From Bacteroidaceae bacterium (GTDB lineage: Bacteria > Bacteroidota > Bacteroidia > Bacteroidales > Bacteroidaceae): a stretch of 64,000 bases of DNA. Both the position numbers and the translations under genes were made by a program. The stretch covers positions 62,001 through 126,000 of the forward strand of contig JAFWPH010000012.1 of assembly GCA_017509605.1 (NCBI GenBank), in the 5' to 3' direction. The notes below the pieces were generated by a model. The model did not search any database. It saw only the letters and a program-made list of their open reading frames with translations, and was not told where the DNA came from. This document shows positions 1-64,000 of this stretch, piece by piece; position 1 is the first letter of the stretch, and each line of letters begins with the position of its first letter.

Positions 1-1
1 T

Positions 2-1027
2 CCTACCGACCTGATGGGCGATGCCTACGAAATCTTGCTGAAGAAATTTGCTGATGATTCAAAGGCCAAGGCTGGTGAGTTCTATACACCCCGATCTGTT
101 GTGCAGCTGCTTGTTCGCATACTTGACCCGAAACCCGGTGAAAGTGTTTACGATCCTGCTTGCGGATCAGGTGGTATGCTTATTGAGGCCGTACATCACA
201 TGAATCATAGTAGCCTTTGTTGTGGAAACATCTTCGGGCAAGAGAAGAATGTGGTTAACTCGGCTATTGCCAAGATGAACCTTTTCCTGCATGGTGCCAG
301 TGATTTCAACATTATGCAGGGTGACACACTCCGCAACCCGAAGATCTTGCAAGGTGGAGAGGTGGCAAAGTTCGACTGCGTGATTGCCAATCCTCCGTTC
401 TCTTTGGAGAAATGGGGTTCGGTGGAATGGTCATCCGACAAATATGGTCGTAACATCTGGGGAACGCCCAGCGACTCATGTGGTGACTACGCTTGGATTC
501 AACACATGATAGCATCGATGGCTCCGGGAAAGGGGCGCATGGCTGTAGTGATGCCGCAAGGTGTACTCTTCCGAGGCAATGAAGAAGGACGCATACGTGA
601 GAAGTTAGTGAAAAGTGACATGGTGGAAGCCGTTGTGACGCTTGGCGACAAACTCTTCTATGGAACAGGTCTTTCACCGTGTTTCCTAATTATTCGCAAG
701 ATGAAGCCCGCAGCACATAGTGCGCGTGTGCTGATGATTGACGGCACAAAGATTCTGACTCCGAAACGCGCTCAGAACATATTGGAACAGAAGGATGTTG
801 ACCGATTGTTCGAGTTATATATCAACTATGAGAACGTAGAAGACTTCTCACAGGTCGTAACGCTCGATGATATTGCCGCCAAGGGCTACGACCTATCACC
901 GAACAAATATGTGCAGTACCACCGCGAAGCAATCAAACCCTACGCCGAGGTGCTTGCAGCGTTCAAGGCTGCTTACGAGGAAGTGAAGCTTCGTGAAGCG
1001 GAATTCAGAAACATCATAAATGCATAG
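2..1027 (+). CDS. hsdM: Type I restriction-modification DNA methyltransferase subunit, first copy (5' end outside window)
   Basis: The frame is open from base 2 with no upstream stop, so this is the C-terminal part of an HsdM adenine-N6 methyltransferase; the first ATG (14) is internal. Seen: the SAM-binding motif DPACGSGGML about 50 residues in, and the catalytic NPPF motif near residue 127, followed by the usual WG...WGTP block. Known: HsdM pairs with HsdS to methylate a bipartite site and, with HsdR, to cut unmodified DNA. It overlaps the next gene, also an HsdM, by 8 bp. The two are clearly paralogous but diverged, and both keep catalytic motifs. The helical N-terminal region expected upstream is missing only because the window starts here. 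Confidence 0.93.
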   Translation, partial: PTDLMGDAYEILLKKFADDSKAKAGEFYTPRSVVQLLVRILDPKPGESVYDPACGSGGMLIEAVHHMNHSSLCCGNIFGQEKNVVNSAIAKMNLFLHGASDFNIMQGDTLRNPKILQGGEVAKFDCVIANPPFSLEKWGSVEWSSDKYGRNIWGTPSDSCGDYAWIQHMIASMAPGKGRMAVVMPQGVLFRGNEEGRIREKLVKSDMVEAVVTLGDKLFYGTGLSPCFLIIRKMKPAAHSARVLMIDGTKILTPKRAQNILEQKDVDRLFELYINYENVEDFSQVVTLDDIAAKGYDLSPNKYVQYHREAIKPYAEVLAAFKAAYEEVKLREAEFRNIINA

Positions 1028-2582
1028 AAAGATGGAAGAACACATGAATACACGATACCGCCGACCAGACGAGACTATTTCATTGGACGAACTGAAATCG
1101 TTCCTATGGGGTGCTGCCACCCGTCTGCGCGGACAGATAGATGCCGCTGGTTATAAGGAATACATCTTTCCACTGCTCTTCTTCAAGCGCATCAGTGATG
1201 TCTATGATGAGCAGTTCGAGGGCTTCGTGGCAGAAGGAGGTGAGGAATATGCTGGTATGCAAGCCGAGGAACTGGCCATCCGCATACCTGACGGTGCACA
1301 TTGGCGTGATGTACGTGAAGTGACAGAGAATGTTGGTCAACGTTTAGTTGAAGCTTTTATCGCCATTGAACAGGCTAACCCTGGTGAAGAGGCAGATGGT
1401 CGTGTCATTGGTGGTCTGGATGGCATTTTTGGGCCGAAGGATGGATGGACAAACAAAAACAAAATGCCCGACCATATCATCACATCTCTCATCGAAGACT
1501 TCTCTCGATATAATCTTGGATTGTCTTCTTGTCCTGCTGACGAGATGGGTCAGGCATACGAATATCTTGTAGGAAAGTTTGCTGATGATGCAGGTAATAC
1601 CGCACAGGAATTCTATACGAACCGTACTGTGGTAACCCTGATGGCTGAGATTCTCCAGCCTAAGCCAAATGAGAGCATCTACGACCCTACATGCGGTAGT
1701 GGCGGTATGCTTGTGAAATGTCTTGATTTCCTACGTCAGAAAGGACAGCCTTGGCAGGGCGTAAAGGTGTTCGGACAGGAAATCAATGCTCTGACTGCTT
1801 CTATTGCCCGAATGAATCTCTACTTGAATGGTGTAGAGGATTTCAGCATTGTGCGTGAAGACACACTGGCTCATCCTGCTTTCGTTGATGGTAGCCATTT
1901 GCGGAAGTTTGACATCGTGTTGGCTAATCCGCCATATTCCATCAAGACATGGAATCGCGAAGCATTCATGAATGACAAATGGGGACGCAACTTTCTTGGA
2001 ACCCCACCACAAGGACGTGCAGACTATGCTTTCATACAACATATTATTGCCTCGATGGATGACGAGAATGGGCGTAGTGCGACATTGCTTCCTCACGGCG
2101 TTTTGTTCCGCGATGATGAGCGAGAAATGCGAAAGAAATTAATTGAATCAGACAAGATAGAAGCGATTATCGGAATTGGAGAAAATCTGTTCTTCAACTC
2201 GTGTATGGAAGCGTGCATTTTAATTTGTAACAATAACAAGAAAGACGTACTTAAAGGCAGAATATTATTCATAAATGCGGTCAAAGAAGTAGAAAGAAAA
2301 AACGCTGAGTCGTATTTGAACGAAAAACACATATCTAAAATATCTTCAGCTTATCATAATGCTATAGATATTGATAAGTTCTGTAAAGTCATTTCTAACA
2401 AAGAACTGATTAATAATAACGCAGATTTAAGTATTCAAAAAATCGTATTTCTTGACGCCACAGATTACACGTCATTATTATCATATGACGAAAGTGTGTT
2501 GCTGTGGCAGTCACAAACAACAAAAACAGAGCTAGAGGTTGATACATTCATAAAACTAATCCAAAACGGTAATGAAGTTTGA
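1020..2582 (+). CDS. hsdM: Type I restriction-modification DNA methyltransferase subunit, second copy
   Basis: A full-length HsdM of 520 aa. The N-terminal helical domain (residues ~12-150, with LFFKRISDVYDEQ) is followed by the N6-methyltransferase core with DPTCGSGGML and the catalytic NPPYS. ATGs at 1020, 1032 and 1044 are all in frame; 1020 overlaps the preceding stop and is used here, but 1044 (MNTRYRRPDE) is equally plausible. The gene overlaps hsdS by 11 bp, so translational coupling is likely. From about 2140 onward the sequence becomes AT-richer than the first two thirds, and this continues into the first half of hsdS, suggesting recombinational exchange of the specificity region together with the end of this gene. 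Confidence 0.93.
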   Translation: MHRKMEEHMNTRYRRPDETISLDELKSFLWGAATRLRGQIDAAGYKEYIFPLLFFKRISDVYDEQFEGFVAEGGEEYAGMQAEELAIRIPDGAHWRDVREVTENVGQRLVEAFIAIEQANPGEEADGRVIGGLDGIFGPKDGWTNKNKMPDHIITSLIEDFSRYNLGLSSCPADEMGQAYEYLVGKFADDAGNTAQEFYTNRTVVTLMAEILQPKPNESIYDPTCGSGGMLVKCLDFLRQKGQPWQGVKVFGQEINALTASIARMNLYLNGVEDFSIVREDTLAHPAFVDGSHLRKFDIVLANPPYSIKTWNREAFMNDKWGRNFLGTPPQGRADYAFIQHIIASMDDENGRSATLLPHGVLFRDDEREMRKKLIESDKIEAIIGIGENLFFNSCMEACILICNNNKKDVLKGRILFINAVKEVERKNAESYLNEKHISKISSAYHNAIDIDKFCKVISNKELINNNADLSIQKIVFLDATDYTSLLSYDESVLLWQSQTTKTELEVDTFIKLIQNGNEV

Positions 2583-3630
2583 TAATATTGCAGTAAATAT
2601 AACAGAAAAGCGAGAGCCTGTTCCTGAGGATAGTCGTTTTTATATAGGACTTGAGCATCTAGATTCTGGGTCACTATATGTGACAAGATATGGGCTTGAT
2701 GTTGACTTAAAAGGCGATAAGTTAGTTATGCATAAAGGCGACATCTTACTTGGAAAGCGAAACGCATATCTAAGAAGAGCCGCAATAGCCCCACACGACG
2801 GTTTATTTTCTGCACATGGCATGATTCTCAGACCCAAAGAAGATGTCGTAGATAAAAACTATTTTCCGTTCTTTGTCTCATCAGATAAATTTTTCGACGA
2901 AGTTATCAGGATATCCGTCGGCGGTCTATCGCCTACGGTTAATTGGAAAGATTTAAAGAATCTAGACTTCGACCTTCCTCCACTTGCTGAACAAAAGGTT
3001 CTGGCAGATAAACTTTGGGCGGCTTATCGTCTGAAAGAATCATACAAGAAACTGCTTGCTGCTACCGAGGAAATGGTGAAATCGCGGTTTATCGAGATGT
3101 TTGGGAATCCTGTTACCAACAATAAAGGTTGGAATACCTTACCTATCAAGGATGTTGCTCCAGAAGCTCCAAGCATAGAAAAGCAAACAGGGAAAGTGTG
3201 GATTCTGAATCTTGACATGATTGAGAGTAATACAGGTAAGGTCGTTGAAAAAGTCTTTGTAAACGACTCGAACTTGTTGTCTGTAGCCCCATTTGATGAA
3301 GGGAATGTACTATACTCAAAACTGAGGCCCTACCTCAATAAAGTAGTCATTCCAGACGGGAAAGGATATGCTACAACAGAACTCGTTCCACTCCGCCCGA
3401 ATCAGAAATTACTTAATCTCACATTCTTCAGTCATTTGCTTAGAGGAGATGATTTTGTTACTTACGCTAACAGTATATCGACTGGAACCAAAATGCCAAG
3501 AATGCCTTTGAACGATTTAAGAAAGTTCCAATGTATTCTTCCTCCTATGGAGAAACAAAATGAATTTGAAGAGATTGCGCGTCAGGCCGATAAATCAGGG
3601 TCTGTCCTGCAATATAGGATTGCATGTTAA
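2572..3630 (+). CDS. hsdS: Type I restriction-modification specificity subunit
   Basis: HsdS sets the recognition sequence of the complex. The 352-aa protein shows two target-recognition domains: TRD1 (~1-145), ending at the conserved LPPLAEQ helix, and TRD2 (~180-330), ending at LPPMEKQ. A linker helix between them contains KSRFIEMFGNP. The start overlaps hsdM by 11 bp. The C-terminal helix after EIARQADKS is very short: the protein ends about 10 residues later, where family members usually continue for 20-40 residues. This may be a natural short form or the result of a small frameshift. TRD1 is AT-rich compared with TRD2. No second hsdS cassette for phase variation is seen in the window. 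Confidence 0.9.
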   Translation: MKFDNIAVNITEKREPVPEDSRFYIGLEHLDSGSLYVTRYGLDVDLKGDKLVMHKGDILLGKRNAYLRRAAIAPHDGLFSAHGMILRPKEDVVDKNYFPFFVSSDKFFDEVIRISVGGLSPTVNWKDLKNLDFDLPPLAEQKVLADKLWAAYRLKESYKKLLAATEEMVKSRFIEMFGNPVTNNKGWNTLPIKDVAPEAPSIEKQTGKVWILNLDMIESNTGKVVEKVFVNDSNLLSVAPFDEGNVLYSKLRPYLNKVVIPDGKGYATTELVPLRPNQKLLNLTFFSHLLRGDDFVTYANSISTGTKMPRMPLNDLRKFQCILPPMEKQNEFEEIARQADKSGSVLQYRIAC

Positions 3631-3654
3631 ATGAAATAAAAAATACAATATATT

Positions 3655-6582
3655 ATGGCATACTTTAACGAAGAAAATACCGTTGAGCAGATGCTCATCA
3701 ACGCTGCAGGCAATTGTGGCTGGATCTATGTGGAACCACAGGAAGTACCACGCCTTCCTGACGAGGTGCTTGTCACAGAATGGTTGTTGACTGCTCTAAA
3801 GAAATTCAATGATATTACAGACGACCAGGCTGCACAGGTTATCTATAGACTACGTGCAGCTTGTAGCATTGGTACCAATCACGAAGAACTAATCAATGCC
3901 AATGACCGTTTCCGTCGATTGCTGTTTGAGGAAAACTCTTATCCTTATGGTGAGGATGGAGAGAACATCAACATCCGTTTCTTCAGTGATGTTCCTTCTG
4001 AGAATCGATGCGTGGTCACCAACCAATGGGAGTTTCCAAGGCGTAGCAAGGAAGGCGGAAAGCGTCTTGACCTGGTATTTATCATCAATGGCATACCAAT
4101 GGTAATTGGAGAAGCCAAAACCCCTGTGAAGTCATCGGTTACATGGGCAGATGGTGCAACAGACATTTTACACTATCAGAAGAGCATTCCTGAAATGTTT
4201 GTCCCCAACATCCTCACTTTTGCCAGTGAAGGACGAGAACTGCAATATGCAGGTGTAGGTTGTCCCGTGGATAAATGGGGGCCTTGGTTTGCTGATGAGG
4301 AGCGTCGGCATGGAACGTTAGACGATGTGGAGCATAACTACCTGGCATTGCTCACCCCAGAAAGATTGCTTGACATCTATCGCTATTATACGGTCTTTAC
4401 TGGCACATCGGGCGGCCGAAAAATCAAGATAGTTTGCCGCTATCAGCAATACCTTGGTGGGGAAGCTATCGTACAGAGGGTGTTGGGTACCTACCGAGCT
4501 GGAAAAGGTCCAAGGAAAGGACTCATCTGGCACTTTCAGGGTTCTGGAAAGTCATGGCTGATGGTGTTCGCTGCCCAGAAACTACGCCGCCAGAACGACT
4601 TGAAGGCTCCGACTGTGGTCATTGTGGATGACCGCATCGATTTGGAAGACCAGATTACTGGTGACTTTACCCGTGCAGAGATACCAAATGTGGACGGCAT
4701 CTCATCTAAGGAAGAATTGGAGACGAAGATACACCAGCGTAAGATTCTCATAACCACAATCTTTAAGTTTGGCGACCTAAATGATGGTGAGGTAATCGAT
4801 GACCGCGACAATATCATCCTACTCATGGACGAGGCACACCGCACACAAGAAGGGGACCTTGGAAAAAAGATGCGCACGGCACTGCCTAATGCATTCTTCT
4901 TCGGTCTGACAGGAACACCTATCAACCGTAACGACCACAATACCTTTGCTTGCTTTGGTAGTGTAGAAGACGAGTATGGCTATATCTCGAAATACACCTT
5001 CCAAAACTCTGTTGCTGATGGTGCCACCTTGGAGTTGAATTTCAAGACGGTTCCCGTAGAAATGCATCTTGATGAGGCCAAACTTCAAGAAGAGTTTGAT
5101 GCACTGACCGACCAAATTAGCGAGGAAGACAAGCAGGAACTGGTACGCCGTACCAGCGTAGAGGCTTTCTTTACGTCTGAGAAGCGTATCAAAGATGTGT
5201 GTAAGTATATCGTGAATCATTTCCGTGAATATGTGGAGCCAACTGGCATGAAGGCACAGGTCGTGGTGTATAACCGTGACTGTTGTGTGAAATATAAAAA
5301 GGCCCTGGATGCGTTGCTGGGCACTGATGACCAGACTACCATCGTGATGCATACATCAGGCGATAAGGCTGATGAATACAGGGCGTATAAGCGGACTCGT
5401 GACGAGGAAAAGAAGTTACTCGACCAGTTCCGCGACCCTCTGTCCCCATTGAAGTTAGTTATCGTTACGAGTAAACTGCTAACAGGCTTTGATGCACCTA
5501 TTCTTCAGTGTATGTATCTTGACAAGCCAATGAAGAATCATACGCTGCTACAAGCCATCTGTCGCACTAATCGTACCTATAACGAGAACAAGAAGTGCGG
5601 ACTGATTGTTGACTTCGTTGGTGTGTTCGAGGATGTAGCTAAAAGCCTCGCATTCGACGAGGAAAGTGTGAAGACCATTATCAAGAACATGGACGAGATT
5701 AAGGCGCTCATTCCAACATTCATGCAGGAATGTATTCAGTTTTTTCCTGGCATTGACCGTACTGTTGGTGGATGGGAAGGATTGACGGCTGCCCAACAAT
5801 GTCTGAAGGAGGAAGGCGTGAAAACTAACTTTGCACGGCATTTTGCACGGCTTTCAAAGGCTTGGGAAATTATTTCACCTGACGAATTCCTTACTCCATA
5901 TTCCAGTGATTACACTTGGCTTGCACAAGTATATCAGAGTGTACGCCCTGTTAGTGGTGGAAACCTAATCTGGACTTTACTCGGAGCTAAGACCATAGAG
6001 ATTATCCATAACAACATTGATACCATCGACATAGGTACCCCACTTGAAGACCTCGTTGTAGATGCTGACATCATCGACTCGGTTTTGGAAGACGAAAAGA
6101 AACGTGAGAAGAAGATTGTTGAGGTGGAAAAGATGCTGAAGATACGTCTGGGTGAGCATAAGGGTGACCCTAAATTCAAGAAGTTTGCAGAAAAACTGGA
6201 TGAGCTGCGTGAGCGTATGGAACAGAATCTGATTTCGAGCATTGACTTCCTGAAGCAGTTGCTGCAGATGGCTCGTGAATTGCTTGAGGCAGAAAAGGAG
6301 ATGGAAAAACCTCAAGACAAACGCGCCCAGGCTAAAGCCGCTCTGACAGATCTTTTCCAAAGCATCAAGACAGAAGATACACCTTTTATCGTGGAGCAGG
6401 TAGTGAACGACATCGACAATGAAGTCGTCAATATCGTACGCCAGTTCAATGATGCTTTCCAAAGTGTTACGGCAAGGCGTGAGATAAAGAAGAAACTGCG
6501 TTCTATCCTCTGGATTAAATACCAAATTAAGGACAATGACGTTTTCGAGAAAGCTTACAGCTATATTGAAATGTACTATTAG
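3655..6582 (+). CDS. hsdR: Type I restriction endonuclease, R subunit
   Basis: The motor and nuclease subunit of the type I enzyme, 975 aa. Seen in order: the N-terminal nuclease domain with the E-x-K signature (VIGEAKTP, near residue 152), Walker A (GSGKSW, ~296), the helicase DEAH box (DEAHRT, ~392), LTGTP, and the second RecA-like domain with TSKLLTGFDAP and the QAICRTNR helicase motif. The C-terminal ~300 residues are charged and helical, as expected for the part contacting HsdM and HsdS. It lies 24 bp downstream of hsdS on the same strand, completing an M-M-S-R operon. No frameshift is seen. Confidence 0.95.
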   Translation: MAYFNEENTVEQMLINAAGNCGWIYVEPQEVPRLPDEVLVTEWLLTALKKFNDITDDQAAQVIYRLRAACSIGTNHEELINANDRFRRLLFEENSYPYGEDGENINIRFFSDVPSENRCVVTNQWEFPRRSKEGGKRLDLVFIINGIPMVIGEAKTPVKSSVTWADGATDILHYQKSIPEMFVPNILTFASEGRELQYAGVGCPVDKWGPWFADEERRHGTLDDVEHNYLALLTPERLLDIYRYYTVFTGTSGGRKIKIVCRYQQYLGGEAIVQRVLGTYRAGKGPRKGLIWHFQGSGKSWLMVFAAQKLRRQNDLKAPTVVIVDDRIDLEDQITGDFTRAEIPNVDGISSKEELETKIHQRKILITTIFKFGDLNDGEVIDDRDNIILLMDEAHRTQEGDLGKKMRTALPNAFFFGLTGTPINRNDHNTFACFGSVEDEYGYISKYTFQNSVADGATLELNFKTVPVEMHLDEAKLQEEFDALTDQISEEDKQELVRRTSVEAFFTSEKRIKDVCKYIVNHFREYVEPTGMKAQVVVYNRDCCVKYKKALDALLGTDDQTTIVMHTSGDKADEYRAYKRTRDEEKKLLDQFRDPLSPLKLVIVTSKLLTGFDAPILQCMYLDKPMKNHTLLQAICRTNRTYNENKKCGLIVDFVGVFEDVAKSLAFDEESVKTIIKNMDEIKALIPTFMQECIQFFPGIDRTVGGWEGLTAAQQCLKEEGVKTNFARHFARLSKAWEIISPDEFLTPYSSDYTWLAQVYQSVRPVSGGNLIWTLLGAKTIEIIHNNIDTIDIGTPLEDLVVDADIIDSVLEDEKKREKKIVEVEKMLKIRLGEHKGDPKFKKFAEKLDELRERMEQNLISSIDFLKQLLQMARELLEAEKEMEKPQDKRAQAKAALTDLFQSIKTEDTPFIVEQVVNDIDNEVVNIVRQFNDAFQSVTARREIKKKLRSILWIKYQIKDNDVFEKAYSYIEMYY

Positions 6583-7184
6583 TAATGAACCAGAATGCCT
6601 CTAGGCGTTCTCTCCTTTACTCCTCCCCTCCTTAGAATAGCTAAAGCCTAAAGCCTAGAGCCTCCTAAGGCGTCAGCCAAAACTCAATAACCAATAACCT
6701 ATAACCAATAACCATTAAAAAAGCCTAAAGCCTCCTAAGGCATCAGCCTAACTTCAATAACCAATAACCTATAACCAATAACCATTAAAAAAGGCCTAAA
6801 GCCTCCTTAGGCGTCAGCCAAAACTCAATTACCTATAACCATAAAAAAAGCCTAAAGCCTGTCGTTTCCGAGTAAATAGGATTTTATAATGTACAACTTT
6901 TTATGCCATTATTTGATTATACGGAATTATTTAAGTATTTTTGCCGTAGAACGATGCTTTTAGGGACAATATGTTTACATCCTATGTTGACAGGCTTATC
7001 ATCTTGAAGGCTTTACATACATTTGCTATCGTCAAAAGATTACTCTTCTTGTTAAGCAAAATATCCAATAGTCGTTGAACAACTTCTTATAAAGCAGATT
7101 TCTAGGCTCGACTTTCAGGAATTCCCTTGTGCAACGAGTAGCAGTAAGATATGGTGTCTTTGAACAGCAAAACAAACAAATGAA
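6583..7184 (+). repeat. Intergenic region with 70-bp tandem repeat, about 3 copies
   Basis: No gene is seen in this 600-bp gap. From about 6651 to 6860 a 70-71 bp unit occurs three times; the cctcctaagg core starts at 6661, 6731 and 6802, and the last copy is partly deleted. The unit is built from CCTAAAGCC and AACCAATAACC-type words. The first ~50 bases (6590-6645) are shared with 15758-15806 and partly with 10937-10966. The right half contains the promoter listed at 6912. Confidence 0.75.
6912..6943 (+). promoter_or_regulatory. Bacteroidetes-type promoter upstream of the GH30 gene
   Basis: TTTG at 6912-6915, a 20-base spacer and TATTTTTG at 6936-6943 match the TTTG/TAnnTTTG consensus. It would give a leader of about 235 nt before the ATG at 7185. 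Confidence 0.55.
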
Positions 7185-10100
7185 ATGATTAAAAATAACT
7201 TTCTCATCTGCTTTGCTCTATTGATAGCATCAGGAATAAAGTTGCAAACTACGGCAAACGCTCAGAATTTGAAAGCCTTGCAGTTTACAACAACCCAGAA
7301 GGACGTGTGGACCATCAAGAAGGCGGATGTCGGCAGAAAAGTGATAGGAAAGCCACAGGCTGTGTTCTCAACCTCTGATGTGACAAGCACTTTCCAGGCT
7401 TGGGGTACTTGTTTCAACGAACTCGACTGGTATGCCATCCAACGGTTGTCTCCTACAGCTCAAACGGAATACTATAAGCGAATGTTTGCTCCTACCGGCG
7501 ACCTGCGTTTCTCCTTGGGAAGAATCCCTGTAGGTGCCAGCGACTATGCCGGGCCAGAAGACTTCTATGACCCTTCGGTGTTTCACCAGCGTAACGAACC
7601 CATCAACTTGGAGGAGTCCTGGTACAGCTGTGACGAAATGCCAGAGGGAGAAACAGACTTCGCCATGGAGCATTTCACTATCGAACGAGACAAGAAGCAC
7701 ATCATCCCTTTCATCAAAAAAGCGCAGGAGCAAAACCCGAATATGACGTTCTGGTGCTCACCATGGAGCCCCCCTCAGTGGATGAAGAAAAGTCATCATT
7801 ATTCCAACCGTGCAGGTTATAGCAACGGACTGGATGTGACTTACCCCTCATACACATCTACTCAGTTCATCATGGAACCAGACTACCTCAATGCTCATGC
7901 GCTGTATTTCAGCAAGTTCATAACGGCTTATGGCGAGGAGGGCATTCCCATCACTGGTATGTGCTATCAGAACGAGGCATACACTTGCAATTATTACCCC
8001 AACACCTCCTGGGAAGCAAAGAGTACTGCCATATTCAACGGTGATTATCTCATACCATATTTGCGGAAACATCATCCTGGGGTGAAAATATGGCTTGGCA
8101 CCATGAATACGAACCACGTGGATGACGTGTTTGAAGTGATTCTCAACTACCGTTCCCAAAGCACTGATCCAGATTTCAACGGAAAAAAGTTGTACGAACT
8201 GTTCGACGGCATCGGATTCCAGTGGGAAGGGCGTGAGGCCATTGCCGAGATGCGTAAACGCTATCCCGACATGGAATTCATCCAGACAGAAAGCGAGTGT
8301 GGCAACGGGACGTTCGATTGGGGGGCCGGGGCACATACTTTCGAATTGATACACCATTATCTCAATAACGGCTGTGTCACCTATACCAATTGGAATTCAA
8401 TCCTTGGCGGAAACGGCCGAGGTCCATTCATGAACTGGTGGCAGAATGGACTTCTTCATCTCGACATCAACAAACGTGTGGCTTATTACACGCCCGAATT
8501 CTATGCCTATAAGCATTATAGCCATTTCATCGGTGACGGAACGAAAATATTACACAAGAGCAGCGGACAGCCATTGGTTCTGGCTGCACAACGACCCGAT
8601 GGTACCATCGTCGTAGTCGTAGGAAATGAAAACGACAAGGAGAGGACGCTCACATTCTCTGTGGACGACAAGTATATGAGCGTCAGGGTTCCAGCAAACT
8701 CCTTCAACACTTTTGTGATAGCGGACGAAGCTACTATCGAAAATCTGGCCGCCGAAGAAGGTTATGGGGAGACTGCTGAGGAGGTGACCGATTGCACGTC
8801 GTTGATTCAAAATCCGACATTCAACTCACTGAAAGGATGGACAAGGAAGAATACAGGTTCAGTGGATGCAACCGCCATGACAGTACTGAACCAAAGGGCC
8901 TACAACAGTTTTTCTACTGATTTCACTTCGATGGACATACATCAGGACATTTTGAACTTGCAGCCCGGTGAATATTATTTAACATGCAGGAGTGTATGTG
9001 GAGAAGGTCTGATTACCGACCAGCATGCATATATCATAGGGTATGACGACAACCCTTTGACTTCTGAAAGCCATGCCGAATCGGCAGTAAAGCAGAACGA
9101 TGCGTGGGACGCACTCAGTTGGGAATTACAGACCACCGGACGAATCACCATCACCGAGGGGCAGAACATACGTATCGGTTATACATCAACATCCAACGGA
9201 GGGCAAAGCGGGTGGTTTGCCGTTACCGATTTCCACCTGTACCGCATAGGGGAAGACGTGGAAGGCAAGGCTGCTGCTTCTGCAAAGTTGGAACAGGAAC
9301 TGAAGGAGGCGCAGGAAAAGTACGACGAAGTGGTTGATGAGGCCCAGACTTTAGTGGCTGACGAAGACAATAGATACGATACCAAGGCCAAGGCAATATT
9401 GGCGGCACTGATTGCCAGGCAGTCGGATGTCATTCCATTGGTGAACGAACCTGTTATGTTCGACGATTTGATAAACGAATTGCGCGACGCCATGGAGCAG
9501 GTGAAGGCTTCGGCCAACTTCAGCTTATTCAAGGGAGAAAAACCCGTAGCCGGACAAACCTACTATCTTTACAACATAGGACAACACAAGTTTGTGAACA
9601 TCGGTTACGGGTCATACGGCACGCAGATGGGACTCGACGATGGGGGACTGGAATTCACTCTTGAGGCATCAGGCAACGGCTACTGTCTGAAGACATCAAC
9701 CATCGGCAGTGACACCTACTATGGTTGGCTCGATGTCAATCCACTGAGCAACGTTACACTTCCCAGTGGCATCGATGCGAAATATTATCTCAACAGCACA
9801 ACCAGCAAGGAACGTCTTACATTCACTGCGGTAGCAATTCCAGGGGTGGACAATGTCTATACCATCCGTTTCCCATCCAACGGCAACAAATATCTGACAT
9901 ACGACACGGCATACCCCACCGTCGTGTGGCTCAGCAGCGACGGAACCAACAACAACTCATGCTGGCAATTCGTCAAAAAGACGGAACGCATCAACGCATT
10001 GACCGACAAGAACGGCGGGGATGCCTCGTTCATGATCGTAAACTCTCATTTCTATCATGATTACAATGCTGGATGGAAAGGATTTACTTACAAAGGTCAA

Positions 10101-10748
10101 ACCGGAAACAACAGCTATAACTGGGATTACGGCAATCATGTAGAAGGCAGCGACTGGCGTGGGATGTTTCATCAACTCAGCACCAAGTTCAACCTTTCAC
10201 AAAGCATCGAAGGACTTCCAGCAGGAAACTATACCCTCTCATGTGAGGGATTCTACAAACCAATGAGTGATAACGACTACACTACAGTGAATGCATATCT
10301 CTTTATCGACAGCCATGAAAAGGCTATCCAACACGCACACAACGGTGAGGTGTCCAACAGGTTTTTTCCTGGCGACACATCCTTGGAAAACAGCTACACC
10401 ATAGGCAACCGCACTTACTATCAGCCCCAATGGTATAAGACTGATGCTGTGATACGTTATTTCGATAAAGGCATTTACCATAATGAACTGACCTTCGACT
10501 ACACTGGGCAATCTCCAATGACGATAGGCGTGAAAGACGAAATCGGGGAGCAAGGCTCATGGAGTGAAATCACAGGTTTCAGGCTTATCTATAACGGCAA
10601 TAACGAATCCAATTCCATTCCAACGATTATTCCGTTTAATTGTTCCACAAGATTCTATACGCTTGACGGCCGTCAAGTAAGTGCTCCTCAACGAGGTGTT
10701 TACATCGTTGTCACATCGGAGGGAATAGTGAAAAAAGTTTATCGTTGA
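7185..10748 (+). CDS. Secreted GH30-family glycoside hydrolase with C-terminal modules
   Basis: A 1187-aa exported glycosidase. A signal peptide (residues ~1-27) precedes a GH30 TIM barrel plus beta domain (~30-515). The likely acid/base is Glu264 in CYQNEAY and the nucleophile Glu369 in QTESECG; WCSPWSPPQWMK is a typical GH30 segment. Known GH30 activities include beta-glucosidase, beta-glucosylceramidase, beta-1,6-glucanase and xylanase; the subfamily cannot be fixed here. Residues ~525-690 and ~960-1130 look like jelly-roll carbohydrate-binding regions, and a helical FIVAR-like stretch lies at ~700-780. The C-terminus (FYTLDGRQV...GVYIV) resembles the tail that directs Bacteroidetes proteins to the type IX secretion system. 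It is probably surface-attached and acts on plant or fungal polysaccharide. Confidence 0.85.
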   Translation: MIKNNFLICFALLIASGIKLQTTANAQNLKALQFTTTQKDVWTIKKADVGRKVIGKPQAVFSTSDVTSTFQAWGTCFNELDWYAIQRLSPTAQTEYYKRMFAPTGDLRFSLGRIPVGASDYAGPEDFYDPSVFHQRNEPINLEESWYSCDEMPEGETDFAMEHFTIERDKKHIIPFIKKAQEQNPNMTFWCSPWSPPQWMKKSHHYSNRAGYSNGLDVTYPSYTSTQFIMEPDYLNAHALYFSKFITAYGEEGIPITGMCYQNEAYTCNYYPNTSWEAKSTAIFNGDYLIPYLRKHHPGVKIWLGTMNTNHVDDVFEVILNYRSQSTDPDFNGKKLYELFDGIGFQWEGREAIAEMRKRYPDMEFIQTESECGNGTFDWGAGAHTFELIHHYLNNGCVTYTNWNSILGGNGRGPFMNWWQNGLLHLDINKRVAYYTPEFYAYKHYSHFIGDGTKILHKSSGQPLVLAAQRPDGTIVVVVGNENDKERTLTFSVDDKYMSVRVPANSFNTFVIADEATIENLAAEEGYGETAEEVTDCTSLIQNPTFNSLKGWTRKNTGSVDATAMTVLNQRAYNSFSTDFTSMDIHQDILNLQPGEYYLTCRSVCGEGLITDQHAYIIGYDDNPLTSESHAESAVKQNDAWDALSWELQTTGRITITEGQNIRIGYTSTSNGGQSGWFAVTDFHLYRIGEDVEGKAAASAKLEQELKEAQEKYDEVVDEAQTLVADEDNRYDTKAKAILAALIARQSDVIPLVNEPVMFDDLINELRDAMEQVKASANFSLFKGEKPVAGQTYYLYNIGQHKFVNIGYGSYGTQMGLDDGGLEFTLEASGNGYCLKTSTIGSDTYYGWLDVNPLSNVTLPSGIDAKYYLNSTTSKERLTFTAVAIPGVDNVYTIRFPSNGNKYLTYDTAYPTVVWLSSDGTNNNSCWQFVKKTERINALTDKNGGDASFMIVNSHFYHDYNAGWKGFTYKGQTGNNSYNWDYGNHVEGSDWRGMFHQLSTKFNLSQSIEGLPAGNYTLSCEGFYKPMSDNDYTTVNAYLFIDSHEKAIQHAHNGEVSNRFFPGDTSLENSYTIGNRTYYQPQWYKTDAVIRYFDKGIYHNELTFDYTGQSPMTIGVKDEIGEQGSWSEITGFRLIYNGNNESNSIPTIIPFNCSTRFYTLDGRQVSAPQRGVYIVVTSEGIVKKVYR

Positions 10749-10770
10749 AAATCCTCAATTTTCAATGTTT
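10745..10770 (+). terminator. Stem-loop at the end of the GH30 gene
   Basis: TTGAAAAT (10745-10752), a 5-base loop, ATTTTCAA (10758-10765), then TGTTTT. The stem overlaps the stop codon. Confidence 0.45.
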
Positions 10771-10930
10771 TAAAATGTCACGCCCCTATGACATTTTCGT
10801 ATATGATATTGCATAAAAATACGGAAAATCGCCCAAAAATGTCCATTTAGGATGCATCTTAATGCAGATTCCGCATAAATGCCCCCATTTTAACATTTAC
10901 TAAGAAACATTTGACACCAGCCTATTTGAC
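10765..10930. repeat. 166-bp dispersed repeat, left copy
   Basis: This block matches 15448-15613 in the same orientation and with the same length (about 89% identical by eye). It contains the hairpin AAAATGTCA...TGACATTTT (10772-10796) and ends in the shared TTGACACCAGCCTATTTGAC. The two copies bracket the large phosphatase-like gene. Confidence 0.8.
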
Positions 10931-11092
10931 GTTCCCTCTTTTCCTCCTCCCCTCCTTAGAATAGCTAACGCCTAAAGCCTAATAAGGACCCTCGACCCTT
11001 CAAAAATTTTTCTTAACTCTTAATTCTTAACTCTTAATTAAATAAGGCTCTTGACCCTTGACCAGCTAACGCCTAACGCCAAAAGCCTACAC
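10931..11092. repeat. Low-complexity dispersed intergenic repeats
   Basis: The words CCTCCCCTCCTTAGAATAGC and TTCTTAACTCTTAATTC recur at 6610-6640 and 15780-15950. No gene is seen here. Confidence 0.6.
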
Positions 11093-14000
11093 TTACCTCA
11101 CCAATACCTTCTGCCCGTTGCGGATGTAGATACCCTTCTTCAAAGTACCATCTTCCCATTTACTGTTCTCTATCTTTCGCCCAGAGAGGTCGTAGAGCGT
11201 GTTGTCGTGCTGTCGCAGAGTCTGGTCTGCATGAATCTCCTCTATGGCATTAGGAAGGTCTTGGGTGATGTCGTCTGTTAGCATGATGTCACGGAACTCG
11301 TCAATGTCAGCTTGGCTGACACCGATCTTCTCCACGAAGAAAGTATTGAACTTCTTTTGAAGAGTGGTACCCTTCAAGGCCTCGATGTAGTTGAAGAAAC
11401 CATCTTGTGTGCTGCGCACGCGTTGACCCGCCAAGGAGAATGACGTCAGCTCATAGTTCTTGTTCGACCTGTCTTTTGGCAGACCCAACAACCCTTCGAG
11501 CAGCAGAGAGAGAAGACCTGTGCGGTCGGCTCCCCAGATACAGTGGAAGTAGATGCTCTTGCCCTTGCGCAGATTCGTCATGATCAAGTCGAACTCATCC
11601 CTCCAATGACCGTAGCTTTCCTCAGATTCCATGTTCTCTGGATAACAGTCGTTGCAGTTGGCGAAGTAGAAGGTCTTGGCTGTGGTTGTGAAGTTGAAGA
11701 CCGATTTCCCTGAACCATTCTCATAGTCTTTACGAAGGTCTATCTCCGCTCCGATACCAAGGTTGCGAAGGCGCTTGATATCGGCTGCCGTAGCCACGTG
11801 GCCGCCATTCATCTCGCCACCGCGATAAATCAATCCATAGCGGATGTACTTCTTGTCTGAGGTCTGCCAGCCGCCCAAATCACGGATATTGCTGATGCTG
11901 GGAGCGTAGATCATGCGAAGATAACCATCGGTGTGGAACTGTCCCTGCCCCACGACGGAGTTGTCGTCAGAAAGGACTTCGTAATAGTAGGTACGCTGGG
12001 GCACGAGGTTTGGCACATAGAGCAACTTGTTGTCTGTCAGATAGCTGCTCAGTGTCTGAGCCTCACTCAAATCCTCATGGGTGGAATAGTGAAGCGTGTA
12101 TTTAGCGTTGATGCCGCCAACCACGGGAACGCCTACATTGTTGGGCAGGTCGCGTCGGGCGGGCGGTGCCAGATTGTAGTTGTCTATGTGGCTGCTGCTG
12201 GTGGTTGTATAGTTTTCCAACTGGATGAAGCGGCGTGCTTGCAGGTTCTCAAGGTTCACCGTGAAGTCCATGCTCATGGGGTCACAAACGGTGAAGGTGA
12301 GGTTTTCGGCCTTGGTCACTGTCTTGCCGTCAATGGAGGTGGTTGTCCACGTGAAGTTCGCGGGGTCGGCCGTGATGACTCCACCGTCCCAAGGCAACGG
12401 AACGATGTCGGCTACCTTGCTACTAATCTTCGTCTTGGGCATGGTGAATGAGGCGATGTCCTCCTGGCTATTGATGACGCAGGGCTCTCCAGCGCGTATG
12501 ATAGTCACAGGATACAAGGTAGCCTGGCCATCGAGAATGCTGCCGACGGCATAAAGCTGACGTGTGTTGTCGCTTTGGAGCTCGAATGGCATACAAAGCG
12601 GTGTCAGTGTCCCTGCGGTCACACTTTTGATGATGGTGGTGTCTGGCGTATTGCCGTAAAGCAGTTGCCGGTGGCTGGCCAGAAGCCAGTTGTCGCTCCT
12701 GCTGACGGCATTGATGCGGAAGCCCACATTCAGCTGTCCGTCAGTCTGTAAATCGCTCTCCACCACAGCGGGATAGTCGCCCTGCAGAAAAGCACTCATG
12801 GCTGTCGATTCGGTCATGGGAAGACTGCGTCCGTCGATGGTGGAGTAGATGTCTGTAGCTGTGGCGGCGGCATGACGTGCGTCGTCGAAGATGTTCAGGA
12901 CTGGCGACTGCTTCATATTGATGAATATAAATGCCGGATGCTCCTCTGTGCCTGCCTCATACAGTTCCAGTGCGGTGCTCATCGTCGTCGGACGGTAGAG
13001 GGCATTGGCTCGGAAGGTGTAGTGACCTGCAGGCATGTTGTCGAGATTCTCTGATATGGTGGTGAGTTGAGTTTTGTTGTTGGAGCACAGTGTACCCTTG
13101 CCCTTGAGCAGAACGGTGAGATTGAACTGTCCTGTGGCCGTTGTCCCTGTCTTGACAAGATCCAAGAGGGCGGTACGAAGGCGGTCGTTCTGCTGGGTGA
13201 TTTCCTCATCGGTGATCTCCTCAGCCAGCAATGCAGCACGCACTTCACTGAGCACAGCGTCATAATTGCTGCGGTCAAGAGCCTGACTGGCTATCTCTTC
13301 GTAGCGGTTGGCTATGGACATGCGGCGTTCCATCTCATAGTCCTCGGTCTGGCCGAAGTAGATGAGGCGGAAGTTGTCGGCTCGGAACCAACTGGCGGAG
13401 CGCATGCCGATGGTGAGGTTCGGCTCTGAGGGCGTCAGATAGATGGTCACCTCGTAGGTCTGCCGGAACTCGGACTTCGATGGGGGTATGAAACTGAATA
13501 CGTAGTCGTTGCCGTAGAGCTCCACTGGGGTCTTCACACTGGAATAGGTGTTGCTGGAGGCCAGGGCACGCAGCCTGTATTCACCGGGTTTCATGTCGTA
13601 GAGCGTCTGTTCCACATACTGTTCTGGTGTGCCGTAGGAATAGTTGTCGCTGATGGACCAGGTGTTGAACAGGAAGGTGCCTTCGGTGCCACTCGTCTCA
13701 TAGACACCCTCGTTTTTCTTGGCACCGATGTCACCACCGCCACTGGGGTGGCCTACAACCCATCCATCCGTGGTGCCCGTCTCAAACGAAGGATTGGTGA
13801 TGAGGTAGGTCACATCGCTGACATCGCCTGACTCGCCCTGATAGTAGAGTTCAAAGTTGTCGAAACATGTCCAAGTTGCCCATACCCCCACGCTGGAGCG
13901 CAAGCCTATGGTTAAGTCACCGCGCTTGAGATGGTTGATGGTGAGGGTGTTCCAGTACTTGCCATTGTTGAAAAACTTATTGGCATCGCTCATGCTGTTG

Positions 14001-15199
14001 GGCATCCAGTAGTTCGTACCGTTGACCGTGTACTGCGTACCGCCGAGGGCGTTGGTTGTCTGGGCATCACGAGTGATGAGCGACAGCGTCATCTCTTCGT
14101 CATTGGCATAGAGATAACCCTCAGACTGCGTGAGCGTTCCGTTTAGGAAACTGGTCATTGCCTTATCGTTGGCATCTTGCGAGCGTTGGTATCCTTGCAG
14201 TCGCAACATGTAGGTTCCCTGGGGCATGTCAGGCATCGTCTGGTGGAAATTGTAGCTCTTGGACCAGAACTCAGCGTCGCCGTGGGCCTGGAATCCTGGT
14301 TCCGTGCCGTCCCACCCTGCCGCGTTGTTGCAGGGAAACGAGGCATTGATGAGCAACGGTGTGACATTCAGCTGGTAGCCTTTTGCCAGTGTGATGCTGT
14401 TGAGGAAGGAGCAACCTGCGGCGCGCAGAACCTTGATTGCCGACAAGATCTCGGACTCTGTGGTGGCGGCATCCACTGCTGTCTTGGCCGTTGCCAGCGC
14501 TTCGGTCAGGACTGTTCGCTCAGAGTCGTCACAACTGATGTTGGTCTTGTCCTTAGCGAGCGCTTCCAGCATCTTGCGCATCTCGTTGTGAGCTATGTAA
14601 GGCGACGATTCCTTCAAGGCTAAAATGGGGTCGTAAAGCGACCCTTCAGCAAAGCATTGCCAGTAATATTTGTTGGCTGATGAGCTGTTGCCCATGGTGT
14701 AACTGACATAGTTGCCGTTGCCCACACATTGGAACTGGAAACCCTTGCCCACTGTGTACGTGATGCGCCATACACCCAGACCGTCGGCATCCTGACCATA
14801 GACGTGACTCTTACCCGAAGGCTCACTCTCGCCAGCGAAAAAACACCAGCCCGCGCTGTTCATGTAGGCCGAGCCGCCAATACCGTTGGGAAACTTCTCA
14901 TGCAGACCGTTTGAGATGCTGATGCGATAAACCTTCTCACCATTATAGGTCACGGCTTGGGCTTTCAACAGGTAGTAATAATCCTTGCCGTTGCAGATGA
15001 TGGCCGACTCGCGAGGCGACATCACATTCTGGTTGTTGCCCCTCGTCCAATAGGGACTCTTATATGTGCCGTTGTCACTGTAGGCCATGATAAAATACTG
15101 TGTCGTGAGGTCTTCCACTTTCTGGAGTTCAACATCTTCAGCGTGTGCTGGCGTCAACGACATAAAAGCAAGCAGAATCAGGAAGAAATAATTTTTCAT
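11093..15199 (-). CDS. Giant secreted protein with C-terminal tyrosine-phosphatase-like domain and sorting tail
   Basis: A 1368-aa exported protein. A signal peptide (MKNYFFLILLAFMSLTPAHA) is followed by several beta-rich modules that look like carbohydrate- or ligand-binding repeats (two similar ones at ~270-455 and ~470-640), helical spacers (~200-250 and ~645-700), a fibronectin-like region (~1035-1100), and a phosphatase domain of the Y_phosphatase3 type. The P-loop HCIWGADRTG gives the C-x5-R signature with Cys1220. The C-terminus (LYDLSGRKIE...KKGIYIRNGQKVLVR) is a Bacteroidetes sorting tail. Known: this phosphatase fold acts on phosphotyrosine or phosphoinositides. An extracellular version on a large adhesive scaffold is odd and the substrate is unknown. 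The gene stands alone, flanked by direct repeats. Confidence 0.8.
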   Translation of the reverse strand: MKNYFFLILLAFMSLTPAHAEDVELQKVEDLTTQYFIMAYSDNGTYKSPYWTRGNNQNVMSPRESAIICNGKDYYYLLKAQAVTYNGEKVYRISISNGLHEKFPNGIGGSAYMNSAGWCFFAGESEPSGKSHVYGQDADGLGVWRITYTVGKGFQFQCVGNGNYVSYTMGNSSSANKYYWQCFAEGSLYDPILALKESSPYIAHNEMRKMLEALAKDKTNISCDDSERTVLTEALATAKTAVDAATTESEILSAIKVLRAAGCSFLNSITLAKGYQLNVTPLLINASFPCNNAAGWDGTEPGFQAHGDAEFWSKSYNFHQTMPDMPQGTYMLRLQGYQRSQDANDKAMTSFLNGTLTQSEGYLYANDEEMTLSLITRDAQTTNALGGTQYTVNGTNYWMPNSMSDANKFFNNGKYWNTLTINHLKRGDLTIGLRSSVGVWATWTCFDNFELYYQGESGDVSDVTYLITNPSFETGTTDGWVVGHPSGGGDIGAKKNEGVYETSGTEGTFLFNTWSISDNYSYGTPEQYVEQTLYDMKPGEYRLRALASSNTYSSVKTPVELYGNDYVFSFIPPSKSEFRQTYEVTIYLTPSEPNLTIGMRSASWFRADNFRLIYFGQTEDYEMERRMSIANRYEEIASQALDRSNYDAVLSEVRAALLAEEITDEEITQQNDRLRTALLDLVKTGTTATGQFNLTVLLKGKGTLCSNNKTQLTTISENLDNMPAGHYTFRANALYRPTTMSTALELYEAGTEEHPAFIFINMKQSPVLNIFDDARHAAATATDIYSTIDGRSLPMTESTAMSAFLQGDYPAVVESDLQTDGQLNVGFRINAVSRSDNWLLASHRQLLYGNTPDTTIIKSVTAGTLTPLCMPFELQSDNTRQLYAVGSILDGQATLYPVTIIRAGEPCVINSQEDIASFTMPKTKISSKVADIVPLPWDGGVITADPANFTWTTTSIDGKTVTKAENLTFTVCDPMSMDFTVNLENLQARRFIQLENYTTTSSSHIDNYNLAPPARRDLPNNVGVPVVGGINAKYTLHYSTHEDLSEAQTLSSYLTDNKLLYVPNLVPQRTYYYEVLSDDNSVVGQGQFHTDGYLRMIYAPSISNIRDLGGWQTSDKKYIRYGLIYRGGEMNGGHVATAADIKRLRNLGIGAEIDLRKDYENGSGKSVFNFTTTAKTFYFANCNDCYPENMESEESYGHWRDEFDLIMTNLRKGKSIYFHCIWGADRTGLLSLLLEGLLGLPKDRSNKNYELTSFSLAGQRVRSTQDGFFNYIEALKGTTLQKKFNTFFVEKIGVSQADIDEFRDIMLTDDITQDLPNAIEEIHADQTLRQHDNTLYDLSGRKIENSKWEDGTLKKGIYIRNGQKVLVR

Positions 15200-15250
15200 A
15201 TCATTAGGAATAATTAGGTAACAAAAAAAGGAAAATCAGATTTTCGACTA

Positions 15251-15258
15251 CAAACATA
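15251..15258 (-). promoter_or_regulatory. Putative -7 element (TATGTTTG) for the phosphatase-like gene
   Basis: On the minus strand TATGTTTG fits TAnnTTTG and lies about 50 bases before the start codon. No exact TTTG -33 box is found at the expected spacing. Confidence 0.45.
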
Positions 15259-15447
15259 AACAAAAAAACACATTTTCAAGTATGAAAAATGGAAAAAAAT
15301 CACATTTCCCTCCTTTTTTGCTGGCTTTTTTGTTGACCCCTCTCTATAGAAACTACAGAACTCTATCCATCAATGGGTACCTTTTGACACCTGTCTTTGT
15401 GGCATCGCCAACTTCACCCAGGGATAACACGCTTAGCCCCCTTGACC

Positions 15448-15613
15448 ATGTTTCATAATGTCACGCCCCTATGACATTTTTGTATATGACATTGCATAGA
15501 AATACGGTAAATCGCCACAAAACACCCATTTTAGATGCATTTTAATGCAGATTCTGCATAAACGCCCCCGTTTTAACATTTACCATGAAACATTTGACAC
15601 CAGCCTATTTGAC
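15448..15613. repeat. 166-bp dispersed repeat, right copy
   Basis: Direct repeat of 10765-10930. The ends of this copy are inverted repeats of each other (ATGTTTCAT 15448-15456 and ATGAAACAT 15585-15593), and an internal hairpin AATGTCA...TGACATT is kept. This resembles a MITE or a repeated structured RNA. Confidence 0.8.
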
Positions 15614-15970
15614 CTTAATTTGCCTTAATTTGACCTTTATTTGACCTTAATTGTGTATAGTTGTTCCGTCGCGTCCGTAGCGGCTCCTTCCTATCCCGCA
15701 GGGATATCTTGATTAATGTTGTGATAAGTTGTTTCCAATTTAACCATCCGCATGGCCAGAATGCCTTTAGGCGTTCTCTCCTTTACTCCTCCCCTCCTTA
15801 GAATAGCTAACGCCTGCTAAGGACTCTCGCCTCTTCAAAAAGTTTTCTTAACTCTTAATTCTTAACTCTTAATTAAATAAGGCTAAAGCCTACTCTCGAC
15901 CCTTCAAATAGTTTTCTTAACTCTTAATTCTTAACTCTTAATTAAATAAGGCTAAAGCCTACTAAGCCCT
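15614..15970. repeat. Intergenic patchwork of short dispersed repeats
   Basis: The 890-bp gap 15200-16090 holds no gene. After the 166-bp repeat come TTTGACCTTAATT-type iterations (15606-15650), an ATCCC-GCA-GGGAT stem (15695-15710), the block shared with 6590-6645, and two tandem copies of a unit containing TTCTTAACTCTTAATTC and AATAAGGCTAAAGCCTACT (about 15840-15965). Confidence 0.65.
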
Positions 15971-16013
15971 TCAAAATACATTACCAACACTTCCCTAATT
16001 CCGTAAAAATGGC

Positions 16014-16021
16014 TACTTTTG
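16014..16021 (+). promoter_or_regulatory. Putative -7 element (TACTTTTG) for the nucleoside hydrolase gene
   Basis: TACTTTTG fits TAnnTTTG and lies about 70 bases before the ATG at 16091. The -33 region (TTCC) is poor. Confidence 0.45.
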
Positions 16022-16090
16022 CATCGTTATATCGAATGAACGCAACAAGGGCAAAAACAATTCGGCCCTTATCATAACAACTAAATCACA

Positions 16091-17143
16091 ATGAAAAAAC
16101 TACATTCACATTTGATAGCACCGCTTCTTTGCTGCTGTATCGTTGCCTTCTTCACTTCCTGTTCCAAGAACTCCACAACGAAGAACGACATCCCCGAATA
16201 TACAGGAATACCACTCGTCATTCTCGATACCGACATCGGTTCTTCCACTGACGACCTCTTCTCTCTCGAAATGCTCTACCACTACGAGGAACTGGGACGC
16301 TGCCGGCTATTGGGCGTGGTGGTGGACCGTGAAGGTGAGGACTGCGCAGCATGCGCCGATGTGATGAACACTTATTTCGGTCATCCCGATGTGCCCATCG
16401 GACTGGTGCGCGAGGGCATCAAGAACCCTTCGGTTTGGATCAACTACAAGGCCTTGCCTACTTACAAGCTGGAGAACGGACAACCTATGTTCAAACATAG
16501 TGTCACTAACTACTCCACCTTGCCTGACGGATGGCAACTCTACCGCAAGTTACTCGCCACTCAGCCCGACCGCAGTGTAAGCATCTGCTCTACAGGGTTC
16601 GTCACTTGTTTGGCTCAATTGCTTCTGTCCGAACCCGATGAATACTCTTCTCTGACAGGCGTGGAACTCGTGCGCCAGAAAGTGAAATGCGCTTACGTCA
16701 TGGGAGGTATTTTCGGCGAAGCCATCGAGCCTGACTACAATTTCGGACAAGGTATTTCTTTCGCAATGGATTTCTTCCGTCTTTGGCCCAAAGATGTCGA
16801 TATCGTCTTTTCACCCGCTGAGGTGGGCGACCCCATCGAATATGTACCTGAACAGGTCATCAGCGACATTGCCTGGACCGACATCCATCCCATCAAGCAG
16901 GTCTATTTGACTTGCAACTGCAACACGGGACAGAAGATGTGGGACCCCATGACCGTTATTCACGCCCTTGAGGGAGATGCGTTGTTCAACATCTCAGGAC
17001 GTGGCACAGCCACCATAACCCCCAATGCCGAGACCATTTTCACACCATCTGCCTCTGGCAACTGCCGTTACCAAAAGCCTGGCACTGCCGAGTGGAACTC
17101 CGTCATACTCCAGATGATCAGAAGCTTCAATATGAGCCACTGA
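16091..17143 (+). CDS. Lipoprotein nucleoside hydrolase-like protein
   Basis: A 350-aa protein with a lipoprotein signal (lipobox FTSC, Cys24) and an inosine/uridine-preferring nucleoside hydrolase fold. The calcium-binding N-terminal signature is present as DTDIGSSTDD (Asp46, 48, 54, 55). Known: the family hydrolyses the N-glycosidic bond of ribonucleosides; some members act on other ribosides. A periplasmic or surface lipoprotein form, next to a GH2 glycosidase, suggests scavenging of nucleosides or related glycosides. The gene is preceded by a -7 element and followed 170 bp later by the GH2 gene on the same strand. Confidence 0.82.
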   Translation: MKKLHSHLIAPLLCCCIVAFFTSCSKNSTTKNDIPEYTGIPLVILDTDIGSSTDDLFSLEMLYHYEELGRCRLLGVVVDREGEDCAACADVMNTYFGHPDVPIGLVREGIKNPSVWINYKALPTYKLENGQPMFKHSVTNYSTLPDGWQLYRKLLATQPDRSVSICSTGFVTCLAQLLLSEPDEYSSLTGVELVRQKVKCAYVMGGIFGEAIEPDYNFGQGISFAMDFFRLWPKDVDIVFSPAEVGDPIEYVPEQVISDIAWTDIHPIKQVYLTCNCNTGQKMWDPMTVIHALEGDALFNISGRGTATITPNAETIFTPSASGNCRYQKPGTAEWNSVILQMIRSFNMSH

Positions 17144-17287
17144 GCCTTAAGTGCATCAAGTGACTTGTCACGCCTTCCACGCTGTAGCCTCCACAGAAGC
17201 TACGAAAAATACCCTTCTTGAAAGATGACAACGAGAACAGTCAGCTATTCCTATAGTCCCAAGGGCTTTGCCCTAAATGATTCTTAA

Positions 17288-20416
<3,129 letters not shown>

Positions 20417-20472
20417 ATTCCGTTCACGCTGACTAATCCTAAAGACCGAAGACTAAAAGCAAGAAGTAAAAA

Positions 20473-20571
20473 GGCCTACCAAAGGGAATCTGCATTTCCG
20501 GCACCGTGACCAATCTCGACGGAGAGTTCACGCTGGAAGGCGTCAACTCGGGCAAACTTAACATTTCGTTA
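20473..20571 (+). pseudogene. Remnant of a SusC/TonB-receptor carboxypeptidase-like N-terminal domain
   Basis: One frame reads GLPKGICISGTVTNLDGEF followed by TLEGVNSGKLNIS. This is the typical carboxypeptidase-regulatory-like fold at the start of SusC outer-membrane receptors (GTVT-N-DG-F-L-V pattern). It has no start codon and no continuation, so it is read as a decayed piece of a lost sugar-uptake receptor. Confidence 0.6.
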
Positions 20572-20617
20572 AACTCTTTGTTTCTTACCTTTTCTTGCTC
20601 AGGTCAAGAGTTTGTCA

Positions 20618-20625
20618 TACTTTTG
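20618..20625 (+). promoter_or_regulatory. Promoter element (CTTG-N20-TACTTTTG) for the WG-repeat gene
   Basis: TACTTTTG at 20618-20625, with CTTG at 20594-20597 as a 3-of-4 match to the -33 box and a 20-base spacer; leader of about 37 nt. Confidence 0.5.
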
Positions 20626-20665
20626 AAGGCAGTTATAAGGATTTAACCAAAAAACACGATAAATC

Positions 20666-21943
20666 ATGAACAGAAAACACAATTGGAAAGCGTTCGGCGC
20701 AGCATTGGCACTGATGCTCACAACCTTGCTTGGAACCTCATGCAACTCGGGCAATAGCAACTCGGGCAAAAACACTACAGACAATCTGAAAACTACTGAC
20801 ACCACAATCCAGGAACCGACCGAGATGACACAAGAGGAACTGGAAGGACTGGCGAAAGCACTGCCCAAGTATAATGTGGTCAGCAATTTCCACGAAGGAC
20901 TTGCCGTTGTATGCAACAGGGAAACCGACCTCTACGGCTTCATCGACAAAACAGGAAAAGAAGTCATCCCATGCCAGTATCGCTACATCTCATGCGATTT
21001 CAATGATGGTGTAGCTATCGTCACAAAAAACGATGACCAGGAAATCATCATCGACAAGACTGGCAAGGAGATAGCTCAGTACAACTACGGCTACCACCAA
21101 AGATTCAAAGAGGGGCTGTTAGCCTTTGCTGTGTCTAATGAGTCGGACATGGAAGGCTATATGGATACCAATGGCAAAGTGGTCATAGCTCCCACTTACG
21201 AAATGGGGTATTGCAACGGCCCTTTCGTCACTGACTTCAGTGAAGGACTGTGCAAACGAAATGACAAAGAAAACGACAAGTCTTTCTTCATTGACAAGAC
21301 TGGCAAGAAGGTCTTTGAGTGCGAAGGGGCTGCCGAAGACTTCCACGAAGGACTGGCAGCAGTGGTAAGAAACCTCGGAGACAGTGAAGACGACTTCACA
21401 CTACGCACTGGATTTGTAGATAAAAAAGGCACTGAAGTCATTCCTTTCATCTTCAAACACACTGGACAATTCAGCGAGGGCCTCTGCTGGGCGGAGACCG
21501 ACGACGCCATTGGATTCATCAACCGCGAAGGTAAGTTTGTGATTACCGGCGACTACAAGACCATCGTCTTGGAAGAAGGCATGGAATGCGGCGAAAGTCC
21601 ACTCTGCCCCACCTTCAGCGAAGGACTGGCATGGGTGTGCAACAAAGACGGCAAGTTCGGCTACATCGACAAGACGGGTAAGGTTGTCGTTCCCTTCCGC
21701 TATGAGCCATGGGTAGAAGATGATATGTTTCTTCAGGGACCTTGCTACGACTTCCACGGAGGTCTCGCACGTGTCTGGGACAAAAACACACAGAAATACG
21801 GATACATCGACAGAACGGGCAAGGAAGTGTTCCCCTGCCAATTCGACGAGGCTGAAGACATCAGCGAAGGCATCGCTGTCGTAGGAATTGACGCAAATTA
21901 CGGCTTCATTGACGCCAAAGGCAACTGCACACTCAAACGATAA
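20666..21943 (+). CDS. WG-repeat lipoprotein
   Basis: A 425-aa lipoprotein with lipobox near residues 22-25 (GTSC) and a Ser/Asn-rich linker, followed by about nine WG/KWG-type repeats of the form GFIDKTGKEVIP...FSEGLA. The repeats run from ~90 to the C-terminus and should form a beta-propeller-like or solenoid structure on the cell surface or in the periplasm. WG repeats are common in Bacteroidetes and have no known catalytic role, so a binding or scaffolding function is inferred only. Confidence 0.85.
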   Translation: MNRKHNWKAFGAALALMLTTLLGTSCNSGNSNSGKNTTDNLKTTDTTIQEPTEMTQEELEGLAKALPKYNVVSNFHEGLAVVCNRETDLYGFIDKTGKEVIPCQYRYISCDFNDGVAIVTKNDDQEIIIDKTGKEIAQYNYGYHQRFKEGLLAFAVSNESDMEGYMDTNGKVVIAPTYEMGYCNGPFVTDFSEGLCKRNDKENDKSFFIDKTGKKVFECEGAAEDFHEGLAAVVRNLGDSEDDFTLRTGFVDKKGTEVIPFIFKHTGQFSEGLCWAETDDAIGFINREGKFVITGDYKTIVLEEGMECGESPLCPTFSEGLAWVCNKDGKFGYIDKTGKVVVPFRYEPWVEDDMFLQGPCYDFHGGLARVWDKNTQKYGYIDRTGKEVFPCQFDEAEDISEGIAVVGIDANYGFIDAKGNCTLKR

Positions 21944-22014
21944 ATATTGAACATTGAACATTGGCTTCGCCTAAAACGTTATCGCTCAGCAAGCTAAAGC
22001 CTAGAGCCTAAAGC

Positions 22015-24069
22015 CTAAGGCCTAGAAAAACGCAACGCTCGCATAGCGTTGAGCACTGCCAGAACCGTGACACCTACATCAGCGAACACGGCCATCCACA
22101 TTGTGGCTAAACCGAAGGCGGCCAACACCAACACGGCAACTTTCACGCCTATAGCAAAGGCGACATTCTGACGGGCAATGCGGATGGTACGTCGGGCAAT
22201 ACGGATGGCTGTGGCCAGTTTCGTGGGCTGGTCATCCATCAGCACGACATCGGCTGCCTCAATAGCGGCATCTGAACCCAGTCCGCCCATCGCGATTCCC
22301 ACATCAGCACGGGCCAGCACTGGCGCGTCATTGATGCCATCGCCCACAAAAGCGAGGGCTCCATGTCCTGCCGTTTTACCACTTGTGATTTCCTGTCCGC
22401 CTGCCGTTTCATGCAACAACCGCTCTACCTGATCAACCTTATCAGCAGGTAGCAACTCTGCATGGAACTCATCCAAATGCAACTCCTTTGCAACAGCCGC
22501 CGCCACCTCATGACGGTCGCCTGTGAGCATCACCGCTCTGCTGACTCCCAACTCCTTCAACTGACGAATCGCATCGGCACTGTCGGCTTTCACACTGTCG
22601 CTGATAACGATATGGCCAGCATAATCACCACCGATGGACACATGGATGACCGTGCCGACATCACCGTGAGGACAGTCGGGCGTCTGGATCCCTTTCAACG
22701 CCATCATCTTCTGATTGCCAACACACACTTCCACTCCTTCCACTCTGGCACGGATACCGTGACCCGCTATTTCCTCTATGTCTGTAACGGAACAACCATC
22801 AGTGGCCTCATCAGGATAAGCATCACGAAGGGCAACACTGATTGGATGGGTGGAGAAATGCTCCACATGAGCCGCCAAGTGCAACAGATGACGGGCATCA
22901 TAGCTCTCGGGGTGGACTGCGGTGACAGCAAACTGTCCGTGAGTCAGCGTTCCAGTCTTGTCAAACACCACCGTCTGAACCCTTGACAGCACATCCAAAT
23001 AGTTGGAACCCTTAACCAGAATACCTTTGCGAGAAGCGCCACCTATTCCACCAAAGAATGTCAGGGGAACGGAGATAACCAGCGCACAAGGACATGAAAC
23101 AACCAAGAAGATAAGAGCACGGTGAATCCACGTGGTCCAACCACCCACAAACAGCGGAGGAAGCACAGCCAAGGCAAGTGCGGCGAAAACCACAATGGGG
23201 GTATAGACGCGGGCAAAACGAGCGATGAACGTCTCGCTCTCTGACTTGTGCTCACCAGCATTCTCCACCAGATTGATAATCTTCGAGACAGTGCTCTCAC
23301 CATAGTTCTTGGAGGTGCGGACACGCACAAGGCCTGCAAGGTTGACACAACCAGAAATCACCTCGTCACCGACCGACACATCACGAGGCGCGCTCTCGCC
23401 CGTCAAAGCAACGGTGTTAAGGCTCGTGGTCCCTTCGATGACCACACCGTCAAGAGGAACACGCTCGCCCGGACGAATGACAATGGTCTCACCCACCTGC
23501 ACTGCATCAGGACTCACACTGAACACCTGACCTTCACGCTCCACATTGGCAGTGTCGGGACGGATCTGCATCAGATGAGCTATGCTCTTGCGACTCTGAC
23601 CCTCGGCATAACCCTCAAACAGTTCCCCAACCTGGAAGAAGAGCATAACAAAAACGGCCTCGGCAAACTCGGTTTCTGCTCCAGGCATGAAACCGATAGC
23701 CAAGGCCCCAAGAGTAGCCACAGACATCAAAAGATGCTCATTGAAGGCATCACCATGCACCAAACCCTCAACAGCTTCATGCAACGTCTCGTGGCCGATA
23801 AGCAGATAGGGAACGAGATAGATGAGCAACAACTGCCAAACGGGAAGCGACCAGCGGTGTTCAATAAACGCAGCAGCGCCTAAAAGCAATGCTGTCAACA
23901 CAATCAGCAGCAACTGCTTCTTCAGACCGCCGTGCTCATGATGGTGGTGCTCGTGGTGGTGCTCGTGATGATCCTCATGGTGATGCTCATGGTGATCCTC
24001 ATGGTGATGCTCATGATGTTCGTGTGAGCAACAATCCTTGTCGTGATGATGATGATGTTCGTGTGCCAT
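22015..24069 (-). CDS. zntA: Zn/Cd/Pb-type P1B ATPase with His-rich N-terminus
   Basis: A heavy-metal exporting P-type ATPase of 684 aa. The N-terminus (~residues 3-47) is almost entirely His, Glu and Asp in imperfect HHEDHHEH repeats, replacing the usual CxxC metal-binding domain. Core motifs: TGES in the actuator domain, the membrane metal site SCPCALVIS, phosphorylation site DKTGTLTHG, MLTGDR, and the hinge GDGINDAP. The last helices contain the Lys and Asp (FADVGVTVLAVLNAMRAL) typical of the Zn/Cd subgroup (P1B-2). It probably exports Zn2+ and similar ions. A palindromic operator candidate sits at its promoter. Confidence 0.92.
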   Translation of the reverse strand: MAHEHHHHHDKDCCSHEHHEHHHEDHHEHHHEDHHEHHHEHHHHEHGGLKKQLLLIVLTALLLGAAAFIEHRWSLPVWQLLLIYLVPYLLIGHETLHEAVEGLVHGDAFNEHLLMSVATLGALAIGFMPGAETEFAEAVFVMLFFQVGELFEGYAEGQSRKSIAHLMQIRPDTANVEREGQVFSVSPDAVQVGETIVIRPGERVPLDGVVIEGTTSLNTVALTGESAPRDVSVGDEVISGCVNLAGLVRVRTSKNYGESTVSKIINLVENAGEHKSESETFIARFARVYTPIVVFAALALAVLPPLFVGGWTTWIHRALIFLVVSCPCALVISVPLTFFGGIGGASRKGILVKGSNYLDVLSRVQTVVFDKTGTLTHGQFAVTAVHPESYDARHLLHLAAHVEHFSTHPISVALRDAYPDEATDGCSVTDIEEIAGHGIRARVEGVEVCVGNQKMMALKGIQTPDCPHGDVGTVIHVSIGGDYAGHIVISDSVKADSADAIRQLKELGVSRAVMLTGDRHEVAAAVAKELHLDEFHAELLPADKVDQVERLLHETAGGQEITSGKTAGHGALAFVGDGINDAPVLARADVGIAMGGLGSDAAIEAADVVLMDDQPTKLATAIRIARRTIRIARQNVAFAIGVKVAVLVLAAFGLATMWMAVFADVGVTVLAVLNAMRALRFSRP

Positions 24070-24098
24070 TGTCTAACCTTTGTTTTTGATTTACGCTG

Positions 24099-24106
24099 CA
24101 AAGGTA
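24099..24106 (-). promoter_or_regulatory. -7 element (TACCTTTG) of the metal ATPase gene
   Basis: Minus-strand TACCTTTG matches TAnnTTTG and lies 30 bases before the start codon. Confidence 0.55.
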
Positions 24107-24118
24107 CGACATCTTTCA

Positions 24119-24133
24119 TGCAACTCAGTTGCA
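24119..24133. promoter_or_regulatory. Palindromic operator candidate TGCAACT-C-AGTTGCA
   Basis: A perfect 7-bp inverted repeat around one central base covers the expected -33 region of the ATPase promoter. Inferred binding site of a metal-responsive regulator; none is encoded nearby. Confidence 0.5.
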
Positions 24134-24194
24134 AAGTGGCATCACAACAAGCTAATCCACAAGTCTCCAACAATACCCTAACTCGTAGGCAGCA

Positions 24195-25355
24195 CTACTT
24201 GAAGATTTTCTGTGCAAAGAGTGTGAGGTAGATGCGCCAGTTGCGCCAGATATGGCCACCGTCGTTCTCGTAGTACTCGTAGGGATAACCCTTCTCATCA
24301 AGGTATTGACGCAGTTGGCTGTTCATCTGCATCAGGAAGTCTTCCTTACCAATGGCTATCCAATAGAGTTTCGGCTTGGAGGCGAAGAGACGAGCCATCT
24401 GCTCCTCGAATTTCGGGTCATCGCGCTGCATGCGGGCAGCCGCTGACTGCAGGCCATAGTAATCGAACACCTCAGGATAGAGACGAGAGATGCCGAAAGT
24501 ATGGCCACCACCCATGGAGAGACCTGTCACAGCACGTGCCTGACGCTTGGCGATGGTTTTGTAGTGGCTATCGACAAAGCGCACGATGTCCATGAAACTC
24601 TCCTCCATCGATGCTTTGGCACCACGCTGGTTGAAGGCGTTGCCATCAGGGGTGTACATGCCCTCATGCCACCATCCTGGAGCGGCGTTGCAGGTGGGGT
24701 TGCCATTAGGCATCACCACAATCATCGGAACGGCCTTGCCCTCGGCAATCAGGTTGTCCATGATCTGCGACGTTCGGCCCAAGTCACCCCATGCCGTTTC
24801 ATCACCGCCATGTCCGTGCAGCAGATACATCACGGGGAAGCGCTTCTTGCCATCGTATGTAGGCGGCAGATAGACGGTCATGCGACGCTGCTGGCCAAGT
24901 GTCGGACTGTCGTACCACACACGGGAAAGGGTTCCATGTGGAACATTGTTCACCTGATAGAGATGCCCCTTGTCGTCTGTGCCTTTCGACATGATGAAGA
25001 TGTTGCTCAGGGTTGAGATATCGCGGTTCACATAACTGTTGGCCGGGTCGATGAACCGCTGACCGTCAACAGACAGACTGTAGGAGTAAAGCTCAGGGGC
25101 GAGCGGGCCGGTGGTCACTGTCCACACACCGTTCTCTTGCTTCGTCATGGGCAGGTTTTGCGAGCGGATCTCCTCAAAGTCACCACGTACACTCACCTGC
25201 TGGGCTGCCGGGTCATAGAAGTTGAAAGTCACTGTACCGTCGGCATTCACTACGGGCGAACTCACGCGTGGACGCTGGCCCAAGGCCTGCTGTCCGAAAC
25301 TGCTGATGGCCAAGCAACAGCAGCAAAACAAAGTCATTAATCGTTTCATTATCAT
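24195..25355 (-). CDS. CE1-type esterase with N-terminal E-set domain
   Basis: A 386-aa exported esterase. A signal peptide (~1-21) is followed by an N-terminal immunoglobulin-like E-set/CBM48-type domain (~30-115) and an alpha/beta hydrolase of the esterase D / CE1 type. The nucleophile elbow is GLSMGGGHTFG, the oxyanion region is YLLHGHGG, and the catalytic His lies in DGGHIWRNW near the end. Known relatives remove feruloyl or acetyl groups from xylan; the substrate here is unproven. In-frame ATGs at 25355 and 25349 both fit. A strong promoter lies just upstream. Confidence 0.85.
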   Translation of the reverse strand: MIMKRLMTLFCCCCLAISSFGQQALGQRPRVSSPVVNADGTVTFNFYDPAAQQVSVRGDFEEIRSQNLPMTKQENGVWTVTTGPLAPELYSYSLSVDGQRFIDPANSYVNRDISTLSNIFIMSKGTDDKGHLYQVNNVPHGTLSRVWYDSPTLGQQRRMTVYLPPTYDGKKRFPVMYLLHGHGGDETAWGDLGRTSQIMDNLIAEGKAVPMIVVMPNGNPTCNAAPGWWHEGMYTPDGNAFNQRGAKASMEESFMDIVRFVDSHYKTIAKRQARAVTGLSMGGGHTFGISRLYPEVFDYYGLQSAAARMQRDDPKFEEQMARLFASKPKLYWIAIGKEDFLMQMNSQLRQYLDEKGYPYEYYENDGGHIWRNWRIYLTLFAQKIFK

Positions 25356-25390
25356 TTAGGTAGTTAAGTTATAAAATTTGTTTTTCATCG

Positions 25391-25422
25391 CAAAGGTAAT
25401 CATTGTTCACCGTATCAACAAA
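25391..25422 (-). promoter_or_regulatory. Bacteroidetes-type promoter of the esterase gene
   Basis: On the minus strand TTTG (25419-25422), 20 bases, TACCTTTG (25391-25398): a full consensus match with a leader of about 30 nt. Confidence 0.65.
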
Positions 25423-25570
25423 AATAAGAGAAACAAATGACGGACATGATGCAAATTTGGCGACAAACTAAGAATGGCGTCCTTTTTCATTTCTGAAGAA
25501 AAAACGCCAAACTTCATTATTTAGACGGAGGCCCCGTATCTATGGTATTAAACGGGATTTGTATGCATCC

Positions 25571-27094
25571 CTAAAGACTAATCTTATTGATTTCGCCCAG
25601 AGCGTCCTCGCTCTTATCGATGGCAGAGAGGACATCGAAGACACGGTCGCTCCAACCTGCGATGAGATACACATCGGGTTCTACGATGCGCAGAGGGAGC
25701 TGTCCGTAGCCAGCGAGGTCGAAGAGATAGAGCTTGGCATCGGGCACCATCTGCTTGTAGCGGTGCCAGGAGTTCTCAAAGGTCTTATCACGCCCCGTGC
25801 TGTCCCACATCTGCATATCGGTGAACATCATCACCTTGTCCATCTCCTTCTTCTGGCTGATGAGCCAGTCGATGACCTTATAACCATTAGTGCTGAAACC
25901 TACGGTGTTAGCCAGCCTCTCCAACTGGCGGGTAGCCATCAGGATGTTGTCGTTGGGCATATTCACCACTCTCCAGGTGTCGCCAAATATTCCAGCTACG
26001 ACCTGCTTGCAGCGGTTGCGGAGCAACATCGACAGCAAGAGACCTATATCAAAGTGACGAACAGTGCTCTTCAGGCTTATAGATGACCACATTGAACCGC
26101 TGACATCGGAAGCCAGCAAGACGCGTGTGTTCTCGTCGAAGCCTTCAATGTTGCTTGCAGAGGCCTTGACGGCGGCCTCCAAGGCATTCATCAGTGTTGC
26201 GGTGTGGCCGGAATCCACCTTCTCAATCTCGCGGTAGGCAGACAGATAGCGGAAGGGCAACTGCTTGGACTTCGCCACCTGCTGGGCATCAGCAAGGCGG
26301 TTGGCCACCTTCTGCATCTCGAGGAGGGAGATATCGGCCTGGAGCATATTTCGCAGGTTGCGCATCAGAGCCATATAACCCATCTTGCCGCTGTTCACCA
26401 GCTCTTCCCACTTCTGGCGGAAAGCCTCTCTCTTCAGCTCGTCGGAGTCGAACTGCTGCTGACCGAGTGCAGAGAGTTCTGTTTCCCAAGTATAAGGAGT
26501 CTCCAACTGGCCGTTCGCAATCTTGTCGAAAAGCGCCTGCTGCTCTTCGTCCTTGGCCTTGGGGTGAACGAGGAACAATGCGTCGCGGAGCTTCACCTCG
26601 AGATTATCGCGGTCGTACTTGGCGAACTGGTATTCGTCAAATCGGTTGAATGCACGCTGCAAACCGTTCTGAATCTGGCGCGACAACTTGCCCAGCTTCT
26701 TGCGTGGGTCGGTGGAAGGGTTGCGCCACTGGTAGCACATCAGCAACTCCATAATCTCGTCGGCACGAAGCACTGTCTTCTCCACGGCACGGGCCACAAG
26801 GTCGTCGCCATTGTGTACCTTTGCCAGTTCAACCAGGAGGAGCAGTGGAACGCTGCGGAGATTCATCACTGTGCGTGTATATACTGCGAGACGTGCCACA
26901 AACTCTGGAGACACCTTCTTGACAAGCTTTGCAATACGGTTGGTACGCTCGTCCTGCTTCTCGTAGAAAGTATCGCTGAGCGATGCAGTCACTACGGCAG
27001 AGTAGAGTTCCAACTCAGGGGTCATCGCGTAAGCGTTGGCGCCCTCGTAGTTCTTCTCGGTATTCTGTTCTCTCAACATAGAATTGTACTTCAT
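25571..27094 (-). CDS. TROVE domain protein, bacterial Ro60 (Rsr) family
   Basis: A 507-aa Ro60-type RNA-binding protein. The TROVE helical-repeat domain (~15-315) begins with YAMTPELELYSAVV and includes the pattern of paired helices around LRSVPLLLLVELAK. A von Willebrand A domain (~320-500) has the MIDAS motif DVSGSMWSS (Asp330, Ser332, Ser334). Known: Ro60 forms a ring that binds misfolded RNAs in its cavity and Y RNAs on its surface; in bacteria it can tether a Y RNA to an exonuclease. Here the gene follows, on the same strand, about 0.7 kb of tRNA-like sequence that could supply its Y RNAs. The divergent genes encode RNA-end processing enzymes. No signal peptide; cytoplasmic. Confidence 0.93.
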   Translation of the reverse strand: MKYNSMLREQNTEKNYEGANAYAMTPELELYSAVVTASLSDTFYEKQDERTNRIAKLVKKVSPEFVARLAVYTRTVMNLRSVPLLLLVELAKVHNGDDLVARAVEKTVLRADEIMELLMCYQWRNPSTDPRKKLGKLSRQIQNGLQRAFNRFDEYQFAKYDRDNLEVKLRDALFLVHPKAKDEEQQALFDKIANGQLETPYTWETELSALGQQQFDSDELKREAFRQKWEELVNSGKMGYMALMRNLRNMLQADISLLEMQKVANRLADAQQVAKSKQLPFRYLSAYREIEKVDSGHTATLMNALEAAVKASASNIEGFDENTRVLLASDVSGSMWSSISLKSTVRHFDIGLLLSMLLRNRCKQVVAGIFGDTWRVVNMPNDNILMATRQLERLANTVGFSTNGYKVIDWLISQKKEMDKVMMFTDMQMWDSTGRDKTFENSWHRYKQMVPDAKLYLFDLAGYGQLPLRIVEPDVYLIAGWSDRVFDVLSAIDKSEDALGEINKISL

Positions 27095-27159
27095 TTTCGT
27101 TACTTGTTAAATTAATTAGTTATTCATCATGTACATAAAAGGAAACGGTGCGACAGGCA

Positions 27160-27230
27160 TAGAGAGTCATGAATCCCTCGATTATCAGTCGAGTGCTTTC
27201 TGACGTAGCTAATGAAGTATCTCTCTACTA
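27160..27230 (-). ncRNA. Ile(GAT)-like tRNA remnant (module 5)
   Basis: An exact anticodon arm, CTCGA-CTGATAA-TCGAG (27177-27193, anticodon GAT), with a short D-arm-like GCT/AGC hairpin before it and an acceptor-like TAGAGAG/CTCTCTA stem. A normal T-arm is missing. Confidence 0.5.
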
Positions 27231-27235
27231 CGGCA
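27213..27235 (-). repeat. Y-RNA-like motif copy 5 (nearest the Ro60 gene)
   Basis: TGCCGTAG, spacer, TACTTCA; the only copy ending in A. Part of its spacer (CTCTCTA on the plus strand, 27221-27227) can pair with 27160-27166, forming a 7-bp acceptor-like stem around the Ile-like module. Confidence 0.65.
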
Positions 27236-27332
27236 ACCGTTTTTGGTAAGCAGAAGCGACAGGCGGGCAACAGGCGGGAGTCTCGCAAAGATTTTTGAGA
27301 AAAACCAGTAAAAACCCTCCCTCATGGTGGAG

Positions 27333-27356
27333 CGAAGTATCTGTCATCCTACGGCA
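27333..27356 (-). repeat. Y-RNA-like motif copy 4
   Basis: TGCCGTAG, 9-base spacer, TACTTCG. Followed on the minus strand by a short CTCC/GGAG stem and GGGTTTTT (27310-27330), which could act as a weak terminator or attenuator before the Ro60 gene. Confidence 0.65.
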
Positions 27357-27371
27357 TTCTGCGTTTTTTTG

Positions 27372-27444
27372 TTGCGGGGGCAGGACTCGAACCTGCGTCC
27401 TCAAGCTTATGAAACTTGCAAGCTACCAACTGCTCCACTCCGCT
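27372..27444 (-). ncRNA. Initiator-Met(CAT)-like tRNA mimic inside the array
   Basis: A 73-nt sequence in normal tRNA order: acceptor, D-arm GAGC-AGTTGGTA-GCTT, anticodon arm CAAGT-TTCATAA-GCTTG (anticodon CAT), T-arm GCAGG-TTCGAGT-CCTGC. Position 1 does not pair with 72, as in bacterial initiators. However, the three G-C pairs of an initiator anticodon stem are absent, acceptor pair 6-67 is A x C, and the 3' end reads ACA rather than CCA. It may be scored as a tRNA by software, but it looks like a mimic derived from tRNA-fMet. Confidence 0.6.
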
Positions 27445-27481
27445 GTATGAAGCAAGGCTACTAGCGAAAAGACACAGTCAT

Positions 27482-27533
27482 TGCTCTGCCCACTGAGCTA
27501 CATGGACGAATCCACGGCTGGATTTGAACCAGC
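27482..27533 (-). ncRNA. Circularly permuted tRNA-like module with UUCG-capped acceptor stem (module 3)
   Basis: Minus-strand order: T-arm (GCTGG/CCAGC with TTCAAAT loop), acceptor 3' strand CGTGGAT, then TC, then acceptor 5' strand GTCCATG, T8-A9, and a canonical D-arm (GCTC/GAGC). The seven acceptor pairs close on a UUCG loop, so the normal 5' and 3' ends of a tRNA are joined and there is no CCA end to charge. An anticodon-arm-like segment (CTCTTAA loop, 27535-27551) precedes the T-arm. Confidence 0.7.
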
Positions 27534-27551
27534 GACCCCTGGCTTAAGAGG

Positions 27552-27574
27552 CGAAGTAAGTCTTATCTACGGCA
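27552..27574 (-). repeat. Y-RNA-like motif copy 3
   Basis: TGCCGTAG, 8-base spacer, TACTTCG. The spacer bases ATAAGA pair with TCTTAT just upstream, giving a hairpin with the conserved GCCGTAG in its loop. Confidence 0.65.
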
Positions 27575-27620
27575 CTTGCTTATAAGATGTGAGGCGACAA
27601 GCGGTGAGGGTTCTAAACTA

Positions 27621-27682
27621 CACCAGCGAACTGGTGGCAGGAATCGAACCTGCACTTTCGAATCTGCTATCCGACGTTCAAC
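27621..27682 (-). ncRNA. tRNA-like module with UUCG-capped acceptor stem (module 2)
   Basis: Minus-strand order: a D-arm-like hairpin (27666-27682), a short TTCG-containing segment where the anticodon arm would be, a perfect T-arm GCAGG/CCTGC with TTCGATT loop (27637-27653), then CACCAG-TTCG-CTGGTG (27621-27636). The joined acceptor cannot be aminoacylated. Confidence 0.65.
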
Positions 27683-27687
27683 CATTA

Positions 27688-27710
27688 CGAAGTATTCCTC
27701 TCCTACGGCA
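27688..27710 (-). repeat. Y-RNA-like motif copy 2
   Basis: TGCCGTAG, 8-base spacer, TACTTCG; preceded on the minus strand by a CACCTTTTT/AAAAAAGTG hairpin. Confidence 0.65.
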
Positions 27711-27819
27711 CTCACTTTTTTATTAAAAAGGTGGGGTGCAACGGTCGAAAGCGGACTTTTGGGAAAACCCAACGTTGGTTATCAGGAACTGAATCCTGCA
27801 CCTTCTACGGTTTATCAAA

Positions 27820-27842
27820 CGAAGTAACCCCTCACTACGGCA
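27820..27842 (-). repeat. Y-RNA-like motif copy 1 (start of the array)
   Basis: TGCCGTAG, 8-base spacer, TACTTCG. Spacer bases GGGGT can pair with ACCCC near the end of the module (about 27733-27737). Confidence 0.65.
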
Positions 27843-27863
27843 ACCACACCTAAATTATACATC

Positions 27864-28044
27864 TTTCGGAAGTAAAAATGGAAATAGAAATGGAAGTAAA
27901 CTCGCTACGCTCTTGGGAGTTATGTGCTTTGCACAGGACGATAGCATTTAATTGCTGTAGTATTGTCCAGCACGAAAGTGCTTAACTTCCAGCCAGCACT
28001 GCTGGCTTAACTCCCTATTTAACTTCATTTTATAACTTCCGAAA
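27864..28044. other. Multi-hairpin element closed by a 10-bp inverted repeat
   Basis: TTTCGGAAGT (27864-27873) and ACTTCCGAAA (28035-28044) are perfectly complementary. Inside lie GGAAGT/ACTTCC (27892 and 27985), AACTC/GAGTT, TGTGC-TTT-GCACA, a GGAC/GTCC stem around AGCA/TGCT, AGCAC-GAAA-GTGCT and AGCCAG/CTGGCT. It would be in the leader of the array transcript. It could be a structured RNA or a dispersed intergenic repeat of this genus. Confidence 0.5.
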
Positions 28045-28095
28045 CTTCAGTAAATTATACTTTTCTTTCAAAGAACGCTTTCGTTTTTCTGGTTG

Positions 28096-28103
28096 CAAAA
28101 GTA
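28096..28103 (-). promoter_or_regulatory. -7 element (TACTTTTG) for the array and Ro60 transcript
   Basis: Minus-strand TACTTTTG fits TAnnTTTG. Its expected -33 region (about 28123-28128) lies inside operator 1. Transcription from here would cover the multi-hairpin element, the tRNA-like array and the Ro60 gene. Confidence 0.5.
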
Positions 28104-28112
28104 AAATGCCAC

Positions 28113-28131
28113 TACGCAATGTATTTGCGTA
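28113..28131. promoter_or_regulatory. Operator 1: TACGCAA-N5-TTGCGTA
   Basis: A perfect 7-bp inverted repeat with a 5-base spacer, placed over the expected -33 region of the leftward promoter. Confidence 0.6.
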
Positions 28132-28170
28132 AATCAAAAAATTTTCAGAAAAAGGTGAAAAAAACGACTT

Positions 28171-28189
28171 TACGCAAATAGGTTGCATA
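28171..28189. promoter_or_regulatory. Operator 2: TACGCAA-N5-TTGCATA
   Basis: Same 7-5-7 layout as operator 1 with one mismatch in the right arm, 58 bp away, placed over the expected -33 region of the rightward promoter. Confidence 0.6.
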
Positions 28190-28198
28190 GTTAGTGCC

Positions 28199-28206
28199 TA
28201 TCTTTG
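28199..28206 (+). promoter_or_regulatory. -7 element (TATCTTTG) for the rlaP-like operon
   Basis: TATCTTTG fits TAnnTTTG exactly and lies 31 bases before the ATG at 28237. No TTTG is found in the -33 region, which is occupied by operator 2. Confidence 0.55.
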
Positions 28207-28236
28207 CTTTTGCTTTGAATATAAACCTAATTTGAG

Positions 28237-29427
28237 ATGAACAATTTTGATGTTATCCGTCAGGACGGCAGGCTCCTTTACGAGTATATCCGGGGAAGTC
28301 ACCTCTACGGACTCAACAATGAGGACAGCGACATCGACACCAGCGGTGTCTATGTCTGCACACGTGACGAACTGTTCAGCTGCTTCGGCTACTCGCCCCA
28401 GGTGACTGACAGCCGCCACGACAACACATGGTATGAGATAGGAGAACTGGTCCGTCTGCTTCTGAAATCCAACCCCACGGTGCTGGAAAGCCTCTTTGTG
28501 CCGAGGGACAAAGTAATCGGTGACATTCATCCCATCATGCAGATGGTCATCGACCAACGAGACCAGTTCATCAGCAAGCAGTGCTTCAATCCTTTCTTCG
28601 GCTATGCCAAGTCGCAGATAGAGAAGGCATGGGGACTGAACAAGAAGATTGTCAATCCTGTGACCGAACGCCTGACGCCATACGATTTTATCTATACTTT
28701 CAAGGGGCAGGGTAGCACGAAGTTCAGCGACTGGCTCGACAATCGCAGTATGCATCAGGAGTTCTGCGGTCTTGTCAACGTGCCCAACATGCACGACATC
28801 TATGGCGTGTATTATGACTTTGGAGCGCACACCGCCGCTTATCCGGACTGGAGAGAAGACGGGCGGTTTCTATCTTTCTGCCAAGAATATTATGGAGACA
28901 CGGAAAAGGTCGCTGTCATCGAAAGACTGTCAAAGATGGTGCCGATAGGCTATCGTGGTGTCATCAAGAAGGATGCCAAGGCCGATGAGATACGACTCTC
29001 CTCCATTGACGACAAGCACACTCGTCCGATGTGCTTCATCTCCTACAACCAAAGTGGATACTCCATGCATTGCCGTCAATATGCGGAATACCAGATATGG
29101 GTGAGCAACCGCAACCCGAAACGCTATGAGTCGAACCTTGACAAGAACTACGACTCGAAGAACATGATGCACTGCTTCCGGCTGATGCACATGGCAGCGG
29201 AGATAGCGGAGGGTAAGGGAGTGATACTGCAACGCACCGAGGACAGGCAGTTCCTGATGGATGTGCGCAACCACAAGTTCGAATACGAGGAAATCATCGA
29301 GATGCTGGAACGTGATAAGGAGCGGATGAACCATCTGATGGAACAGTCCACCATCCGTGAGAAGATTGACACGGACTTTGTCAATAACCTGATGATAGAG
29401 ATTCGGAAACAACAATTCAGAATGTAA
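28237..29427 (+). CDS. RlaP-type nucleotidyltransferase (DNA polymerase beta superfamily), predicted RNA repair
   Basis: A 396-aa protein whose N-terminus carries the polymerase-beta-type nucleotidyltransferase signature: Gly20-Ser21 in RGSHLYG and Ser31-Asp32-x-Asp34 in EDSDID. The rest (~60-390) is mostly helical and matches the overall form of the RlaP family (RNA repair pathway DNA polymerase beta family). Known: members were proposed from gene neighbourhoods to modify RNA ends; a firm reaction is not established to my knowledge. It is the first gene of a tight three-gene operon (1-bp gap to the kinase) divergent from the Ro60 gene and its tRNA-like array. A decayed copy of its first codons lies at 30682. 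Confidence 0.82.
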   Translation: MNNFDVIRQDGRLLYEYIRGSHLYGLNNEDSDIDTSGVYVCTRDELFSCFGYSPQVTDSRHDNTWYEIGELVRLLLKSNPTVLESLFVPRDKVIGDIHPIMQMVIDQRDQFISKQCFNPFFGYAKSQIEKAWGLNKKIVNPVTERLTPYDFIYTFKGQGSTKFSDWLDNRSMHQEFCGLVNVPNMHDIYGVYYDFGAHTAAYPDWREDGRFLSFCQEYYGDTEKVAVIERLSKMVPIGYRGVIKKDAKADEIRLSSIDDKHTRPMCFISYNQSGYSMHCRQYAEYQIWVSNRNPKRYESNLDKNYDSKNMMHCFRLMHMAAEIAEGKGVILQRTEDRQFLMDVRNHKFEYEEIIEMLERDKERMNHLMEQSTIREKIDTDFVNNLMIEIRKQQFRM

Positions 29428-29428
29428 T

Positions 29429-29899
29429 ATGAAGAAACTTCCATTTGACATTAGGCAGACCTGTCAGATTATCGTGTTCATCGGCATTCAAGCCAGTGGA
29501 AAAACCACCTTCTTCAAGCAATGGTTGGCTCCTCATGGTTATGTCCATATCAATCTTGACACTCTACGCACACGTCCCAGGGAATCGCTGGCCATCCAGG
29601 AGTGTTATGACCGTGAACAGTCGTTCGTCGTCGACAACACCAATCCTGAGAAAACCGATAGGGAGAGGTACATTCAAGATGCCAAGGCGCATGGCTATGA
29701 GGTGATAGGCATTTTCTTTCAGAGTATAGTGAGAGACTGCATTGTCAGGAATGATATGAGAGAGAAAAAAGTCCCCGTGAAGGCAATCCCCTGTACACAA
29801 AACAAATTACAGCTGCCCAACTATGCTGAAGGATTTGATAAACTCTATTTCGTGAGAATAAAGGATATTGATTTTTTAATATCAGAATGGAGGGAATGA
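29429..29899 (+). CDS. P-loop kinase, polynucleotide 5'-kinase-like
   Basis: A small (156 aa) P-loop phosphotransferase. Walker A is G19IQASGKTTF, an Asp/Asn pair follows in VVDNTNPEKTDRERYI (Asp69), and a lid-like Arg-rich stretch is at ~105-115 (VRDCIVRNDMREKK). This resembles the kinase half of T4-type polynucleotide kinase and bacterial AAA_33 proteins. In context it probably phosphorylates 5'-OH RNA ends, the step that would prepare substrates for a Thg1-type polymerase. It sits 1 bp after the nucleotidyltransferase and 3 bp before thg1. A small-molecule kinase cannot be excluded. Confidence 0.78.
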   Translation: MKKLPFDIRQTCQIIVFIGIQASGKTTFFKQWLAPHGYVHINLDTLRTRPRESLAIQECYDREQSFVVDNTNPEKTDRERYIQDAKAHGYEVIGIFFQSIVRDCIVRNDMREKKVPVKAIPCTQNKLQLPNYAEGFDKLYFVRIKDIDFLISEWRE

Positions 29900-29902
29900 A
29901 AC

Positions 29903-30676
29903 ATGGACTTTAATACACTTGACAAACTGATGAGACGTTTCGAGCAGTCACTGGATAGGACCATGCTCAATGGGATTTATATGGTGGCTAGACTAGACGG
30001 GCATGGATTCACGCGCCTTACCAAGAAAGAATGGAATCTGGAGAAACCTTTTGACATTCGGTTTCGTGATGCCATGATAGAAACCACAAAGCATTTGATG
30101 GATTGTGGTTTTCGCATGATCTACGGCTACACGCAGAGTGACGAGATATCTCTTCTATTCCATTTGAAAGACAACACTTTTGGCAGAAAAGAGAGAAAAC
30201 TGTTGTCTATACTTGCAGCAGAAGCATCTGTGGCGTTTTCTATGCAGACAGGCAGAGCGGCTGTATTCGATAACAGACTTGTTCCTTTGCCAACAATGGA
30301 AAACGTGGTGGACTATTTCAGATGGCGGCAGGAGGATGCACACCGTAATTCCCTAAACTCACACTGTTATTGGAAATTACGCCAGGAAGGTGTCTCTGCA
30401 GATGAAGCACAAGAGCAACTAGCAGGAATCTCCAATAGTGAGAAGAATGAACTTTTGTTCTCGAGAGGCGTCAATTATACTGATTTACCTTCATGGCAGA
30501 AACGAGGCGTTGGTATGTTCTATCGTGATGATGATAGGCAAGGCTTCAATCCTATTACTAAAGAAACTACATCTTATAAAAGACGCATGCTATGTGTAGA
30601 GATGGAATTGCCGATAGGACAAGAGTATTCCAAATTGATTAACACGGTCGTTGAGGATTCAAATAAAGGGGATTAG
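29903..30676 (+). CDS. thg1: Thg1-like 3'-5' RNA polymerase (tRNA-His guanylyltransferase family)
   Basis: A 257-aa Thg1-family protein. The metal-binding carboxylates are visible in ARLDGHGFTRLTK (Asp32) and YTQSDEISLLF (Asp80, Glu81). The family's HRNSLNSHCYWKLR segment is present at ~150-163. Known: Thg1 and bacterial or archaeal Thg1-like proteins add nucleotides to the 5' end of tRNA in the 3'-5' direction; bacterial forms favour templated repair of 5'-truncated tRNAs. It is the last gene of the rlaP-kinase-thg1 operon, beside a Ro60 gene and tRNA-mimicking RNAs, so a role in tRNA 5'-end repair is inferred. Confidence 0.92.
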   Translation: MDFNTLDKLMRRFEQSLDRTMLNGIYMVARLDGHGFTRLTKKEWNLEKPFDIRFRDAMIETTKHLMDCGFRMIYGYTQSDEISLLFHLKDNTFGRKERKLLSILAAEASVAFSMQTGRAAVFDNRLVPLPTMENVVDYFRWRQEDAHRNSLNSHCYWKLRQEGVSADEAQEQLAGISNSEKNELLFSRGVNYTDLPSWQKRGVGMFYRDDDRQGFNPITKETTSYKRRMLCVEMELPIGQEYSKLINTVVEDSNKGD

Positions 30677-30681
30677 AAACA

Positions 30682-30735
30682 ATAGATTTTGATGTAATCA
30701 AAAATGGGGAAAGGCTGCTGTATGAGTACATACGC
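30682..30735 (+). pseudogene. Decayed 5' fragment of a second rlaP-like gene
   Basis: Six bases after thg1 one frame reads IDFDVIKNGERLLYEYIR. This matches the first ~19 residues of the nucleotidyltransferase at 28237 (NFDVIRQDGRLLYEYIRG), then diverges. There is no ATG and no GS...DxD motif. It is read as the remains of a tandem copy. Confidence 0.55.
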
Positions 30736-30792
30736 AGCAGCCTCCTCTTTGAGAAAAACGAAATTATCGCAAACCAACTGATGCTGGTGGCA

Positions 30793-32148
30793 TCATTCAT
30801 CGTAGAAAAGATGGAAGTTGGCCACGGCAATAATGCCCTTGCGGAGCATGTCGAGCGGGAAACTCTCGTTGGGCGAATGGATGGCGTTTGCTTCCAGACC
30901 GAACCCCATCAGGATGGTCTTCGTGCCCAGCACCTGCTCAAAAGTGGCGATAATGGGGATACTGCCTCCTCGACGCACGGGTAAAGGACGCTTACCGAAC
31001 GCTAACTCGAAACCGCGCTCAGCGGCCTTGTAGGCTGGCAACGATATAGGGCAGACATAACCCTCGCCACCATGCAGGCATTCCACTTTCACATGAACCC
31101 CTGGAGGAGCGATGCGTTGCAGATGCTCAACCATCAGACGGGAAATCTTCGCATTGCTCTGATGCGGCACAAGACGCGTGGACAACTTGGCGTAAGCCTT
31201 GCTCGGTATCACCGTCTTAGCGCCCTCGCCCGTATAACCGCCCCAGATGCCGCAACAGTCGAACGAAGGACGACAACTGTTGCGCTCCAAAGTGCTGTAG
31301 CCCTTCTCGCCCCACACCTCGTCAATACCGATTGCTGCCTTATACTGCTCCTCATCGAAAGGAATACGGGCAATCATCTCACGCTCCTCGGCTGGCACCT
31401 CCTCCACATCATCATAGAAACCAGGCAGGGTGATACGACCGTCTGCATCCGTTAGACTGGCTATCATCTGGCAAAGCGCATTAATGGGGTTCATCACCGC
31501 CCCACCGAAATGACCGGAATGAAGGTCACGGTTAGGACCTGTCACCTCCACCTGCCAGTACGACAAACCACGCAAGCCTGTGGTGAGTGAGGGCAACGGG
31601 GCACTCAGCATCGAGGTGTCGCTCACAAGGATGATGTCGGCCTTCAGCAACTCCTTGTGCTGCTCGCAGAACGACTCAAGGCTCGGAGAACCAATCTCCT
31701 CCTCGCCCTCCAAGATGAACTTCACATTATGCCGCAGCAAACTGTGGCTGACCAGATACTCGAAAGCCTTGCACTGAATGAACGACTGGCCCTTGTCATC
31801 ATCAGCGCCACGGGCATAGATGCGTCCGTCACGGATTTCTGGCTCGAAAGGGTTGGAAGCCCATTGCTCCAACGGTTCAACTGGCATCACATCATAGTGG
31901 CCATAGACCAATACAGTCTGCGCAGAGGGGTCAACAATCTTTTCGGCATAGACCATCGGATTGCCATCAGAAGGCATCACCTCGGCACGGTCGGCTCCTG
32001 CTGCCAACAACAACTCGCACCATCGGCGAGCACAACGGACCATGTCCTCCTTGTACTCACTTTGTGAACTCACACTCGGTATGCGGATCAGGCTATAAAG
32101 CTCCTCCAGCATCCGCGACTCATTTTCCTCGATATATTTCTGTATCAT
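30793..32148 (-). CDS. M20-family dipeptidase
   Basis: A 451-aa zinc metallopeptidase of the M20 family (carnosinase/PepV-like dipeptidases). Zinc-site motifs seen: YGHYDVMPV, the ARGADDDKGQ segment and EGEEEIGSPS with its catalytic and zinc-binding Glu residues. The dimerisation (lid) domain (~200-360) contains LHSGHFGG. No signal peptide, so cytoplasmic: it would hydrolyse imported dipeptides. Convergent with the thg1 operon; its end lies near the rlaP remnant. Confidence 0.92.
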   Translation of the reverse strand: MIQKYIEENESRMLEELYSLIRIPSVSSQSEYKEDMVRCARRWCELLLAAGADRAEVMPSDGNPMVYAEKIVDPSAQTVLVYGHYDVMPVEPLEQWASNPFEPEIRDGRIYARGADDDKGQSFIQCKAFEYLVSHSLLRHNVKFILEGEEEIGSPSLESFCEQHKELLKADIILVSDTSMLSAPLPSLTTGLRGLSYWQVEVTGPNRDLHSGHFGGAVMNPINALCQMIASLTDADGRITLPGFYDDVEEVPAEEREMIARIPFDEEQYKAAIGIDEVWGEKGYSTLERNSCRPSFDCCGIWGGYTGEGAKTVIPSKAYAKLSTRLVPHQSNAKISRLMVEHLQRIAPPGVHVKVECLHGGEGYVCPISLPAYKAAERGFELAFGKRPLPVRRGGSIPIIATFEQVLGTKTILMGFGLEANAIHSPNESFPLDMLRKGIIAVANFHLFYDE

Positions 32149-32272
32149 AAAGCATTGGTTTTTTAATGGGGTCTTCTATAAATGGTCTTTCGGGGATTTT
32201 ATGGAAGGTCCCTAATATGATTGCGAAGATAAGAAAAAAGACTGAACTGCACAAATAATAGCACAATACATT

Positions 32273-32303
32273 TTTGTGTTGTCGCATAAATACTCTATCT
32301 TTG
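32273..32303 (+). promoter_or_regulatory. Consensus Bacteroidetes promoter of the AmmeMemoRadiSam operon
   Basis: TTTG (32273-32276), 19 bases, TATCTTTG (32296-32303). It places the start site near 32308, which rules out upstream in-frame ATGs and supports the start at 32340. Confidence 0.7.
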
Positions 32304-32339
32304 CTTATAACATTGACCCCAACCAACACACCCGGCACT

Positions 32340-33776
32340 ATGGAAGAGAAAAACACCAGAAAAGCAGCAGTGGCAGGACAGTTCTACCCCGCTACACGCG
32401 AAGAAGCGACCCACGAGTTAGACGGATATTTCAGCACCTTCAAGGACTGTGATAAACGCGACGACATACAAGCCGTTATCGTGCCACATGCGGGATGGGT
32501 GTTCTCGGGCGAAGTGGCCGCCTCTGCTTTCGCCCGCATCAAACCAGAGAGAACCTACGACCGCGTCTTCCTGATCGGGCCCAGTCATCAAGTTTATCTC
32601 AATGCCGCGTCGGTCGATACCGCATCAACCCACTACTCCACCCCATTGGGCGAGGTGGAAGTCGATACCGCACTATGCCAGCAACTCGCACAGGACACAC
32701 AGCTCTTCAAATACGACAAAAAGGCGCACCTACATGAGCATTGTCTCGAAGTGGAACTGCCTTTCCTGCAGTACCACCTGAAGAAAATGCCACCCATCGT
32801 ACCCGTCATCATCGCCACAGACGAACCCGACGCATTGGTGAAACTGGCCATGACACTCAGACCCTATTTCAACGAACATAACCTTTGGGTCATCTCATCC
32901 GACTTCAGCCACTATCCCGATTACGAGGATGCCTGCAAAGTAGATACACGCACCGCAGAGGCCATCGCCAGCGGCAACGTGCAGATGCTCGCCAACATCA
33001 TCGACCGCAACGAGCGCGAGCACATCAAAGGGCTTTCTACCTGCGCATGTGGACTATCCGCTATTTTCACCCTGATGCTCACCACCCACATTGATACCAC
33101 TACGAAGAATGATGCCACTACGAAGGTGGAACACATCATGTACCGCAACTCAGGCGACAGTCCGTTCGGGGAGAAGCAGCGGGTGGTGGGCTACCACTCC
33201 TTCATCGTCTATCCCGAGAAACGCCAACCGCAGGCTTTCGCACTGACAAGGGACGAGATGGGAACACTTCTGCAGATTGCAAGGGAACGCATCACATCAG
33301 ACTGCAACCGACAACCCATGCCGCACATTGACATTACCGACAACCTCACCAAAAAGCTCGGTGCCTTCGTCACACTCCACAAGAACGACCAGCTGCGAGG
33401 ATGTATCGGTCACTTCGGTGAAGACGTGCCACTATATCAGATTGTCGAGGAGATGGCACATGCAGCAGCCTTTGAGGACCCGCGTTTCCCAAAAGTCACA
33501 GCCGACGAACTGGAAGACATCATCATCGAGATATCCGTGCTCACACCGCTCAAACGCATCGAAAGTGCCGACGAGTTCATCTATGGCAAACAAGGCATCT
33601 ATATGCGCAAGGGATACCATAGCGGCACCTTCCTGCCACAAGTGGCACATGAGGTCGATTGGACCAAAGAGGAGTTCTTAGGACACTGCGCACGCGACAA
33701 AGCGGGCATCGGATGGAATGGCTGGCGCGACGCAGAACTATACACTTACGAGGCTATACTTTTCGAGGAAGGATGA
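32340..33776 (+). CDS. AmmeMemoRadiSam system: fused Memo (B) and AMMECR1 (A) protein
   Basis: A 478-aa fusion. The first half (~1-285) is a Memo-like domain with the His/Asp/Cys metal-site segments PHAGWVFSG, GPSH and SSDFSHYPDYEDA. The second half (~300-475) is AMMECR1 with the family block LRGCIGHF. The frame is open further upstream, but the promoter at 32273-32303 lies inside that extension. Known: Memo, AMMECR1 and a radical SAM protein occur together in many bacteria and archaea, and their joint reaction remains unclear. The stop overlaps the ATG of the radical SAM gene by 4 bases, so the two proteins are translationally coupled. Confidence 0.9.
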   Translation: MEEKNTRKAAVAGQFYPATREEATHELDGYFSTFKDCDKRDDIQAVIVPHAGWVFSGEVAASAFARIKPERTYDRVFLIGPSHQVYLNAASVDTASTHYSTPLGEVEVDTALCQQLAQDTQLFKYDKKAHLHEHCLEVELPFLQYHLKKMPPIVPVIIATDEPDALVKLAMTLRPYFNEHNLWVISSDFSHYPDYEDACKVDTRTAEAIASGNVQMLANIIDRNEREHIKGLSTCACGLSAIFTLMLTTHIDTTTKNDATTKVEHIMYRNSGDSPFGEKQRVVGYHSFIVYPEKRQPQAFALTRDEMGTLLQIARERITSDCNRQPMPHIDITDNLTKKLGAFVTLHKNDQLRGCIGHFGEDVPLYQIVEEMAHAAAFEDPRFPKVTADELEDIIIEISVLTPLKRIESADEFIYGKQGIYMRKGYHSGTFLPQVAHEVDWTKEEFLGHCARDKAGIGWNGWRDAELYTYEAILFEEG

Positions 33777-34639
33777 AAGAATGTCTATTTTACACCAAGT
33801 TGGACGATGGTGCTGTCCGATGCGACCTCTGTCCCCACCTCTGCCACATCAAGGATGGAGGAACGGGATTATGCCGCAGCAGAGTGAACCATAGCGGCAA
33901 ACTCTACGCGATGTCATATGGACAACCCTGTTCGCTGGCCATCGACCCTATCGAGAAGAAACCGCTCTATTTCTTCCATCCTGGGGAAGAATGCCTGTCG
34001 CTTGCATGCACGGGATGCAACCTCAGATGCAAGGGATGCCAGAACCACGAAATCTCACAAGTCGCACCTCTCGACTTTGAGCATTATGAACTGACACCCG
34101 AACAACTGATAGAATTAGCCCGCAAATACCACCAAGACATCATCGCCTATACCTACACAGAACCACTCACATGGTATGAATACACGTTCGACTGCTGTCG
34201 GTTGGCACATAAGAACGGCATGAAGAACGTGTTGGTATCAGCAGGCTATGTCAACGAGGAGCCTCTACGACATCTGGCACCACTCATCGACGCCGCCAAC
34301 ATCGACCTGAAATATTTCAATGACCAGACCTACCGACAGATGTCCTCAGCCACTCTACCACCCATACTCAAAACACTGGAAATTCTGAAGCAACACCATG
34401 TGTGGCTGGAAATCACCCACCTGATGATTCCCGGCACAGAAACAGAGGATGAGTTCCGAGCCATGTGCGTCTGGCTTGTGGAGAATGGCTTCGCCGACAC
34501 TCCACTGCACTTCTCGCGTTTCTTCCCGCGCTACCAACTCACCGAAGGGTACAGCCCCACTCCTATCGGCACACTGCAATGCGCCCGACAGATAGCAGAG
34601 CAAGAAGGCATCAAGCACGTCTTCCTCGGAAACGTCTGA
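33773..34639 (+). CDS. AmmeMemoRadiSam system radical SAM enzyme
   Basis: A 288-aa radical SAM protein with the CxxxCxxC cluster motif at Cys82, Cys86 and Cys89 (GCNLRCKGC), and extra cysteines (17, 20, 24, 34) in the N-terminal segment typical of this subfamily. It resembles pyruvate-formate-lyase activating enzymes, which is a common over-annotation; pairing with the Memo-AMMECR1 fusion identifies it better. The ATG at 33773 overlaps the upstream stop (ATGA). Confidence 0.9.
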   Translation: MKECLFYTKLDDGAVRCDLCPHLCHIKDGGTGLCRSRVNHSGKLYAMSYGQPCSLAIDPIEKKPLYFFHPGEECLSLACTGCNLRCKGCQNHEISQVAPLDFEHYELTPEQLIELARKYHQDIIAYTYTEPLTWYEYTFDCCRLAHKNGMKNVLVSAGYVNEEPLRHLAPLIDAANIDLKYFNDQTYRQMSSATLPPILKTLEILKQHHVWLEITHLMIPGTETEDEFRAMCVWLVENGFADTPLHFSRFFPRYQLTEGYSPTPIGTLQCARQIAEQEGIKHVFLGNV

Positions 34640-34732
34640 TTGGAAGAATGGAAAGCACTCGATTATTACGTAATAAACGTCTAAAAATGTGTATTTACAC
34701 GCCTATGGCGCAAAAATGTGCAATTATTTGTG

Positions 34733-34740
34733 TACATTTG
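34733..34740 (+). promoter_or_regulatory. -7 element (TACATTTG)
   Basis: Fits TAnnTTTG and lies 31 bases before the ATG at 34771; no clear -33 box. Confidence 0.4.
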
Positions 34741-34770
34741 CTTTCGTGATATAAACGACCACGTTGAGAT

Positions 34771-36315
34771 ATGAAGAAAACACAGACCATCATCTTCCGT
34801 CTCCTGCCCCCTTTGCTGTTCATCTCTTTCTGCTTGTTCGTGTTAATCGGCATCAGAAAGGAATACCTCGTTGAGGTGGCTGGCATGACTCCCTTCTACC
34901 TGACACCCACCTATACCTCACAACTGATGAGCCAAGGCGTCTGGGGCATCGCCACCTGGTGCTCGTCTGCCATCTGCGCCTGCATGACACAACCACTGCT
35001 GGGCGCATCAATACTCACTCTGCTCCTCACACTGCTTGCCTTGCTGCTACAATGCTGCTCAAAACTGAAATGGGCGTGGGCACCTTTATGCTACCTGCCA
35101 TCTTTGTTCCTGCTCGGAAACTTTACCTCCAGAGGCTATGAACTATACACGTTCAAGGAATCTGGCACAGAGTTCAACTGGCTCATCATCGCCATTGTCG
35201 TGGTAGCGTTAGCGGCATTGCTGAGATACTGGTGGACAAAACGAAGAAGAAAAACCAGCAAAACTATCGAAGCCTGTCAAACTGGTAAGACTCGTCAAAC
35301 TGGGAAATCTACTCTATCCAGCAAGACCACTATCATCTACTTCGCCATTGCCCTATTGGCCATGGGCTTGATGGGCTGGCACACCTACCAACGCACATTC
35401 AAAGACGAGAACTACCGAAACATCCTGAGGATGAAACAAGCCGTGGACAAGAATGACTGGCAGAAAGTGCTCGACATCGCCCTGCAACAAAAACATGACT
35501 TGCCACCCACACGCATACAGGTATGTTACACTCGACTGGCACTCTACAAACTGGGACTAGCGGGCGAGAGCCTCTACAACTACCCCGATGGGGACTCCGA
35601 TTACGCAGCGCCCACTGTCAACCAGTACCTCAGACTCATTGCCGGACCACAACTCTACTACTTCTTGGGAAAGCCCAACTATGCCTACAGATGGTGCATG
35701 GAGGACATGGTGGAATACGGACTGAGACCCCAATACCTGAGCTATATGCTCCGCGCGTCATTGCTGAACGGCGAACAAGTCCTTGCCCGAAAATACGCCC
35801 GACAACTCAATGCGCACCCGTTCTACCAAATCGACACAGAACTTGACTACAAGGCTGAGTGCAAAGCGATAGAACCGCTACTGGAGTACAACAATATCCT
35901 CGACGGAGACGGAGGACACGTAGAGGCATACTTGCTACAGAACTACGCCACCATGCGGGGAGGAACACGCCAGATGGTGACCCTCTCGCTCGACTGCGCG
36001 CTCATCCTCAAGGACATCAACGACTTCTGGCCACTCTTCATCAAGATGCTGCCAGTGTGGGAACACGAGAACGGCAACAAGATTCCACGCCACTACCAAG
36101 AGGCCGCACTGCTCTTCGCCAACCTGCAAGGCAATATCGATCTGAGTCAAGTGAACATCGATGCTGATATCAAGGAGCGTTTCGACAACCTTATCGCTGA
36201 GGCCAACGCCAACAGCCAATACGGGGACGAGTACAACGCCACACGCCTGCGACCCCTCTACGGCAACACCTATTGGTACTATTTCTTCTTCACCACAGGA
36301 CTGAAAACCAACTAA
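34771..36315 (+). CDS. Polytopic membrane protein, DUF6057-like
   Basis: A 514-aa protein with about five hydrophobic segments in the first ~210 residues (about 8-27, 50-68, 72-92, 95-115, 130-150, and another at ~185-205). The soluble C-terminal part (~210-514) is helical and TPR-like, with repeated Tyr/Leu patterns such as LALYKLGLAGESLYNYPDG. It looks like the Bacteroidetes DUF6057 family, judged by architecture, and its function is unknown. It may form a unit with the downstream PD40 lipoprotein on the same strand. Confidence 0.75.
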   Translation: MKKTQTIIFRLLPPLLFISFCLFVLIGIRKEYLVEVAGMTPFYLTPTYTSQLMSQGVWGIATWCSSAICACMTQPLLGASILTLLLTLLALLLQCCSKLKWAWAPLCYLPSLFLLGNFTSRGYELYTFKESGTEFNWLIIAIVVVALAALLRYWWTKRRRKTSKTIEACQTGKTRQTGKSTLSSKTTIIYFAIALLAMGLMGWHTYQRTFKDENYRNILRMKQAVDKNDWQKVLDIALQQKHDLPPTRIQVCYTRLALYKLGLAGESLYNYPDGDSDYAAPTVNQYLRLIAGPQLYYFLGKPNYAYRWCMEDMVEYGLRPQYLSYMLRASLLNGEQVLARKYARQLNAHPFYQIDTELDYKAECKAIEPLLEYNNILDGDGGHVEAYLLQNYATMRGGTRQMVTLSLDCALILKDINDFWPLFIKMLPVWEHENGNKIPRHYQEAALLFANLQGNIDLSQVNIDADIKERFDNLIAEANANSQYGDEYNATRLRPLYGNTYWYYFFFTTGLKTN

Positions 36316-36354
36316 ACAACCCTCAATGCTCAATAATCAATGGTCAAAAATGCG

Positions 36355-36482
36355 ATTAAGCGAGGGCAGAGCCGAACTTGTTCGAGCTATGCCGAGCGTG
36401 AGCATTTTAGGCGAAGCCAATGGTCAATGGTCAACGGTCAATGGTCAACGGTCAATTATTAATGGTCAATAATCAATAGTTA
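36355..36482. repeat. Dispersed element and TCAATGG/TCAACGG tandem repeat
   Basis: GCGAGGGCAGAGCCGAACTT... through GGCGAAGCCAA (36358-36420) looks like a short repeat family. It is followed by about seven copies of a 7-mer (TCAATGG or TCAACGG) at 36418-36470. Similar words occur at 42040-42070. Confidence 0.6.
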
Positions 36483-36493
36483 ATAACTTAAGC

Positions 36494-38098
36494 ATGCGAC
36501 AATATATCCACCTCATAGCCATACTGATCCTTGCGGTATCGTGCACAGCCGAACTGCCTAAGGACTCCAAACTGGCACAAGAACCCGCTAACGTCTTCCC
36601 AGACAACAACGGAGCCACACTGCCACCCAACATCGCGCCCATGAACCTGCGCATCGACAACGAAGGGGATGACTACATCACCCATATTCATACGAAAGCC
36701 GATGCCAAAGGTATCGTGGTGAAAGGAAAGGAAACCGACATCAACACCGACCAATGGCACAAGCTCTTGCAAAGCGCTAAGGGCGATACCATCTACACCA
36801 CCGTCTATGTGCGACACAATGGTTCATGGACTCAGTACCCCGAACTCAAAAACCCTGTGGCGGAAGAAGAAGTGGATCCATACATCTCCTACCGACTGAT
36901 ACAACCCTCATACGTGGACTATGAGGACATCTACATCTGCCAAAGACGTATGAGTGACTTCGAGGAGAAGGTCATCTACGACAACCGCGACTTCAGCGTC
37001 GATGCCTCCACTGGACAATGTGTGAACTGCCATGCCTACCAAGACTACAACCGCACAGGACGAATGCAGATGCACCTCCGACAGCACCAAGGGGGCACAA
37101 TCATCATCGATGGAAAAGAACAGCGCAAGATGAACCTCAAGACCGACAGCACACTCTCGGCTGGCGTTTATCCAGCATGGCACCCTACCCTACCGCTCAT
37201 CGCCTATTCAGTAAATTCCACTGGACAAGTGTTCCACACTCGCGACACACAGAAGGTGGAAGTCATCGACTATGGCAGCGACCTCATACTCTTCGACATG
37301 AACACCAACAAGGTCTATGACATCGACTGCGACCCCAATGAGTACGAGACATTCCCAGCATGGACACCCGATGGACAGACACTCTTCTTCTGTGCCGCAC
37401 ATTACGAACAACAGACCGACAACATCGACAACGAACTCGATGACGGTTTTGAGTCACTGCGCTACAACATCTACAGCCGAACCTACAACACGCAAACAAT
37501 GAAGTTCGGCGACAAACACACCGTCCTCGATGCAACGGCCCTGAACAAAAGCGCATCCCTACCCCGTGTCTCACCCGATGGAAAGTACCTGCTCTTCACC
37601 CTTGGAGACTATGGACAGTTCCATATCTGGCACCACTCGGCAAGGCTCTGCATCATGCCCTGCGACAGTTCCGCAAACACCAGCACTTCCTCTGGCGCAC
37701 CCTACACCGTCCTTGACAACCAACATGCCTCCTACCATTCATGGTCATCTAACGGAAGATGGATCATGTTCGCTTCGCGCAGATTCGACGGCAATTACTC
37801 ACGGCTCTACTTCGCCTACTTCGACCAGAACGGCATAATGCACAAGCCGTTCATGCTGCCACAAAAACGCCCCACCTACAACGATGAACTCTTCCGTTCC
37901 TACAATGTACCAGAATGGATGGTGGAGCCTGTGGGAGCCAGCAAAAGCGAACTGGAGCAAACGGCACGCACCGAGGCCATACCTGCTATCTACGCTGGTT
38001 CAGCACTGACGAACCCCATGAGCAAGGAAAGGAAAAAACCAACAGTGGATGCCGTCAGCGGCGCCTCACAAGTAAGAGGAAACAAAATCAACTACTAA
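36494..38098 (+). CDS. PD40/TolB-like propeller lipoprotein with a CxxCH motif
   Basis: A 534-aa lipoprotein (lipobox AVSC, Cys17). An N-terminal domain (~40-170) precedes a single cytochrome-c-like haem motif CVNCH (Cys176, Cys179, His180). PD40/TolB-type beta-propeller repeats follow (~215-470) with typical strands YPAWHPTLPLIAYSVN, FPAWTPDGQTLFF, LPRVSPDGKYLLFT and YHSWSSNGRWIMFAS. The C-terminal ~50 residues are low complexity. It is anchored to a membrane facing the periplasm or surface. Whether haem is attached is unknown; the motif could be structural or metal-binding. The function is unassigned. Confidence 0.82.
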   Translation: MRQYIHLIAILILAVSCTAELPKDSKLAQEPANVFPDNNGATLPPNIAPMNLRIDNEGDDYITHIHTKADAKGIVVKGKETDINTDQWHKLLQSAKGDTIYTTVYVRHNGSWTQYPELKNPVAEEEVDPYISYRLIQPSYVDYEDIYICQRRMSDFEEKVIYDNRDFSVDASTGQCVNCHAYQDYNRTGRMQMHLRQHQGGTIIIDGKEQRKMNLKTDSTLSAGVYPAWHPTLPLIAYSVNSTGQVFHTRDTQKVEVIDYGSDLILFDMNTNKVYDIDCDPNEYETFPAWTPDGQTLFFCAAHYEQQTDNIDNELDDGFESLRYNIYSRTYNTQTMKFGDKHTVLDATALNKSASLPRVSPDGKYLLFTLGDYGQFHIWHHSARLCIMPCDSSANTSTSSGAPYTVLDNQHASYHSWSSNGRWIMFASRRFDGNYSRLYFAYFDQNGIMHKPFMLPQKRPTYNDELFRSYNVPEWMVEPVGASKSELEQTARTEAIPAIYAGSALTNPMSKERKKPTVDAVSGASQVRGNKINY

Positions 38099-38146
38099 AC
38101 AACTCCCCTCCTTTCACTCTCTCTTGCTTCTTTGCGCTTTTTTTCC

Positions 38147-38154
38147 TAATTTTG
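38147..38154 (+). promoter_or_regulatory. Promoter element (CTTG-N20-TAATTTTG)
   Basis: TAATTTTG at 38147-38154 and CTTG at 38123-38126 give a leader of about 20 nt to the small gene at 38176. Confidence 0.5.
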
Positions 38155-38175
38155 CACCTCGAAAACATAACAACT

Positions 38176-38370
38176 ATGAGCGACGGCAATTTCAACCGCA
38201 GTCTGCTTCCCAAAGGGGAACTGTCAGCAGGCATCAAGGTGGGCAAAGCACAAATGAGGGCCAAGGCTGAGGAGGCGTTCAGCCAAATCCTCGCCAAGGA
38301 AGAACTCTCATGTCTGTCGGCTGAACAGAAGCAGGCATTAGAAGAACAGTTCAAACAGGCCCTACGCTAA
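38176..38370 (+). CDS. Small conserved-looking cytoplasmic protein, unknown function
   Basis: A 64-aa charged, helical protein (MSDGNFNRSLLPKGEL...). It is supported by its own promoter just upstream and by its stop overlapping the ATG of the acyltransferase gene (TAATG), which implies translational coupling. Its composition (Lys/Glu/Ala-rich, C-terminal LSAEQKQALEEQFKQAL) suggests a two-helix protein. No family function recognised. Confidence 0.7.
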   Translation: MSDGNFNRSLLPKGELSAGIKVGKAQMRAKAEEAFSQILAKEELSCLSAEQKQALEEQFKQALR

Positions 38371-39410
38371 TGCAGAAGATCAATATGGACGACATCAAGA
38401 CTACCAAGAAGAAGAAGATCTACTATGGAGTGGATTTCTTCAAACTCGTTTGTGCACTGCTGATTGTGTTGATGCATTCCAACTGTCGGGATCTCACCTA
38501 TCCCGGGTATCGTCCTTTCGTAGCTACCTGGCTCATCTATTGGCTACCCAATCTCTCTGTTCCCTTTTTCTTCATCGCCTCGGGTTTCTTCTTTACCAAG
38601 GGACTGCAACGAAATGCCGATGACCAATGGCACTACCTGCGAAGGTATCTCTTGCGCATCTTCAAGATGTATGTCTTCTGGACCATTGTCACGTTGCCCA
38701 TCGCATGGAAATGCATCGAGGCGGGACACTCAGACTACTCCATCCCCTTGCGCCTGGTCTATATCGTCCGCATGTTCCTGTTCTCGGGCAGTCTTGGCAT
38801 CTATTGGTTCATCCTCTCCTTGATGTATGTGGCGGCCATGATCTACTTCACAGAACGCAAGCACTGTGACTGGCTGTTCTATACTATGGCCATAGGAATG
38901 TGGATTGTAGGTCATATCTATGAACTGAACTACACCAAGCATGCACCGACTACAAGGGACATGCTTTACCCTATCTACCTCTTCTTCGGCAGCACTCGCA
39001 ACTTCTTGAACGCTGGAATGATCTTCATGGGCATCGGACATTTCTTCGCCAAACACAAAATCAACATCAGCATGCCTTGGCTGCTGATAGCGCTGTTGGC
39101 CTCTCTTGTCTTACTTCGCTACCAATGGGAATGGTTCCATATCGCCATCTCCTACCCTATCGCGGCTGGCCTTCTCTTTCTGGTTGCAAGCCGACTGGAG
39201 ATGAAATGGCTCGCCAAATATTCCCTGCATGTTCGTAAACTCAGCACTGCCATCTATTTGGGACAGTTCCCTTTCCTACTGGTATTCGACATTTATTTGC
39301 GCAAAGGCACCTTGCTCGACTTCTCACTGGCAGTCCTCTTCTGCGTGGTCCTCTATATCCTGGTCATCAAGTTCCTCCCCAAGAAATGGTCCGACATCAT
39401 CTACGGATAA
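38370..39410 (+). CDS. Acyltransferase 3 family integral membrane protein
   Basis: A 346-aa protein with about ten transmembrane segments. The family signature is visible near the start: GVDFFKLVCALLIVLMHSN, with the conserved His in helix 1, and FFIASGFFF. Known: these membrane acyltransferases O-acetylate or succinylate cell-surface sugars and glycans. No glycan-synthesis neighbours are present, so the acceptor is unknown. It is coupled to the preceding 64-aa gene by a one-base overlap. Confidence 0.87.
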   Translation: MQKINMDDIKTTKKKKIYYGVDFFKLVCALLIVLMHSNCRDLTYPGYRPFVATWLIYWLPNLSVPFFFIASGFFFTKGLQRNADDQWHYLRRYLLRIFKMYVFWTIVTLPIAWKCIEAGHSDYSIPLRLVYIVRMFLFSGSLGIYWFILSLMYVAAMIYFTERKHCDWLFYTMAIGMWIVGHIYELNYTKHAPTTRDMLYPIYLFFGSTRNFLNAGMIFMGIGHFFAKHKINISMPWLLIALLASLVLLRYQWEWFHIAISYPIAAGLLFLVASRLEMKWLAKYSLHVRKLSTAIYLGQFPFLLVFDIYLRKGTLLDFSLAVLFCVVLYILVIKFLPKKWSDIIYG

Positions 39411-39521
39411 CATGGCAGCCAGACCTGTCCAACTAGTTCTTACAAGCCAGACTAGCCGAACTAGTAGAACTAGTGTAACTAGTCATACTAATATTATTAT
39501 CCAAAATTGTCAATGCAAAAA

Positions 39522-39553
39522 AATAGCGGCGCAAATGATTTTGCGTCGCTATT
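39522..39553 (-). terminator. Intrinsic terminator of the TPR protein gene
   Basis: AATAGCGGCGCAAA (39522-39535), loop TGAT, TTTGCGTCGCTATT (39540-39553): a 14-bp stem with one G-T pair, followed on the minus strand by a run of T (39515-39521). Confidence 0.8.
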
Positions 39554-39581
39554 ATGATTAAACGGTTTGAGAAAACAAATC

Positions 39582-40967
39582 TTATTTTCCCTTCCAGAAG
39601 TTCTCGAGTTTTTGCTGCTTCTCAAGCTGTGCCTTGTACTCGGCGTTGGCCTTGTCGTACTCAGCGGCGCGACGTTTCACGTCGTTGATCTGGCTGATGA
39701 GACGTGAGCTCACACCCGAAATACTGGCGTCCTCCTGACCTGCGCGGCGAGCGTAGTTGAGAGCAGCATCCCAGTTCTTGGCGGTAGCGGCGCTCTGGGC
39801 GCGGAAGAGGTCACAACGTCCTGCCATGGAAGGATCAAAGCTTTCCACCTTCTGCAAGTAACCCTCAGCCTTGGAACCCTGTCCGCTCTTAGCCAAAGCG
39901 TAAACCACTTTCATGGCGATACGAGCCTTCTGCTTGTCGCTGTTGCAAAGTTCAATGGCCTTGTCGTAGTACTTGATGGACTCAGAGTGGTTGCCCTGCT
40001 TGGTGTACCACTGTGCTGTACCGATGGCGGCGTTGAAGCTTGGCTCGATTTCGAATGCATAGCGAGAAGCTGTGAAGTAGATGTCGGTGTCATCGCAGTC
40101 ATTCTCAGCGAGAATATCGATAACAGAACGCAGGTAGTTGAGATCGTTCTTCTTCTCCTCCACCTTGGGGGTAAAGATCTTGATGAGCTGGTCGCGGTCA
40201 GCAGCCTTCGACTGGATGAAGTTGTTCTCTACTGCGAGCAGAGTCGGGTCGTACTGAGCCACAATTTTCTGAGCGGCTACTGTATCGGGCTCGCCATTGG
40301 CCTTCTCAAGCATCTTCTCGCAAACCTCCTTGCAGAGCAAGTAGTCCTTGAGGAACTGCTCATGGAAACCCACCTGATCGGCCAGATACTTCTGGTACGA
40401 TACATCGAAGTACTTGTAGAGCACGAATCCCTCCACCTCGCGCGACGGATCATCGTTGACCAAGTTGATACCCTCTGTGAACATGTTGTAGGCATTGTCG
40501 AGCGTATAAGAAGCGTCCACACCTGGGGCATAAGTGGCATAGTCGTAAGCCTTGCGGCAGAGCACACCACCCTTGTTGGTCTTCATCTTCTCCGAAGCGA
40601 AAGAGTTGAGCTCATTCATATATTTCAGACGAGTGTCGTACATATTCATGAATTCATCGAGATACTGCTTCTTCTGGGCGGCATCAGTGGTTGCGGTAAG
40701 CAAGTTGCGCAGGATGGTTGGACCCTGGGTGTAAAGCGACACCTGTGCCATAGGAGCCTTCTCTATCACCTGCTTCCATGAATCGTAAGCCTCAGCCCAG
40801 TTCTTCAGTTTGTAAGCTTCCTGATAGAGACTGAGATTGTTGAGGGCGTTGATACTGTCCTGTCCATGACCGATGCGATCATAAACCGATGTTCCTTCGA
40901 GCTGAGCGAAGGAAGGAAGAGCAGTTGCAATAACTGTCAAAAGAGCAATGGTTTTCTTCAGTTTCAT
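39582..40967 (-). CDS. Exported TPR-repeat protein
   Basis: A 461-aa protein with a signal peptide (MKLKKTIALLTVIATALPSFAQ) and tetratricopeptide-like helix pairs throughout, clearest at ~40-70 (LYQEAYKLKNWAEAYDSWKQVIE) and ~300-420 (AAIGTAQWYTKQGNHSESIKYYDKAIEL...). The C-terminus is a charged helix (QLEKQQKLENFWKGK). Probably a periplasmic scaffolding protein of a Bacteroidales-specific family; no catalytic motif. Followed by a strong terminator. Confidence 0.82.
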   Translation of the reverse strand: MKLKKTIALLTVIATALPSFAQLEGTSVYDRIGHGQDSINALNNLSLYQEAYKLKNWAEAYDSWKQVIEKAPMAQVSLYTQGPTILRNLLTATTDAAQKKQYLDEFMNMYDTRLKYMNELNSFASEKMKTNKGGVLCRKAYDYATYAPGVDASYTLDNAYNMFTEGINLVNDDPSREVEGFVLYKYFDVSYQKYLADQVGFHEQFLKDYLLCKEVCEKMLEKANGEPDTVAAQKIVAQYDPTLLAVENNFIQSKAADRDQLIKIFTPKVEEKKNDLNYLRSVIDILAENDCDDTDIYFTASRYAFEIEPSFNAAIGTAQWYTKQGNHSESIKYYDKAIELCNSDKQKARIAMKVVYALAKSGQGSKAEGYLQKVESFDPSMAGRCDLFRAQSAATAKNWDAALNYARRAGQEDASISGVSSRLISQINDVKRRAAEYDKANAEYKAQLEKQQKLENFWKGK

Positions 40968-41136
40968 ATTCTTCGTCGTAATTTAGTTAATGCATTGACA
41001 TAGATAATCTATCGGGGCGAAATCTGTCACAGCGAAATGAACCTTATAGTTTTTAAACATCTTTTTCATTCTAATTAACACTCCTGCTGTGCAGTATCCA
41101 TCTGCTTATTGAGATACTTCTACCCAAAAGATTTGG

Positions 41137-41169
41137 CAAAATTACATAATTATTCCGTAATACAGCAAG
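41137..41169 (-). promoter_or_regulatory. Putative promoter (CTTG-N21-TAATTTTG) of the TPR gene
   Basis: Minus-strand TAATTTTG (41137-41144) with CTTG (41166-41169); it would give a leader of about 165 nt. Confidence 0.4.
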
Positions 41170-41255
41170 ATATGTCATAATTATTAACGAAAAATAGTAT
41201 TTGTGGGAGTCACATGGACGTATTTTTGCATTTTTTGATTGTTTTACAGCCACAC

Positions 41256-41993
41256 TCAAATGCGCATCCTCTTCCATACCCATCGGGGCAGCAATCGCCA
41301 CAAACCTACAAGTGTCCGATAACGCCAGTCTATCACTTTCACATCGTCCTCATGCACGAGAGACTTGATGATACTCCCAGCCACATCAGCAACTGACATC
41401 AGCATCGGATAAGCGGGACTTTCACCCAGAAGCGGTGTATCGACAAACCCAGGACGGATGTCGGTGAAGCGGATGTCATGTCCTTGCTGGCGGGCGAGCT
41501 GTTCTAAGGCTTCGATATAGTTGGCCTGGAAGGCTTTTGTGGCTGAGTATGCTGGCGCTGGACCAAGTCCTTTGGTGCCGGCTATAGAACTGATGACAGC
41601 AATATGCCCCTTCCCTTGCTGCTCAAAGTAATGGTAAGCCCAGTTCATGGCCCGTGTGAAACCCAAAGCGTTGGTGCGGACAGTCTCCTCCTCCGTCTGC
41701 AACACGAGCTGACGGTTCTGGCTGCCTATGCCGGCCGCATGAAGATAGATATCTATGCCCCCTGTGCGATCAGCAAGCTGCTGTAGGCGTGCGCAGGCAT
41801 CCTCCGCCAAGATATCCACAACAGCATATTCCACCCTCGACGGTTCAATGGCCTTGAGCGACACCAATGGCGCTTCCCTGCGGGCGGCTACACTGACCGT
41901 CCAACCCATGTTGATTAGCTGTCGGGCTACCTCTTGGCCGATGCCAGAGGAGGCGCCGAGTATCAAGATTCTGTTATTTTGCTGTGATTCCAT
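41256..41993 (-). CDS. Short-chain dehydrogenase/reductase
   Basis: A classical SDR of about 245 aa. The NAD(P)-binding GASSGIG motif is at residues ~10-16, followed by a Rossmann fold and the catalytic Ser-Tyr-Lys (ISSIAG...YSATK). The ATG at 41993 is preferred; the open frame runs 12 codons further to a TTG. The C-terminus is basic and Trp-rich (LWRLLPRWVWKRMRI), which may contact membrane. The substrate cannot be told. Confidence 0.87.
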   Translation of the reverse strand: MESQQNNRILILGASSGIGQEVARQLINMGWTVSVAARREAPLVSLKAIEPSRVEYAVVDILAEDACARLQQLADRTGGIDIYLHAAGIGSQNRQLVLQTEEETVRTNALGFTRAMNWAYHYFEQQGKGHIAVISSIAGTKGLGPAPAYSATKAFQANYIEALEQLARQQGHDIRFTDIRPGFVDTPLLGESPAYPMLMSVADVAGSIIKSLVHEDDVKVIDWRYRTLVGLWRLLPRWVWKRMRI

Positions 41994-42074
41994 CAATACA
42001 ATAGTATCTTCTCGAAAGCCAATAATCAAAATTGCGATTATTGGTCAATGGTTAATGGTCAATGGTCAATGACC

Positions 42075-42719
42075 CTACAATTCCCCGGCTTCTATCAGCA
42101 AGATGCAGCGTTCTGTAAGGCGGTCATCCACATCGGGATCATACTCTTTTTTGAGGCTGGCACCGAAGAGAGAAGCGAAAGTGTTCCACATAGTCGCCTT
42201 GAAAGAACCGATATACTGCTTGATGAGTTGGTAGGAAGTGTCGCCCGTCTGACGGTCAATCAACTTGATGAGCAGTTTGCCTTGGGCGAAGGTCAGTTTC
42301 TTCAACTGAGGTGTGTATTTCGCCTTTAGTTCCTTCTCCATCTTCTTCATATACTCGTCTTTGGCTTTCTTGTCGGGTAGGGAGTCCATATGGGCCACGG
42401 TGGCGTCGATGGTGCGCTTGATATCCACAGCGATAGGATAGACTTTCTTGATGTTGTTGACCAGCTTGTAGTATTTCTGGACCTGTTTCTTGTTCTTCAG
42501 GATCAAAGGCTTGAAGATATAAACATCGCTGAGCACAAACCAAGGAATCATCTCTCCCTCGTATTCCACCACACCGGCATATCCGATGCCGTGGCGGAAG
42601 ATGGGAGGGCCTGTCAGTTCCTCCATGTCCTCAATTTGTATCTGCTGGGCTTTTGCCTGCATATCGCAGGACAGGAGAAACAGAAAAAAGACGATTATTT
42701 TAACACCCAATTCTTTCAC
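42075..42719 (-). CDS. DUF4294 domain exported protein
   Basis: A 214-aa protein with a signal peptide (cleavage near SCDMQAKAQ) and a single DUF4294 domain (~50-205), recognisable from the stretch around DVYIFKPLILKNKKQVQKYY. The central part is basic and helical. The function of the family, found throughout Bacteroidetes, is unknown. The -7 promoter element ends 4 bases before the ATG, so the mRNA may be leaderless. Confidence 0.83.
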   Translation of the reverse strand: MKELGVKIIVFFLFLLSCDMQAKAQQIQIEDMEELTGPPIFRHGIGYAGVVEYEGEMIPWFVLSDVYIFKPLILKNKKQVQKYYKLVNNIKKVYPIAVDIKRTIDATVAHMDSLPDKKAKDEYMKKMEKELKAKYTPQLKKLTFAQGKLLIKLIDRQTGDTSYQLIKQYIGSFKATMWNTFASLFGASLKKEYDPDVDDRLTERCILLIEAGEL

Positions 42720-42723
42720 GTTG

Positions 42724-42731
42724 CAAAATTA
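42724..42731 (-). promoter_or_regulatory. -7 element (TAATTTTG) abutting the DUF4294 start codon
   Basis: Minus-strand TAATTTTG ends 4 bases before the ATG at 42719, so +1 should fall at or next to the start codon. Confidence 0.5.
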
Positions 42732-42803
42732 GCCAATAATAAGAGAACTGGCTATATTTCAATAGTTAAACCTTTAGAACAAAATGTTAAAATAGAAAAA
42801 TAG

Positions 42804-42833
42804 AAAAAAGGTGGTGGAACCACGTCCACCACC
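42804..42833 (-). terminator. Intrinsic terminator after the DUF4861 gene
   Basis: GGTGGTGG (42810-42817), 8-base loop, CCACCACC (42826-42833), then a T-run on the minus strand (42804-42809). Confidence 0.8.
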
Positions 42834-42870
42834 CTCTTTATGAACACTGGGAAAACTTGGGAAGTCGTAT

Positions 42871-44154
42871 TTAATACTTCAACACCAGCGGTTTCTTTAC
42901 TTTCTGTGCATAGTCGCTCAAGTACTTCTCCCAATCAGCGAGCGTTTGGAAAGAGGTCTCAGGATTGTTGCTCCATCCGCTGCCAAAATAGTAAGTGTAG
43001 CTGCCACCAGGCTTCAGGGTCGTGACACCAAGAAGATGTCCCAAGGCACCGTTTCCGCGGTTGGGCTTGTCTTCTTCGGTGAACTGCTGATACTTGATGG
43101 CGCTCATCTTCTCAGGATAGACAGCGCCCACATAAATGCGGCCGAAGGTCTTGTTGTAGAGTGGACGGTACTTCTCCTGAAACTGCTTGCTGTCGCCCAA
43201 GTCTTCATATCCCATATATCCTGCACTCTCGTTGATGACGAAGGCCATAGGGTTTTCCTCATGCACCACAATGCCTGTGGCGATGGGATTGGCCTTGGAC
43301 AGCCCGCTGAACGACACTGTGGCCTTGTTGAGGTGCGAGCCGGCGTCGAGCGAGATGATACGGGTCTCCACCACCTCTACACCATCCACGTGCTCAGGAT
43401 TGTAGGTAAGACGGAAAGTGAAGCGCAGAGGGCCATTGTCGAGAATCTCCACGGTCTTGTAGCAATAAGGATAGACGATGTCGGTGCCTCCGTTCTCCAG
43501 CAAGGCATTGGTGCCGCAACCCAGCGTGGGACCCACCTTGTAGCAATCCTGGCCAGTGCCGTGGTCCACATGGTAACACATCAGTTCATAATACACGTCC
43601 TGGGCGAGGTCGCCACGTCCCTGGGCACGCAATTTGTCGCAGATGGAACCGATGGTGGGGTCGAACTCAAGGGCGAAACGCTCGTTGATGACCATACGGC
43701 TGGTGCGCTTGTTGAACACGTCGTAACCGAAAGCCCGCTCACCACTTTGCTGCAGAGCAGGTCCGTAGGTGCGGTAGCAGGTGCGGTCGTTCTCCCAGGC
43801 GAAATCATCTTTGCGTTCTGGGATGGCGCGACCGAAAACACGGGGCTCATAGGTCTGCGGAGTGCCTGCGCTCACGGTGTACAGCGACGATAACTTGCCA
43901 CCCACATTGGCCTGGAAGATGAGCTTGCCGTCGTAGGTCTTCTGGCTCGGCACTTCTTTGCCGTCGGCGTCTCTGACCACAAACTGTGTGGCTCCATCGA
44001 GCTTTTTCGACAGCTGGTCCACATTGAGTTCTACGGACTCGCCTACACGGTCAATGGCTATGGGGTTCGTTACCTTCACTGTCACTTTGTCTGCGGCATG
44101 GATGCCACAGGCAAGAAGCAGAGCTGTGAGGAAAGAGAAAAACTTCCTGTTCAT
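42871..44154 (-). CDS. DUF4861 domain exported protein, uronate-cluster member
   Basis: A 427-aa protein starting at ATG 44154, which gives a good signal peptide (MNRKFFSFLTALLLACGIHAA); the frame is open 23 codons further upstream. The mature protein is a single DUF4861-type beta-rich domain with conserved-looking segments such as ENDRTCYRTYGPAL and HVDHGTGQDCYKVGPTLGCG. Known: DUF4861 genes often sit with kdu genes in pectin, rhamnogalacturonan or glycosaminoglycan clusters of Bacteroidetes; the reaction is not settled. Here it is the third gene after kduI and kduD, followed by a terminator, supporting a role in periplasmic handling of unsaturated uronates. Confidence 0.82.
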   Translation of the reverse strand: MNRKFFSFLTALLLACGIHAADKVTVKVTNPIAIDRVGESVELNVDQLSKKLDGATQFVVRDADGKEVPSQKTYDGKLIFQANVGGKLSSLYTVSAGTPQTYEPRVFGRAIPERKDDFAWENDRTCYRTYGPALQQSGERAFGYDVFNKRTSRMVINERFALEFDPTIGSICDKLRAQGRGDLAQDVYYELMCYHVDHGTGQDCYKVGPTLGCGTNALLENGGTDIVYPYCYKTVEILDNGPLRFTFRLTYNPEHVDGVEVVETRIISLDAGSHLNKATVSFSGLSKANPIATGIVVHEENPMAFVINESAGYMGYEDLGDSKQFQEKYRPLYNKTFGRIYVGAVYPEKMSAIKYQQFTEEDKPNRGNGALGHLLGVTTLKPGGSYTYYFGSGWSNNPETSFQTLADWEKYLSDYAQKVKKPLVLKY

Positions 44155-44179
44155 GTTCTTCACATTGGGTTGACGGTCA

Positions 44180-44977
44180 TCAAGGCTGTTTGCCAATATA
44201 AGCGAGGATGCCACCATCGACATAGAGGATATGTCCGTTCACAGCGTCGGAGGCGTGGGAAGCGAGGAACACAGCTGGACCACCGAGTTCGGATGGGTCG
44301 AGCCAACGTCCGGCCGGTGTCTTGGCGCAGATGAACTTGTCGAAAGGATGACGGCTGCCGTCGGGTTGGATCTCGCGCAATGGAGCGGTCTGTGGGGTGG
44401 CGATATAGCCTGGGCCTATGCCGTTGCACTGGATGTTGTACTCACCATACTCAGAGCAGATGTTACGGGTAAGCATCTTCAGACCACCCTTGGCAGCTGC
44501 GTAGGCGCTCACGGTCTCACGGCCAAGCTCCGACATCATCGAGCAGATGTTGATGATCTTGCCCTCACGACGTTCCATCATCTCAGGTATCACAGCCGAG
44601 CTGACGATGAACGGACCCACAAGGTCGATGTCGATGACTTGCTGGAACTCGGCACGTTTCATCTCGTGCATGGGGATGCGCTTGATGATGCCGGCATTGT
44701 TGACGAGGATGTCGATCTGACCCACTTCCTTGTGGATCTGCTCCACAAGAGCCTTTACTTGGTCTTCCTTGGTCACGTCGCAGACATAGCCCGCAGCGTC
44801 GATGCCTTCTGCCTTGTAGGCGGCAAGGCCTTTATCGACGAGTTCCTGCTTGATGTCGTTGAAGATGATTTTCGCGCCTGCGGCATGGAAAGCCTTGGCG
44901 ATGTTGAATCCGATACCGTAAGAAGCGCCTGTAATCCAAGCGTTCTTACCCTCAAGTGAGAAAAGATTTGTTGCCAT
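44180..44977 (-). CDS. kduD: 2-dehydro-3-deoxy-gluconate-forming dehydrogenase (KduD / gluconate 5-dehydrogenase family)
   Basis: A 265-aa SDR with cofactor motif GASYGIG, NNAG, and catalytic Ser...YAAAKGG. Its position directly after kduI identifies it as the NAD(P)-dependent reductase turning 3-deoxy-D-glycero-2,5-hexodiulosonate into 2-keto-3-deoxygluconate. The SDR family alone cannot separate KduD from gluconate 5-dehydrogenase, so the call rests on the neighbour. It is 25 bp upstream of the DUF4861 gene. Confidence 0.88.
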   Translation of the reverse strand: MATNLFSLEGKNAWITGASYGIGFNIAKAFHAAGAKIIFNDIKQELVDKGLAAYKAEGIDAAGYVCDVTKEDQVKALVEQIHKEVGQIDILVNNAGIIKRIPMHEMKRAEFQQVIDIDLVGPFIVSSAVIPEMMERREGKIINICSMMSELGRETVSAYAAAKGGLKMLTRNICSEYGEYNIQCNGIGPGYIATPQTAPLREIQPDGSRHPFDKFICAKTPAGRWLDPSELGGPAVFLASHASDAVNGHILYVDGGILAYIGKQP

Positions 44978-45020
44978 AAATTGTTTGTTGTGTCGTTAGT
45001 TTATTGTCTCATTCGTAAAA

Positions 45021-45863
45021 TTATTTCAGATCGGTAATCTTCGAGAAGTCCTGGTCACCGTAGTCGAGGTTCTCACCGCCCATACCCCAAATGAAGGTAT
45101 AGTTGTGGGTGGCGGCGGCGCTGTGGATGCTCCATTCGGGAGAAAGAACTGCCTGGTCGCCCTTCATCCAGATGTGACGGGTCTCCTCCACCTCGCCCAT
45201 GAAGTGGCAAACAGCCTGGTCCTCGGGCACCTCAAAATAGAAGTAAGCCTCCATGCGGCGGCTGTGCACGTGGGCGGGCATGGTGTTCCACACACTGCCA
45301 GGTGCCAGCTCAGTCATACCCATCTGCAATTGGCAAGTGGGCAGAACTTGGTTCACAATCATCTTGTTGATGTCGCGCTCGTTGCTCATCTCCAGCGAAC
45401 CCATGTGTGCCACCACGGCATCGGCTTTGGTGACTTTCTTGCAAGGATACTCCTTATGGGCGGTGCAACTGTTGATATAGAACTTGGCGGGCTTCTTGGC
45501 ATCATCGCTCATGAAGCAGACATCGCGGTCACCACGGCCGATGTAGAGGGCCTCCTTGTAGTCAAGGTGGTACTCCTCGTCGCCCACCTTCACGGTGCCG
45601 GAACCGCCCACGTTGAACAGGCCGATTTCGCGACGGGTGGTGAAATACGGTGCCTTGAGCGGATCGATGGCCTCAAGCTTCAGACACTCTTTCACGGGTT
45701 TAGCTCCGCCTACCACCATACGGTCGTACATGGAATACACCAAGTTCACCTCATCGTCAGCGAACACCTTCTCGATAAGGAAGTCGTGGCGCAGGCGGGT
45801 GGTGTCGTAACTTTTCGCGTCGGCAGGATGGGCTGCATAGCGAATCTCATAGTTTGTTTTCAT
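45021..45863 (-). CDS. kduI: 5-dehydro-4-deoxy-D-glucuronate isomerase
   Basis: A 280-aa cupin isomerase, the standard length when started at ATG 45863. It isomerises 5-keto-4-deoxyuronate from unsaturated uronates in pectin, alginate or glycosaminoglycan breakdown. The C-terminal cupin holds the metal ligands in [18 protein letters not shown] (two His and a Glu) and a final His in [21 protein letters not shown]. First gene of the kduI-kduD-DUF4861 operon. Confidence 0.96.
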
Positions 45864-46007
45864 TTCTAAATCGGTTTTTATTGTTCGTATAAATACAGAC
45901 ATTTTCTCGCCTCAGCATAAAAACAAGTTCTTCTGCATTCGGCTTAACGAAAACGTTGGTTTTTCCTGATTTTAGGATGATGGAATCCTCCTATTGCTGA
46001 TTTTCTG

Positions 46008-46015
46008 CAAATATA
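46008..46015 (-). promoter_or_regulatory. -7 element (TATATTTG) for the kdu operon
   Basis: Minus-strand TATATTTG fits TAnnTTTG, about 145 bases before kduI; no good -33 box. Confidence 0.35.
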
Positions 46016-46150
46016 GCGTTTTTTTATGGAAAAAGCGAATATCAAAGTTTATTTTCTTTTTGGGGAAGAATACTATCCCACATTACAGTATGACTGTAAC
46101 CTTTTTGACGACAATACCACGGTACCGATAGTTACCATCTCTTGCCACTC

Positions 46151-46186
46151 AAAAAGCCTCCCTTAACAATCGTTGCAGGAGGCTTT
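46151..46186 (-). terminator. Intrinsic terminator after the YD-repeat protein gene
   Basis: AAAGCCTCC (46153-46161) and GGAGGCTTT (46178-46186) with a 16-base loop; the minus strand continues with TTTTTG. Confidence 0.7.
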
Positions 46187-46211
46187 ATCTTTTGGTAAAT
46201 GGGTGGAAACA

Positions 46212-46724
46212 CTACTCGTAGTACTCGATGGTGCGGGTCTGCTCGATTTCCTGACCCATCATACTGGTCTTGCGGCTAATCCAGTTGCCATGGTCATCGT
46301 ATTTGACGTCCTTGTACTCAGCGTTCATCTGCTGGCCGCCCATGTCCATGGTCTGACCAGTCACATTACCGTTCTCATCATAGATGGGTGAAATGACGAG
46401 GGCCTGGCCCATCATGTCCATGCTCTGGCTCTTCACTCTTCCGTTCTCCCATTTGATGGTAGCGGTCACTTGCTGCCCCATGGCTTCCACTGTCATCTTC
46501 TGGAGATAACCATTCTCGTCATACACCACATTGGTCACGCCTTCTCTTTGCATCTTGCCTTCCTTAGTGAAGTTGGTCACTTGCTGCTGACCCATCATTA
46601 CGGTTGTAGTGATTGACTTGACGGGACCCTTAGCCTCATTGGCTTCCACGTCGTGGAATTGTGTCTGTGCCTGCAGTGCGAATGGCGCCAACAGCAGGAC
46701 GAGCATCATCATTGCTTTTTTCAT
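46212..46724 (-). CDS. Small exported protein with YD-like repeats
   Basis: A 170-aa protein with signal peptide MKKAMMMLVLLLAPFALQAQ. The ATG at 46724 is chosen because the upstream extension lacks a signal sequence. The mature part has repeats of the form YDENGYLQKMTV, YDENGNVTGQTM, YDDHGNWISRKT, similar to single RHS/YD units, with a Met/Gln-rich composition (MMGQQ, MGGQQM). It is periplasmic or surface, with no enzyme motif. A consensus promoter lies upstream. Confidence 0.75.
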   Translation of the reverse strand: MKKAMMMLVLLLAPFALQAQTQFHDVEANEAKGPVKSITTTVMMGQQQVTNFTKEGKMQREGVTNVVYDENGYLQKMTVEAMGQQVTATIKWENGRVKSQSMDMMGQALVISPIYDENGNVTGQTMDMGGQQMNAEYKDVKYDDHGNWISRKTSMMGQEIEQTRTIEYYE

Positions 46725-46817
46725 TGTTTCTCGGTTTTTATAGGTTTTGGAATCAGTTTTTGAATCGGATGACAGGAAAATGTCCATATCAATTTCAATA
46801 TGAATACATTCAAGCCA

Positions 46818-46849
46818 CAAAGATAGAGTTTTTATTTGACAAACACAAA
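46818..46849 (-). promoter_or_regulatory. Consensus Bacteroidetes promoter of the YD-repeat protein gene
   Basis: On the minus strand TTTG (46846-46849), 20 bases, TATCTTTG (46818-46825); leader of about 90 nt. Confidence 0.65.
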
Positions 46850-46899
46850 GAAAGAGCGTCTTTTTTAAGATTTGTTGTGGCTATATGAATAATATTTCA

Positions 46900-46907
46900 T
46901 AATTTTG
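46900..46907 (+). promoter_or_regulatory. -7 element (TAATTTTG) for purN
   Basis: Fits TAnnTTTG, about 70 bases before the purN ATG; only a partial -33 match. Confidence 0.4.
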
Positions 46908-46978
46908 CATCCGAATTTGAATTTGCAGACCATGTTTTTGCATATACTGCACATATTTATACAGACAAGGTAAAAAGA

Positions 46979-47548
46979 ATGACTAATATCGCTATTTTCG
47001 CCTCTGGCACAGGCACCAACGCAGAGAACATCATCAGGTATTTCAAGGACTCCGACAAAGTACGAGTGGCTTTCGTGCTTGTCGATAACCCCACAGCTCA
47101 GGCACGCGAAAGGGCCAAGAACCTCGGCGTCCCCACCTTTATCCGCATGCGGCCGGAATTTAAGGAGCCCACACTTATCATGCCGTTGCTCGACTTATAC
47201 CAGATCGACCTCATCGTGCTGGCTGGATCGCTCATCTTCTTGCCAGAATACCTCACTTCGCGCTACGACCACCGCATCATCAACATCCATCCTTCCCTGC
47301 TGCCCAAGTATGGAGGAAAAGGGTTCTACGGACAGAAGGTGCATGAGGCGGCTTTGGCATCGGGCGACAAAGAGTCGGGCATCACCATCCACTACGTGAA
47401 CAACGAATACGACTCAGGCGACATCATCTTCAAGGCCACATGCCCCATCCTCCCCGACGACACACCTGACAGCCTCGCTGAACGTGTCCATGCGCTGGAA
47501 TACCAGCACTTCCCCCACGTCATCGAAGAGGTGGCGTTATCCATCTGA
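46979..47548 (+). CDS. purN: Phosphoribosylglycinamide formyltransferase
   Basis: PurN transfers the formyl group of 10-formyl-THF to GAR in purine synthesis. The 189-aa protein has the N-terminal FASGTGTNAENI loop and the catalytic block IINIHPSLLPKYGGKGFYG (His in HPSLLP) with VHEAALASGDKESGITIHYV and the catalytic Asp in YDSGDIIF. Standard length. It stands alone and is convergent with lgt across a shared terminator. Confidence 0.95.
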   Translation: MTNIAIFASGTGTNAENIIRYFKDSDKVRVAFVLVDNPTAQARERAKNLGVPTFIRMRPEFKEPTLIMPLLDLYQIDLIVLAGSLIFLPEYLTSRYDHRIINIHPSLLPKYGGKGFYGQKVHEAALASGDKESGITIHYVNNEYDSGDIIFKATCPILPDDTPDSLAERVHALEYQHFPHVIEEVALSI

Positions 47549-47600
47549 CGAAAAAAGACTATAGGATTTCCCTAAAGGCCAACGTTAGAAGCCCCCAAAT

Positions 47601-47635
47601 AAAAAATCCCACTCAATGTTGAGCGGGATTTTTTT
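47601..47635. terminator. Bidirectional terminator between purN and lgt
   Basis: AAAAAATCCC-A-CTCAA / TTGAG-C-GGGATTTTTT forms a long stem with A-runs and T-runs at both ends. The lgt stop codon lies inside it. Confidence 0.8.
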
Positions 47636-48527
47636 GTTCACCTATTTTCCTCAGCCATTTGCTGCCTATCATGCAATAGACACCCACGATGATGAAGGGG
47701 ATGCTCAGCAACTGACCCATGTCGAGCGGCAAGTTCTGCTCGAAATCCACCTGCACCTCCTTCAGGAACTCAATGAAGAACCGGAAGGTGAAGATGGTGG
47801 TCAGGCAGTAGCCAAAGAAGAAGCCCGTCCCTACCCTACCACGCATCTTCCTGTAGAGGATGAAACCCACGATGAAGATGACGAGATAGGCTATGGCCTC
47901 GTAAAGCTGTGAGGGATGGCGCGGGCCCAGCTGTCCGTTGACAAGCCCGTCGTTGGTATGGAAGATGAAGCCCCAGGGCATGTCTGTCGGACTACCGATG
48001 ATCTCGGAGTTCATCAAGTTGCCCAAGCGGATGCAACAGGCGGTGATGGGTGTGGCGATGGCTATATTGTCGAGCACGCGCAACACGTTCACCTTATATT
48101 TCCTCACGTAGAGCAAAAGAGCGATGAACAGTCCGATGGTGCCGCCATGACTGGCCAGACCTTGATAACCATGATATACCCATTTTTCGGCGCCAAGAGC
48201 AGGACTGTACTCTTTCTTGAATGGTATGAACATCTCTACGAAATGCGTGCCGCTACTGAGGAAATACCCGGGTTCATAGAATAGGCAATGCCCCAGACGG
48301 GCACCTATGATGATGCCGAAGAAACAATAGAAGAAGAGTGGCTCGAACTTCGAGTCGTCAATCTTCTGTTCTTTGTACAGCCGCGCCACAATCACGATGG
48401 CGAGGGCAAGGCCAAGAATCCAGAACGTGGAGTACCACAACACGGATATCGACCCGATATGGAAGATCTCCTTATTCGGCTGCCAGTCAATAAACAAAGG
48501 ACTGAGGATGGTGGATAGGTGTGTCAT
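47613..48527 (-). CDS. lgt: Prolipoprotein diacylglyceryl transferase
   Basis: Lgt adds diacylglycerol to the lipobox cysteine of lipoproteins in the inner membrane. The 304-aa protein has about seven membrane helices and the Lgt signature around GNLMNSEIIGSPTDMPWG, plus YHGYQGLASHGGTIG and RHPSQLYEA. It serves the several lipoproteins encoded in this window. The 3' end runs into the terminator stem. Confidence 0.95.
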   Translation of the reverse strand: MTHLSTILSPLFIDWQPNKEIFHIGSISVLWYSTFWILGLALAIVIVARLYKEQKIDDSKFEPLFFYCFFGIIIGARLGHCLFYEPGYFLSSGTHFVEMFIPFKKEYSPALGAEKWVYHGYQGLASHGGTIGLFIALLLYVRKYKVNVLRVLDNIAIATPITACCIRLGNLMNSEIIGSPTDMPWGFIFHTNDGLVNGQLGPRHPSQLYEAIAYLVIFIVGFILYRKMRGRVGTGFFFGYCLTTIFTFRFFIEFLKEVQVDFEQNLPLDMGQLLSIPFIIVGVYCMIGSKWLRKIGEQKNPAQH

Positions 48528-48566
48528 TCTATAAAATTCTCAAAAGCGGGGTAAAAAGAAAATATC

Positions 48567-49670
48567 TTACACGTTGAAGCGGAAGTGCATGATGTCGCCG
48601 TCCTGCACTATGTAGTCCTTGCCTTCAACACCGAGTTTGCCAGCCTCGCGAACGGCGGACTCGCTGCCATACTTGATGTAGTCCTCGTACTTGATGACCT
48701 CGGCACGGATGAAGCCTTTCTCGAAATCGGTGTGGATCACGCCGGCGCACTGTGGTGCTTTCCAGCCCTTGCGGTAAGTCCAGGCCTTCACCTCCATCGG
48801 ACCAGCGGTGATAAAGGTCTCAAGGTTGAGCATACGGTAGGCAGCCTTTATCAGGCGGTTCACACCCGACTCCTCCAGACCCAACTCCTCCAAGAACATC
48901 TGACGGTCCTCGTAGGTGTCCAACTCAGCGATCTCGGCCTCAGTCTTGGCGGCCACCACCAGTATCTCGGCGTGCTCGTCCTTGGTGGCTTCACGAACGG
49001 CCTCCACGTAAGCGTTGCCGTCCTTGGCACTGGCATCATCCACGTTGCAGACATACAGCACGGGCTTGGTGGTCAGGAGAAAGAGGTTCTTGGCGAAGGC
49101 CTGTTCCTCCTTACTGTCGAACTCCACTGTGCGTGCAGACTTGCCTTGCTCCAATGCTTCCTTGTAGGCCATCAGCACACCGTACTCCATTTTGGCATCC
49201 TTATTACCACCCACCTCGGCAATCTTTTTCACTTTCACGATGCGCTGCTCCACAGACTCCAGGTCCTTCAACTGCAATTCGGTGTCAATAATCTCCTTGT
49301 CGCGAACAGGGTCGATGGTACCATCCACATGGGTCACGTTCTCGTCGTCAAAGCAACGGAGCACATGGATGATGGCGTCGGTCTGGCGGATGTTGCCGAG
49401 GAACTTGTTACCCAAGCCCTCACCTTTGCTCGCGCCTTTCACCAGTCCGGCGATGTCCACTATCTCCACTGTCGTGGGAACGATTCGGCCTGGATGAACC
49501 AGCTCCGCGAGTTTGGTGAGCCGCTCGTCGGGAACAGTGATGACACCCACATTGGGTTCTATGGTGCAAAAAGGAAAGTTTGCCGCCTGCGCCTTGGCGT
49601 TGGAGAGGCAGTTGAACAAAGTGGATTTACCCACATTGGGCAACCCCACAATACCGCATTGTAATGACAT
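48567..49670 (-). CDS. ychF: Redox-regulated ATPase YchF
   Basis: An Obg-family P-loop protein that prefers ATP and associates with ribosomes. Of 367 aa, it has G1 GLPNVGKST, the long coiled-coil insert (~130-200), the NxxE-type base-recognition motif (here CNVDDA), and the C-terminal TGS domain (~285-367) with FTAGPMEVKAWTYRKG-like sequence. Full length, no anomalies. Confidence 0.95.
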   Translation of the reverse strand: MSLQCGIVGLPNVGKSTLFNCLSNAKAQAANFPFCTIEPNVGVITVPDERLTKLAELVHPGRIVPTTVEIVDIAGLVKGASKGEGLGNKFLGNIRQTDAIIHVLRCFDDENVTHVDGTIDPVRDKEIIDTELQLKDLESVEQRIVKVKKIAEVGGNKDAKMEYGVLMAYKEALEQGKSARTVEFDSKEEQAFAKNLFLLTTKPVLYVCNVDDASAKDGNAYVEAVREATKDEHAEILVVAAKTEAEIAELDTYEDRQMFLEELGLEESGVNRLIKAAYRMLNLETFITAGPMEVKAWTYRKGWKAPQCAGVIHTDFEKGFIRAEVIKYEDYIKYGSESAVREAGKLGVEGKDYIVQDGDIMHFRFNV

Positions 49671-50007
49671 AATTTATTATTGATTTTGTTTGTTATTCGT
49701 AATTCTGCCGTGGGCATGTATCCAGTAATCAGCACGACACCACCACATCAACATGCAGGGATACGATGAATCACATCCCTACAAACTGCAAAATTAGCCA
49801 TTTTCTACGGATTATCCCCCTTTTTCCTCGAAAATAACTTACTCAACACTCGGAAGTACATTGTGAATGGACAATATCAGGTTCTTGTCCCATGGAACAG
49901 TTTGATTACTATAGTAGATGTTATCGTCATCAAAACACTTGAACAAGGTGTAGATTCCTCCTGCAAGTGCAAATCTACATCCAAAGGGCCCATTACAGGC
50001 CTTCTTC
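49671..50007. other. Intergenic region between ychF and polA
   Basis: No confident gene. A minus-strand -7 element TAATTTTG lies at 49789-49796 (about 113 nt before ychF). A minus-strand frame without ATG is open from within polA to 49839 and reads coding-like text (for example GGIYTLFKCFDDDNIYYSN); it may be a remnant. Confidence 0.4.
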
Positions 50008-52779
50008 TTAATGCGCCTCCAGCCAGTTGTCGCCCCAACCGCAGTCCACGATAAGGGGTACCTGCATTTGGTAGGCCGATTCCATCTCCTCACGAACGAT
50101 TTGTTCAAGGATTTCTTTCTCCTCGGGAACGACACTGAAGTTGAGTTCGTCGTGCACCTGCAAGATAAGCTTCGACCTCAGTCCTTCCTCTCGCATACGG
50201 CAATCGACACGAATCATGGCAATCTTGATGATGTCGGCAGCTGTACCCTGAATGGGCGCGTTGATGGCGACCCGTTCTGCATTGCCTCGTTCGCTTGCAT
50301 TGAGGCTGTTGATTTTCGAAAGCGGACAACGGCGACCAAAAACGGTTTCGGCATAGCCCTTCTCCCTACCCTGCTCTATTGACTTATCCATATATTCCTT
50401 CACCTTTGGATAAGTCTGGAAGTAATTGTCGATGAGTTCCCTGGCCTCTCCCCTACTCACCTCCATACGCTCGGCGAGTCCGAAAGTGGTGATTCCATAG
50501 ATGATGCCGAAGTTGGCTGTCTTGGCCTTGCGGCGCTGGTCTTTAGTGACCTCCTCAAGTGGAATCCTGTAGATCTTGGCAGCGGTGGCAGCGTGGATGT
50601 CCCTACCCTCCCGGAATGCCTCGATCATGTTCTCATCGCCACTCAAGTGTGCCATGATGCGCAGTTCTATCTGCGAGTAGTCGGCTGAGAGGAAGAGACA
50701 GCCATCGTCTGGGATGAAAGCCTTCCTCACCTCCTTGCCGATGTCCTCGCGCACGGGTATGTTCTGCAAGTTGGGGTCGCTCGATGAGAGTCGTCCTGTC
50801 GAAGTGACCGCCTGATTGTAAGACGTATGTATATAACCCGTCTTCTTGCTCACCAGCAGCGGCAAGGCATCTATATAGGTGGAAAGCAACTTCTTGTATC
50901 CTCGATAGTCGAGAATCTTGCCCACCACAGGATGCAGTTTCTTCAAAGGGATGAGCACTTCCTCCGAAGTGGCATACTGTCCCGTCTTGGTCTTCTTGGG
51001 TTTGGCGAGCAGGTGTAGTTTCTCGAACAGCAACTCCCCTACTTGCTTGGGCGACGAGACATTGAACTTCTTGTCGGCCAACTGATACACCTCCTCTTCA
51101 ATCTCCTGCATCCGATGACTGAAGTCCAAAGATGTTTCGCGGAGCGAATTCTCGTCGATGCGAACGCCATTGCGCTCCATCCTCACCAACACTGGCAGGA
51201 GCGGCATCTCTATCGTCTCAAAGAGTTCCATCAACCCCTCTTCACGCAACATCTTCTCGAAGACATTCTTGAGCTTGAGGGTCACATCGGCATCCTCGGC
51301 TGCATATTCATACACTTCTTCGGGTTTCAGGTCGCGCATGTTCTTCTGCTGTTTGCCAGAACCAATGAGCCGTTCGATGGGTATGGGGTCATAGCCGAGG
51401 TAGTTGCGTGCCATCTCGTCCATGTTGTGTTTCATCTCGGGGAAAAGCAGGTAGTGCGCCAACATCGTGTCGAACATCTTGCCACGGAGCTCTATGCCAT
51501 AGTTGAGCAACACCTCCATGTCGTATTTCAGGTTCTGACCAATTTTAACAATTTTTTTATTTTCATAGATTTCTCTAAATTTGCTCACAGTTTTTTGGGC
51601 TGCGTCAAATTCACGTGGAATGGGTACATAAAATGCCTCGTTTTCCTTCACGGAGAAGCTCAGTCCCACCAATTCTGCGTCGATGGTGTTCAAACTGGTC
51701 GTTTCTGTATCTAAACAGACAAAATCTGAAATCAAAAATTTTTGAACTAATTGACCTATTTCTTGCTCTGTCTCAACAAGTTTGTAATTATGATTAACAT
51801 CTTTTAACTCTTGAAACTGCGATTTTTCGGGATTGTCTGTCCCCTCGTTCGGAATATTGGCAAATAAATCGCCCGAAAAAAGGTCCAACTGACGAGGTTG
51901 CGGCTGAAAGTCTCCCAACACTCGTTTGAGCAACGAACGGAACTCCAGTTCTTCGAAAAGTCGTCGGACTTCCTCTCTGTTGATGTCTTTCTTCCTGAGC
52001 TCATCGAGATTCAGGGTCACTGGCACATCTGTTTTGATGGTGGCAAGGAATTTCGAGAACCTGATCTGCTCCGCATTTTCCTCGACTCTTACCTTGATTG
52101 CCCCTTTGAGTTCGTTCGTGTGCTCAAGCAGGTTCTCCACTGACCCAAACTGCTTGATGAGTTTCACAGCGGTTACCTCTCCCACATTGGGACACCCTGG
52201 GATGTTGTCGGAGCTGTCGCCCATGAGTCCGAGCAAGTCAATGACCTGAGTGGGACTGGTGATTCCATATTTCTCCATGATCGCCTTAGGACCCTTGATG
52301 GTGAAACCATGGCCGATATGGTTGGGGCTGTACATGAACACATTGTCCTTTACCAACTGACCATAGTCCTTATCGGGTGTCATCATATAGGTGATGACAT
52401 CGGTCTTGCTGGCCTGCTCAGCCAAAGTGCCGATAACATCATCTGCCTCAAATCCAGGAATCTCGAAAACTGGGATATTGTAAGCGTTCAGTATCTTCTT
52501 GATATATGGCACGCCAATCTCGATGCCTTCGGGTGTCTTCTCACGTTGCGCCTTGTATGCTGGATAGACTTCATGGCGGAATGTGCCTCCCTTGGGATCG
52601 AAAGCCACAGCTATGTACTCGGGCCTTTCTTCTCTTAACACTTCCTCAAGGGTGTTCACAAAACCAAGGATGGCTGTGGTATCGACTCCTTTTGAGTTGA
52701 TTCTCGGATTTTTTGATAATGCCCAGTACCCGCGGTAAATAAGCGCGTATGCGTCGAGTAGGAATAGTTTGCTTGCCAT
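50008..52779 (-). CDS. polA: DNA polymerase I
   Basis: A 923-aa PolA with all three domains: 5' nuclease (~1-300, GFEADDVIGTLA, LMGDSSDNIPG), a 3'-5' exonuclease that keeps its acidic residues (CLDTETTSLN, near 355), and the polymerase (~520-923) with DYSQIELRIMAHLS, the O-helix RRKAKTANFGIIYG and the palm motif QVHDELNF. It fills gaps and removes RNA primers. It is divergent from the polyprenyl synthase gene. Confidence 0.97.
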   Translation of the reverse strand: MASKLFLLDAYALIYRGYWALSKNPRINSKGVDTTAILGFVNTLEEVLREERPEYIAVAFDPKGGTFRHEVYPAYKAQREKTPEGIEIGVPYIKKILNAYNIPVFEIPGFEADDVIGTLAEQASKTDVITYMMTPDKDYGQLVKDNVFMYSPNHIGHGFTIKGPKAIMEKYGITSPTQVIDLLGLMGDSSDNIPGCPNVGEVTAVKLIKQFGSVENLLEHTNELKGAIKVRVEENAEQIRFSKFLATIKTDVPVTLNLDELRKKDINREEVRRLFEELEFRSLLKRVLGDFQPQPRQLDLFSGDLFANIPNEGTDNPEKSQFQELKDVNHNYKLVETEQEIGQLVQKFLISDFVCLDTETTSLNTIDAELVGLSFSVKENEAFYVPIPREFDAAQKTVSKFREIYENKKIVKIGQNLKYDMEVLLNYGIELRGKMFDTMLAHYLLFPEMKHNMDEMARNYLGYDPIPIERLIGSGKQQKNMRDLKPEEVYEYAAEDADVTLKLKNVFEKMLREEGLMELFETIEMPLLPVLVRMERNGVRIDENSLRETSLDFSHRMQEIEEEVYQLADKKFNVSSPKQVGELLFEKLHLLAKPKKTKTGQYATSEEVLIPLKKLHPVVGKILDYRGYKKLLSTYIDALPLLVSKKTGYIHTSYNQAVTSTGRLSSSDPNLQNIPVREDIGKEVRKAFIPDDGCLFLSADYSQIELRIMAHLSGDENMIEAFREGRDIHAATAAKIYRIPLEEVTKDQRRKAKTANFGIIYGITTFGLAERMEVSRGEARELIDNYFQTYPKVKEYMDKSIEQGREKGYAETVFGRRCPLSKINSLNASERGNAERVAINAPIQGTAADIIKIAMIRVDCRMREEGLRSKLILQVHDELNFSVVPEEKEILEQIVREEMESAYQMQVPLIVDCGWGDNWLEAH

Positions 52780-52901
52780 AGTTCTTGTTTTTTGTGTGTA
52801 AAGTTAGTAAAAAATACGCTTTTATGGATTGAAAAGACAAAAATCCACCAAAGAAATTCCAATTCTTCAGCACCTAAAAGTAATTATTTCCCTTTTTTAT
52901 A

Positions 52902-52909
52902 TACTTTTG
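52902..52909 (+). promoter_or_regulatory. -7 element (TACTTTTG) for the polyprenyl synthetase gene
   Basis: Fits TAnnTTTG, 29 bases before the ATG at 52939. This excludes the in-frame ATG far upstream at 52792. Confidence 0.5.
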
Positions 52910-52938
52910 TAACGATAAACACTATACATTGTTATATT

Positions 52939-53910
52939 ATGATGAGTATTTCGCAGGTTCGCAATGGTGTGATTGATGAACTGAACAGGTTTAACGAACT
53001 CTTTGAGTCGGTACTGTCGCATGATGATTTTCTTCTGAATGAGGTGTTGAAACTTATTGCTTCGAGGAAAGGCAAACAGATGCGTCCACTGTTGACGCTG
53101 CTCTGTGCCAAGGTCTTCGGAGATGTGAACCAACACACGCTCCTGTCGGCCGTCTCGCTGGAACTGATCCACACCGCAAGCCTCATACACGACGACGTGG
53201 TTGATGAAAGTGACGAACGACGCGGTCTATTGTCAGTACATAAGGCCTATTCCAATAAGGTGGCTGTGCTGTCGGGCGACTACCTGCTCGGAATAGCCTT
53301 GAAGAACGTCGCTCTCACAGGATCCATAGAGTTAATGGATCTTGTCTCCCTCACTTCACAACATCTGGCACAGGGTGAATTGTTGCAACTTGACATCAAC
53401 TCCAAAAACCTCAGTTACGAGTACTATATGGAGGTCATTAAGAACAAGACAGCAGAACTGTTTTCGGCGTGTGCCAAAGCTGGCGGGATGTCAGTGGGCT
53501 GCGACACCGCCACTCAGGAACAACTCAGCAGGGTAGGGGAGTACATCGGTATCTGTTTCCAAATCAAAGACGACATCTTCGACTACAACCCTAATTCCAA
53601 AATAGGCAAACCCACAGGCAACGACATGAAAGAGGGCAAGGTAACCTTACCCGCCCTCTATGCGTTGAAACAAGTGGAATCGAAAGACTACAATGACATC
53701 GCCCGTCTCATCCAACAGGGTGAGGCCACCAAACTGGACATTGAGAAAATGCGTGTGCTCACCTTAGAGCAAGGCGGTATCGAATACGCCTACTCAGTCA
53801 TCAAAGACTTTGCAGACAAGGCGCACCAATTGATCGACGCTTTCCCACAGTCGAAAGTTAAAGCATCACTTCACGACTACGTTGAATTTGTCTGTGAAAG
53901 AACTGTTTAA
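52939..53910 (+). CDS. Trans-polyprenyl diphosphate synthase
   Basis: A 324-aa all-helical prenyl elongase. It has both Asp-rich motifs: DDVVDESDERRG (first DDxxD, ~83) and KDDIFDY (second, ~213), plus the GKQMRP substrate loop. Known: such enzymes make the C30-C45 side chain of menaquinone, which Bacteroidales use for anaerobic respiration, or farnesyl/geranylgeranyl diphosphate; length and lack of a CaaX context favour the long-chain quinone type. The start is set by the promoter at 52902. Convergent with deoC, only 2 bp apart. Confidence 0.9.
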   Translation: MMSISQVRNGVIDELNRFNELFESVLSHDDFLLNEVLKLIASRKGKQMRPLLTLLCAKVFGDVNQHTLLSAVSLELIHTASLIHDDVVDESDERRGLLSVHKAYSNKVAVLSGDYLLGIALKNVALTGSIELMDLVSLTSQHLAQGELLQLDINSKNLSYEYYMEVIKNKTAELFSACAKAGGMSVGCDTATQEQLSRVGEYIGICFQIKDDIFDYNPNSKIGKPTGNDMKEGKVTLPALYALKQVESKDYNDIARLIQQGEATKLDIEKMRVLTLEQGGIEYAYSVIKDFADKAHQLIDAFPQSKVKASLHDYVEFVCERTV

Positions 53911-53912
53911 CG

Positions 53913-54797
53913 TCAGAAATATTTCTCGTCCTTGCCCGTGATGTCGTTGAGCAGCAGATTGGCAAGACTGCTTGTTCCAAGACGGAAAAGCCTGTTGTTC
54001 AACCATTTATCACCAAGAACTTGCTTGACAATCGTATAGTAGGTGAGGGCATCGTCCACCGTTTTCATACCACCTGCAGGTTTGAAACCAATCTGGATGC
54101 CTGTCTTGTCGTAGTATTCCTTTATCGCCTCGCACATCACGTATGCAGCCTCTGGCGTGGCTCCCACTGCAATCTTACCAGTGGAGGTCTTGATGTAGTC
54201 TGCGCCCGCATACATCGAAATCACAGCAGCTTTCTTGATGTTACTAAGTGTCTTCAAAGCCCCAGTCTCAAGTATCACTTTAAGCGGCTTAGTACCACAG
54301 ACCTCCTTCAGTTCCGACAACTCGTCGGCCACAGACTCATAGTCGCCAGCAAGGAACAATCCCACTGGCATCACAGTGTCGATCTCGGTTGCTCCCTCAT
54401 GGATGGCCATGGCAGTCTCCGCCACTTTCACCTCCTGGAAAGTCTGTGACGAAGGGAAGTTTCCACACACACAGGTGATATTGATATCCTCGTTCTCAAG
54501 ACTGTCGTGACAAATATTGGCGAAAATGGGATAGACGCAGATACTGGCCACATGACCCAGTTCACTATAGTCTGTATCAAACTGGTTGACTCGTTCCACC
54601 ATCTTGAGGATCTTATCCTCATTATCTGCCACATCGAGCGAAGTCAGTTCGATGCTATTGAAAAGGAAAGTCTTCACGGCCTTGGTGTTGTTTTCTTCCT
54701 TGTGGCGAGAGAGTAGGGTAGTGACCCTCTCCTTGATCTCGTTGTAATCGTAGTCAGTGTTATACTGACTGATGGCTTCTTGATATTTGCTTTGCAT
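53913..54797 (-). CDS. deoC: Deoxyribose-phosphate aldolase
   Basis: DeoC cleaves 2-deoxyribose-5-phosphate to glyceraldehyde-3-phosphate and acetaldehyde. The 294-aa TIM-barrel protein shows the Schiff-base lysine in ADYIKTSTGK, the second lysine in GFKPAGGMKT, and ATEIDTVMPVG. It is last in the dtd - MazG-like - deoC run, 36 bp after the pyrophosphohydrolase. Confidence 0.95.
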   Translation of the reverse strand: MQSKYQEAISQYNTDYDYNEIKERVTTLLSRHKEENNTKAVKTFLFNSIELTSLDVADNEDKILKMVERVNQFDTDYSELGHVASICVYPIFANICHDSLENEDINITCVCGNFPSSQTFQEVKVAETAMAIHEGATEIDTVMPVGLFLAGDYESVADELSELKEVCGTKPLKVILETGALKTLSNIKKAAVISMYAGADYIKTSTGKIAVGATPEAAYVMCEAIKEYYDKTGIQIGFKPAGGMKTVDDALTYYTIVKQVLGDKWLNNRLFRLGTSSLANLLLNDITGKDEKYF

Positions 54798-54833
54798 ATT
54801 ATTATAAAATTGACATTCAACTCATTTGTTTTA

Positions 54834-55181
54834 TTATTTTCCGGTAAGTTTTGGATTCTTATGATGGCGTTCGCTGTCGCGTTGGGTCTTTTTGTCGAAG
54901 TTCTTGACGAATTCATCTGAGAGATCAACACCCGTTTGGTTGGCCAAACAAATAAGCACCCACAGCACGTCGGCCATTTCCTCACCAAGGTTGTCCTTTT
55001 CACCGGACTTGAAACTCTGGTCTCCGAATTTACGAGCCATCACCCTTGCAAGTTCACCCACTTCTTCAGTCAAACAAGCCATATTGGTCAGTTCACTGAA
55101 ATAACGTACACCGTATTCGTGAATCCATTTGTCCACCATACTTTGGGCGTCTTGTATTGTAATATCGTGGTTGTTGTCCAT
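54834..55181 (-). CDS. MazG-like nucleotide pyrophosphohydrolase
   Basis: A 115-aa all-alpha NTP pyrophosphohydrolase. The metal-binding E-x-x-E...E-x-x-D pattern is visible as TEEVGELARVMAR and LGEEMADVLWVLICLAN. It probably removes non-canonical or excess (d)NTPs. It lies 26 bp after dtd and before deoC. Confidence 0.9.
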   Translation of the reverse strand: MDNNHDITIQDAQSMVDKWIHEYGVRYFSELTNMACLTEEVGELARVMARKFGDQSFKSGEKDNLGEEMADVLWVLICLANQTGVDLSDEFVKNFDKKTQRDSERHHKNPKLTGK

Positions 55182-55207
55182 TGTTGTCTATCTCTCTTAA
55201 GGTCCGT

Positions 55208-55660
55208 TTATTCCTTATTTTTAGAGTCCATAAAGACGGTGACTGGGCCGTTGTTAGTGAGTTTGACATTCATTTCCGCACCGAAGACACCTGTAGCGAT
55301 TTCTTTGCCCATTTCTGTTCTTAATGCGTCGCAGAAACGATTGTAAAGGGGTATCGTGACCTCATGGCTTCCAGCGCGAAGATAGGATGGTCGGTTGCCT
55401 TTCTTGTAGGAAGCCCATAGAGTAAACTGGCTAACCACCAAAAGGTCGCCTCCGACATCCTTTACCGACTTATTCATCACACCGTTTTCATCGTCGAAAA
55501 TCCGTAACTGAACGATTTTTCGCGCCATCCAAACGATGTCATCGTCGTTGTCCTCGTTGCAGACACCGACAAGAATAAGTATCCCTGGTCCTATCGATGC
55601 ATGAACGATACCGTCTATTTCCACTGATGCATCGTCCACACGTTGAAGTAGTACTCGCAT
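55208..55660 (-). CDS. dtd: D-aminoacyl-tRNA deacylase
   Basis: Dtd frees D-amino acids from mischarged tRNA. The 150-aa protein has the two cross-subunit active-site motifs SQFTLWA and NNGPVTVFMDS and starts MRVLLQRVDDASVEIDG. Normal length. First of the dtd-MazG-deoC run; 146 bp separate it from uvrC. Confidence 0.96.
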   Translation of the reverse strand: MRVLLQRVDDASVEIDGIVHASIGPGILILVGVCNEDNDDDIVWMARKIVQLRIFDDENGVMNKSVKDVGGDLLVVSQFTLWASYKKGNRPSYLRAGSHEVTIPLYNRFCDALRTEMGKEIATGVFGAEMNVKLTNNGPVTVFMDSKNKE

Positions 55661-55806
55661 ATAAGATTATATTTTATTGTTTATCAAACATTTAAGCATT
55701 GATTCATTAGTTTTCGCACACAAGCTGCCTGTGTACCCCATTATCTGGTGACTACACCGCGCTTGGAAAGCGCGGGTACAGGGCTCCTTCAAGAAGGCGT
55801 TAGGCG

Positions 55807-57618
55807 TTATAGCGCCTCCTTGATGATTTTCGCCTTCGCCTTTCCAATGGTGGCTTCCAAATCAGCCAATTCTGCTTCTTTAATCCGCTTGATGCTCTTG
55901 TATTTTTTGAGCAACAACTGTTTGGTGGCAGGTCCTATTCCCTTGATTTCATCGAGTGCTGAAGCAATCTGGTGTTTGCTACGTTTCTCTCGATGGAATG
56001 TGATGGCATATCGGTGCACTTCGTCCTGAATACGTGTGAGGAAGTTGAAGAGCGCACTCTTTATGTCGAGTCCAATGGTTACAGGAGGATTGCCGTAGAG
56101 CAATTCTGACGTTCTATGGTGGTTGTCTTTGGCCAATCCTGCTATAGGTATGCTAAGATGCAGTTCATCCTCAATGACCCTTCTGACCACCTCCATCTGT
56201 CCTTTTCCGCCATCGGTGATGATGAGGTCGGGTAGGGGAGTGTTTTCCTCGATGGCCCGGTAATACCGTCGGAAGACCACCTCACTCATTGATGCGTAGT
56301 CATCGGGGCCCACCACACTTTTGATATTGTATTTTCTATACTCGCTTCTTGCCGGTTTGGTTTTCCTGAACACCACACATCCCGCCACAGCATCGTTACC
56401 CTGAACATTGGAGTTGTCGAAGCACTCGATGTGCATGGGCAGCTTGGGCAGTTTGAGTTTATCTTGCAGTTCACGCATTAAGTTCACGCTTCTCTGCTCT
56501 GGGTTGAGTTTCTCCGCCTGTTTGATCTTGTCGAGTTTATACTGCCTCACATTCATCATGGAGAGGTCGAGCAGTTTGCGCTTGTCACCTCGTTGTGGGA
56601 CGGTGAAGGTCACCCCCTCCAACTCGTCCTCGATCGCAAAAGGAACGATGATTTCCTTTGCCGTACTCTTAAATCGCTCCCTGGTTTCAATGATGCCGAG
56701 TGCCAACAAGTCCTCGTCCGTTTCCTCGATTTTCTTCTTGTATTCAAAAGTGAAGGCCTGATTGATGCCTCCGTTGGCCACATGCAGGTAGTTGATATAC
56801 GCCACGCCCTCGTCATTGACGATAGAGAACACATCGATGTTGTTATAACTGAAGCTGACGACTTCACTCTTCTCGCAGAATTCCCTCGCCTTGTCGTATT
56901 TTCGTTTGACGAACTGTGCCTCCTCAAATCTCATCTCTGCCGCAAGACGCTGCATCAGTTCCATCAATCTGTAGCAAATTCCGCGCGTGTTCCCACTCAG
57001 AATTTCCGCGATTTCACTGATGTCGTTCATGTATTCCTCATGCGTCTGCCTGCCGATACAGGGCGCCTTGCAGTTTTTGATGTGATACTCCAGACAAGTG
57101 TTGTACTTCTGCTGCAGAATGCCCTGTTCTGTGATATTGAACCTGCAACGCCGGATAGGGTAGAGGTGGTTGATGAGGTCGAGCATGTTATTCAGCGTTC
57201 CCTGATGCGAGAAAGGACCGTAGTACTTACCGGCTCCCTTGATGAGTTTTCTTGTCTTATAGACCCTTGGAAAATACTCGTTGCTGATGCAGACCCACGG
57301 ATAGGTCTTGTCGTCCTTGAGCAGGATATTGTACTTCGGTTTGTAGCGCTTGATGAGCTGGTTCTCCTGCAAGAGCGCGTCCTCGTCAGAATTGACATAA
57401 ATGTACTTGATGTCCTCGATTTTACTGACGAGCACACGTGTCTTGTGGCTTTGCTGGTTTTTGTTGAAGTAGGAACTGACCCTTCGTTTGAGGTTCTTGG
57501 CCTTGCCCACGTATATGATAACCCCATCCGCATCGAGGTACTGGTAGCACCCAGGTTTTTCCTCGAGGCTGGAGACAATCAATTTCAAACGGTCTAATCT
57601 GTCTGATTCCTTGGACAT
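55807..57618 (-). CDS. uvrC: Excinuclease ABC subunit C
   Basis: UvrC makes both incisions in nucleotide excision repair. The 603-aa protein has the GIY-YIG nuclease at the N-terminus (PGCYQYLDADGVIIYVGKAKNLKRR), the UvrB-interacting helices (~205-240), the RNase-H-like C-terminal nuclease (HIECFDNSNVQG, ITDGGKGQ) and helix-hairpin-helix motifs at the end (IKGIGPATKQLLLKKY). Intact. Confidence 0.97.
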   Translation of the reverse strand: MSKESDRLDRLKLIVSSLEEKPGCYQYLDADGVIIYVGKAKNLKRRVSSYFNKNQQSHKTRVLVSKIEDIKYIYVNSDEDALLQENQLIKRYKPKYNILLKDDKTYPWVCISNEYFPRVYKTRKLIKGAGKYYGPFSHQGTLNNMLDLINHLYPIRRCRFNITEQGILQQKYNTCLEYHIKNCKAPCIGRQTHEEYMNDISEIAEILSGNTRGICYRLMELMQRLAAEMRFEEAQFVKRKYDKAREFCEKSEVVSFSYNNIDVFSIVNDEGVAYINYLHVANGGINQAFTFEYKKKIEETDEDLLALGIIETRERFKSTAKEIIVPFAIEDELEGVTFTVPQRGDKRKLLDLSMMNVRQYKLDKIKQAEKLNPEQRSVNLMRELQDKLKLPKLPMHIECFDNSNVQGNDAVAGCVVFRKTKPARSEYRKYNIKSVVGPDDYASMSEVVFRRYYRAIEENTPLPDLIITDGGKGQMEVVRRVIEDELHLSIPIAGLAKDNHHRTSELLYGNPPVTIGLDIKSALFNFLTRIQDEVHRYAITFHREKRSKHQIASALDEIKGIGPATKQLLLKKYKSIKRIKEAELADLEATIGKAKAKIIKEAL

Positions 57619-57630
57619 TTGAGTGTGGTT

Positions 57631-57646
57631 TGTTTCACGTGGAACA
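57631..57646. other. parS-like centromere site 1
   Basis: TGTTTCACGTGGAACA between uvrC and apt. Its reverse complement, TGTTCCACGTGAAACA, is a well-known functional form of the ParB-binding parS site. Confidence 0.75.
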
Positions 57647-57719
57647 TCTTTTCGCCATGCATGCTATGACACTCATGATCGTTACTTAGGCCAAAGGGCA
57701 GGTTGATGCATCAAGGCAC

Positions 57720-58250
57720 TTATAACTGAATGAGCGTGGTGATGTCGATGCCTGGTCCAACGTTCTCACGTCCGTTGAGGTTCTCGTGGACGAGTTCGAT
57801 GATAAAGTTCATGTAGCACTTCTTGGGGTTGAACTTCCTTACCAATTCCCATGCCGCCTTGATGGTACCACCGGTTGCGAGCAGGTCGTCGTGAATCAGC
57901 ACGATGTCATCTTCATTGATAGCATCTTTGTGGATTTCGATGGTGTCATTGCCATATTCTTTCCCGTAGCTTTGGCTGATGGTCTCAGCGGGCAGTTTTC
58001 CGGGTTTGCGGCAGATGGTGAGACCAGCGTCGAGTTTGCGAGCAAGTATGGCTCCCATGATGAAGCCACGCGACTCGATGCCCACAACTTTTGTGATGCC
58101 TTTGTCCTTATAGAGTTCGTACATTTCCTCCTCCATGATGCGAAGGCACTTGGGGTTCTTGAATAGGGTGGTGACATCTCGGAACATCACCCCTTTCTTT
58201 GGGAAATCTGGGATGCATCTCAGATTGTCGAGTAGATACTGGTTGTTCAT
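57720..58250 (-). CDS. apt: Adenine phosphoribosyltransferase
   Basis: Apt salvages adenine to AMP using PRPP. The 176-aa protein has the PRPP-binding motif VLIHDDLLATGGTIKAA and the N-terminal FPKKGVMFRDVTTLFKN, with RGFIMGAILARKL. Standard length. It sits between two parS-like sites, 711 bp apart. Confidence 0.97.
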   Translation of the reverse strand: MNNQYLLDNLRCIPDFPKKGVMFRDVTTLFKNPKCLRIMEEEMYELYKDKGITKVVGIESRGFIMGAILARKLDAGLTICRKPGKLPAETISQSYGKEYGNDTIEIHKDAINEDDIVLIHDDLLATGGTIKAAWELVRKFNPKKCYMNFIIELVHENLNGRENVGPGIDITTLIQL

Positions 58251-58341
58251 AATGCTGGATATTTTAAGTTAGAAATAATCTGATTGATTTTGAGATTCTG
58301 GAGTGTGGAGGAGGCTTACGGACGGGTGTTTGCGAAAGGTT

Positions 58342-58357
58342 TGTTTCACGTGGAACA
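58342..58357. other. parS-like centromere site 2
   Basis: TGTTTCACGTGGAACA, identical over 16 bases and in the same orientation as site 1, between apt and mnmG. Confidence 0.75.
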
Positions 58358-58407
58358 TCACCACTTGTTTACCTTTACTCTCCTTGACTGATGTCTTGTC
58401 TTTCCTC

Positions 58408-60300
58408 TTATCGTCCCATGAGCACCAGCAGTACATTGATGTCGCTGGGCGAGACACCAGGTATGCGGCTAGCCTGTGCAAGTGTCTCTGGATTGATCTT
58501 GGCAAGTTTCTGACGTGCCTCGATCGTGATATGTTGCATATTGGCGTAATCAAACTTCCCCTGGATACGAATATCTTCAAGTCGAAGCATCTTCTCCGCC
58601 ACTTGTTGTTCGCGCATAATGTAACCTTTGTACTTAATGCGAATCTCGGCGGCCTCAATCGTTTCTTCCTTACGGTCATCTATGCGCTGCAGTTCTGCGG
58701 AAAGAGGCGAAATGAATGGCGCGATGTTGTCGAAGGTGATTTGTGGTCGCTCCAGTAAATTCGTCAACTTGCATCCACGCTGGAGTGGAGTAGAGCCTAA
58801 CGTGGCCAGTGCGTCATTGATAAGTGAGGCCTTAACGGAGAAATTGTACGTGAAATGCAACAAGCGCTCTATATTCATTTCTTTGGTCTGGAAATGTTGG
58901 TAACGTTGTGTGGTAGCCAGTCCGATGTCGAAAGACTTCTTCGTCAGTCGTGCGTCAGCGTCATCTTGTCGCAACAGGATACGGTATTCGGCACGTGACG
59001 TAAACATGCGGTAAGGCTCATCCACACCTTTGGTCACAAGGTCATCAATGAGGACGCCAATATAAGCTTCATTACGTTTCAGCACGAAGGGCTCACCACC
59101 TCCACAGTTTATGGCAGCGTTAATGCCTGCCATCAGCCCTTGTCCTGCTGCCTCCTCATAACCTGTGGTGCCATTGACCTGACCTGCAAAGAAGAGATTC
59201 TTCACCAGTTTCGACTCTAAGTTGTGCTTCAGTTGAGTGGGGTCGAAAAAGTCATATTCAATGGCGTATCCCGGGCGGTAGGCGACGAGATTGCGGAAGC
59301 AGGGTATCTTCTTCAGCGATTCAATTTGGATATCCATCGGGAGAGAGGAAGAGAAGCCATTCAGGTACATCTCGTTGGTATCCTCACCCTCGGGTTCCAA
59401 AAAGAGTTGGTGTTGTTCCTTATCAGGAAAAGTATGAAGTTTAGTCTCAATACTTGGGCAGTAACGTGGACCGATGCTTTGGATTTGTCCATTATAGAGT
59501 GGTGAATCTGGCAACCCTTTAAGCAGGTGTTCATGCACCTCATTGTTGGTATAGCATATCCAGCAAGGAAGTTGTTGGAGGGGTCTGCCTTGGTTCATGA
59601 ATGAGAAAGTGTGAAAATCATTCTCACCTTTCTGTTCTTCCATGAGAGAGAAATCTACACTGCGCTTGTCTATCCTGACGGGTGTACCTGTTTTCATTCT
59701 ATCGGAACGAATACCCAGTGCATTGATAGACTCCGTCAGCATCAAGGCGGCAGGTTCAGCTATTCTGCCACCTTGGATCTTTACACGTCCAATATGCATC
59801 AGTCCGTTAAGGAATGTTCCAGCTGTAATAATCACACACTTGGCATGAAACTCAGCACCAAGTAGTGTTTTAACACCTTGAATCTCAGATTGTTCTGATG
59901 ATTTAATTGTCTTGTTCACCAAAATCTGAGTTACTTGATCCTGCCAGATGTTGAGATTGTCGGTATGGTCAAGAACGGAGCGCCAAGTCCAAATAAACTT
60001 CTCCCTGTCGCATTGGGCGCGGGGACTCCAGACAGCTGGCCCTTTAGATTTGTTGAGCATTCGGAACTGGAGAGCACAACGGTCAGTAACCATTCCCATC
60101 TGACCTCCGAGGGCATCAATCTCACGCACTATCTGCCCCTTTGCTATACCGCCCACTGCAGGATTGCAACTCATCTGGGCTATCTTGTTCATGTCCATGG
60201 TGATGAGACAGGTCTTGGCTCCCATGTTCGCTGCCGCACAAGCCGCCTCACATCCGGCATGACCCGCGCCTACCACAATGACATCGTAATTGAAAAGCAT
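58408..60300 (-). CDS. mnmG: tRNA uridine-5-carboxymethylaminomethyl modification enzyme
   Basis: MnmG (GidA) with MnmE makes cmnm5U34 in tRNA wobble positions. The protein is 630 aa from ATG 60300 (MLFNYDVIVVGAGHAGCEAA); an ATG seven codons upstream is less likely. FAD-binding GAGHAG at the start, the family block GPRYCPSIETK, and GQVNGTTGYEEAAGQG are present. In many bacteria it lies near oriC; here it neighbours two parS-like sites, but no parAB or oriC is visible. Confidence 0.97.
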   Translation of the reverse strand: MLFNYDVIVVGAGHAGCEAACAAANMGAKTCLITMDMNKIAQMSCNPAVGGIAKGQIVREIDALGGQMGMVTDRCALQFRMLNKSKGPAVWSPRAQCDREKFIWTWRSVLDHTDNLNIWQDQVTQILVNKTIKSSEQSEIQGVKTLLGAEFHAKCVIITAGTFLNGLMHIGRVKIQGGRIAEPAALMLTESINALGIRSDRMKTGTPVRIDKRSVDFSLMEEQKGENDFHTFSFMNQGRPLQQLPCWICYTNNEVHEHLLKGLPDSPLYNGQIQSIGPRYCPSIETKLHTFPDKEQHQLFLEPEGEDTNEMYLNGFSSSLPMDIQIESLKKIPCFRNLVAYRPGYAIEYDFFDPTQLKHNLESKLVKNLFFAGQVNGTTGYEEAAGQGLMAGINAAINCGGGEPFVLKRNEAYIGVLIDDLVTKGVDEPYRMFTSRAEYRILLRQDDADARLTKKSFDIGLATTQRYQHFQTKEMNIERLLHFTYNFSVKASLINDALATLGSTPLQRGCKLTNLLERPQITFDNIAPFISPLSAELQRIDDRKEETIEAAEIRIKYKGYIMREQQVAEKMLRLEDIRIQGKFDYANMQHITIEARQKLAKINPETLAQASRIPGVSPSDINVLLVLMGR

Positions 60301-60325
60301 GATATAATAGAATGATAACAAAATA

Positions 60326-60333
60326 CAAAGTTA
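60326..60333 (-). promoter_or_regulatory. -7 element (TAACTTTG) for mnmG
   Basis: Minus-strand TAACTTTG fits TAnnTTTG, 26 bases before the ATG at 60300. The rest of the 313-bp gap 60301-60613 holds no gene that I can see. Confidence 0.45.
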
Positions 60334-60513
60334 CGAAAAGTCGAGAGAAAAAGGAAAGGAAAAACCGTTTTTCTTACTATTTCCGAGAAGTAGCAACTTC
60401 GGTGAAGCCAAAATTGGCTTGACTGTCTATTATAATTGATACAAGTATTATTAAATATGAGGCCTCAGTAAGAAAAGCAGCCGTTCATCATGCACTCATC
60501 TGAAGATTTTATA

Positions 60514-60521
60514 TACTTTTG
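60514..60521 (+). promoter_or_regulatory. -7 element (TACTTTTG) for the DUF3237 gene
   Basis: Fits TAnnTTTG, about 93 bases before the ATG at 60614; no clear -33 box. Confidence 0.4.
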
Positions 60522-60613
60522 CCATGAACACATAGGGATACGGCCCTTTGTTTACCGATTGCACTAAGGTATATAATAGCAAAATATTACAACTTCCTAA
60601 ATGATAAAGAACT

Positions 60614-61138
60614 ATGAGACGAGCAATGAAACAATTCTTGTATGTAGTCATCATGATGACCATGACAGTGAAAGCAACAGCACAAGTAGAAGCGCCTAAA
60701 AACACACCCGAGTTAGAGTTCGCACTACAACTGAAGGTGACTCTTGGCGAGGCTTTCTCTATCAACAACACCCAACATGGACGTCGAACCGTCATCCCCA
60801 TCACTGGGGGCACTTTTGAGGGTCCAGGAATCAAAGGCACTATCATCAACGGTGGAGCGGATTACCAGATAGCGAATGCTGACGGCCGCACCGAGTTGGA
60901 GGCTATCTACTGCATCCGAACCGATGACGGCATCTATATTCACGTTCGCAATCGAGGCATTATCTATTCAGGCAAGGACGCCAATGGCAATCCCTCTTTC
61001 TATTTCAAGTGCGCTCCTCAGTTCGAAGCTCCCTCAGACAGTCAGTACGGTTGGCTGAACAATTCCCTATTCCTTTGTCAGCCTGATTTCTCACCAGATT
61101 TCAAGGGTATAGTCTTGAACGTCTGGAAAGTGAAATAA
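60614..61138 (+). CDS. Exported DUF3237 domain protein
   Basis: A 174-aa protein with a signal peptide (~1-24; an alternative ATG lies 4 codons in) and one DUF3237 beta-barrel domain. The family features RRTVIPITGGTFEGPGIKG, NGGADYQIANADG and YIHVRNRGI are clear. Function unknown; an enzymatic or ligand-binding lipocalin-like role has been suggested for the fold. Single gene between mnmG and the U32 gene. Confidence 0.87.
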   Translation: MRRAMKQFLYVVIMMTMTVKATAQVEAPKNTPELEFALQLKVTLGEAFSINNTQHGRRTVIPITGGTFEGPGIKGTIINGGADYQIANADGRTELEAIYCIRTDDGIYIHVRNRGIIYSGKDANGNPSFYFKCAPQFEAPSDSQYGWLNNSLFLCQPDFSPDFKGIVLNVWKVK

Positions 61139-61217
61139 TCAGCTTCCTTACCCCGTCATTTAAGGTGTGAAAGCGTAAATGTTGGTAAAGAATAACCTCT
61201 ATCTCAGCATTTTTTCG

Positions 61218-61225
61218 TAGTTTTG
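61218..61225 (+). promoter_or_regulatory. -7 element (TAGTTTTG) abutting the U32 gene start
   Basis: TAGTTTTG ends 4 bases before the ATG at 61230, which suggests transcription starting at the start codon. Confidence 0.5.
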
Positions 61226-61229
61226 CACC

Positions 61230-62501
61230 ATGAATGATTATGTCAACACAATTTTGAAGCGGGAGGATTTTGAAATCATGGCCCCTGTGGGTTCCATGGA
61301 ATCGTTAGCGGCGGCCTTGAAGGCTGGTGCCGATTCTGTGTATTTCGGCATCGGAAAACTCAATATGCGTTCCCATTCCGCCAATCCTTTCGGTATAAGC
61401 GACTTGAAAAACATCGCCCAGAAATGTCAGGAAGCCGGAGTGAAGAGTTACTTGACGGTCAACACCATCATCTATGGTGAGGACATGGACGACATGCATG
61501 CCATCATCGATGCTGCCAAAGCCGCAAATATCAGTGCTGTGATTGCCTCTGATGTCGCTGTAATGACATACTGCCGTGAAGTTGGTCAAGAGGTGCACCT
61601 CTCCACACAACTCAACATCAGCAACATTGATGCTTTGAAATTATATGCCCAGTTTGCCGATGTGGTGGTGCTTGCACGTGAGCTCAACATGTTTCAGGTT
61701 CACGACATCCACCAGCAGATTGTCAATCAGCACATCTGTGGCCCTTCGGGACAGCTTGTGCGTATTGAAATGTTCTGTCACGGCGCCCTCTGTATGGCCA
61801 TCAGCGGCAAGTGCTACCTCAGCCTGCAGAATGCTGGCAGAAGCGCCAATAGGGGTGAGTGTGTGCAGATATGTCGTCGGGGTTATGAGGTGACGGATAT
61901 TGAGACGGGTAACCAATTGGAGATCAACAACAAGTACATCATGTCGCCCAAAGACTTGAAGACCATCCGTTTTGTTGACATCATGATGAATGCAGGTGTT
62001 CGAGTCTTCAAGATTGAAGGACGTGCCCGTGGTCCAGAATATGTTTATACCGTTGTGAAAGCTTACGATGAAGCCATCAAGAGTGTGCTTGACGACAGTT
62101 TCACGGAAGAGAAGAAGAAACTGTGGGATGAACAGTTATCCACGGTATTCAATCGTGGTTTCTGGGACGGCTACTACCAAGGCCAAAGACTGGGTGAATG
62201 GTGTGATGTCTATGGTTCTCGTGCCACAGAGCAGAAAGTATATGTAGGCAAAGGTATGAAATACTTCGGCAATATTGGTGTTGCTGAGTTCCTGATTGAG
62301 AATGCCGACCTGCATGTGGGCGACAAGGTGCTTATCACAGGCCCCACCACAGGAGCCATCATCCAGACCGTGGATGAAATCCGCTATGACCTCAAACCAG
62401 TAGAGTGTGCCACCAAAGGCCAAAGCATTTCGTTCAAAGTCAACGAGAAGGTGAGGCCGAGTGACAAACTCTACGTACTGGTCAAGCGAAGCCTTGTTTA
62501 G
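61230..62501 (+). CDS. Peptidase U32 family protein (TrhP/RlhA-like RNA hydroxylation family)
   Basis: A 423-aa U32-family protein. The signature EMFCHGALCMAISGKCYLS and conserved cysteines (CHGALC, GKC, GECVQICRR) are present, with EIMAPVGSMESLAAALKAGADSVYFG at the start. Known: despite the peptidase name, relatives such as TrhP and RlhA are needed for hydroxylation of tRNA wobble uridine or 23S rRNA cytidine. Given miaB next door (72 bp), a tRNA-modification role is plausible. Normal length with a C-terminal beta-barrel-like domain (~340-423). Confidence 0.9.
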   Translation: MNDYVNTILKREDFEIMAPVGSMESLAAALKAGADSVYFGIGKLNMRSHSANPFGISDLKNIAQKCQEAGVKSYLTVNTIIYGEDMDDMHAIIDAAKAANISAVIASDVAVMTYCREVGQEVHLSTQLNISNIDALKLYAQFADVVVLARELNMFQVHDIHQQIVNQHICGPSGQLVRIEMFCHGALCMAISGKCYLSLQNAGRSANRGECVQICRRGYEVTDIETGNQLEINNKYIMSPKDLKTIRFVDIMMNAGVRVFKIEGRARGPEYVYTVVKAYDEAIKSVLDDSFTEEKKKLWDEQLSTVFNRGFWDGYYQGQRLGEWCDVYGSRATEQKVYVGKGMKYFGNIGVAEFLIENADLHVGDKVLITGPTTGAIIQTVDEIRYDLKPVECATKGQSISFKVNEKVRPSDKLYVLVKRSLV

Positions 62502-62573
62502 AAAACGCTTAAGATTTCGGCGCCATGATATGGCGCGGCACACAACAGAGATAGTTCAAAAAACTATAAGAAT

Positions 62574-63911
62574 ATGAAGAAACTATATATAGAAACTTAT
62601 GGTTGCCAGATGAACGTTGCCGACAGCGAGGTAATCGCCTCGGTGATGAAGATGGCTGACTATGACTATACAGAGAGCCTTGACGAAGCAGACGCTGTGT
62701 TGCTCAACACCTGCTCTGTGCGCGAGAATGCCGAGACCAAGATTTACAACCGCTTGGAGGCGCTTCACGCCCTTCAGAAGCGTGGCCACAAGTTCATTAT
62801 CGGTGTGGTGGGATGTATGGCTGAACGCGTGAAGGACGACCTTATCAAGAACCACCATGTAGATTTAGTGGCGGGACCGGACGCCTATCTCACCCTTCCC
62901 GATCTCTTCGCGTCGGTTGAGGTGGGAGAGAAAGCGATGAACATCGAACTATCGACCACAGAAACCTACAAGGACATTATACCAGAGCGGGTCTGCGGCA
63001 ACCACATCTCTGGTTTTGTGAGTATCATGCGCGGTTGCAACAACTTCTGCCACTACTGCATCGTGCCTTATACCCGTGGACGCGAGCGGAGCCGTGACAT
63101 CAAGAGCATCCTCAACGAGGTTTTGGACCTTCAGCGACGCGGTTTTAAAGAAGTGACTCTTTTAGGGCAGAACGTCAATTCCTATCATTTCATACAGAAA
63201 GACGAGAATGGCAATGTGACTGATGAGGTGGATTTTCCCGAGTTGCTCCGTCGTGTGGCACATGCCGTACCTAATATGCGGGTGAGGTTCACTACATCCC
63301 ACCCCAAAGACATGAGCGACGAGACTCTTCACGTCATCGCTGAGAACGCCAACCTATGCCGACATATCCATCTGCCTGTACAAAGCGGAAGCGACAGAAT
63401 ACTTAAACTGATGAACCGCAAATACACCCGTGCATGGTATATGGACCGTGTGTCAGCCATCCGACGCATCATCCCCGACTGCGGTCTGACGACCGACATC
63501 TTCGTGGGCTATCATTCGGAAACAGAGGAAGACCATCAGATGTCATTGTCGTTGATGCGCGAGTGCGGATACGATTCCGCATTCATGTTCAAGTATTCCG
63601 AGCGTCCAGGTACTTATGCATCCAAACATCTGCCCGACGATGTACCAGAAGAGACTAAACTGCGTCGATTGTCGGAAATGATCAATTTGCAGAACGAGTT
63701 GTCGGCAGAAAGTTACCGCAAGGACATCGGGAAGGAATACGAAGTGCTGGTGGAAGGGTTCAGCAAACGCTCAAGGGCTCAACTCTTCGGTAGAACAGGG
63801 CAAAACAAGGTGGTGGTGTTCGACAAAGGCAATCACCATATCGGTGACTTCGTGAAAGTAAGGATTTTGGATTCCAGTAGCGCCACCTTGAAAGGCGAGG
63901 CTTTGGATTAG
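62574..63911 (+). CDS. miaB: tRNA-2-methylthio-N6-dimethylallyladenosine synthase
   Basis: MiaB adds the methylthio group to i6A37 in tRNAs reading U-starting codons. The 445-aa protein has the N-terminal UPF0004 domain with its three cluster cysteines (ETYGCQMN, NTCSVRENA, GVVGCMAER), the radical SAM motif GCNNFCHYC, and a C-terminal TRAM domain (~380-445). Complete; it ends 89 bases before the window edge. Confidence 0.97.
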   Translation: MKKLYIETYGCQMNVADSEVIASVMKMADYDYTESLDEADAVLLNTCSVRENAETKIYNRLEALHALQKRGHKFIIGVVGCMAERVKDDLIKNHHVDLVAGPDAYLTLPDLFASVEVGEKAMNIELSTTETYKDIIPERVCGNHISGFVSIMRGCNNFCHYCIVPYTRGRERSRDIKSILNEVLDLQRRGFKEVTLLGQNVNSYHFIQKDENGNVTDEVDFPELLRRVAHAVPNMRVRFTTSHPKDMSDETLHVIAENANLCRHIHLPVQSGSDRILKLMNRKYTRAWYMDRVSAIRRIIPDCGLTTDIFVGYHSETEEDHQMSLSLMRECGYDSAFMFKYSERPGTYASKHLPDDVPEETKLRRLSEMINLQNELSAESYRKDIGKEYEVLVEGFSKRSRAQLFGRTGQNKVVVFDKGNHHIGDFVKVRILDSSSATLKGEALD

Positions 63912-64000
63912 TTGCTTTGTCACGAATAACCTTTTAATAGATTATTTTCTATTCGCTATTCTTAAACCAGATGAATACTGGAGAAAATAGGTAAGAAATC

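Follow-up and report, generated by a model that had tools for sequence, protein, structure and literature searches.

Why does a bacterial Ro60 gene, with an array of small RNAs ahead of it, stand back to back with three enzymes that would act on RNA ends? The question is raised by the window, the whole 64,000-nucleotide stretch of Bacteroidaceae DNA, from a gut bacterium, that was analysed. In it an operon for an RlaP-like nucleotidyltransferase, a polynucleotide kinase (PNK) and a Thg1-family polymerase on the plus strand diverges from the array and the Ro60 gene on the minus strand. A preliminary description had read these parts as an RNA-repair island. The locus is quite probably a Bacteroidota form of the Ro60-Y RNA-RtcB repair system, with an enlarged set of Y RNAs and an added end-rebuilding operon, switched by stress.

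The four protein genes that had been named are borne out by domain matches and intact catalytic motifs. The Ro60/Rsr orthologue (507 aa; 25571-27094, minus strand) has the TROVE HEAT-ring and the C-terminal vWA domain expected of this family, with the MIDAS motif DVSGSM at residue 330, and both profile matches are above their cut-offs (PF05731, E 3e-26; PF25045, E 1e-7). Its relatives of known structure are 2nvo and 1yvp, and relatives in the Bacteroidota are 55-85% identical to it. TROVE proteins are also present in many phages, and a 317-kb phage-like contig from the same family as the source of the window carries TROVE and Thg1.

The divergent genes form an operon with gaps of 1 and 3 bp, as had been described, and the catalytic motifs of its enzymes are intact. 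The first gene (28237-29427, plus strand) encodes a pol-beta nucleotidyltransferase of 396 aa with the motifs GSHLYGL...DSDID. The RlaP profile PF10127 matches it above the Pfam cut-off (E 7e-21) over residues 9-130 of 396 and profile positions 16-139 of 249, which is not a full-length match, and the protein is best named RlaP-like. No sequence relative of known structure was found for its C-terminal 265 aa or so, and the structure prediction, with a mean pLDDT of 57.8, was too poor for use. The second gene (29429-29899, plus strand) encodes a predicted kinase-only polynucleotide 5'-kinase of 156 aa that has both the P-loop (GIQASGKTT) and the DxxR motif (DTLR) of the PNK kinase domain; it matches AAA_33 (9e-14), the PNK-3'Pase family as its best NCBIfam model (9e-19) and the mammalian PNKP kinase domain (E 3e-13). 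The third (29903-30676, plus strand) encodes a Thg1/Thg1-like 3'-5' polymerase of 257 aa, in which the palm carries its catalytic acidic residues (RLDGHGF, QSDEIS; PF04446, 4e-31; PF14413, 4e-18). Among known structures it matches the Thg1-like protein 5axk (E 7e-32).

What are the RNAs of the array? They had been described as tRNA-derived modules. The array is real, spanning 27142-27850 on the minus strand with five predicted Y RNAs and one tRNA-Met-like gene, but the feature common to all five units is a Y-RNA stem, and the tRNA-derived part consists of a permuted tRNA in two of the five and one nearly complete tRNA-Met(CAT). A covariance model for Y RNA units, R1, which was built with the window's own units left out, finds exactly the five units in the 64 kb and nothing elsewhere (E 7e-18 to 4e-11). 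Unit 1 (type A; 27730-27850, minus strand, as are all the units) is the first of the array and has the outer helix GGUGUGGU/ACCCCACC (45.2 bits). It is followed by unit 2 (type B; 27586-27718; GUGAG/CUCAC; 47.9 bits) and unit 3 (type C; 27449-27582; GCAAG/CUUGC; 49.7 bits). Unit 4 (type D; 27248-27364; GCAGAA/UUCUGC; 47.6 bits, E 6.9e-12) has a head, beginning GGGAGGGUUUUUACUGG, that is nearly identical in the arrays of two related loci, L028 and L029. Unit 5 (type E; 27142-27243; ACGGU/ACCGU; 67.6 bits, E 6.6e-18) lies directly upstream of Ro60. Across genera, the types A to E each retain their characteristic outer helix and head.

The fold of these units runs from a variable outer helix through a bulged U, GC/GC and CG/CG pairs and UAG to a covarying upper helix and UACUUC, and it is backed by compensatory changes among some 180 related units, drawn from 70-odd loci. 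The comparison set comprised 214 units that neighbour Ro60 genes of the Bacteroidota. In 183 of them (86%) the GC is adjoined by an outer helix of 5 bp or more, versus about 10% when the 3' halves were swapped; the helix takes 51 different sequences, and the U is bulged in 210 of 214. The upper helix, which was not used for selection, is paired in 84% of cases versus 58% in shuffles (maximum 60.5%). When cells were counted over 31 units, 88.4% were paired (64.6% shuffled, 34-49% slid), with 159 both-side changes against 48.5 and a covariation score of 0.69 against 0.23. RNAalifold, unaided, recovers the same stem. Folding of single sequences gave z-scores near zero and thus no support from folding alone; the structure is accepted because covariation supports it. 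A GUAG/CUUC hairpin inside each unit was considered and dropped, as neither side varies and the pairs of the upper helix lie elsewhere. The five RNAs are therefore predicted Y RNAs that differ in their heads and have a stem in common: they are encoded beside Ro60 on its strand, and their 5' and 3' ends pair, by covariation, in a stem with a bulge. They would be expected to bind Ro60. The presence of TROVE and of Y RNAs is associated over 301 genomes (p 2e-8). In Caulobacter phage CcrColossus, R1 also matches two RNAs adjoining the TROVE gene (E 6e-11 and 1e-10), one of which overlaps a weak Rfam YrlA match. Scores of 24-28 bits in three genomes (G049, G109 and G184) are weak and were treated as chance.

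Bacterial Y RNAs are reportedly tRNA mimics. In the array a circularly permuted tRNA, made up of T arm, capped acceptor stem and D arm, is present in units 2 and 3 and is not found in units 1, 4 and 5. It is complete in unit 3 (T arm, CGUGGA-UUCG-UCCAUG acceptor hairpin, D arm), and unit 2 has a T arm, a CACCAG-UUCG-CUGGUG hairpin and a reduced D arm. The permuted heads of relatives have covarying acceptor stems and UUCG, GAAA or GCAA loops. Of the 214 units, 52 have a T arm with a hairpin (in a few by chance), and the notion that every unit is tRNA-derived was dropped. Rfam YrlA (RF02553) matches unit 3 over its head alone (34 bits, E 2.4e-5); the best window matches, 34.0 and 19.9 bits, lie below its gathering score of 69, which was reached in none of nine related Bacteroidota loci tested. 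The tRNA-Met(CAT)-like gene (27371-27444, minus strand; ARAGORN; Rfam tRNA, 53.8 bits) lies between units 3 and 4. It is derived from initiator tRNA, lacks an encoded CCA, has its anticodon stem recast as CAAGU/GCUUG and is 88% identical to a second tRNA-Met copy at G000:C36. Orthologues stand in other Y arrays.

How are the two transcripts controlled? A palindrome, TACGCAA-N5-TTGCGTA, lies over the promoter -33 region and occurs twice in the window. Putative operator 1 (28113-28131; TACGCAATGTATTTGCGTA) has perfect half-sites and is 9 nt from a putative -7 box of the array/Ro60 promoter (28096-28103, minus strand; TACTTTTG). Putative operator 2 (28171-28189; TACGCAAATAGGTTGCATA) has one mismatch and is 9 nt from the putative -7 box of the RlaP-PNK-Thg1 promoter (28199-28206, plus strand; TATCTTTG). 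In relatives a -7 box lies 9-10 nt from the operator at 22 of 51 sites. Of 73 loci, 43 have the operator ahead of the array or of Ro60, where shuffles predict 0.2; its density there is 1.56 per kb versus 0.025 per kb elsewhere, and 18 of the 24 other sites adjoin RtcB, WYL, RlaP or PNK genes. One operator region is common to RlaP and RtcB in locus L090, and in genomes of the same genus RtcB stands under the TACGCAA-N5-TTGCGTA operator. Since the operator of relatives also controls this RNA ligase, the locus is read as an RNA-repair system, and the preliminary proposal of a repair setting, with Ro60 and tRNA-mimic RNAs, is supported. A search for PADLOC defence systems found no member.

Which genes belong to the system? 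Over 86 Ro60 loci, drawn from related, mostly rumen, metagenome bins that are not independent events, the recurrent regulator neighbour is a WYL protein (36 loci) and RtcB is near Ro60 in 33. The conserved core is the WYL regulator, Y RNAs, Ro60 and RtcB under the common palindrome, and the WYL protein is the likely reader of the operator. That no ligase lies here is true of the 64-kb window; in relatives, however, including those of the same genus, the ligase does belong to the system. Neither RtcB nor a close WYL orthologue was detected in the window's own genome bin (88% complete), and two parts of the model are therefore borrowed from relatives. The idea that the four proteins form a conserved unit did not survive the co-occurrence check: only 3 of about 80 loci, or about 4%, have all three enzymes near Ro60 (the window, L073 and L076), and their order varies, being RlaP-PNK-Thg1 in the window and PNK-Thg1-RlaP in L076. 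RlaP and PNK-Thg1 have the look of accessory enzymes for end repair that the Ro60/WYL/RtcB regulon has captured. The PNK-Thg1 pair itself is meaningful; it is published (PMC2904730) and recurs as a two-gene operon in further Bacteroidota, mostly away from Ro60 and without the operator, and once beside Hen1-Pnkp (Hen1-Pnkp-PNK-Thg1 in a row, L245). Y RNAs are present in 4 of 7 genomes with Thg1 in the class versus 16 of 375 overall (p 7e-5, or 1e-3 when the window is left out), and in one genome (G082) PNK-Thg1 stands opposite a Y array of its own, which has three units and a perfect operator and lies 0.8 Mb away from Ro60.

In the mechanism that we propose, both transcripts would arise from one intergenic region in which the two operators, overlapping the -33 region, are read by a WYL regulator. 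The array would yield five Y RNAs with one predicted Ro60-binding stem and different heads. Because the acceptor stem of the tRNA-like heads is closed by a tetraloop, these heads could dock tRNA-binding enzymes while escaping charging and trimming. Ro60 with its Y-RNA adaptor would capture damaged RNA and present it to the enzymes. Clean breaks, with a 3'-phosphate or 2',3'-cyclic phosphate and a 5'-OH, would be sealed by RtcB, a regulon member located elsewhere in relatives, and nucleotide-depleted ends would be rebuilt by the divergent operon. There PNK would phosphorylate the 5'-OH, Thg1 would then re-add 5' nucleotides in the 3'-to-5' direction with the opposite strand as template, and RlaP would re-add 3' nucleotides. 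Thg1 is known to need a 5'-phosphate, and Thg1-like proteins repair truncated tRNA 5' ends (PMC6471195). PNK would destroy the 5'-OH that RtcB requires, and the two routes are thus confined to different ends; acceptor-stem damage could be rebuilt without a ligase. Nothing favours the earlier suggestion that the array RNAs act as templates; as Y RNAs they would be Ro60 adaptors. A more tentative extension is that each Y-RNA type docks a different enzyme (RtcB, RlaP, PNK-Thg1 or a nuclease) on one Ro60 ring, giving a programmable triage and repair particle in which tRNA ends are rebuilt both ways under one WYL regulon.

Could the locus instead serve degradation? With PNPase or another exonuclease tethered to them, Ro60 and the Y RNAs may remove damaged tRNAs and rRNA, the nearby enzymes acting separately. 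Only one bacterial Ro60-Y RNP, RYPER of Deinococcus, has been characterised in detail (PMC4726728, PMC7790460), the five heads differ and might each gate another nuclease, and RlaP, PNK and Thg1 are adjacent in few loci. However, among the 86 loci RtcB is a neighbour in 33 and RlaP, of one kind or the other, in about 15, but there is no recurrent nuclease, and through the common operator Ro60 and the Y RNAs are linked to RtcB, RlaP and PNK-Thg1; we regard this reading as unlikely. Degradation and repair could coexist. It is also improbable that the three enzymes are a mobile RNA-end cassette, inserted by chance beside a Ro60-Y locus and sharing only its promoter region. The trio is indeed rare and patchy, with a variable gene order, and PNK-Thg1 stands alone in other genomes, but each transcript has an operator copy in front of it, at the same -7 spacing, RlaP and RtcB lie under one operator region in L090, the G082 pair has its own Y array and operator far from Ro60, and Thg1 and Y RNAs tend to occur in the same genomes.

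It has been proposed that YrlA acts as a decoy (PMC7790460), and the tRNA-mimic Y RNAs and the array tRNA-Met might act as competitors for anticodon nucleases, or for phage or toxin enzymes that cleave tRNA, with the repair enzymes undoing the damage. The tRNA calls in 26 of 72 arrays and the TROVE genes of phages and of the phage-like contig with Thg1 fit such a role. The permuted heads are opened at the anticodon, however, so that the target of anticodon nucleases is missing, and most units have no tRNA-like head, yet the Ro60 stem is common to them. Decoys are a very unlikely explanation, and the repair system with adaptor Y RNAs is preferred.

The locus joins bacterial Ro60 and Y RNAs, Thg1-like proteins and RlaP in one regulated unit, and it bears on the roles of Ro60 and the RNAs and on the cellular substrates of the enzymes. 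It offers as handles five predicted Y RNAs, a predicted operator and enzymes with a chemically constrained order of action. The analysis also provides a structure-supported Y-RNA family for the Bacteroidota, which adjoins most Ro60 genes examined and is missed by Rfam 15 thresholds. Gut and rumen bacteria are the closest relatives. A role for bacterial Ro60 in triggering lupus autoimmunity has been discussed, and knowledge of its RNA partners would therefore be useful there too.

How does the locus compare with known systems? A Ro60-Y RNA-RtcB operon, rsr-yrlBA-rtcBA, is known from Salmonella (PMC7790460). Much as there, a Ro60 orthologue, tRNA-mimic Y RNAs and, in 33 of 86 related loci but not in the window, RtcB would form one regulated unit for which damaged tRNA is the likely signal and substrate. 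Unlike Salmonella, the Bacteroidota have up to six Y RNAs ahead of Ro60 (five in the window), a WYL protein as the recurrent neighbour and a palindromic operator where Salmonella has RtcR (CARF + sigma-54 AAA+) with sigma-54, an RtcB that may lie elsewhere and, in some, RlaP and PNK-Thg1 in addition; no RtcA was noticed close to any of the loci. Units 2 and 3 share with YrlA the permuted T arm-acceptor hairpin-D arm head, and a UUACUUC-like element near the 5' end is also seen in phage matches to YrlA (L250), but the Bacteroidota Ro60 stem is GCCGUAG...CGYYUGUYGC and most units lack a tRNA head. The terminal helix with one bulged pyrimidine and an opposite-strand bulge, the presumed Ro60 site, resembles that of vertebrate Y RNAs (PMC4726728), although the bulged base is U and not C, the bulge has six and not three nucleotides, and no sequence homology is claimed. 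RlaP (PF10127) was described by Burroughs and Aravind (2016, as cited in PMC7824862); the window protein shares the pol-beta core with intact G-S and D-x-D motifs and the RNA-repair neighbourhood, but it has 396 aa versus about 250 and only its first 120 or so residues match. As in the published PNK-Thg1 operons, where the kinase supplies the 5'-phosphate needed by Thg1 (PMC2904730), a kinase-only PNK lies immediately upstream of Thg1; the pair in the window differs in being joined by RlaP and in standing opposite a Ro60-Y array with a common operator.

The preliminary description had placed a Ro60 gene opposite a three-gene operon of an RlaP-like nucleotidyltransferase, a kinase and Thg1, and all four genes were found where it put them. 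Ro60 (25571-27094, minus strand) combines a TROVE with a vWA domain. On the opposite strand the RlaP-like gene (28237-29427) is followed by a kinase-only PNK (29429-29899) and directly by Thg1 (29903-30676), the genes being separated by 1 and 3 bp. Inspection of the sequences found the catalytic motifs of all four proteins intact. The nearest solved structure for Thg1 is the Thg1-like protein 5axk (E 7e-32), and for the kinase it is the kinase half of mammalian PNKP. The RlaP-like protein has 396 residues and matches only the N-terminal half of PF10127; a PDB search with the rest of the protein returned no relative. RlaP is already described as a repair nucleotidyltransferase in PMC7824862, citing Burroughs and Aravind 2016.

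The region upstream of Ro60 had been described as tRNA-derived modules. This holds for a permuted tRNA in units 2 and 3 and for one tRNA-like gene, but the array as a whole consists of five predicted Y RNAs built on a common stem. The motif U-GCCGUAG-N-UACUUC is present five times between 27850 and 27142 on the minus strand, and most of 80 named Bacteroidota loci also have it next to Ro60. In each array unit the five to eight bases 5' of the motif have their pairing partners about 75-120 nt downstream, always adjoining an invariant GC. Among 214 units the outer helix reaches at least 5 bp in 183, with 51 different sequences, while only about 10% attain 5 bp when 3' halves are exchanged between units. 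The base separating this helix from the GC is U in 210 of the 214. Inside the GC, CG and CG are paired (90-94%) across a YYUGUY bulge, and the upper helix, which played no part in selecting the units, reaches 84% pairing, compared with 58% for shuffles. For 31 units, paired cells amount to 88.4%, compared with 64.6% when shuffled and 34-49% when slid, and double changes number 159 against 48.5. RNAalifold recovers the identical stem unaided. A covariance model built without any window sequence has exactly five matches in the 64 kb, the array units (E 7e-18 to 4e-11). It also matches two RNAs adjoining the TROVE gene of Caulobacter phage CcrColossus, one of which overlaps a weak match to Rfam YrlA, the tRNA-mimic Y RNA family. 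In known Y RNAs the Ro60 site consists of a terminal helix with one bulged pyrimidine and a bulge on the opposite strand (PMC4726728), and the Bacteroidota units share this plan. The array units are termed Y RNAs here because of the conserved stem, the model matches and this plan, and they would be expected to bind Ro60.

Units 2 and 3 hold a circularly permuted tRNA in the order T arm, 3' acceptor strand, UUCG, 5' acceptor strand, D arm; it is opened at the anticodon, where it joins the Ro60 stem. Rfam YrlA matches this part of unit 3 with 34 bits (E 2.4e-5) against a gathering score of 69. Of the 214 units, 52 have a T arm and a hairpin behind it, though chance accounts for a few. The acceptor hairpin varies in sequence among units with its pairing kept, and its loop is UUCG, GAAA, GCAA or UUUU. 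A tRNA-Met(CAT)-like gene sits between units 3 and 4. It is 88% identical to a further tRNA-Met copy of the genome (L062), which is initiator-like in appearance, but has no encoded CCA and differs in the anticodon stem. Orthologues lie at the same position in L028, L029, L066, L073, L074, L076 and other loci. ARAGORN calls tRNAs in 26 of 72 arrays, a few of the calls being pieces of Y RNA units (for example tRNA-Leu in L072-L074 and L090). Between the Y RNAs of L096, L097, L101, L133 and L080 are tRNA genes of normal appearance (Met, Lys, Arg, Ser, Tyr, Pro, Asn). One tRNA in L096 has an encoded CCA that directly adjoins the outer helix of the Y RNA after it, an arrangement in which tRNA processing could release the 5' end of that Y RNA.

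Is the proposed four-gene island a conserved unit? Across 86 Ro60 loci (including one contig twice and a few entered for carrying RlaP or PNK-Thg1 rather than Ro60), RlaP, PNK and Thg1 all lie beside Ro60 only in the window, L073 and L076. The recurrent partners are a WYL-domain regulator, mostly divergent, in at least 36 loci and the RNA ligase RtcB in at least 33, with 33 of 34 RtcB genes on the Ro60 strand. Window-type RlaP is found in 10, classical RlaP in 6, Thg1 in 7 and PNK in 5. Such counts are lower bounds, as many contigs end inside the 8 kb examined, and they are not independent, most of the loci coming from metagenome bins that are related and largely from the rumen. The conserved unit differs from the island first described and is the larger of the two. 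The complete set is found in L076, where WYL-RlaP-Thg1-PNK lie opposite five Y RNAs-Ro60-RtcB. A search of the window's own genome bin, which is 88% complete, found neither RtcB nor the WYL partner. Among 301 genomes of its family, TROVE is present in 7, RlaP in 6, Thg1 in 4 and clear Y RNAs in 7.

Several other features were seen at these loci. A family of about 362 aa, with no Pfam or PADLOC match, adjoins Ro60-Y RNA arrays in seven loci (L109:7165-8253; cluster c4 in L066, L070, L096, L106, L136 and L139). The RlaP frame of L073, which has the window's gene order, seems interrupted at 6640-6650. An Rfam FopS sRNA (Bacteroidetes) match of 74 bits lies downstream of the WYL gene beside the Y array at L028:6397-6462. 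At L205:7000-8436 (G198:C29), remote from Ro60, three Y RNA motifs by a shortened WYL gene may be a decayed locus copy, and further units without nearby Ro60 occur on G198:C90 and G044:C89. A 317-kb contig of the same family, G021:C26, jumbo-phage-like in appearance, carries a TROVE protein (28% identical) and Thg1 (L030:10028-11374, L031:7883-8917).

The intergenic region between the array and RlaP contains two palindromes TACGCAA-N5-TTGCGTA, operator 1 (28113-28131, perfect) and operator 2 (28171-28189, one mismatch). Each has a putative Bacteroidota-type -7 box (TAnnTTTG) 9 nt away, one per direction. Of 73 testable loci, 43 have the palindrome no more than 450 bp upstream of the array or of Ro60, where shuffles predict 0.2, and a -7 box is 9-10 nt away at 22 of 51 sites in relatives. 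Elsewhere in these loci, 18 of 24 palindromes are by RtcB, WYL, RlaP or PNK genes. Away from Ro60 in the window's genus, it lies between RtcB and a WYL gene in G017 and upstream of RtcB in G065. In the genome G082, PNK-Thg1 lies opposite a Y array of three units, with a perfect palindrome, and Ro60 is 0.8 Mb distant, accompanied by a WYL gene and four Y RNAs. From this placement we infer that the operator marks one regulon of Y RNAs, Ro60, RtcB and WYL, joined in this lineage by RlaP and PNK-Thg1. Its adjacency suggests that the WYL protein may read the palindrome. A perfect copy in the window's genome (L058:5969; G000:C73:41968) lies between genes of 472 and 409 aa, neither with a Pfam match, which are possible further members.

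Most likely, RNA damage would turn on the WYL regulon, and Ro60 with Y RNA adaptors would capture RNA that is damaged and tRNA-like. The permuted tRNA heads, which have no free acceptor ends, would dock tRNA enzymes. RtcB would seal clean breaks. The divergent operon would rebuild ends with lost nucleotides, PNK and then Thg1 acting at the 5' end and RlaP at the 3' end. The trio may work with no adjoining ligase because acceptor-stem repair would need none. Ro60 binding, substrates and this division of labour are inferred. A difficulty for the model is that PNK removes the 5'-OH required by RtcB, and therefore the two branches must serve different ends.

In the literature examined, which covered the likely sources incompletely, there was nothing on Bacteroidota arrays of up to six Y RNAs or their common stem, on an operator common to Ro60-Y RNA loci, RtcB and WYL, or on PNK-Thg1-RlaP combined with Ro60 and Y RNAs. 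Parts of the system are known. Thg1-like proteins favor repair of 5'-truncated tRNAs by templated 3'-5' addition (PMC6471195). PNK immediately ahead of Thg1 is a published bacterial association, interpreted as the kinase supplying the 5'-phosphate required by Thg1 (PMC2904730). Other Bacteroidota also have the pair (L241, L242, L244, L245), for the most part not near Ro60. Among 375 genomes of the class, Y RNAs are present in 4 of the 7 that have Thg1, compared with 16 of all 375 (p 7e-5; 1e-3 when the window is left out). At L245:4973-10368, Hen1, Pnkp, PNK and Thg1 are consecutive, so that two RNA-repair cassettes adjoin, Hen1-Pnkp being a known bacterial RNA-repair pair. The combination of Ro60, tRNA-mimic Y RNAs and RtcB is likewise already known (PMC7790460).

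Follow-up and report, generated by a model that had tools for sequence, protein, structure and literature searches.

Animal Y RNAs, the RNA partners of Ro60, share a conserved terminal stem and, to our knowledge, lack a tRNA-like head. In bacteria, YrlA (RF02553; Salmonella YrlA, PDB 6CU1) is encoded beside the Ro60/Rsr gene and combines a terminal stem for Rsr, containing a ACUUGUCGCC-like 3' element, with a head in which a T-arm, a closed acceptor stem and a D-arm follow one another in circularly permuted order (PMC11472068, PMC8394870); as far as the excerpts of these two papers go, the only arms attributed to the permuted tRNA-like domain are the D, T and acceptor arms. The Salmonella rsr-yrlBA-rtcBA operon joins Ro60 and Y RNAs with RNA-repair enzymes, namely RtcA/RtcB, and with RtcR (excerpt of PMC7790460).

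The locus described here lies in a 64,000-nt stretch of a Bacteroidaceae contig (the window) and has features of both systems: a Y RNA array has a TROVE/Ro60 (Rsr) gene on one side and, on the other, a divergent operon for RNA repair that encodes RlaP, a kinase and Thg1 (Table 1). Unlike YrlA, most units of the window add an apparent anticodon loop, which varies from unit to unit, and a second kind of unit is permuted in the D loop and carries a whole anticodon arm. Unlike the Salmonella operon, the locus has five Y RNAs and one tRNA, and its repair genes encode RlaP, an AAA_33 kinase and Thg1 on the opposite strand. Y RNAs beside Ro60 and a permuted tRNA-like domain are thus known; the titles and abstract openings of the papers listed in our searches say nothing of an anticodon loop in a Y RNA, and an earlier publication is possible.

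The protein encoded directly downstream of the array has the domain order of Ro60/Rsr, TROVE (93 bits) and then the Ro60 vWA domain (32.3 bits), and its PDB relatives are 9L5Y, 9KOP and, weakly, 2NVO. In the divergent operon, the predicted role of RlaP is to replace the base that is lost when an anticodon has been cleaved, and that of Thg1 to replace bases lost at 5' ends (excerpt of PMC7824862); no ligase was seen among its three genes. At least one of the three repair genes is present in only 9 of 50 TROVE loci, many of which have short flanks.

Table 1. Features of the locus; positions are those of the window, and the Y RNA units are predictions.
Feature	Position	Strand	Details
TROVE domain/Ro60-type protein (Rsr), 507 aa	25571..27094	-	PF05731, PF25045; directly downstream of array, same strand
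Y RNA unit D, next to TROVE	27145..27240	-	ACGGU-UGCCGUA-G(UAGAGAG)A-UACUUC ... CUCUCUA-UGCCUGUCGC-ACCGU; helix 1 ACGGU/ACCGU
Motif copy, unit D (TGCCGTAG...TACTTC)	27214..27235	-	pattern search
Y RNA unit C	27251..27361	-	CAGAA-UGCCGUA-GGAUGACAG ... CUGUUGCC-CGCCUGUCGC-UUCUG; helix 1 CAGAA/UUCUG
Motif copy, unit C	27334..27356	-	pattern search
tRNA-Met(CAU)	27371..27444	-	free-standing; Ro module absent
Y RNA unit B (YrlA-like)	27452..27579	-	helix 1 GCAAG/CUUGC; Rfam RF02553 34.0 bits at 27475-27541
Motif copy, unit B	27553..27574	-	pattern search
Y RNA unit B2	27589..27715	-	helix 1 GUGAG/CUCAC; Rfam RF02553 19.9 bits at 27610-27654
Motif copy, unit B2	27689..27710	-	pattern search
Y RNA unit A	27730..27850	-	module; helix 1 (outer stem) GGUGUGGU/ACCCCACC
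Motif copy, unit A	27821..27842	-	pattern search
Leader element GTTCTTTGA	28068..28076	-	upstream of array
RlaP nucleotidyltransferase (RNA repair), divergent	28237..29427	+	PF10127
AAA_33/polynucleotide-kinase-like protein	29429..29899	+	PF13671
Thg1 (tRNA-His guanylyltransferase family)	29903..30676	+	PF04446, PF14413

The array was noticed in a sequence-only reading as five copies of a motif. The copies are real: the pattern GCCGTAG-N7/8-TACTTC occurs five times on the minus strand (G of GCC at 27841, 27709, 27573, 27355 and 27234) and zero times on the plus strand of the window, and Markov-shuffled windows contain 0.05 copies on average. The steps between copies are 132, 136, 218 and 121; the last two had been given as 219 and 120, one spacer being 1 base longer. 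In its own genome (3.6 Mb, 88% complete) the motif is found five times, all in the array, and the reversed control pattern once.

We scanned contigs with the TROVE protein and obtained 50 related loci (L003-L052), nearly all from uncultured Bacteroidales. These contain 120 copies of GCCGTA-N7..12-TAC(T/C)TC in addition to the five in the window, always on the TROVE strand, mostly upstream of TROVE and in some loci downstream. A finder for the complete two-strand module described below, run on the 50 TROVE loci (527,564 bp), returned 146 modules on the TROVE strand but not a single one on the opposite strand or on reversed sequence; because the finder was designed on the same loci, it is the controls and not the match count that carry weight. 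At least one unit is present in 44 of the 50 loci; three of the six loci without a unit (L028, L044 and L048) have 6 kb of upstream sequence. Among 198 Bacteroidales genomes, TROVE is found in only three, and the bare motif has 66 matches, five of them in the array and one beside the TROVE gene of another genome. The remaining matches lie dispersed, with about 0.3 per genome, which does not exceed the figure for the reversed control. Since this is about the chance level, the association of the motif with TROVE loci is a specific one and more than chance would give. Both expectations of the sequence-only reading, that the motif would recur next to other TROVE genes and would not abound at unrelated sites, are thereby borne out.

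Each copy is the 5' strand of a module whose second invariant strand, CGNNTGTNGC, had been overlooked. The 5' strand reads N5-UGCCGUA-G(N7-8)-UACUUC and the 3' strand, approximately 50-100 nt later, CGNNUGUNGC-N5', so that a complete unit has the form 5' N5-U-GCCGUA-G-N7/8-UACUUC-head-N7-C-GNNUGUNGC-N5 3'. Two helices are formed: helix 1, in which the outer N5 strands pair with each other, and helix 2, in which the spacer pairs with the N7C preceding the second element. We analyzed both by swapping partners among the 78 of 125 units that have exactly one 3' candidate, where pairing played no part in the choice (the other 47 were left out). Helix 1 has 4.83 of 5 positions paired as compared to 2.93 with shuffled partners (sd 0.12, max 3.28), and helix 2 has 7.04 of 8 as compared to 5.12 (sd 0.12, max 5.46; 1000 shuffles each), i.e., both pairings are unit-specific across the 50 related loci. 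In the type-B units described below, the flanking elements hardly vary (entropy 0.00 bits for UGCCGUA and 0.05 bits for UACUUC, versus 1.38 bits for the displayed loop). Only one of the three pairings named earlier, TAGAGAG with CTCTCTA, is correct; ATAAGA with TCTTAT is not the conserved pairing, GAUAAGAC-type 5' strands facing GUCUUUUC in 21 relatives, and GGGGT with ACCCC is wrong, ACCCCACC being the outer 3' strand that faces GGTGTGGT.

The units have the build of Y RNAs, with a terminal stem formed by the 5' and 3' ends and a conserved interior, and, as for YrlA, they lie beside a Ro60/TROVE gene. In the predicted layout, a fixed internal loop separates two variable helices (1 and 2), UACUUC follows helix 2, and the whole would carry a unit-specific head. 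At the matching 3' place, the Rfam consensus of YrlA reads AcUuGucGcc, which CGNNUGUNGC resembles, a likeness that connects the module with the stem by which YrlA binds Rsr; we therefore regard the two-strand module as a candidate for the Ro60-binding part of each RNA. The earlier suggestion of a fixed protein-binding face on a variable stem fits well in that the module occupies the position of the YrlA terminal stem in the Rfam model. It was incomplete in that both strands are needed, that UACUUC borders the displayed anticodon loop and not a stem alone, and that the tRNA-like bodies with their different anticodons were missed. RF02553 is the best Rfam family at units B and B2, in both cases below its gathering threshold of 69 bits, a threshold that is narrow, since the TROVE-linked Y RNAs of Rhizobium and Deinococcus also fall short of it (59.4 and 49.6 bits). 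The YrlA-type permuted domain (T-arm, acceptor-like hairpin, D-arm) is present in two of the five window units, B and B2, and absent in C and D. The units are YrlA-like Y RNAs and not members of RF02553, and each of the five motif copies is very probably the 5' strand of a bacterial Y RNA gene.

Most units very probably display an anticodon loop, and, judged by their sequences, most heads are tRNA mimics whose backbone is interrupted at another point: within the anticodon stem, on its 5' strand, in type B (less clearly in type A) and in the D loop in type B2. In type B, UACUUC is followed by two bases, a 7-base loop, two bases complementary to the first two, and three bases that pair with the three bases following the D-arm; then come the T-arm, an acceptor-like stem closed by a small loop, and the D-arm. 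Put back in tRNA order, the molecule has its break between positions 29 and 30, and this is where the Ro module sits. To score the loops, we used 31 genuine anticodon loops, taken from the 149 ARAGORN records of 12 genomes of the family and of the window genome, after dropping 3 of 151 units as nested and removing identical heads (type B 34 to 32, type B2 20 to 19). The 7 bases after UACUUC-NN are a genuine anticodon loop in 12 of the 32 distinct type-B heads, with eight different loops, as compared to 0 at 13 other offsets and a shuffle mean of 0.04 (max 2 in 2000); the scan was restricted to type B, the scan over all 141 distinct heads being diluted by other unit types. Anticodon-stem positions 27-29/41-43 are paired in 77 of 96 cases, versus 46 with shuffled partners (sd 4.2, max 59).

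An alignment (A1) of 21 of the 32 type-B units, leaving out 11 atypical ones (from L006, L012, L023, L024, L031, L032, L035, L037 and L042), has 92.1% of its cells paired in the named structure. Its covariation is 0.202 versus 0.110 for shuffled alignments; none of 500 shuffles attained the observed value, and sliding the structure gave 0.068 or less. RNAalifold, unaided, returns the model with a 2-bp stem and a 7-nt loop. The 2-bp loop stem has no covariation of its own because it hardly varies. The displayed loop is the most variable segment of type-B units; for example, units in L013 and L014 differ in 1.6% of columns outside the loop and carry the anticodons GUU and CUU, respectively. Type-B units as they stand are not tRNAs, the acceptor being closed by a small loop and ARAGORN calling 0 of 32. 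When rejoined, 28 of 32 are called, but shuffled controls average 23.7, so that this assay does not discriminate.

For type B2, rejoining is informative. Here, the tRNA is opened in the D loop, the acceptor is closed by UUCG or similar, the two strands of the D stem are set apart, and the anticodon arm is complete. As they stand, 0 of 19 are called by ARAGORN; with the module, the tetraloop and extra D-loop bases removed, 18 of 19 are called, versus an average of 1.2 over 50 trials (max 4) with everything ahead of the T-arm shuffled. An initial rotation test without trimming was weak, with 23 of 51 called versus 14.3 in controls. The B2 anticodons are mostly those of arginine (ACG, CCG, UCG and GCG). 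ARAGORN calls of tRNA-Leu(tag) in the arrays of L012, L013, L014, L029 and L050 overlap B2 units and were rejected as artefacts of the permuted order.

The remaining types (90 distinct heads) contain five hairpins with a 5-bp stem and a genuine loop, versus 0.07 expected. Type D, next to TROVE, is half a tRNA, with a D-arm-like piece and an anticodon arm. Read heuristically, as are the class A and class D calls, 66 units display 33 different triplets, some of the class A entries being doubtful. Other recurring heads, such as GCCGGUGGGGUAAAACCCACAAGGGC (L015, L017, L020, L021, L038 and L047), have no visible likeness to tRNA.

Within the window, unit A has the loop UUGAUAA (27812-27818), flanked by GU/AC and followed by a T-arm-like hairpin. 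Unit B2 is a whole tRNA permuted in the D loop, its D stem split by the module, with the anticodon arm UCGGA-UAGCAGA-UUCGA (27658-27674; the loop is without U33), a T-arm and an acceptor closed by UUCG; ARAGORN calls the joined sequence tRNA (gca). Unit B is permuted within the anticodon stem, and its loop, CUCUUAA (27544-27550), is that of tRNA-Lys CUU; T-arm, acceptor-like stem closed by UUCG, and D-arm follow. Unit D has, at its apex, a D-arm-like piece and the anticodon arm CUCGA-CUGAUAA-UCGAG (27177-27193; anticodon GAU). In the apical part of unit C, no tRNA-like piece and no anticodon were recognised. C-type heads, found in the window unit, in L041 (about 5783) and in L145 (about 5710), either form a GGGG...CCCC hairpin with UGGCGA or are longer and contain GGUUUUUCUCAAAAAUCUUUGCG-like stretches. 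Single-sequence folding lends the units no support (z from -1.06 to +0.15).

The insertion of about 75 nt suspected earlier to be Met-like is a tRNA-Met(CAU), whose cloverleaf has the ordinary order of arms and whose acceptor end is free. Its body is like that of the genome's initiator tRNA, and its anticodon arm, CAAGU-UUCAUAA-GCUUG, has the genome's elongator-type loop. The same arm recurs in L006, L013, L014, L016, L050 and L051 and in the putatively viral contigs L145 and L146, and for this reason we consider the tRNA-Met to be a standing part of such arrays rather than a chance insertion.

Array, module, pairings, permutations, anticodon loops and the linkage to TROVE can be read from the sequence itself; transcription and processing of the array would be expected, and we infer binding by Ro60 and a link to RNA repair. 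The explanation that we prefer for the whole locus, with a probability of about one half, is that a single array upstream of the TROVE/Rsr gene gives rise to five Y RNAs, which are bound by Ro60 and act, mostly through tRNA-mimic heads, as baits or sentinels. Ro60 would thus hold a set of uncharged tRNA look-alikes presenting different, exposed anticodon loops to tRNA-cutting enzymes, such as toxins and the anticodon nucleases of phages or defence systems; cut RNAs might be mended by RlaP, the kinase, Thg1 and, probably, a ligase encoded elsewhere, and the loops would be exchanged quickly under a constant handle. The heads cannot be charged, because the acceptor stem, where present, is closed by a small loop. 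The uncharged heads, the exposed and fast-changing loops and the repair enzymes next door together make baits or sentinels for tRNA-cutting enzymes the best reading, to which we give slightly less than even chances. For Salmonella, a published observation speaks against it: the anticodon nuclease under study reportedly did not act on the tRNA-like domain of YrlA, though the domain was proposed to compete (excerpt of PMC7790460). An array whose Y RNAs differ chiefly in the displayed loop makes the purpose of bacterial Ro60 and its Y RNAs testable, since the loop of each Y RNA predicts which enzymes should touch it, and the units exemplify two naturally occurring sites of circular permutation in tRNA mimics.

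The main rival is that the loops draw readers of the anticodon arm (modification enzymes, synthetases, PNPase partners) to Ro60, each Y RNA being a tether with its own cargo and not a bait. This accords with the published view, in an excerpt of PMC8394870, that Y RNA tethers Rsr to PNPase and is a substrate of tRNA-modifying enzymes, and with the retention of T-arm, D-arm and loop; however, a loop that switches between near-identical units, as from GUU in L013 to CUU in L014, is unexpected for a conserved partner, and we consider this rival unlikely, though worth keeping in mind. Less probable still is a reference or template for repair, in which the displayed arm would keep the two pieces of the corresponding cleaved tRNA in place, or in register, on Ro60 during the replacement of missing bases by RlaP and Thg1. 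The divergent operon, partly present near the arrays of other species, and the ability of its enzymes to restore bases lost at cut ends (excerpt of PMC7824862) would suit such a role, but the loop has the sense of tRNA and not its complement, so that direct templating is excluded, and the operon shows no ligase. It is very improbable that the array merely gathered decaying tRNA copies with functionless loops. Pieces derived from tRNA are abundant, and there are degenerate units and one, unit C, with no such piece; yet the flanks are invariant, the structure covaries, genuine loops appear at one fixed offset only, and loops change to other genuine loops rather than drift. Finally, the invariant short flanks and repeated spacing could mark repeats that act as DNA, as recombination or protein-binding sites, but we give this practically no credence, since it is already contradicted by the covariation, with compensatory changes in helices 1 and 2 across strands 50-100 nt apart, and the repeats have a single orientation, that of TROVE.

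Related systems occur outside Bacteroidales. A Rhizobium plasmid (L149, NZ_CP140810.1) likewise has several Y RNAs beside TROVE and RtcB genes; inspection by eye places an anticodon-like arm (5 bp/7 nt), with the loop UCGUUAA, in which C replaces U33, at the type-B site of the unit at 3083, and suggests that the unit at about 3509 is permuted in the D loop. The module sequence is different (GGCGAAUGC ... CUCGUCGCC). In the crAss-like phages crAss001 (L151), PhiCrAssBcn24 (L152) and cr106_1 (L153), the TROVE gene is followed by tRNAs with an inserted Ro-type hairpin that ends in UUACUUC and sits, by eye, at the anticodon stem or in the D loop. One crAss001 tRNA (Rfam tRNA, 46.6 bits) has an 82-nt insertion containing UUACUUC in the anticodon arm; in cr106_1, the tRNA with the anticodon-arm insertion has, by eye, the loop CUUGUAA, and a second tRNA, with a D-loop insertion, shows UUAGGGA in crAss001 and UUUGGGU in PhiCrAssBcn24 (also by eye). 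Unlike in the bacterial units, the acceptor stem of these tRNAs is open and the molecule ends at the acceptor, and the hybrids look like unpermuted counterparts of the bacterial units, which links the bacterial arrays with the tRNA-Ro hybrids of these phages. More speculatively, Ro60 of gut and rumen Bacteroidales could hold a fast-changing library of anticodon baits that soaks up or detects tRNA-cutting enzymes, and of which crAss-like phages carry the unpermuted counterpart on their own Ro60; if true, such a library would give bacterial Ro60 a role in tRNA conflicts.

Upstream of the array, the leader element GTTCTTTGA precedes the first unit in 14 of the 42 loci with enough upstream sequence (the window and L004, L006-L010, L012, L016, L018, L020, L021, L034 and L041), with an expectation of 0.005 per locus, and lies 26-39 bases before the first unit in 11 of the 14. 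We take it to be reminiscent of the boxA antitermination elements of rRNA. A promoter-like pattern upstream of the arrays was seen in only 4 of the 42 loci, the window not among them, and was dropped. Between the leader element and the first Y RNA of the window lies a MITE-like interspersed repeat of 191 bp (27862-28052) with imperfect inverted ends (28-nt arms, 71% complementary) and 48 matches in its own genome, about a dozen of them nearly full length at 74-91% identity.

Two putatively viral IMG/VR contigs (L145 and L146) have a TROVE gene that is 87% identical and the same array. Long rows of tRNA genes on the same strand follow TROVE in L031 (6402-7563), L032 (3294-3867) and L043 (2159-3446), with 13, 6 and 9 tRNAs by ARAGORN, respectively. 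Downstream of TROVE in the crAss-like phages (L151 3100-4020, L152 and L153), TTACTTC occurs three to four times, at the junctions of hairpin and tRNA.

What the first reader, a model, noticed from the sequence alone, without database searches (positions are those of the whole stretch)
27482..27653. tRNA mimics with joined acceptor strands (circular permutation, UUCG cap)
In two modules the T-arm is followed by the acceptor 3' strand, then a UUCG turn, then the acceptor 5' strand: CGTGGA-TTCG-TCCATG and CACCAG-TTCG-CTGGTG. In the first a canonical T8-A9 and D-arm follow, so T-arm, acceptor and D-arm occur in permuted order. The acceptor stems differ in sequence but keep pairing, which is internal covariation evidence for structure. 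Such an RNA cannot be charged but would keep the tRNA elbow, so it could bind tRNA-recognising proteins such as Thg1 or modification enzymes.
Basis: seen in the sequence. Interest (0 to 1): 0.88.

Follow-up and report, generated by a model that had tools for sequence, protein, structure and literature searches.

The report
Ro60 RNAs mimicking whole permuted tRNAs
Next to a Ro60 gene in a gut-type bacterium lies a row of small RNAs that share a likely protein-binding stem and carry sealed, rearranged copies of tRNAs, and some relatives carry copies of ribosomal RNA parts too, so the system looks like a display of imitations of the cell's translation machinery.

Summary
The two modules are parts of Y RNAs (Ro60-associated RNAs). 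Five units on the minus strand (27849-27143) lie directly upstream of, and on the same strand as, a Ro60/TROVE gene (27094-25571). Each unit has a common stem (UGCCGUAG-N7-UACUUC ... CGNCYGUYGC) and a different payload. Module 1 has the topology of the known Y RNA YrlA (Rfam RF02553, 34 bits, cut-off 69), but keeps an anticodon loop that YrlA's consensus lacks. Module 2 is a different permutation: a complete tRNA (D, anticodon, T and acceptor arms) opened in the D-loop. Both have sealed acceptor stems. Homologues show strong covariation (28 and 10 sequences; 15/20 and 12/20 pairs changed on both sides; 0/500 shuffles). Covariance-model matches of at least 62 bits occur in 14 of 395 genomes; all 14 lie next to Ro60, and two of those Ro60 genes had been missed by the Pfam search. 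Related units carry D-arm plus anticodon-arm mimics and, in a few genomes, pieces of 23S or 16S rRNA. The known kind is 'bacterial Y RNA'; complete, doubly permuted tRNAs with anticodon loops and rRNA payloads appear new in what I could search. Function (adaptor or decoy) is inferred. A special link to Thg1 is not supported.

The parts
27731..27849 (-). Y RNA unit 1: stem + payload with anticodon-like loop UUGAUAA after UACUUCG and a T-arm-like hairpin; payload class less clear
   Evidence: Unit motif; anatomy; loop read by eye
27587..27717 (-).
   Evidence: Alignment A3 and pair counts; model R2 89.3 bits (the window sequence is in its training set)
27450..27581 (-).
   Evidence: Rfam YrlA 34 bits; A2 pair counts; model R1 84.8 bits (the window sequence is in its training set)
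27371..27444 (-). tRNA-Met(CAU)-like gene inside the array, fMet-like, no encoded CCA, anticodon stem without the GGG:CCC pairs expected of an initiator tRNA
   Evidence: ARAGORN, Rfam tRNA 53.8 bits, comparison with own-genome tRNAs; GGG:CCC as an initiator mark is recalled
27249..27363 (-). Y RNA unit 4: payload GGGAGGGUUUUUACUGGUUUUUCUCAAAAAUC...GCGAGACUCCC, nearly identical in L014
27143..27242 (-). Y RNA unit 5: U8A9-like + D-arm + 5-bp anticodon arm (loop CUGAUAA, anticodon GAU), no T-arm; the Y stem stands where the acceptor would be
25571..27094 (-). Ro60 orthologue (TROVE + vWA_Ro60), same strand as and directly downstream of the array
   Evidence: Pfam TROVE 3.1e-26, vWA_Ro60 1.2e-7
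28122..28180 (.). Inverted repeat TATTTGCGTAAA...TTTACGCAAATA between the array and the divergent repair genes; candidate operator
   Evidence: 2 matches (one site, both strands), 0 in shuffles; similar repeat seen by eye upstream of the arrays of L007 and L008
28237..29427 (+). RlaP-type nucleotidyltransferase, divergent
   Evidence: Pfam RlaP 6.9e-21
29429..29899 (+). AAA_33 / kinase-like protein
   Evidence: Pfam AAA_33 8.9e-14
29903..30676 (+). Thg1-like 3'-5' polymerase
   Evidence: Pfam Thg1 3.7e-31

Best explanation
The array encodes a set of Ro60-associated Y RNAs. Each RNA forms a two-part stem: helix H1, the motif UGCCGUAG / CGNCYGUYGC, and helix H2 (shown by sequence and covariation). 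The motif is most likely the Ro60 binding site (inferred from its match to the YrlA consensus and its position next to ro60). The stem holds a payload that imitates a tRNA or part of one. In two units the payload is a nearly complete tRNA whose acceptor ends are sealed by a UUCG loop and which is opened elsewhere to join the stem: in the anticodon stem (unit 3) or in the D-loop (unit 2). Sealed acceptors cannot be charged (inferred). Most likely the payloads are docking platforms: proteins that recognise the tRNA elbow, the anticodon loop or, in relatives, rRNA sites bind the payload and are brought to, or held by, the Ro60 ring, which is thought to hold damaged or misfolded RNAs (recalled). 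This would be a modular extension of the Ro60-Y RNA-PNPase machine. The protein partner is unknown.
For: Array upstream of and on the same strand as ro60. Of 25 TROVE genomes among 395, 24 have the unit motif or an R1 match of at least 50 bits within about 3 kb. Y stem pairing with a fixed, unchosen 3' motif: 0 of 500 partner swaps reach it in 91 distinct units. Payload covariation: A2 96.6% of cells paired, 15 of 20 pairs with both-side changes; A3 96.5%, 12 of 20; 0/500 shuffles for these counts. Anticodon loop: the hairpin right after UACUUC has a 7-nt loop in 41 of 200 payloads, shuffles mean 12.0, max 22, no other length enriched; of 33 distinct loops 26 have U33 and 32 have R37. 59 R1 matches of at least 50 bits in the window and 81 loci, all on the ro60 strand and within about 1.7 kb of it (positions compared by eye). 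All 14 genomes with R1 of at least 62 bits have Ro60 next to it, two of them recognised only because of the RNA.
Against: No expression or binding data. Single-sequence folds are not unusually stable. The Rfam YrlA cut-off is not reached. The 2-bp mini-stem closing the anticodon loop hardly covaries (helix 1). RNAalifold does not place the D-stem in A3. In the window, unit 2's anticodon loop UAGCAGA lacks U33. R1 also gives 50-60 bits to what look like ordinary tandem tRNAs in genomes without TROVE, and 50.8 to one such place in the window's own genome.
Confidence: 0.74

Rival explanations
1. Decoys: the payloads are baits or competitive inhibitors for nucleases that cut tRNAs (and, in relatives, rRNA), held on Ro60 beside RNA repair enzymes; payload turnover between relatives reflects an arms race.
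For: Anticodon loops with varied anticodons, payload sets that differ between related loci, RlaP, kinase and Thg1 next door in the window; the authors of PMC7790460 (passages read) suggest that YrlA's tRNA-like domain could competitively inhibit an anticodon nuclease. rRNA payloads would fit rRNA-cutting toxins (recalled).
Against: Repair genes found in only 13 of 121 loci; no PADLOC family for Ro60, RlaP, the kinase or Thg1; no cleavage data.
Confidence: 0.3
2. Permuted tRNA genes that are spliced into working tRNAs: the cap is removed and the Y stem excised.
For: Complete arms, anticodon loops with U33 and R37; permuted tRNA genes exist elsewhere (recalled).
Against: Caps are often short 3-4-nt loops with no CCA; the genome holds an ordinary tRNA set, 42 matches; the stem has its own covariation; other payloads are incomplete or rRNA-like.
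Confidence: 0.04
3. Decaying tandem tRNA genes that look permuted because the 3' end of one abuts the 5' end of the next.
For: R1 cross-reacts with tandem tRNAs up to about 60 bits.
Against: Acceptor strands pair across the junction and covary; own-genome tRNA loci score at most 46.8 bits with R1 (50.8 in the whole-genome search) and 38.2 with R2, against 84.8 and 89.3 in the window; a conserved stem surrounds each payload.
Confidence: 0.02

Closest known systems
YrlA bacterial Y RNA (Rfam RF02553)
   Same: Y stem with similar 5' (GNCGWA) and 3' (UGUYGC) motifs, T-arm, capped acceptor, U8A9, D-arm, helix 27-29/41-43; next to Ro60
   Different: Score 34 bits against a cut-off of 69; an anticodon hairpin is added between stem and payload; here in an array of five with other payloads
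Y RNA of the Ro60-PNPase machine RYPER (described in PMC8394870, passages read)
   Same: Ro60 (Rsr) and a modular Y RNA whose outer part recruits a partner
   Different: Partner unknown here; payloads include complete permuted tRNAs
rsr-yrlBA-rtcBA RNA repair operon of Salmonella (PMC7790460, passages read)
   Same: Ro60 and Y RNAs beside RNA repair genes
   Different: The window has RlaP, a kinase and Thg1 divergently encoded; in L014 (G082) the divergent gene is a WYL-domain protein instead
Permuted tRNA genes of algae and archaea (recalled)
   Same: 3' half before 5' half
   Different: No sign of maturation into a free tRNA; sealed acceptor; Ro60-type stem

Membership tests
Bacterial Y RNA (Ro60-bound RNA) | Encoded next to a Ro60 orthologue | tested here: met
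Bacterial Y RNA (Ro60-bound RNA) | Closing stem with the conserved Ro60-contact motif | tested here: met
   Our GCCGUAG / CYUGUYGC against Rfam consensus ggCgaA / cUuGucGc, compared by eye; A to U differs at one position
Bacterial Y RNA (Ro60-bound RNA) | Binds Ro60 | not testable with these tools
   needs pull-down
YrlA, Rfam RF02553 | Reaches the gathering score of 69 bits | tested here: not met
   34.0 and 19.9 bits
YrlA, Rfam RF02553 | T-arm, capped acceptor, D-arm in this order | tested here: met
YrlA, Rfam RF02553 | tRNA-like domain follows the stem with no anticodon hairpin | tested here: not met
   7-nt hairpin with U33/R37 in between; the consensus has only CUA there
Functional tRNA | Free acceptor end, canonical order | tested here: not met
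   sealed acceptor; ARAGORN calls neither module in the window, though it calls some relatives' D-loop-opened modules as tRNA-Leu or tRNA-Arg

The most novel reading that the evidence does not exclude
Ro60 arrays of Bacteroidota are libraries of imitations of the translation machinery: complete tRNAs in two different circular permutations, tRNA lower halves with many anticodons, and, in some genomes, the 23S GTPase-associated centre, 23S helices 68-71 and a (permuted) piece around 16S helix 35, all hung on one Ro60-binding stem, serving as baits or docking sites for proteins that act on tRNAs and ribosomes.
Probability: 0.5. Interest if true: 0.93.

Novelty: new variant of a known kind. Interest (0 to 1): 0.8.

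Why it matters
Bacterial Y RNAs are described as imitating the D, T and acceptor arms of tRNA (PMC8394870, passages read). Here the same kind of stem carries complete sealed tRNAs, opened at two different points, and in relatives rRNA sites. That turns the open question of what Y RNA payloads do into a testable one: the payload predicts the partner, for example an enzyme or nuclease that reads the anticodon loop or the 23S GTPase-associated centre. The covariance models also find divergent Ro60 genes that a protein-family search missed. Sealed, permuted tRNAs are ready-made tools for trapping tRNA-binding proteins.

Tried and rejected
Hairpin reading of TGCCGTAG-N7-TACTTC rejected: N7 pairs with the 3' half. 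Thg1 as the general partner rejected. A defence-system label from PADLOC: none for Ro60, RlaP, the kinase or Thg1; only WYL (and one Cas3c) hits in L014 and weak AAA hits in L210. BLAST of Ro60 neighbourhoods against an rrn operon gave mostly tRNA cross-hits from the spacer, apart from L075 and L079. Payloads with an exact 11-mer to rRNA are not clearly enriched overall: 14 against 4-15 in shuffles; only the local alignments stand out. The D-arm + anticodon-arm class is only modestly above chance by a simple rule: 27 of 57 against a shuffled mean of 11.9, max 20.

Selection steps. 294 candidate units, 208 kept by stem score; 8 nested ones dropped, leaving 200 payloads; 56 parsed as permuted tRNA, a few of these mis-phased (L032 -416, L035 -662, L074 -434, L082 +2267). 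For A2 I used 28 modules: the script listed 32 after dropping class B, caps over 9 nt, duplicates and a few loci, and I removed 4 more by hand (L035 -662, L070, L078 -196, L105 +2521). A3 holds 8 automatic ones plus L035 -662 and the window's unit 2 added by hand, because the script gave unit 2 the 3' end of unit 3. The tRNA control set included four viral Ro60 loci (L117, L123, L126, L138); the two high R1 scores there (79.4 and 70.1) come from L117 and L138 and are probably real modules. Near-identical locus pairs (L107/L108, L114/L115) were both counted in the unit totals.

Full report
What is there. The finding lies in an array on the minus strand between a Ro60 gene (27094-25571; Pfam TROVE and vWA_Ro60) and, on the other strand, genes for an RlaP nucleotidyltransferase, a kinase-like protein and Thg1. 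Five units begin with TGCCGTAG-N-TACTTC (27842, 27710, 27574, 27356, 27235). None is expected in shuffles, and there is no other copy in the 3.6-Mb assembly.

Homologues. A Ro60 profile search gave 80 genome loci (444 relatives matched, the best 80 kept) and 40 viral-contig loci; a family search found Ro60 in 7 of 201 genomes. In the window plus 121 loci, a relaxed search found 294 candidate units near Ro60, of which 208 in 75 loci passed a stem score. Comparing them solves the anatomy: H1, UGCCGUAG, H2 (7 nt), UACUUC, payload, H2', CGNCYGUYGC, H1'. To avoid choosing the 3' end by its pairing, I took the 103 of 185 exact 5' motifs that have exactly one strict 3' motif (91 distinct): H1 pairs in 81-96% per position against 42-74% with swapped partners, H2 in 69-92% against 43-71%; 0 of 500 swaps reach the observed sums.

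Payload, module 1. Rfam YrlA matches with 34 bits. The printed YrlA consensus has the same order (helix, T-arm, capped acceptor, UA, D-arm) and a similar stem motif, but nothing like an anticodon loop. In our RNAs a hairpin follows UACUUC. Loop length 7 is found in 41 of 200 payloads (shuffled mean 12.0, max 22) and no other length from 3 to 12 is enriched. Of 33 distinct loops 26 have U at position 33 and 32 have a purine at 37, with varied positions 34-36; these are the marks of anticodon loops (recalled). In alignment A2 (28 modules), 96.6% of cells pair, 15 of 20 pairs have both-side changes, the covariation score is 0.555 against 0.164 in shuffles, and slid structures reach at most 0.102. 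RNAalifold finds the same helices apart from the 2-bp mini-stem.

Payload, module 2. Alignment A3 (10 modules) shows D-arm 3' half, 5-bp anticodon arm, variable loop, T-arm, capped acceptor, UA, D-arm 5' half: a complete tRNA opened in the D-loop. 96.5% of cells pair and 12 of 20 pairs have both-side changes, 0 of 500 shuffles. The D-stem is the weakest helix (85% paired, 1 of 4 pairs changed on both sides) and RNAalifold prefers another pairing for it. The window's own anticodon loop here (UAGCAGA) lacks U33.

Specificity. Covariance models R1 and R2 score the window modules 84.8 and 89.3 bits, though the window sequences are in the training sets. Own-genome tRNA loci reach at most 46.8 and 38.2 bits; the whole-genome search gives one own-genome tRNA place 50.8 with R1. 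In 82 sources R1 gives 59 matches of at least 50 bits, all on the ro60 strand and within about 1.7 kb of the gene. In 395 genomes of the phylum, R1 gives matches down to 50 bits in 65 genomes; many below about 62 bits lie in genomes without TROVE and look like ordinary tandem tRNAs. Of the 14 genomes with at least 62 bits, 12 are TROVE genomes with the match within 2 kb; the other two, G420 and G546, turned out to have a divergent Ro60 next to the match (25-26% identity, E 1e-21 and 5e-26; Pfam vWA_Ro60 and TROVE). So the RNA predicted the protein. Of the 25 TROVE genomes, 16 have the unit motif and 8 more an R1 match of at least 50 bits within about 3 kb; G478 has neither.

Other payloads. 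Unit 5 keeps U8A9, D-arm and a 5-bp anticodon arm with loop CUGAUAA and no T-arm; similar ones stand at the ro60 end in many relatives, though the class is only modestly above chance by a simple rule. In L079 (Prevotella sp. P3-122) and L075, units carry the 23S GTPase-associated centre (Rfam LSU 73.6 and 63.9 bits; alignment scores 98.0 and 77.5 against a shuffled maximum of 32.5). L097 (43.0) and, at the 99% level only, L106 (29.0) resemble 23S 1942-1989; L077 (41.5) resembles 16S 1081-1103. L014, L046 and L088 look like a permuted piece of the same 16S region (each above its own 200 shuffles, not above the largest of all shuffles). The names of the rRNA helices are recalled. An fMet-like tRNA gene stands in the window's array; tRNA-Met(CAU) genes stand upstream of Ro60 in several relatives.

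How it most likely works. Shown: stem, payload structures, linkage to Ro60. Inferred: Ro60 binds the stem; the payload binds proteins that read tRNA or rRNA shapes. I favour the adaptor model because the known bacterial Y RNA tethers Ro60 to PNPase (PMC8394870, passages read) and because Ro60 linkage is near universal while repair genes are not. The decoy model is the main rival; PMC7790460 (passages read) raises competitive inhibition of an anticodon nuclease for YrlA.

Known or new. Y RNAs next to Ro60 with a tRNA-like domain are known, and module 1's topology is YrlA's. The anticodon loop, the second permutation, the many-payload arrays and the rRNA payloads I did not find in print in the listings of paper searches and the passages read; key papers on bacterial Y RNAs (PMC4201824, PMC6281776, PMC6047535, PMC10870794) and doi 10.1093/nar/gkw722 are not held, so they may contain some of this.

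Noticed in passing
L079 7603-7686; L075 7859-7939: Y units whose payload is the 23S rRNA GTPase-associated centre (helices 42-44)
   Followed up: partly
L097 unit at -809, L106 unit at -1095 from ro60; L077 unit at -185; L014 -570, L046 -545, L088 -141: Payloads resembling 23S helices 68-71 (first two) and a 16S segment around helix 35, permuted in the last three
   Followed up: partly
window 27444-27371: fMet-like tRNA without encoded CCA inside the array; a tRNA-Met(CAU) stands just before the same unit type in L014, L030, L037, L040 and L074
   Followed up: partly
window 27321-27276 (unit 4) and L014 unit at -222: Near-identical GGGAGGGUUUUUACUGGUUUUUCUCAAAAAUC; U5...U5...A5 could form a U.A-U triple helix (idea only)
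   Followed up: no
window 28122-28180; L014 1706-2728: Inverted repeat TATTTGCGTAAA between divergent operons; in L014 the divergent gene is a WYL-domain protein
   Followed up: partly
L060 6402-7562: Run of about a dozen tRNA genes just downstream of Ro60 and Y units, several without encoded CCA
   Followed up: no
L105 10538-10635: Permuted module with a Leu-like D-arm and a long variable arm (type II tRNA mimic)
   Followed up: no
L107, L108: IMG/VR contigs with Ro60 87% identical to the query and a similar array, so the locus may move with phages or the contigs may be host DNA
   Followed up: no

Follow-up and report, generated by a model that had tools for sequence, protein, structure and literature searches.

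WYL activators with palindromic sites over the -35 region are already known, as are RNA-repair operons under a single regulator, RtcR. DriD of Caulobacter crescentus is a WYL activator with a winged helix-WYL-WCX layout. It binds a pseudo-palindromic site of ~20 bp over the -35, also at its own divergent promoter, and its sites overlap the -35 at a fixed distance from the -10 in promoters with a poor -35 (PMC12340889). The mycobacterial WYL-WCX activator PafBC enables the housekeeping polymerase at promoters without a good -35 (PMC11804915). The WYL factors BrxR and CapW bind inverted repeats whose arms stand 5 bp apart (PMC9122601). In the rsr-yrlBA-rtcBA system of Salmonella, RtcB, Ro60 (Rsr) and the Y RNAs all answer to a single regulator, RtcR, which binds tRNA fragments and responds to them (PMC7790460).

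The locus studied here lies in a window of 64,000 nucleotides, the whole stretch of Bacteroidaceae DNA that was analysed, and carries twin palindromes at the promoters of two divergent transcription units. Very probably both sites are bound by a single regulator, predicted to be of the WYL family, and mark RNA-repair genes across Bacteroidota. Because the genes share such regulator sites, the RNA-repair kit of the cell is probably switched as one unit. The locus, with its predicted regulator, resembles each of the described systems in the features given above and differs from each in others. DriD responds to ssDNA that arises from DNA damage, and its targets are DNA-repair genes; the genes linked here serve RNA repair, and their operator reads TACGCAA-N5-TTGCGTA. 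PafBC is a heterodimer that uses one half-site at ~-26 at DNA-damage genes, and its ligand is ssDNA; ssRNA did not activate it. BrxR and CapW repress phage-defence genes, have arms of 10-11 bp and are a weaker fold match. RtcR carries a CARF domain and belongs to the sigma-54 enhancer-binding proteins, in contrast to the TAnnTTTG promoters and linked WYL protein described below.

Table. Features around the twin palindromes, with positions in the window.
Feature	Position	Strand	Remarks
Ro60-like protein (TROVE + vWA)	25571..27094	-	PF05731 93 bits, PF25045 32.3 bits
Y-RNA-like array (five modules, tRNA-like parts)	27214..27841	-	GCCGTAG...TACTTC; module starts 27821, 27689, 27553, 27334, 27214
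-7 box TACTTTTG, array/Ro60 promoter	28096..28103	-	operator A 9 bp away; -33 box (TTTG) absent; same spacing in relatives
Operator A (putative)	28113..28131	-	TACGCAAATACATTGCGTA on the minus strand; over the -33 region of the array/Ro60 promoter; kept in relatives
Operator B (putative)	28171..28189	+	TACGCAAATAGGTTGCATA; over the -33 region of the rlaP promoter; kept in relatives
-7 box TATCTTTG, rlaP promoter	28199..28206	+	operator B 9 bp away; -33 box (TTTG) absent; conserved
RlaP nucleotidyltransferase of RNA repair	28237..29427	+	PF10127 75.5 bits
PNK-like kinase (AAA_33)	29429..29899	+	domain match
Thg1-like 3'-5' polymerase	29903..30676	+	PF04446 108 bits, PF14413 66 bits

A sequence-only reading of this DNA had described two palindromes of the form 7-5-7, one over the -33 region of each divergent promoter, and had given the flanking genes as Ro60, rlaP, a kinase and thg1. 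The palindromes (TACGCAA-TGTAT-TTGCGTA for operator A, TACGCAA-ATAGG-TTGCATA for operator B) were found at the positions and over the promoters it had given, and all four genes were borne out by domain matches. That the window holds no other such palindrome was also correct, since at up to one mismatch these two are the sole matches; the next best, at 59279, has three mismatches, which is the chance expectation. Similarly, the 28 nt upstream of each -7 box contain no TTTG, in agreement with the missing -33 box that had been noted for both promoters. Operators A and B are inverted copies of one another over 23 nt (87% complementary), and their common reading on the transcribed strand is TACGCAAATA-N2-TTGC[G/A]TAG-N8-TAnnTTTG. 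The constant distance of 9 bp from the end of the palindrome to the TAnnTTTG -7 box at both promoters had no place in that reading. The Y-RNA array sits between operator A and the Ro60 gene and contains a tRNA-Met-like unit at 27371-27444. A TROVE/vWA protein thus adjoins Y RNAs with tRNA-like parts, as in described Ro60/Y RNA pairs, although the array scores 34 and 19.9 bits against Rfam YrlA, below the gathering score of 69 bits. None of the four RNA-repair ORFs adjoining the window sites encodes an RtcR.

The sequence-only reading had proposed that a single regulator joins both transcription units, and had tied this proposal to conservation of the palindromes in close relatives. Such conservation was indeed seen. 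In a footprint sample of 80 loci encoding RlaP relatives, both operators are retained upstream of rlaP in ~9 relatives (L053, L054, L056, L058, L059, L064, L069, L071 and L075). Some operator copies are degenerate, for instance in L054. Both -7 boxes are retained at the same place in these ~9 relatives, while the intervening sequence drifts. The divergent partner of rlaP is an array, with or without Ro60, in L054, L071 and L075, and rtcB in L053, L056 and L058; in L058, the rtcB that adjoins rlaP has the same operator. Arrays apart from rlaP (L055, L058, L072) keep their own operator just upstream, and the Y-RNA array has an upstream operator in loci that cover both the array and its upstream DNA. 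No site was seen at operon-internal genes in the relatives' loci (kinase, thg1, and the WYL gene when last), which provides a natural negative control, or at some rlaP genes of other contexts (L060, L063, L074). Since the operators follow rlaP, arrays and rtcB even when these lie apart, the proposal of one regulator joining two units is well supported. In L059, seven operator-like sites occur in 6 kb (L059:6855-12747), some of them before small unknown genes and an apparent second RlaP-like gene.

The genome-wide palindrome search that had been suggested alongside the sequence-only reading returned a third mismatch-free site with the same 9-bp layout (G000:C73:41951-41986), so that the compound site occurs three times in this genome, twice in the window. 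The third site is upstream of a 472-aa gene whose product has no family match. Similar short stems were seen in the leader of this gene in three genomes (L160, L161, L162; CCGTCGA...TTATGGA...TCTTCTCCAA); in G090 the operator is degenerate but equally spaced, and none was seen in G222. A further palindrome with one mismatch (C30:24287) is probably due to chance; it lies inside an apparent ribosomal protein S20 gene and has no -7 box.

Allowing up to two mismatches, the compound pattern matched 49 times in 399 genomes of the family (reversed pattern, 1) and 11 times in 61 relatives (reversed control, 0). These genome-scale counts and reversed controls rule out a chance palindrome. In both searches the pattern itself fixes the 9-bp spacing, so our statement on spacing is drawn from loci picked by protein similarity. 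By our own tally, 24 of the 49 matches lie at RNA-repair genes (rtcB, Ro60/array, rlaP, kinase-thg1), at DUF2828, at the 472-aa gene, at one WYL family, or at tRNA arrays beside short regulator relatives. Ten further matches are before or beside other WYL genes in the same tally, and the remaining 15, placed in neither group, were counted against a WYL activator.

At L157:1501 (-) the operator and promoter are followed directly by an ordinary tRNA array, and likewise at L151:1501 (+), which is the same as L038:976. The arrays read Ser-Ser-Phe-Tyr-Trp-His-Cys and Ser-His-Arg-Cys, lie near a short regulator relative with the putative N-terminal DNA-binding part only, and perhaps supply replacement tRNAs. 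At L154:1501-2250 an operator is followed by a broken rtcB start, a second Y-like array type (GGTCnAA...TACTTC) and then an unknown protein.

The operator reaches beyond the family. In 965 kb of Flavobacteria and other distant loci the palindrome occurs 31 times at up to one mismatch, compared with 0 for the reversed pattern and 0 or 1 in six simulations. The distant sites lie at WYL orthologs (~45-52% identity), RtcB, a second RlaP family, Hen1 and T4-type RNA ligase, and the functions at these sites are mostly RNA repair. Nine single operators between divergent genes in Flavobacterium (L097, L098, L108, L109, L111, L113, L116, L126, L129) embed TTTG-N19-TAnnTTTG on one strand; on the opposite strand the -7 box follows at 10 bp and the -33 box is absent. 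Hen1 and T4-type RNA ligase genes are among the neighbors of such operators. Where checked, the embedded promoter faces the WYL gene or the gene before it. This promoter layout suggests autorepression on the WYL side, and because an embedded consensus promoter looks like repression it was counted against a WYL activator.

The regulator was left unnamed in the sequence-only reading; the linking of the two units is supported, and comparative evidence now points to a WYL-domain protein. The protein that recurs in relatives has ~337 aa, a near-invariant N-terminal half, and WYL and WCX domains that score above cut-off (PF13280, 40.3 bits; PF25583, 37.1 bits). Its N-terminus has no Pfam HTH match, and a structural model of medium quality (pLDDT 67, pTM 0.47) places three helices and a beta hairpin at residues 5-81. 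Full-length fold matches of this model are led by PafBC (PDB 9fnd), followed by DriD (8tp8), which is also among the sequence-profile matches. The WYL gene is last in the rlaP-kinase-thg1 operon in L056, L068, L071 and L075, follows rlaP in L053, L058, L066, L069 and L070, lies just downstream of rlaP with its own site in L059, and is divergent from rtcB with twin operators in L010, L020 and L021. In a hand tally (Fisher test), with family membership set at >=44% identity and short wHTH-only relatives included, the site is present in 12 of 15 genomes with the WYL family and in 5 of 236 without it; the latter number rises to 10 when TATGCAA-type matches are counted too. WYL proteins at ~30-37% identity lack the site in their loci. 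In genus g20, a different WYL family (L141-L146, L153) carries TATGCAA-N5-TTGCATA ahead of its own gene, again at 9 bp from a -7 box (TATATTTG) and at 23-34 bp from the start; the genes that follow vary.

Neither a close WYL ortholog nor rtcB was found in the source assembly, which is 88% complete, and G003 has sites and no WYL ortholog that we could find. The absence of a close ortholog from these two assemblies was counted against a WYL activator. The only WYL protein of this genome, on C15, was rejected as the regulator, as it has 25% identity and no such operator was seen upstream of it. On the 3' side of thg1, the window at ~30680-30750 reads IDFDVIKNGERLLYEYIRSS and by eye resembles the start of RlaP. 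By its sequence, this short stretch appears to be what is left of a second rlaP copy, and it occupies the place where close relatives have the WYL gene after thg1. Thus a rearrangement may have removed the WYL gene; alternatively, the gene may lie in the missing part of the assembly.

Of 43 cases in loci that were picked by protein similarity, 33 have the -7 box at 9 bp, against a background of 0.0005 per offset. The layout is that of DriD sites: a palindrome over the -35/-33, a fixed distance to the -10/-7, and a poor -35/-33. We prefer activation based on the near-fixed spacing, the -33 position, the absent -33 box and the fold matches to DriD and PafBC. It is likely, judging from sequence comparison for both binding and activation, that the operators serve a dimeric, DriD-like WYL-WCX activator of an RNA-repair regulon. 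In the proposed mechanism, a dimeric winged-helix WYL-WCX factor would bind the palindrome across the -33 position, with half-sites flanking the spot where sigma region 4 would sit. The bound factor would compensate for the missing -33 box and allow RNA polymerase to use the TAnnTTTG 9 bp downstream. The factor would be switched on by a ligand in its WYL domain, for which a nucleic acid released by RNA (tRNA) cleavage is the most likely candidate. Here it would then induce two units side by side, the Y-RNA array with Ro60 and the rlaP-kinase-thg1 operon; in relatives its targets would also include rtcB and the WYL gene itself. An RNA end or fragment may be the ligand, to go by the analogies with RtcR, a binder of tRNA fragments, and with ssDNA-sensing WYL factors.

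The same regulon and the same WYL regulator could instead work by repression, with the factor sitting on the -33 region and leaving on ligand in the manner of BrxR/CapW. The operators do overlap the promoter, BrxR is a WYL repressor whose inverted repeats have a 5-bp spacer as here (PMC9122601), and a consensus promoter is embedded on one side of the Flavobacterium operator. However, with no -33 box at either window promoter, derepression alone leaves weak promoters; steric blocking does not require a near-fixed spacing to the -7 box; and DriD and PafBC, the best fold matches, are activators. We consider repression unlikely.

An improbable reading keeps the regulon and assigns direct binding to some other, unlinked regulator, with the WYL protein merely co-regulated or co-inherited. 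The intact operators of this genome, whose 88%-complete assembly yielded no such WYL gene, would fit, but the WYL family is the sole regulator seen beside sites across many species, and the gene of the second WYL family is itself preceded by a matching TATGCAA operator. A DNA cruciform, terminator or RNA hairpin in place of a protein site is hardly credible. The two sites together do make up an inverted repeat of 23 nt whose halves are 35 nt apart, but single promoter-linked copies before rtcB, WYL genes and separated arrays contradict such a structure, and sites upstream of the -7 box would not be transcribed from these promoters.

The literature searched, which was limited in reach, contained neither a WYL-controlled RNA-repair regulon nor a WYL-linked operator shared by many RNA-repair genes of a phylum; in three of the RNA-repair papers that mention WYL, the word appears only in a reference or with regard to CARF neighbors. 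Tentatively, and a little short of an even call, we hypothesize a phylum-wide RNA-damage response of Bacteroidota in which a WYL factor senses RNA cleavage products and induces a repair set together. The induced set would comprise ligation (RtcB, T4-type ligase), end healing (RlaP, kinase, Thg1, Hen1) and Ro60 along with the Y-RNA arrays; in some genera it would include tRNA arrays too. Such a response would be the RNA counterpart of the DNA-damage responses of DriD and PafBC. RNA repair across much of a phylum would then be governed by a single regulon that has one readable operator, any gene with the operator would become a candidate for RNA repair, and a WYL-domain sensor of RNA damage would be testable in cultured Flavobacterium. 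If this is true, WYL factors, so far tied to DNA damage and phage defence, would also guard RNA.
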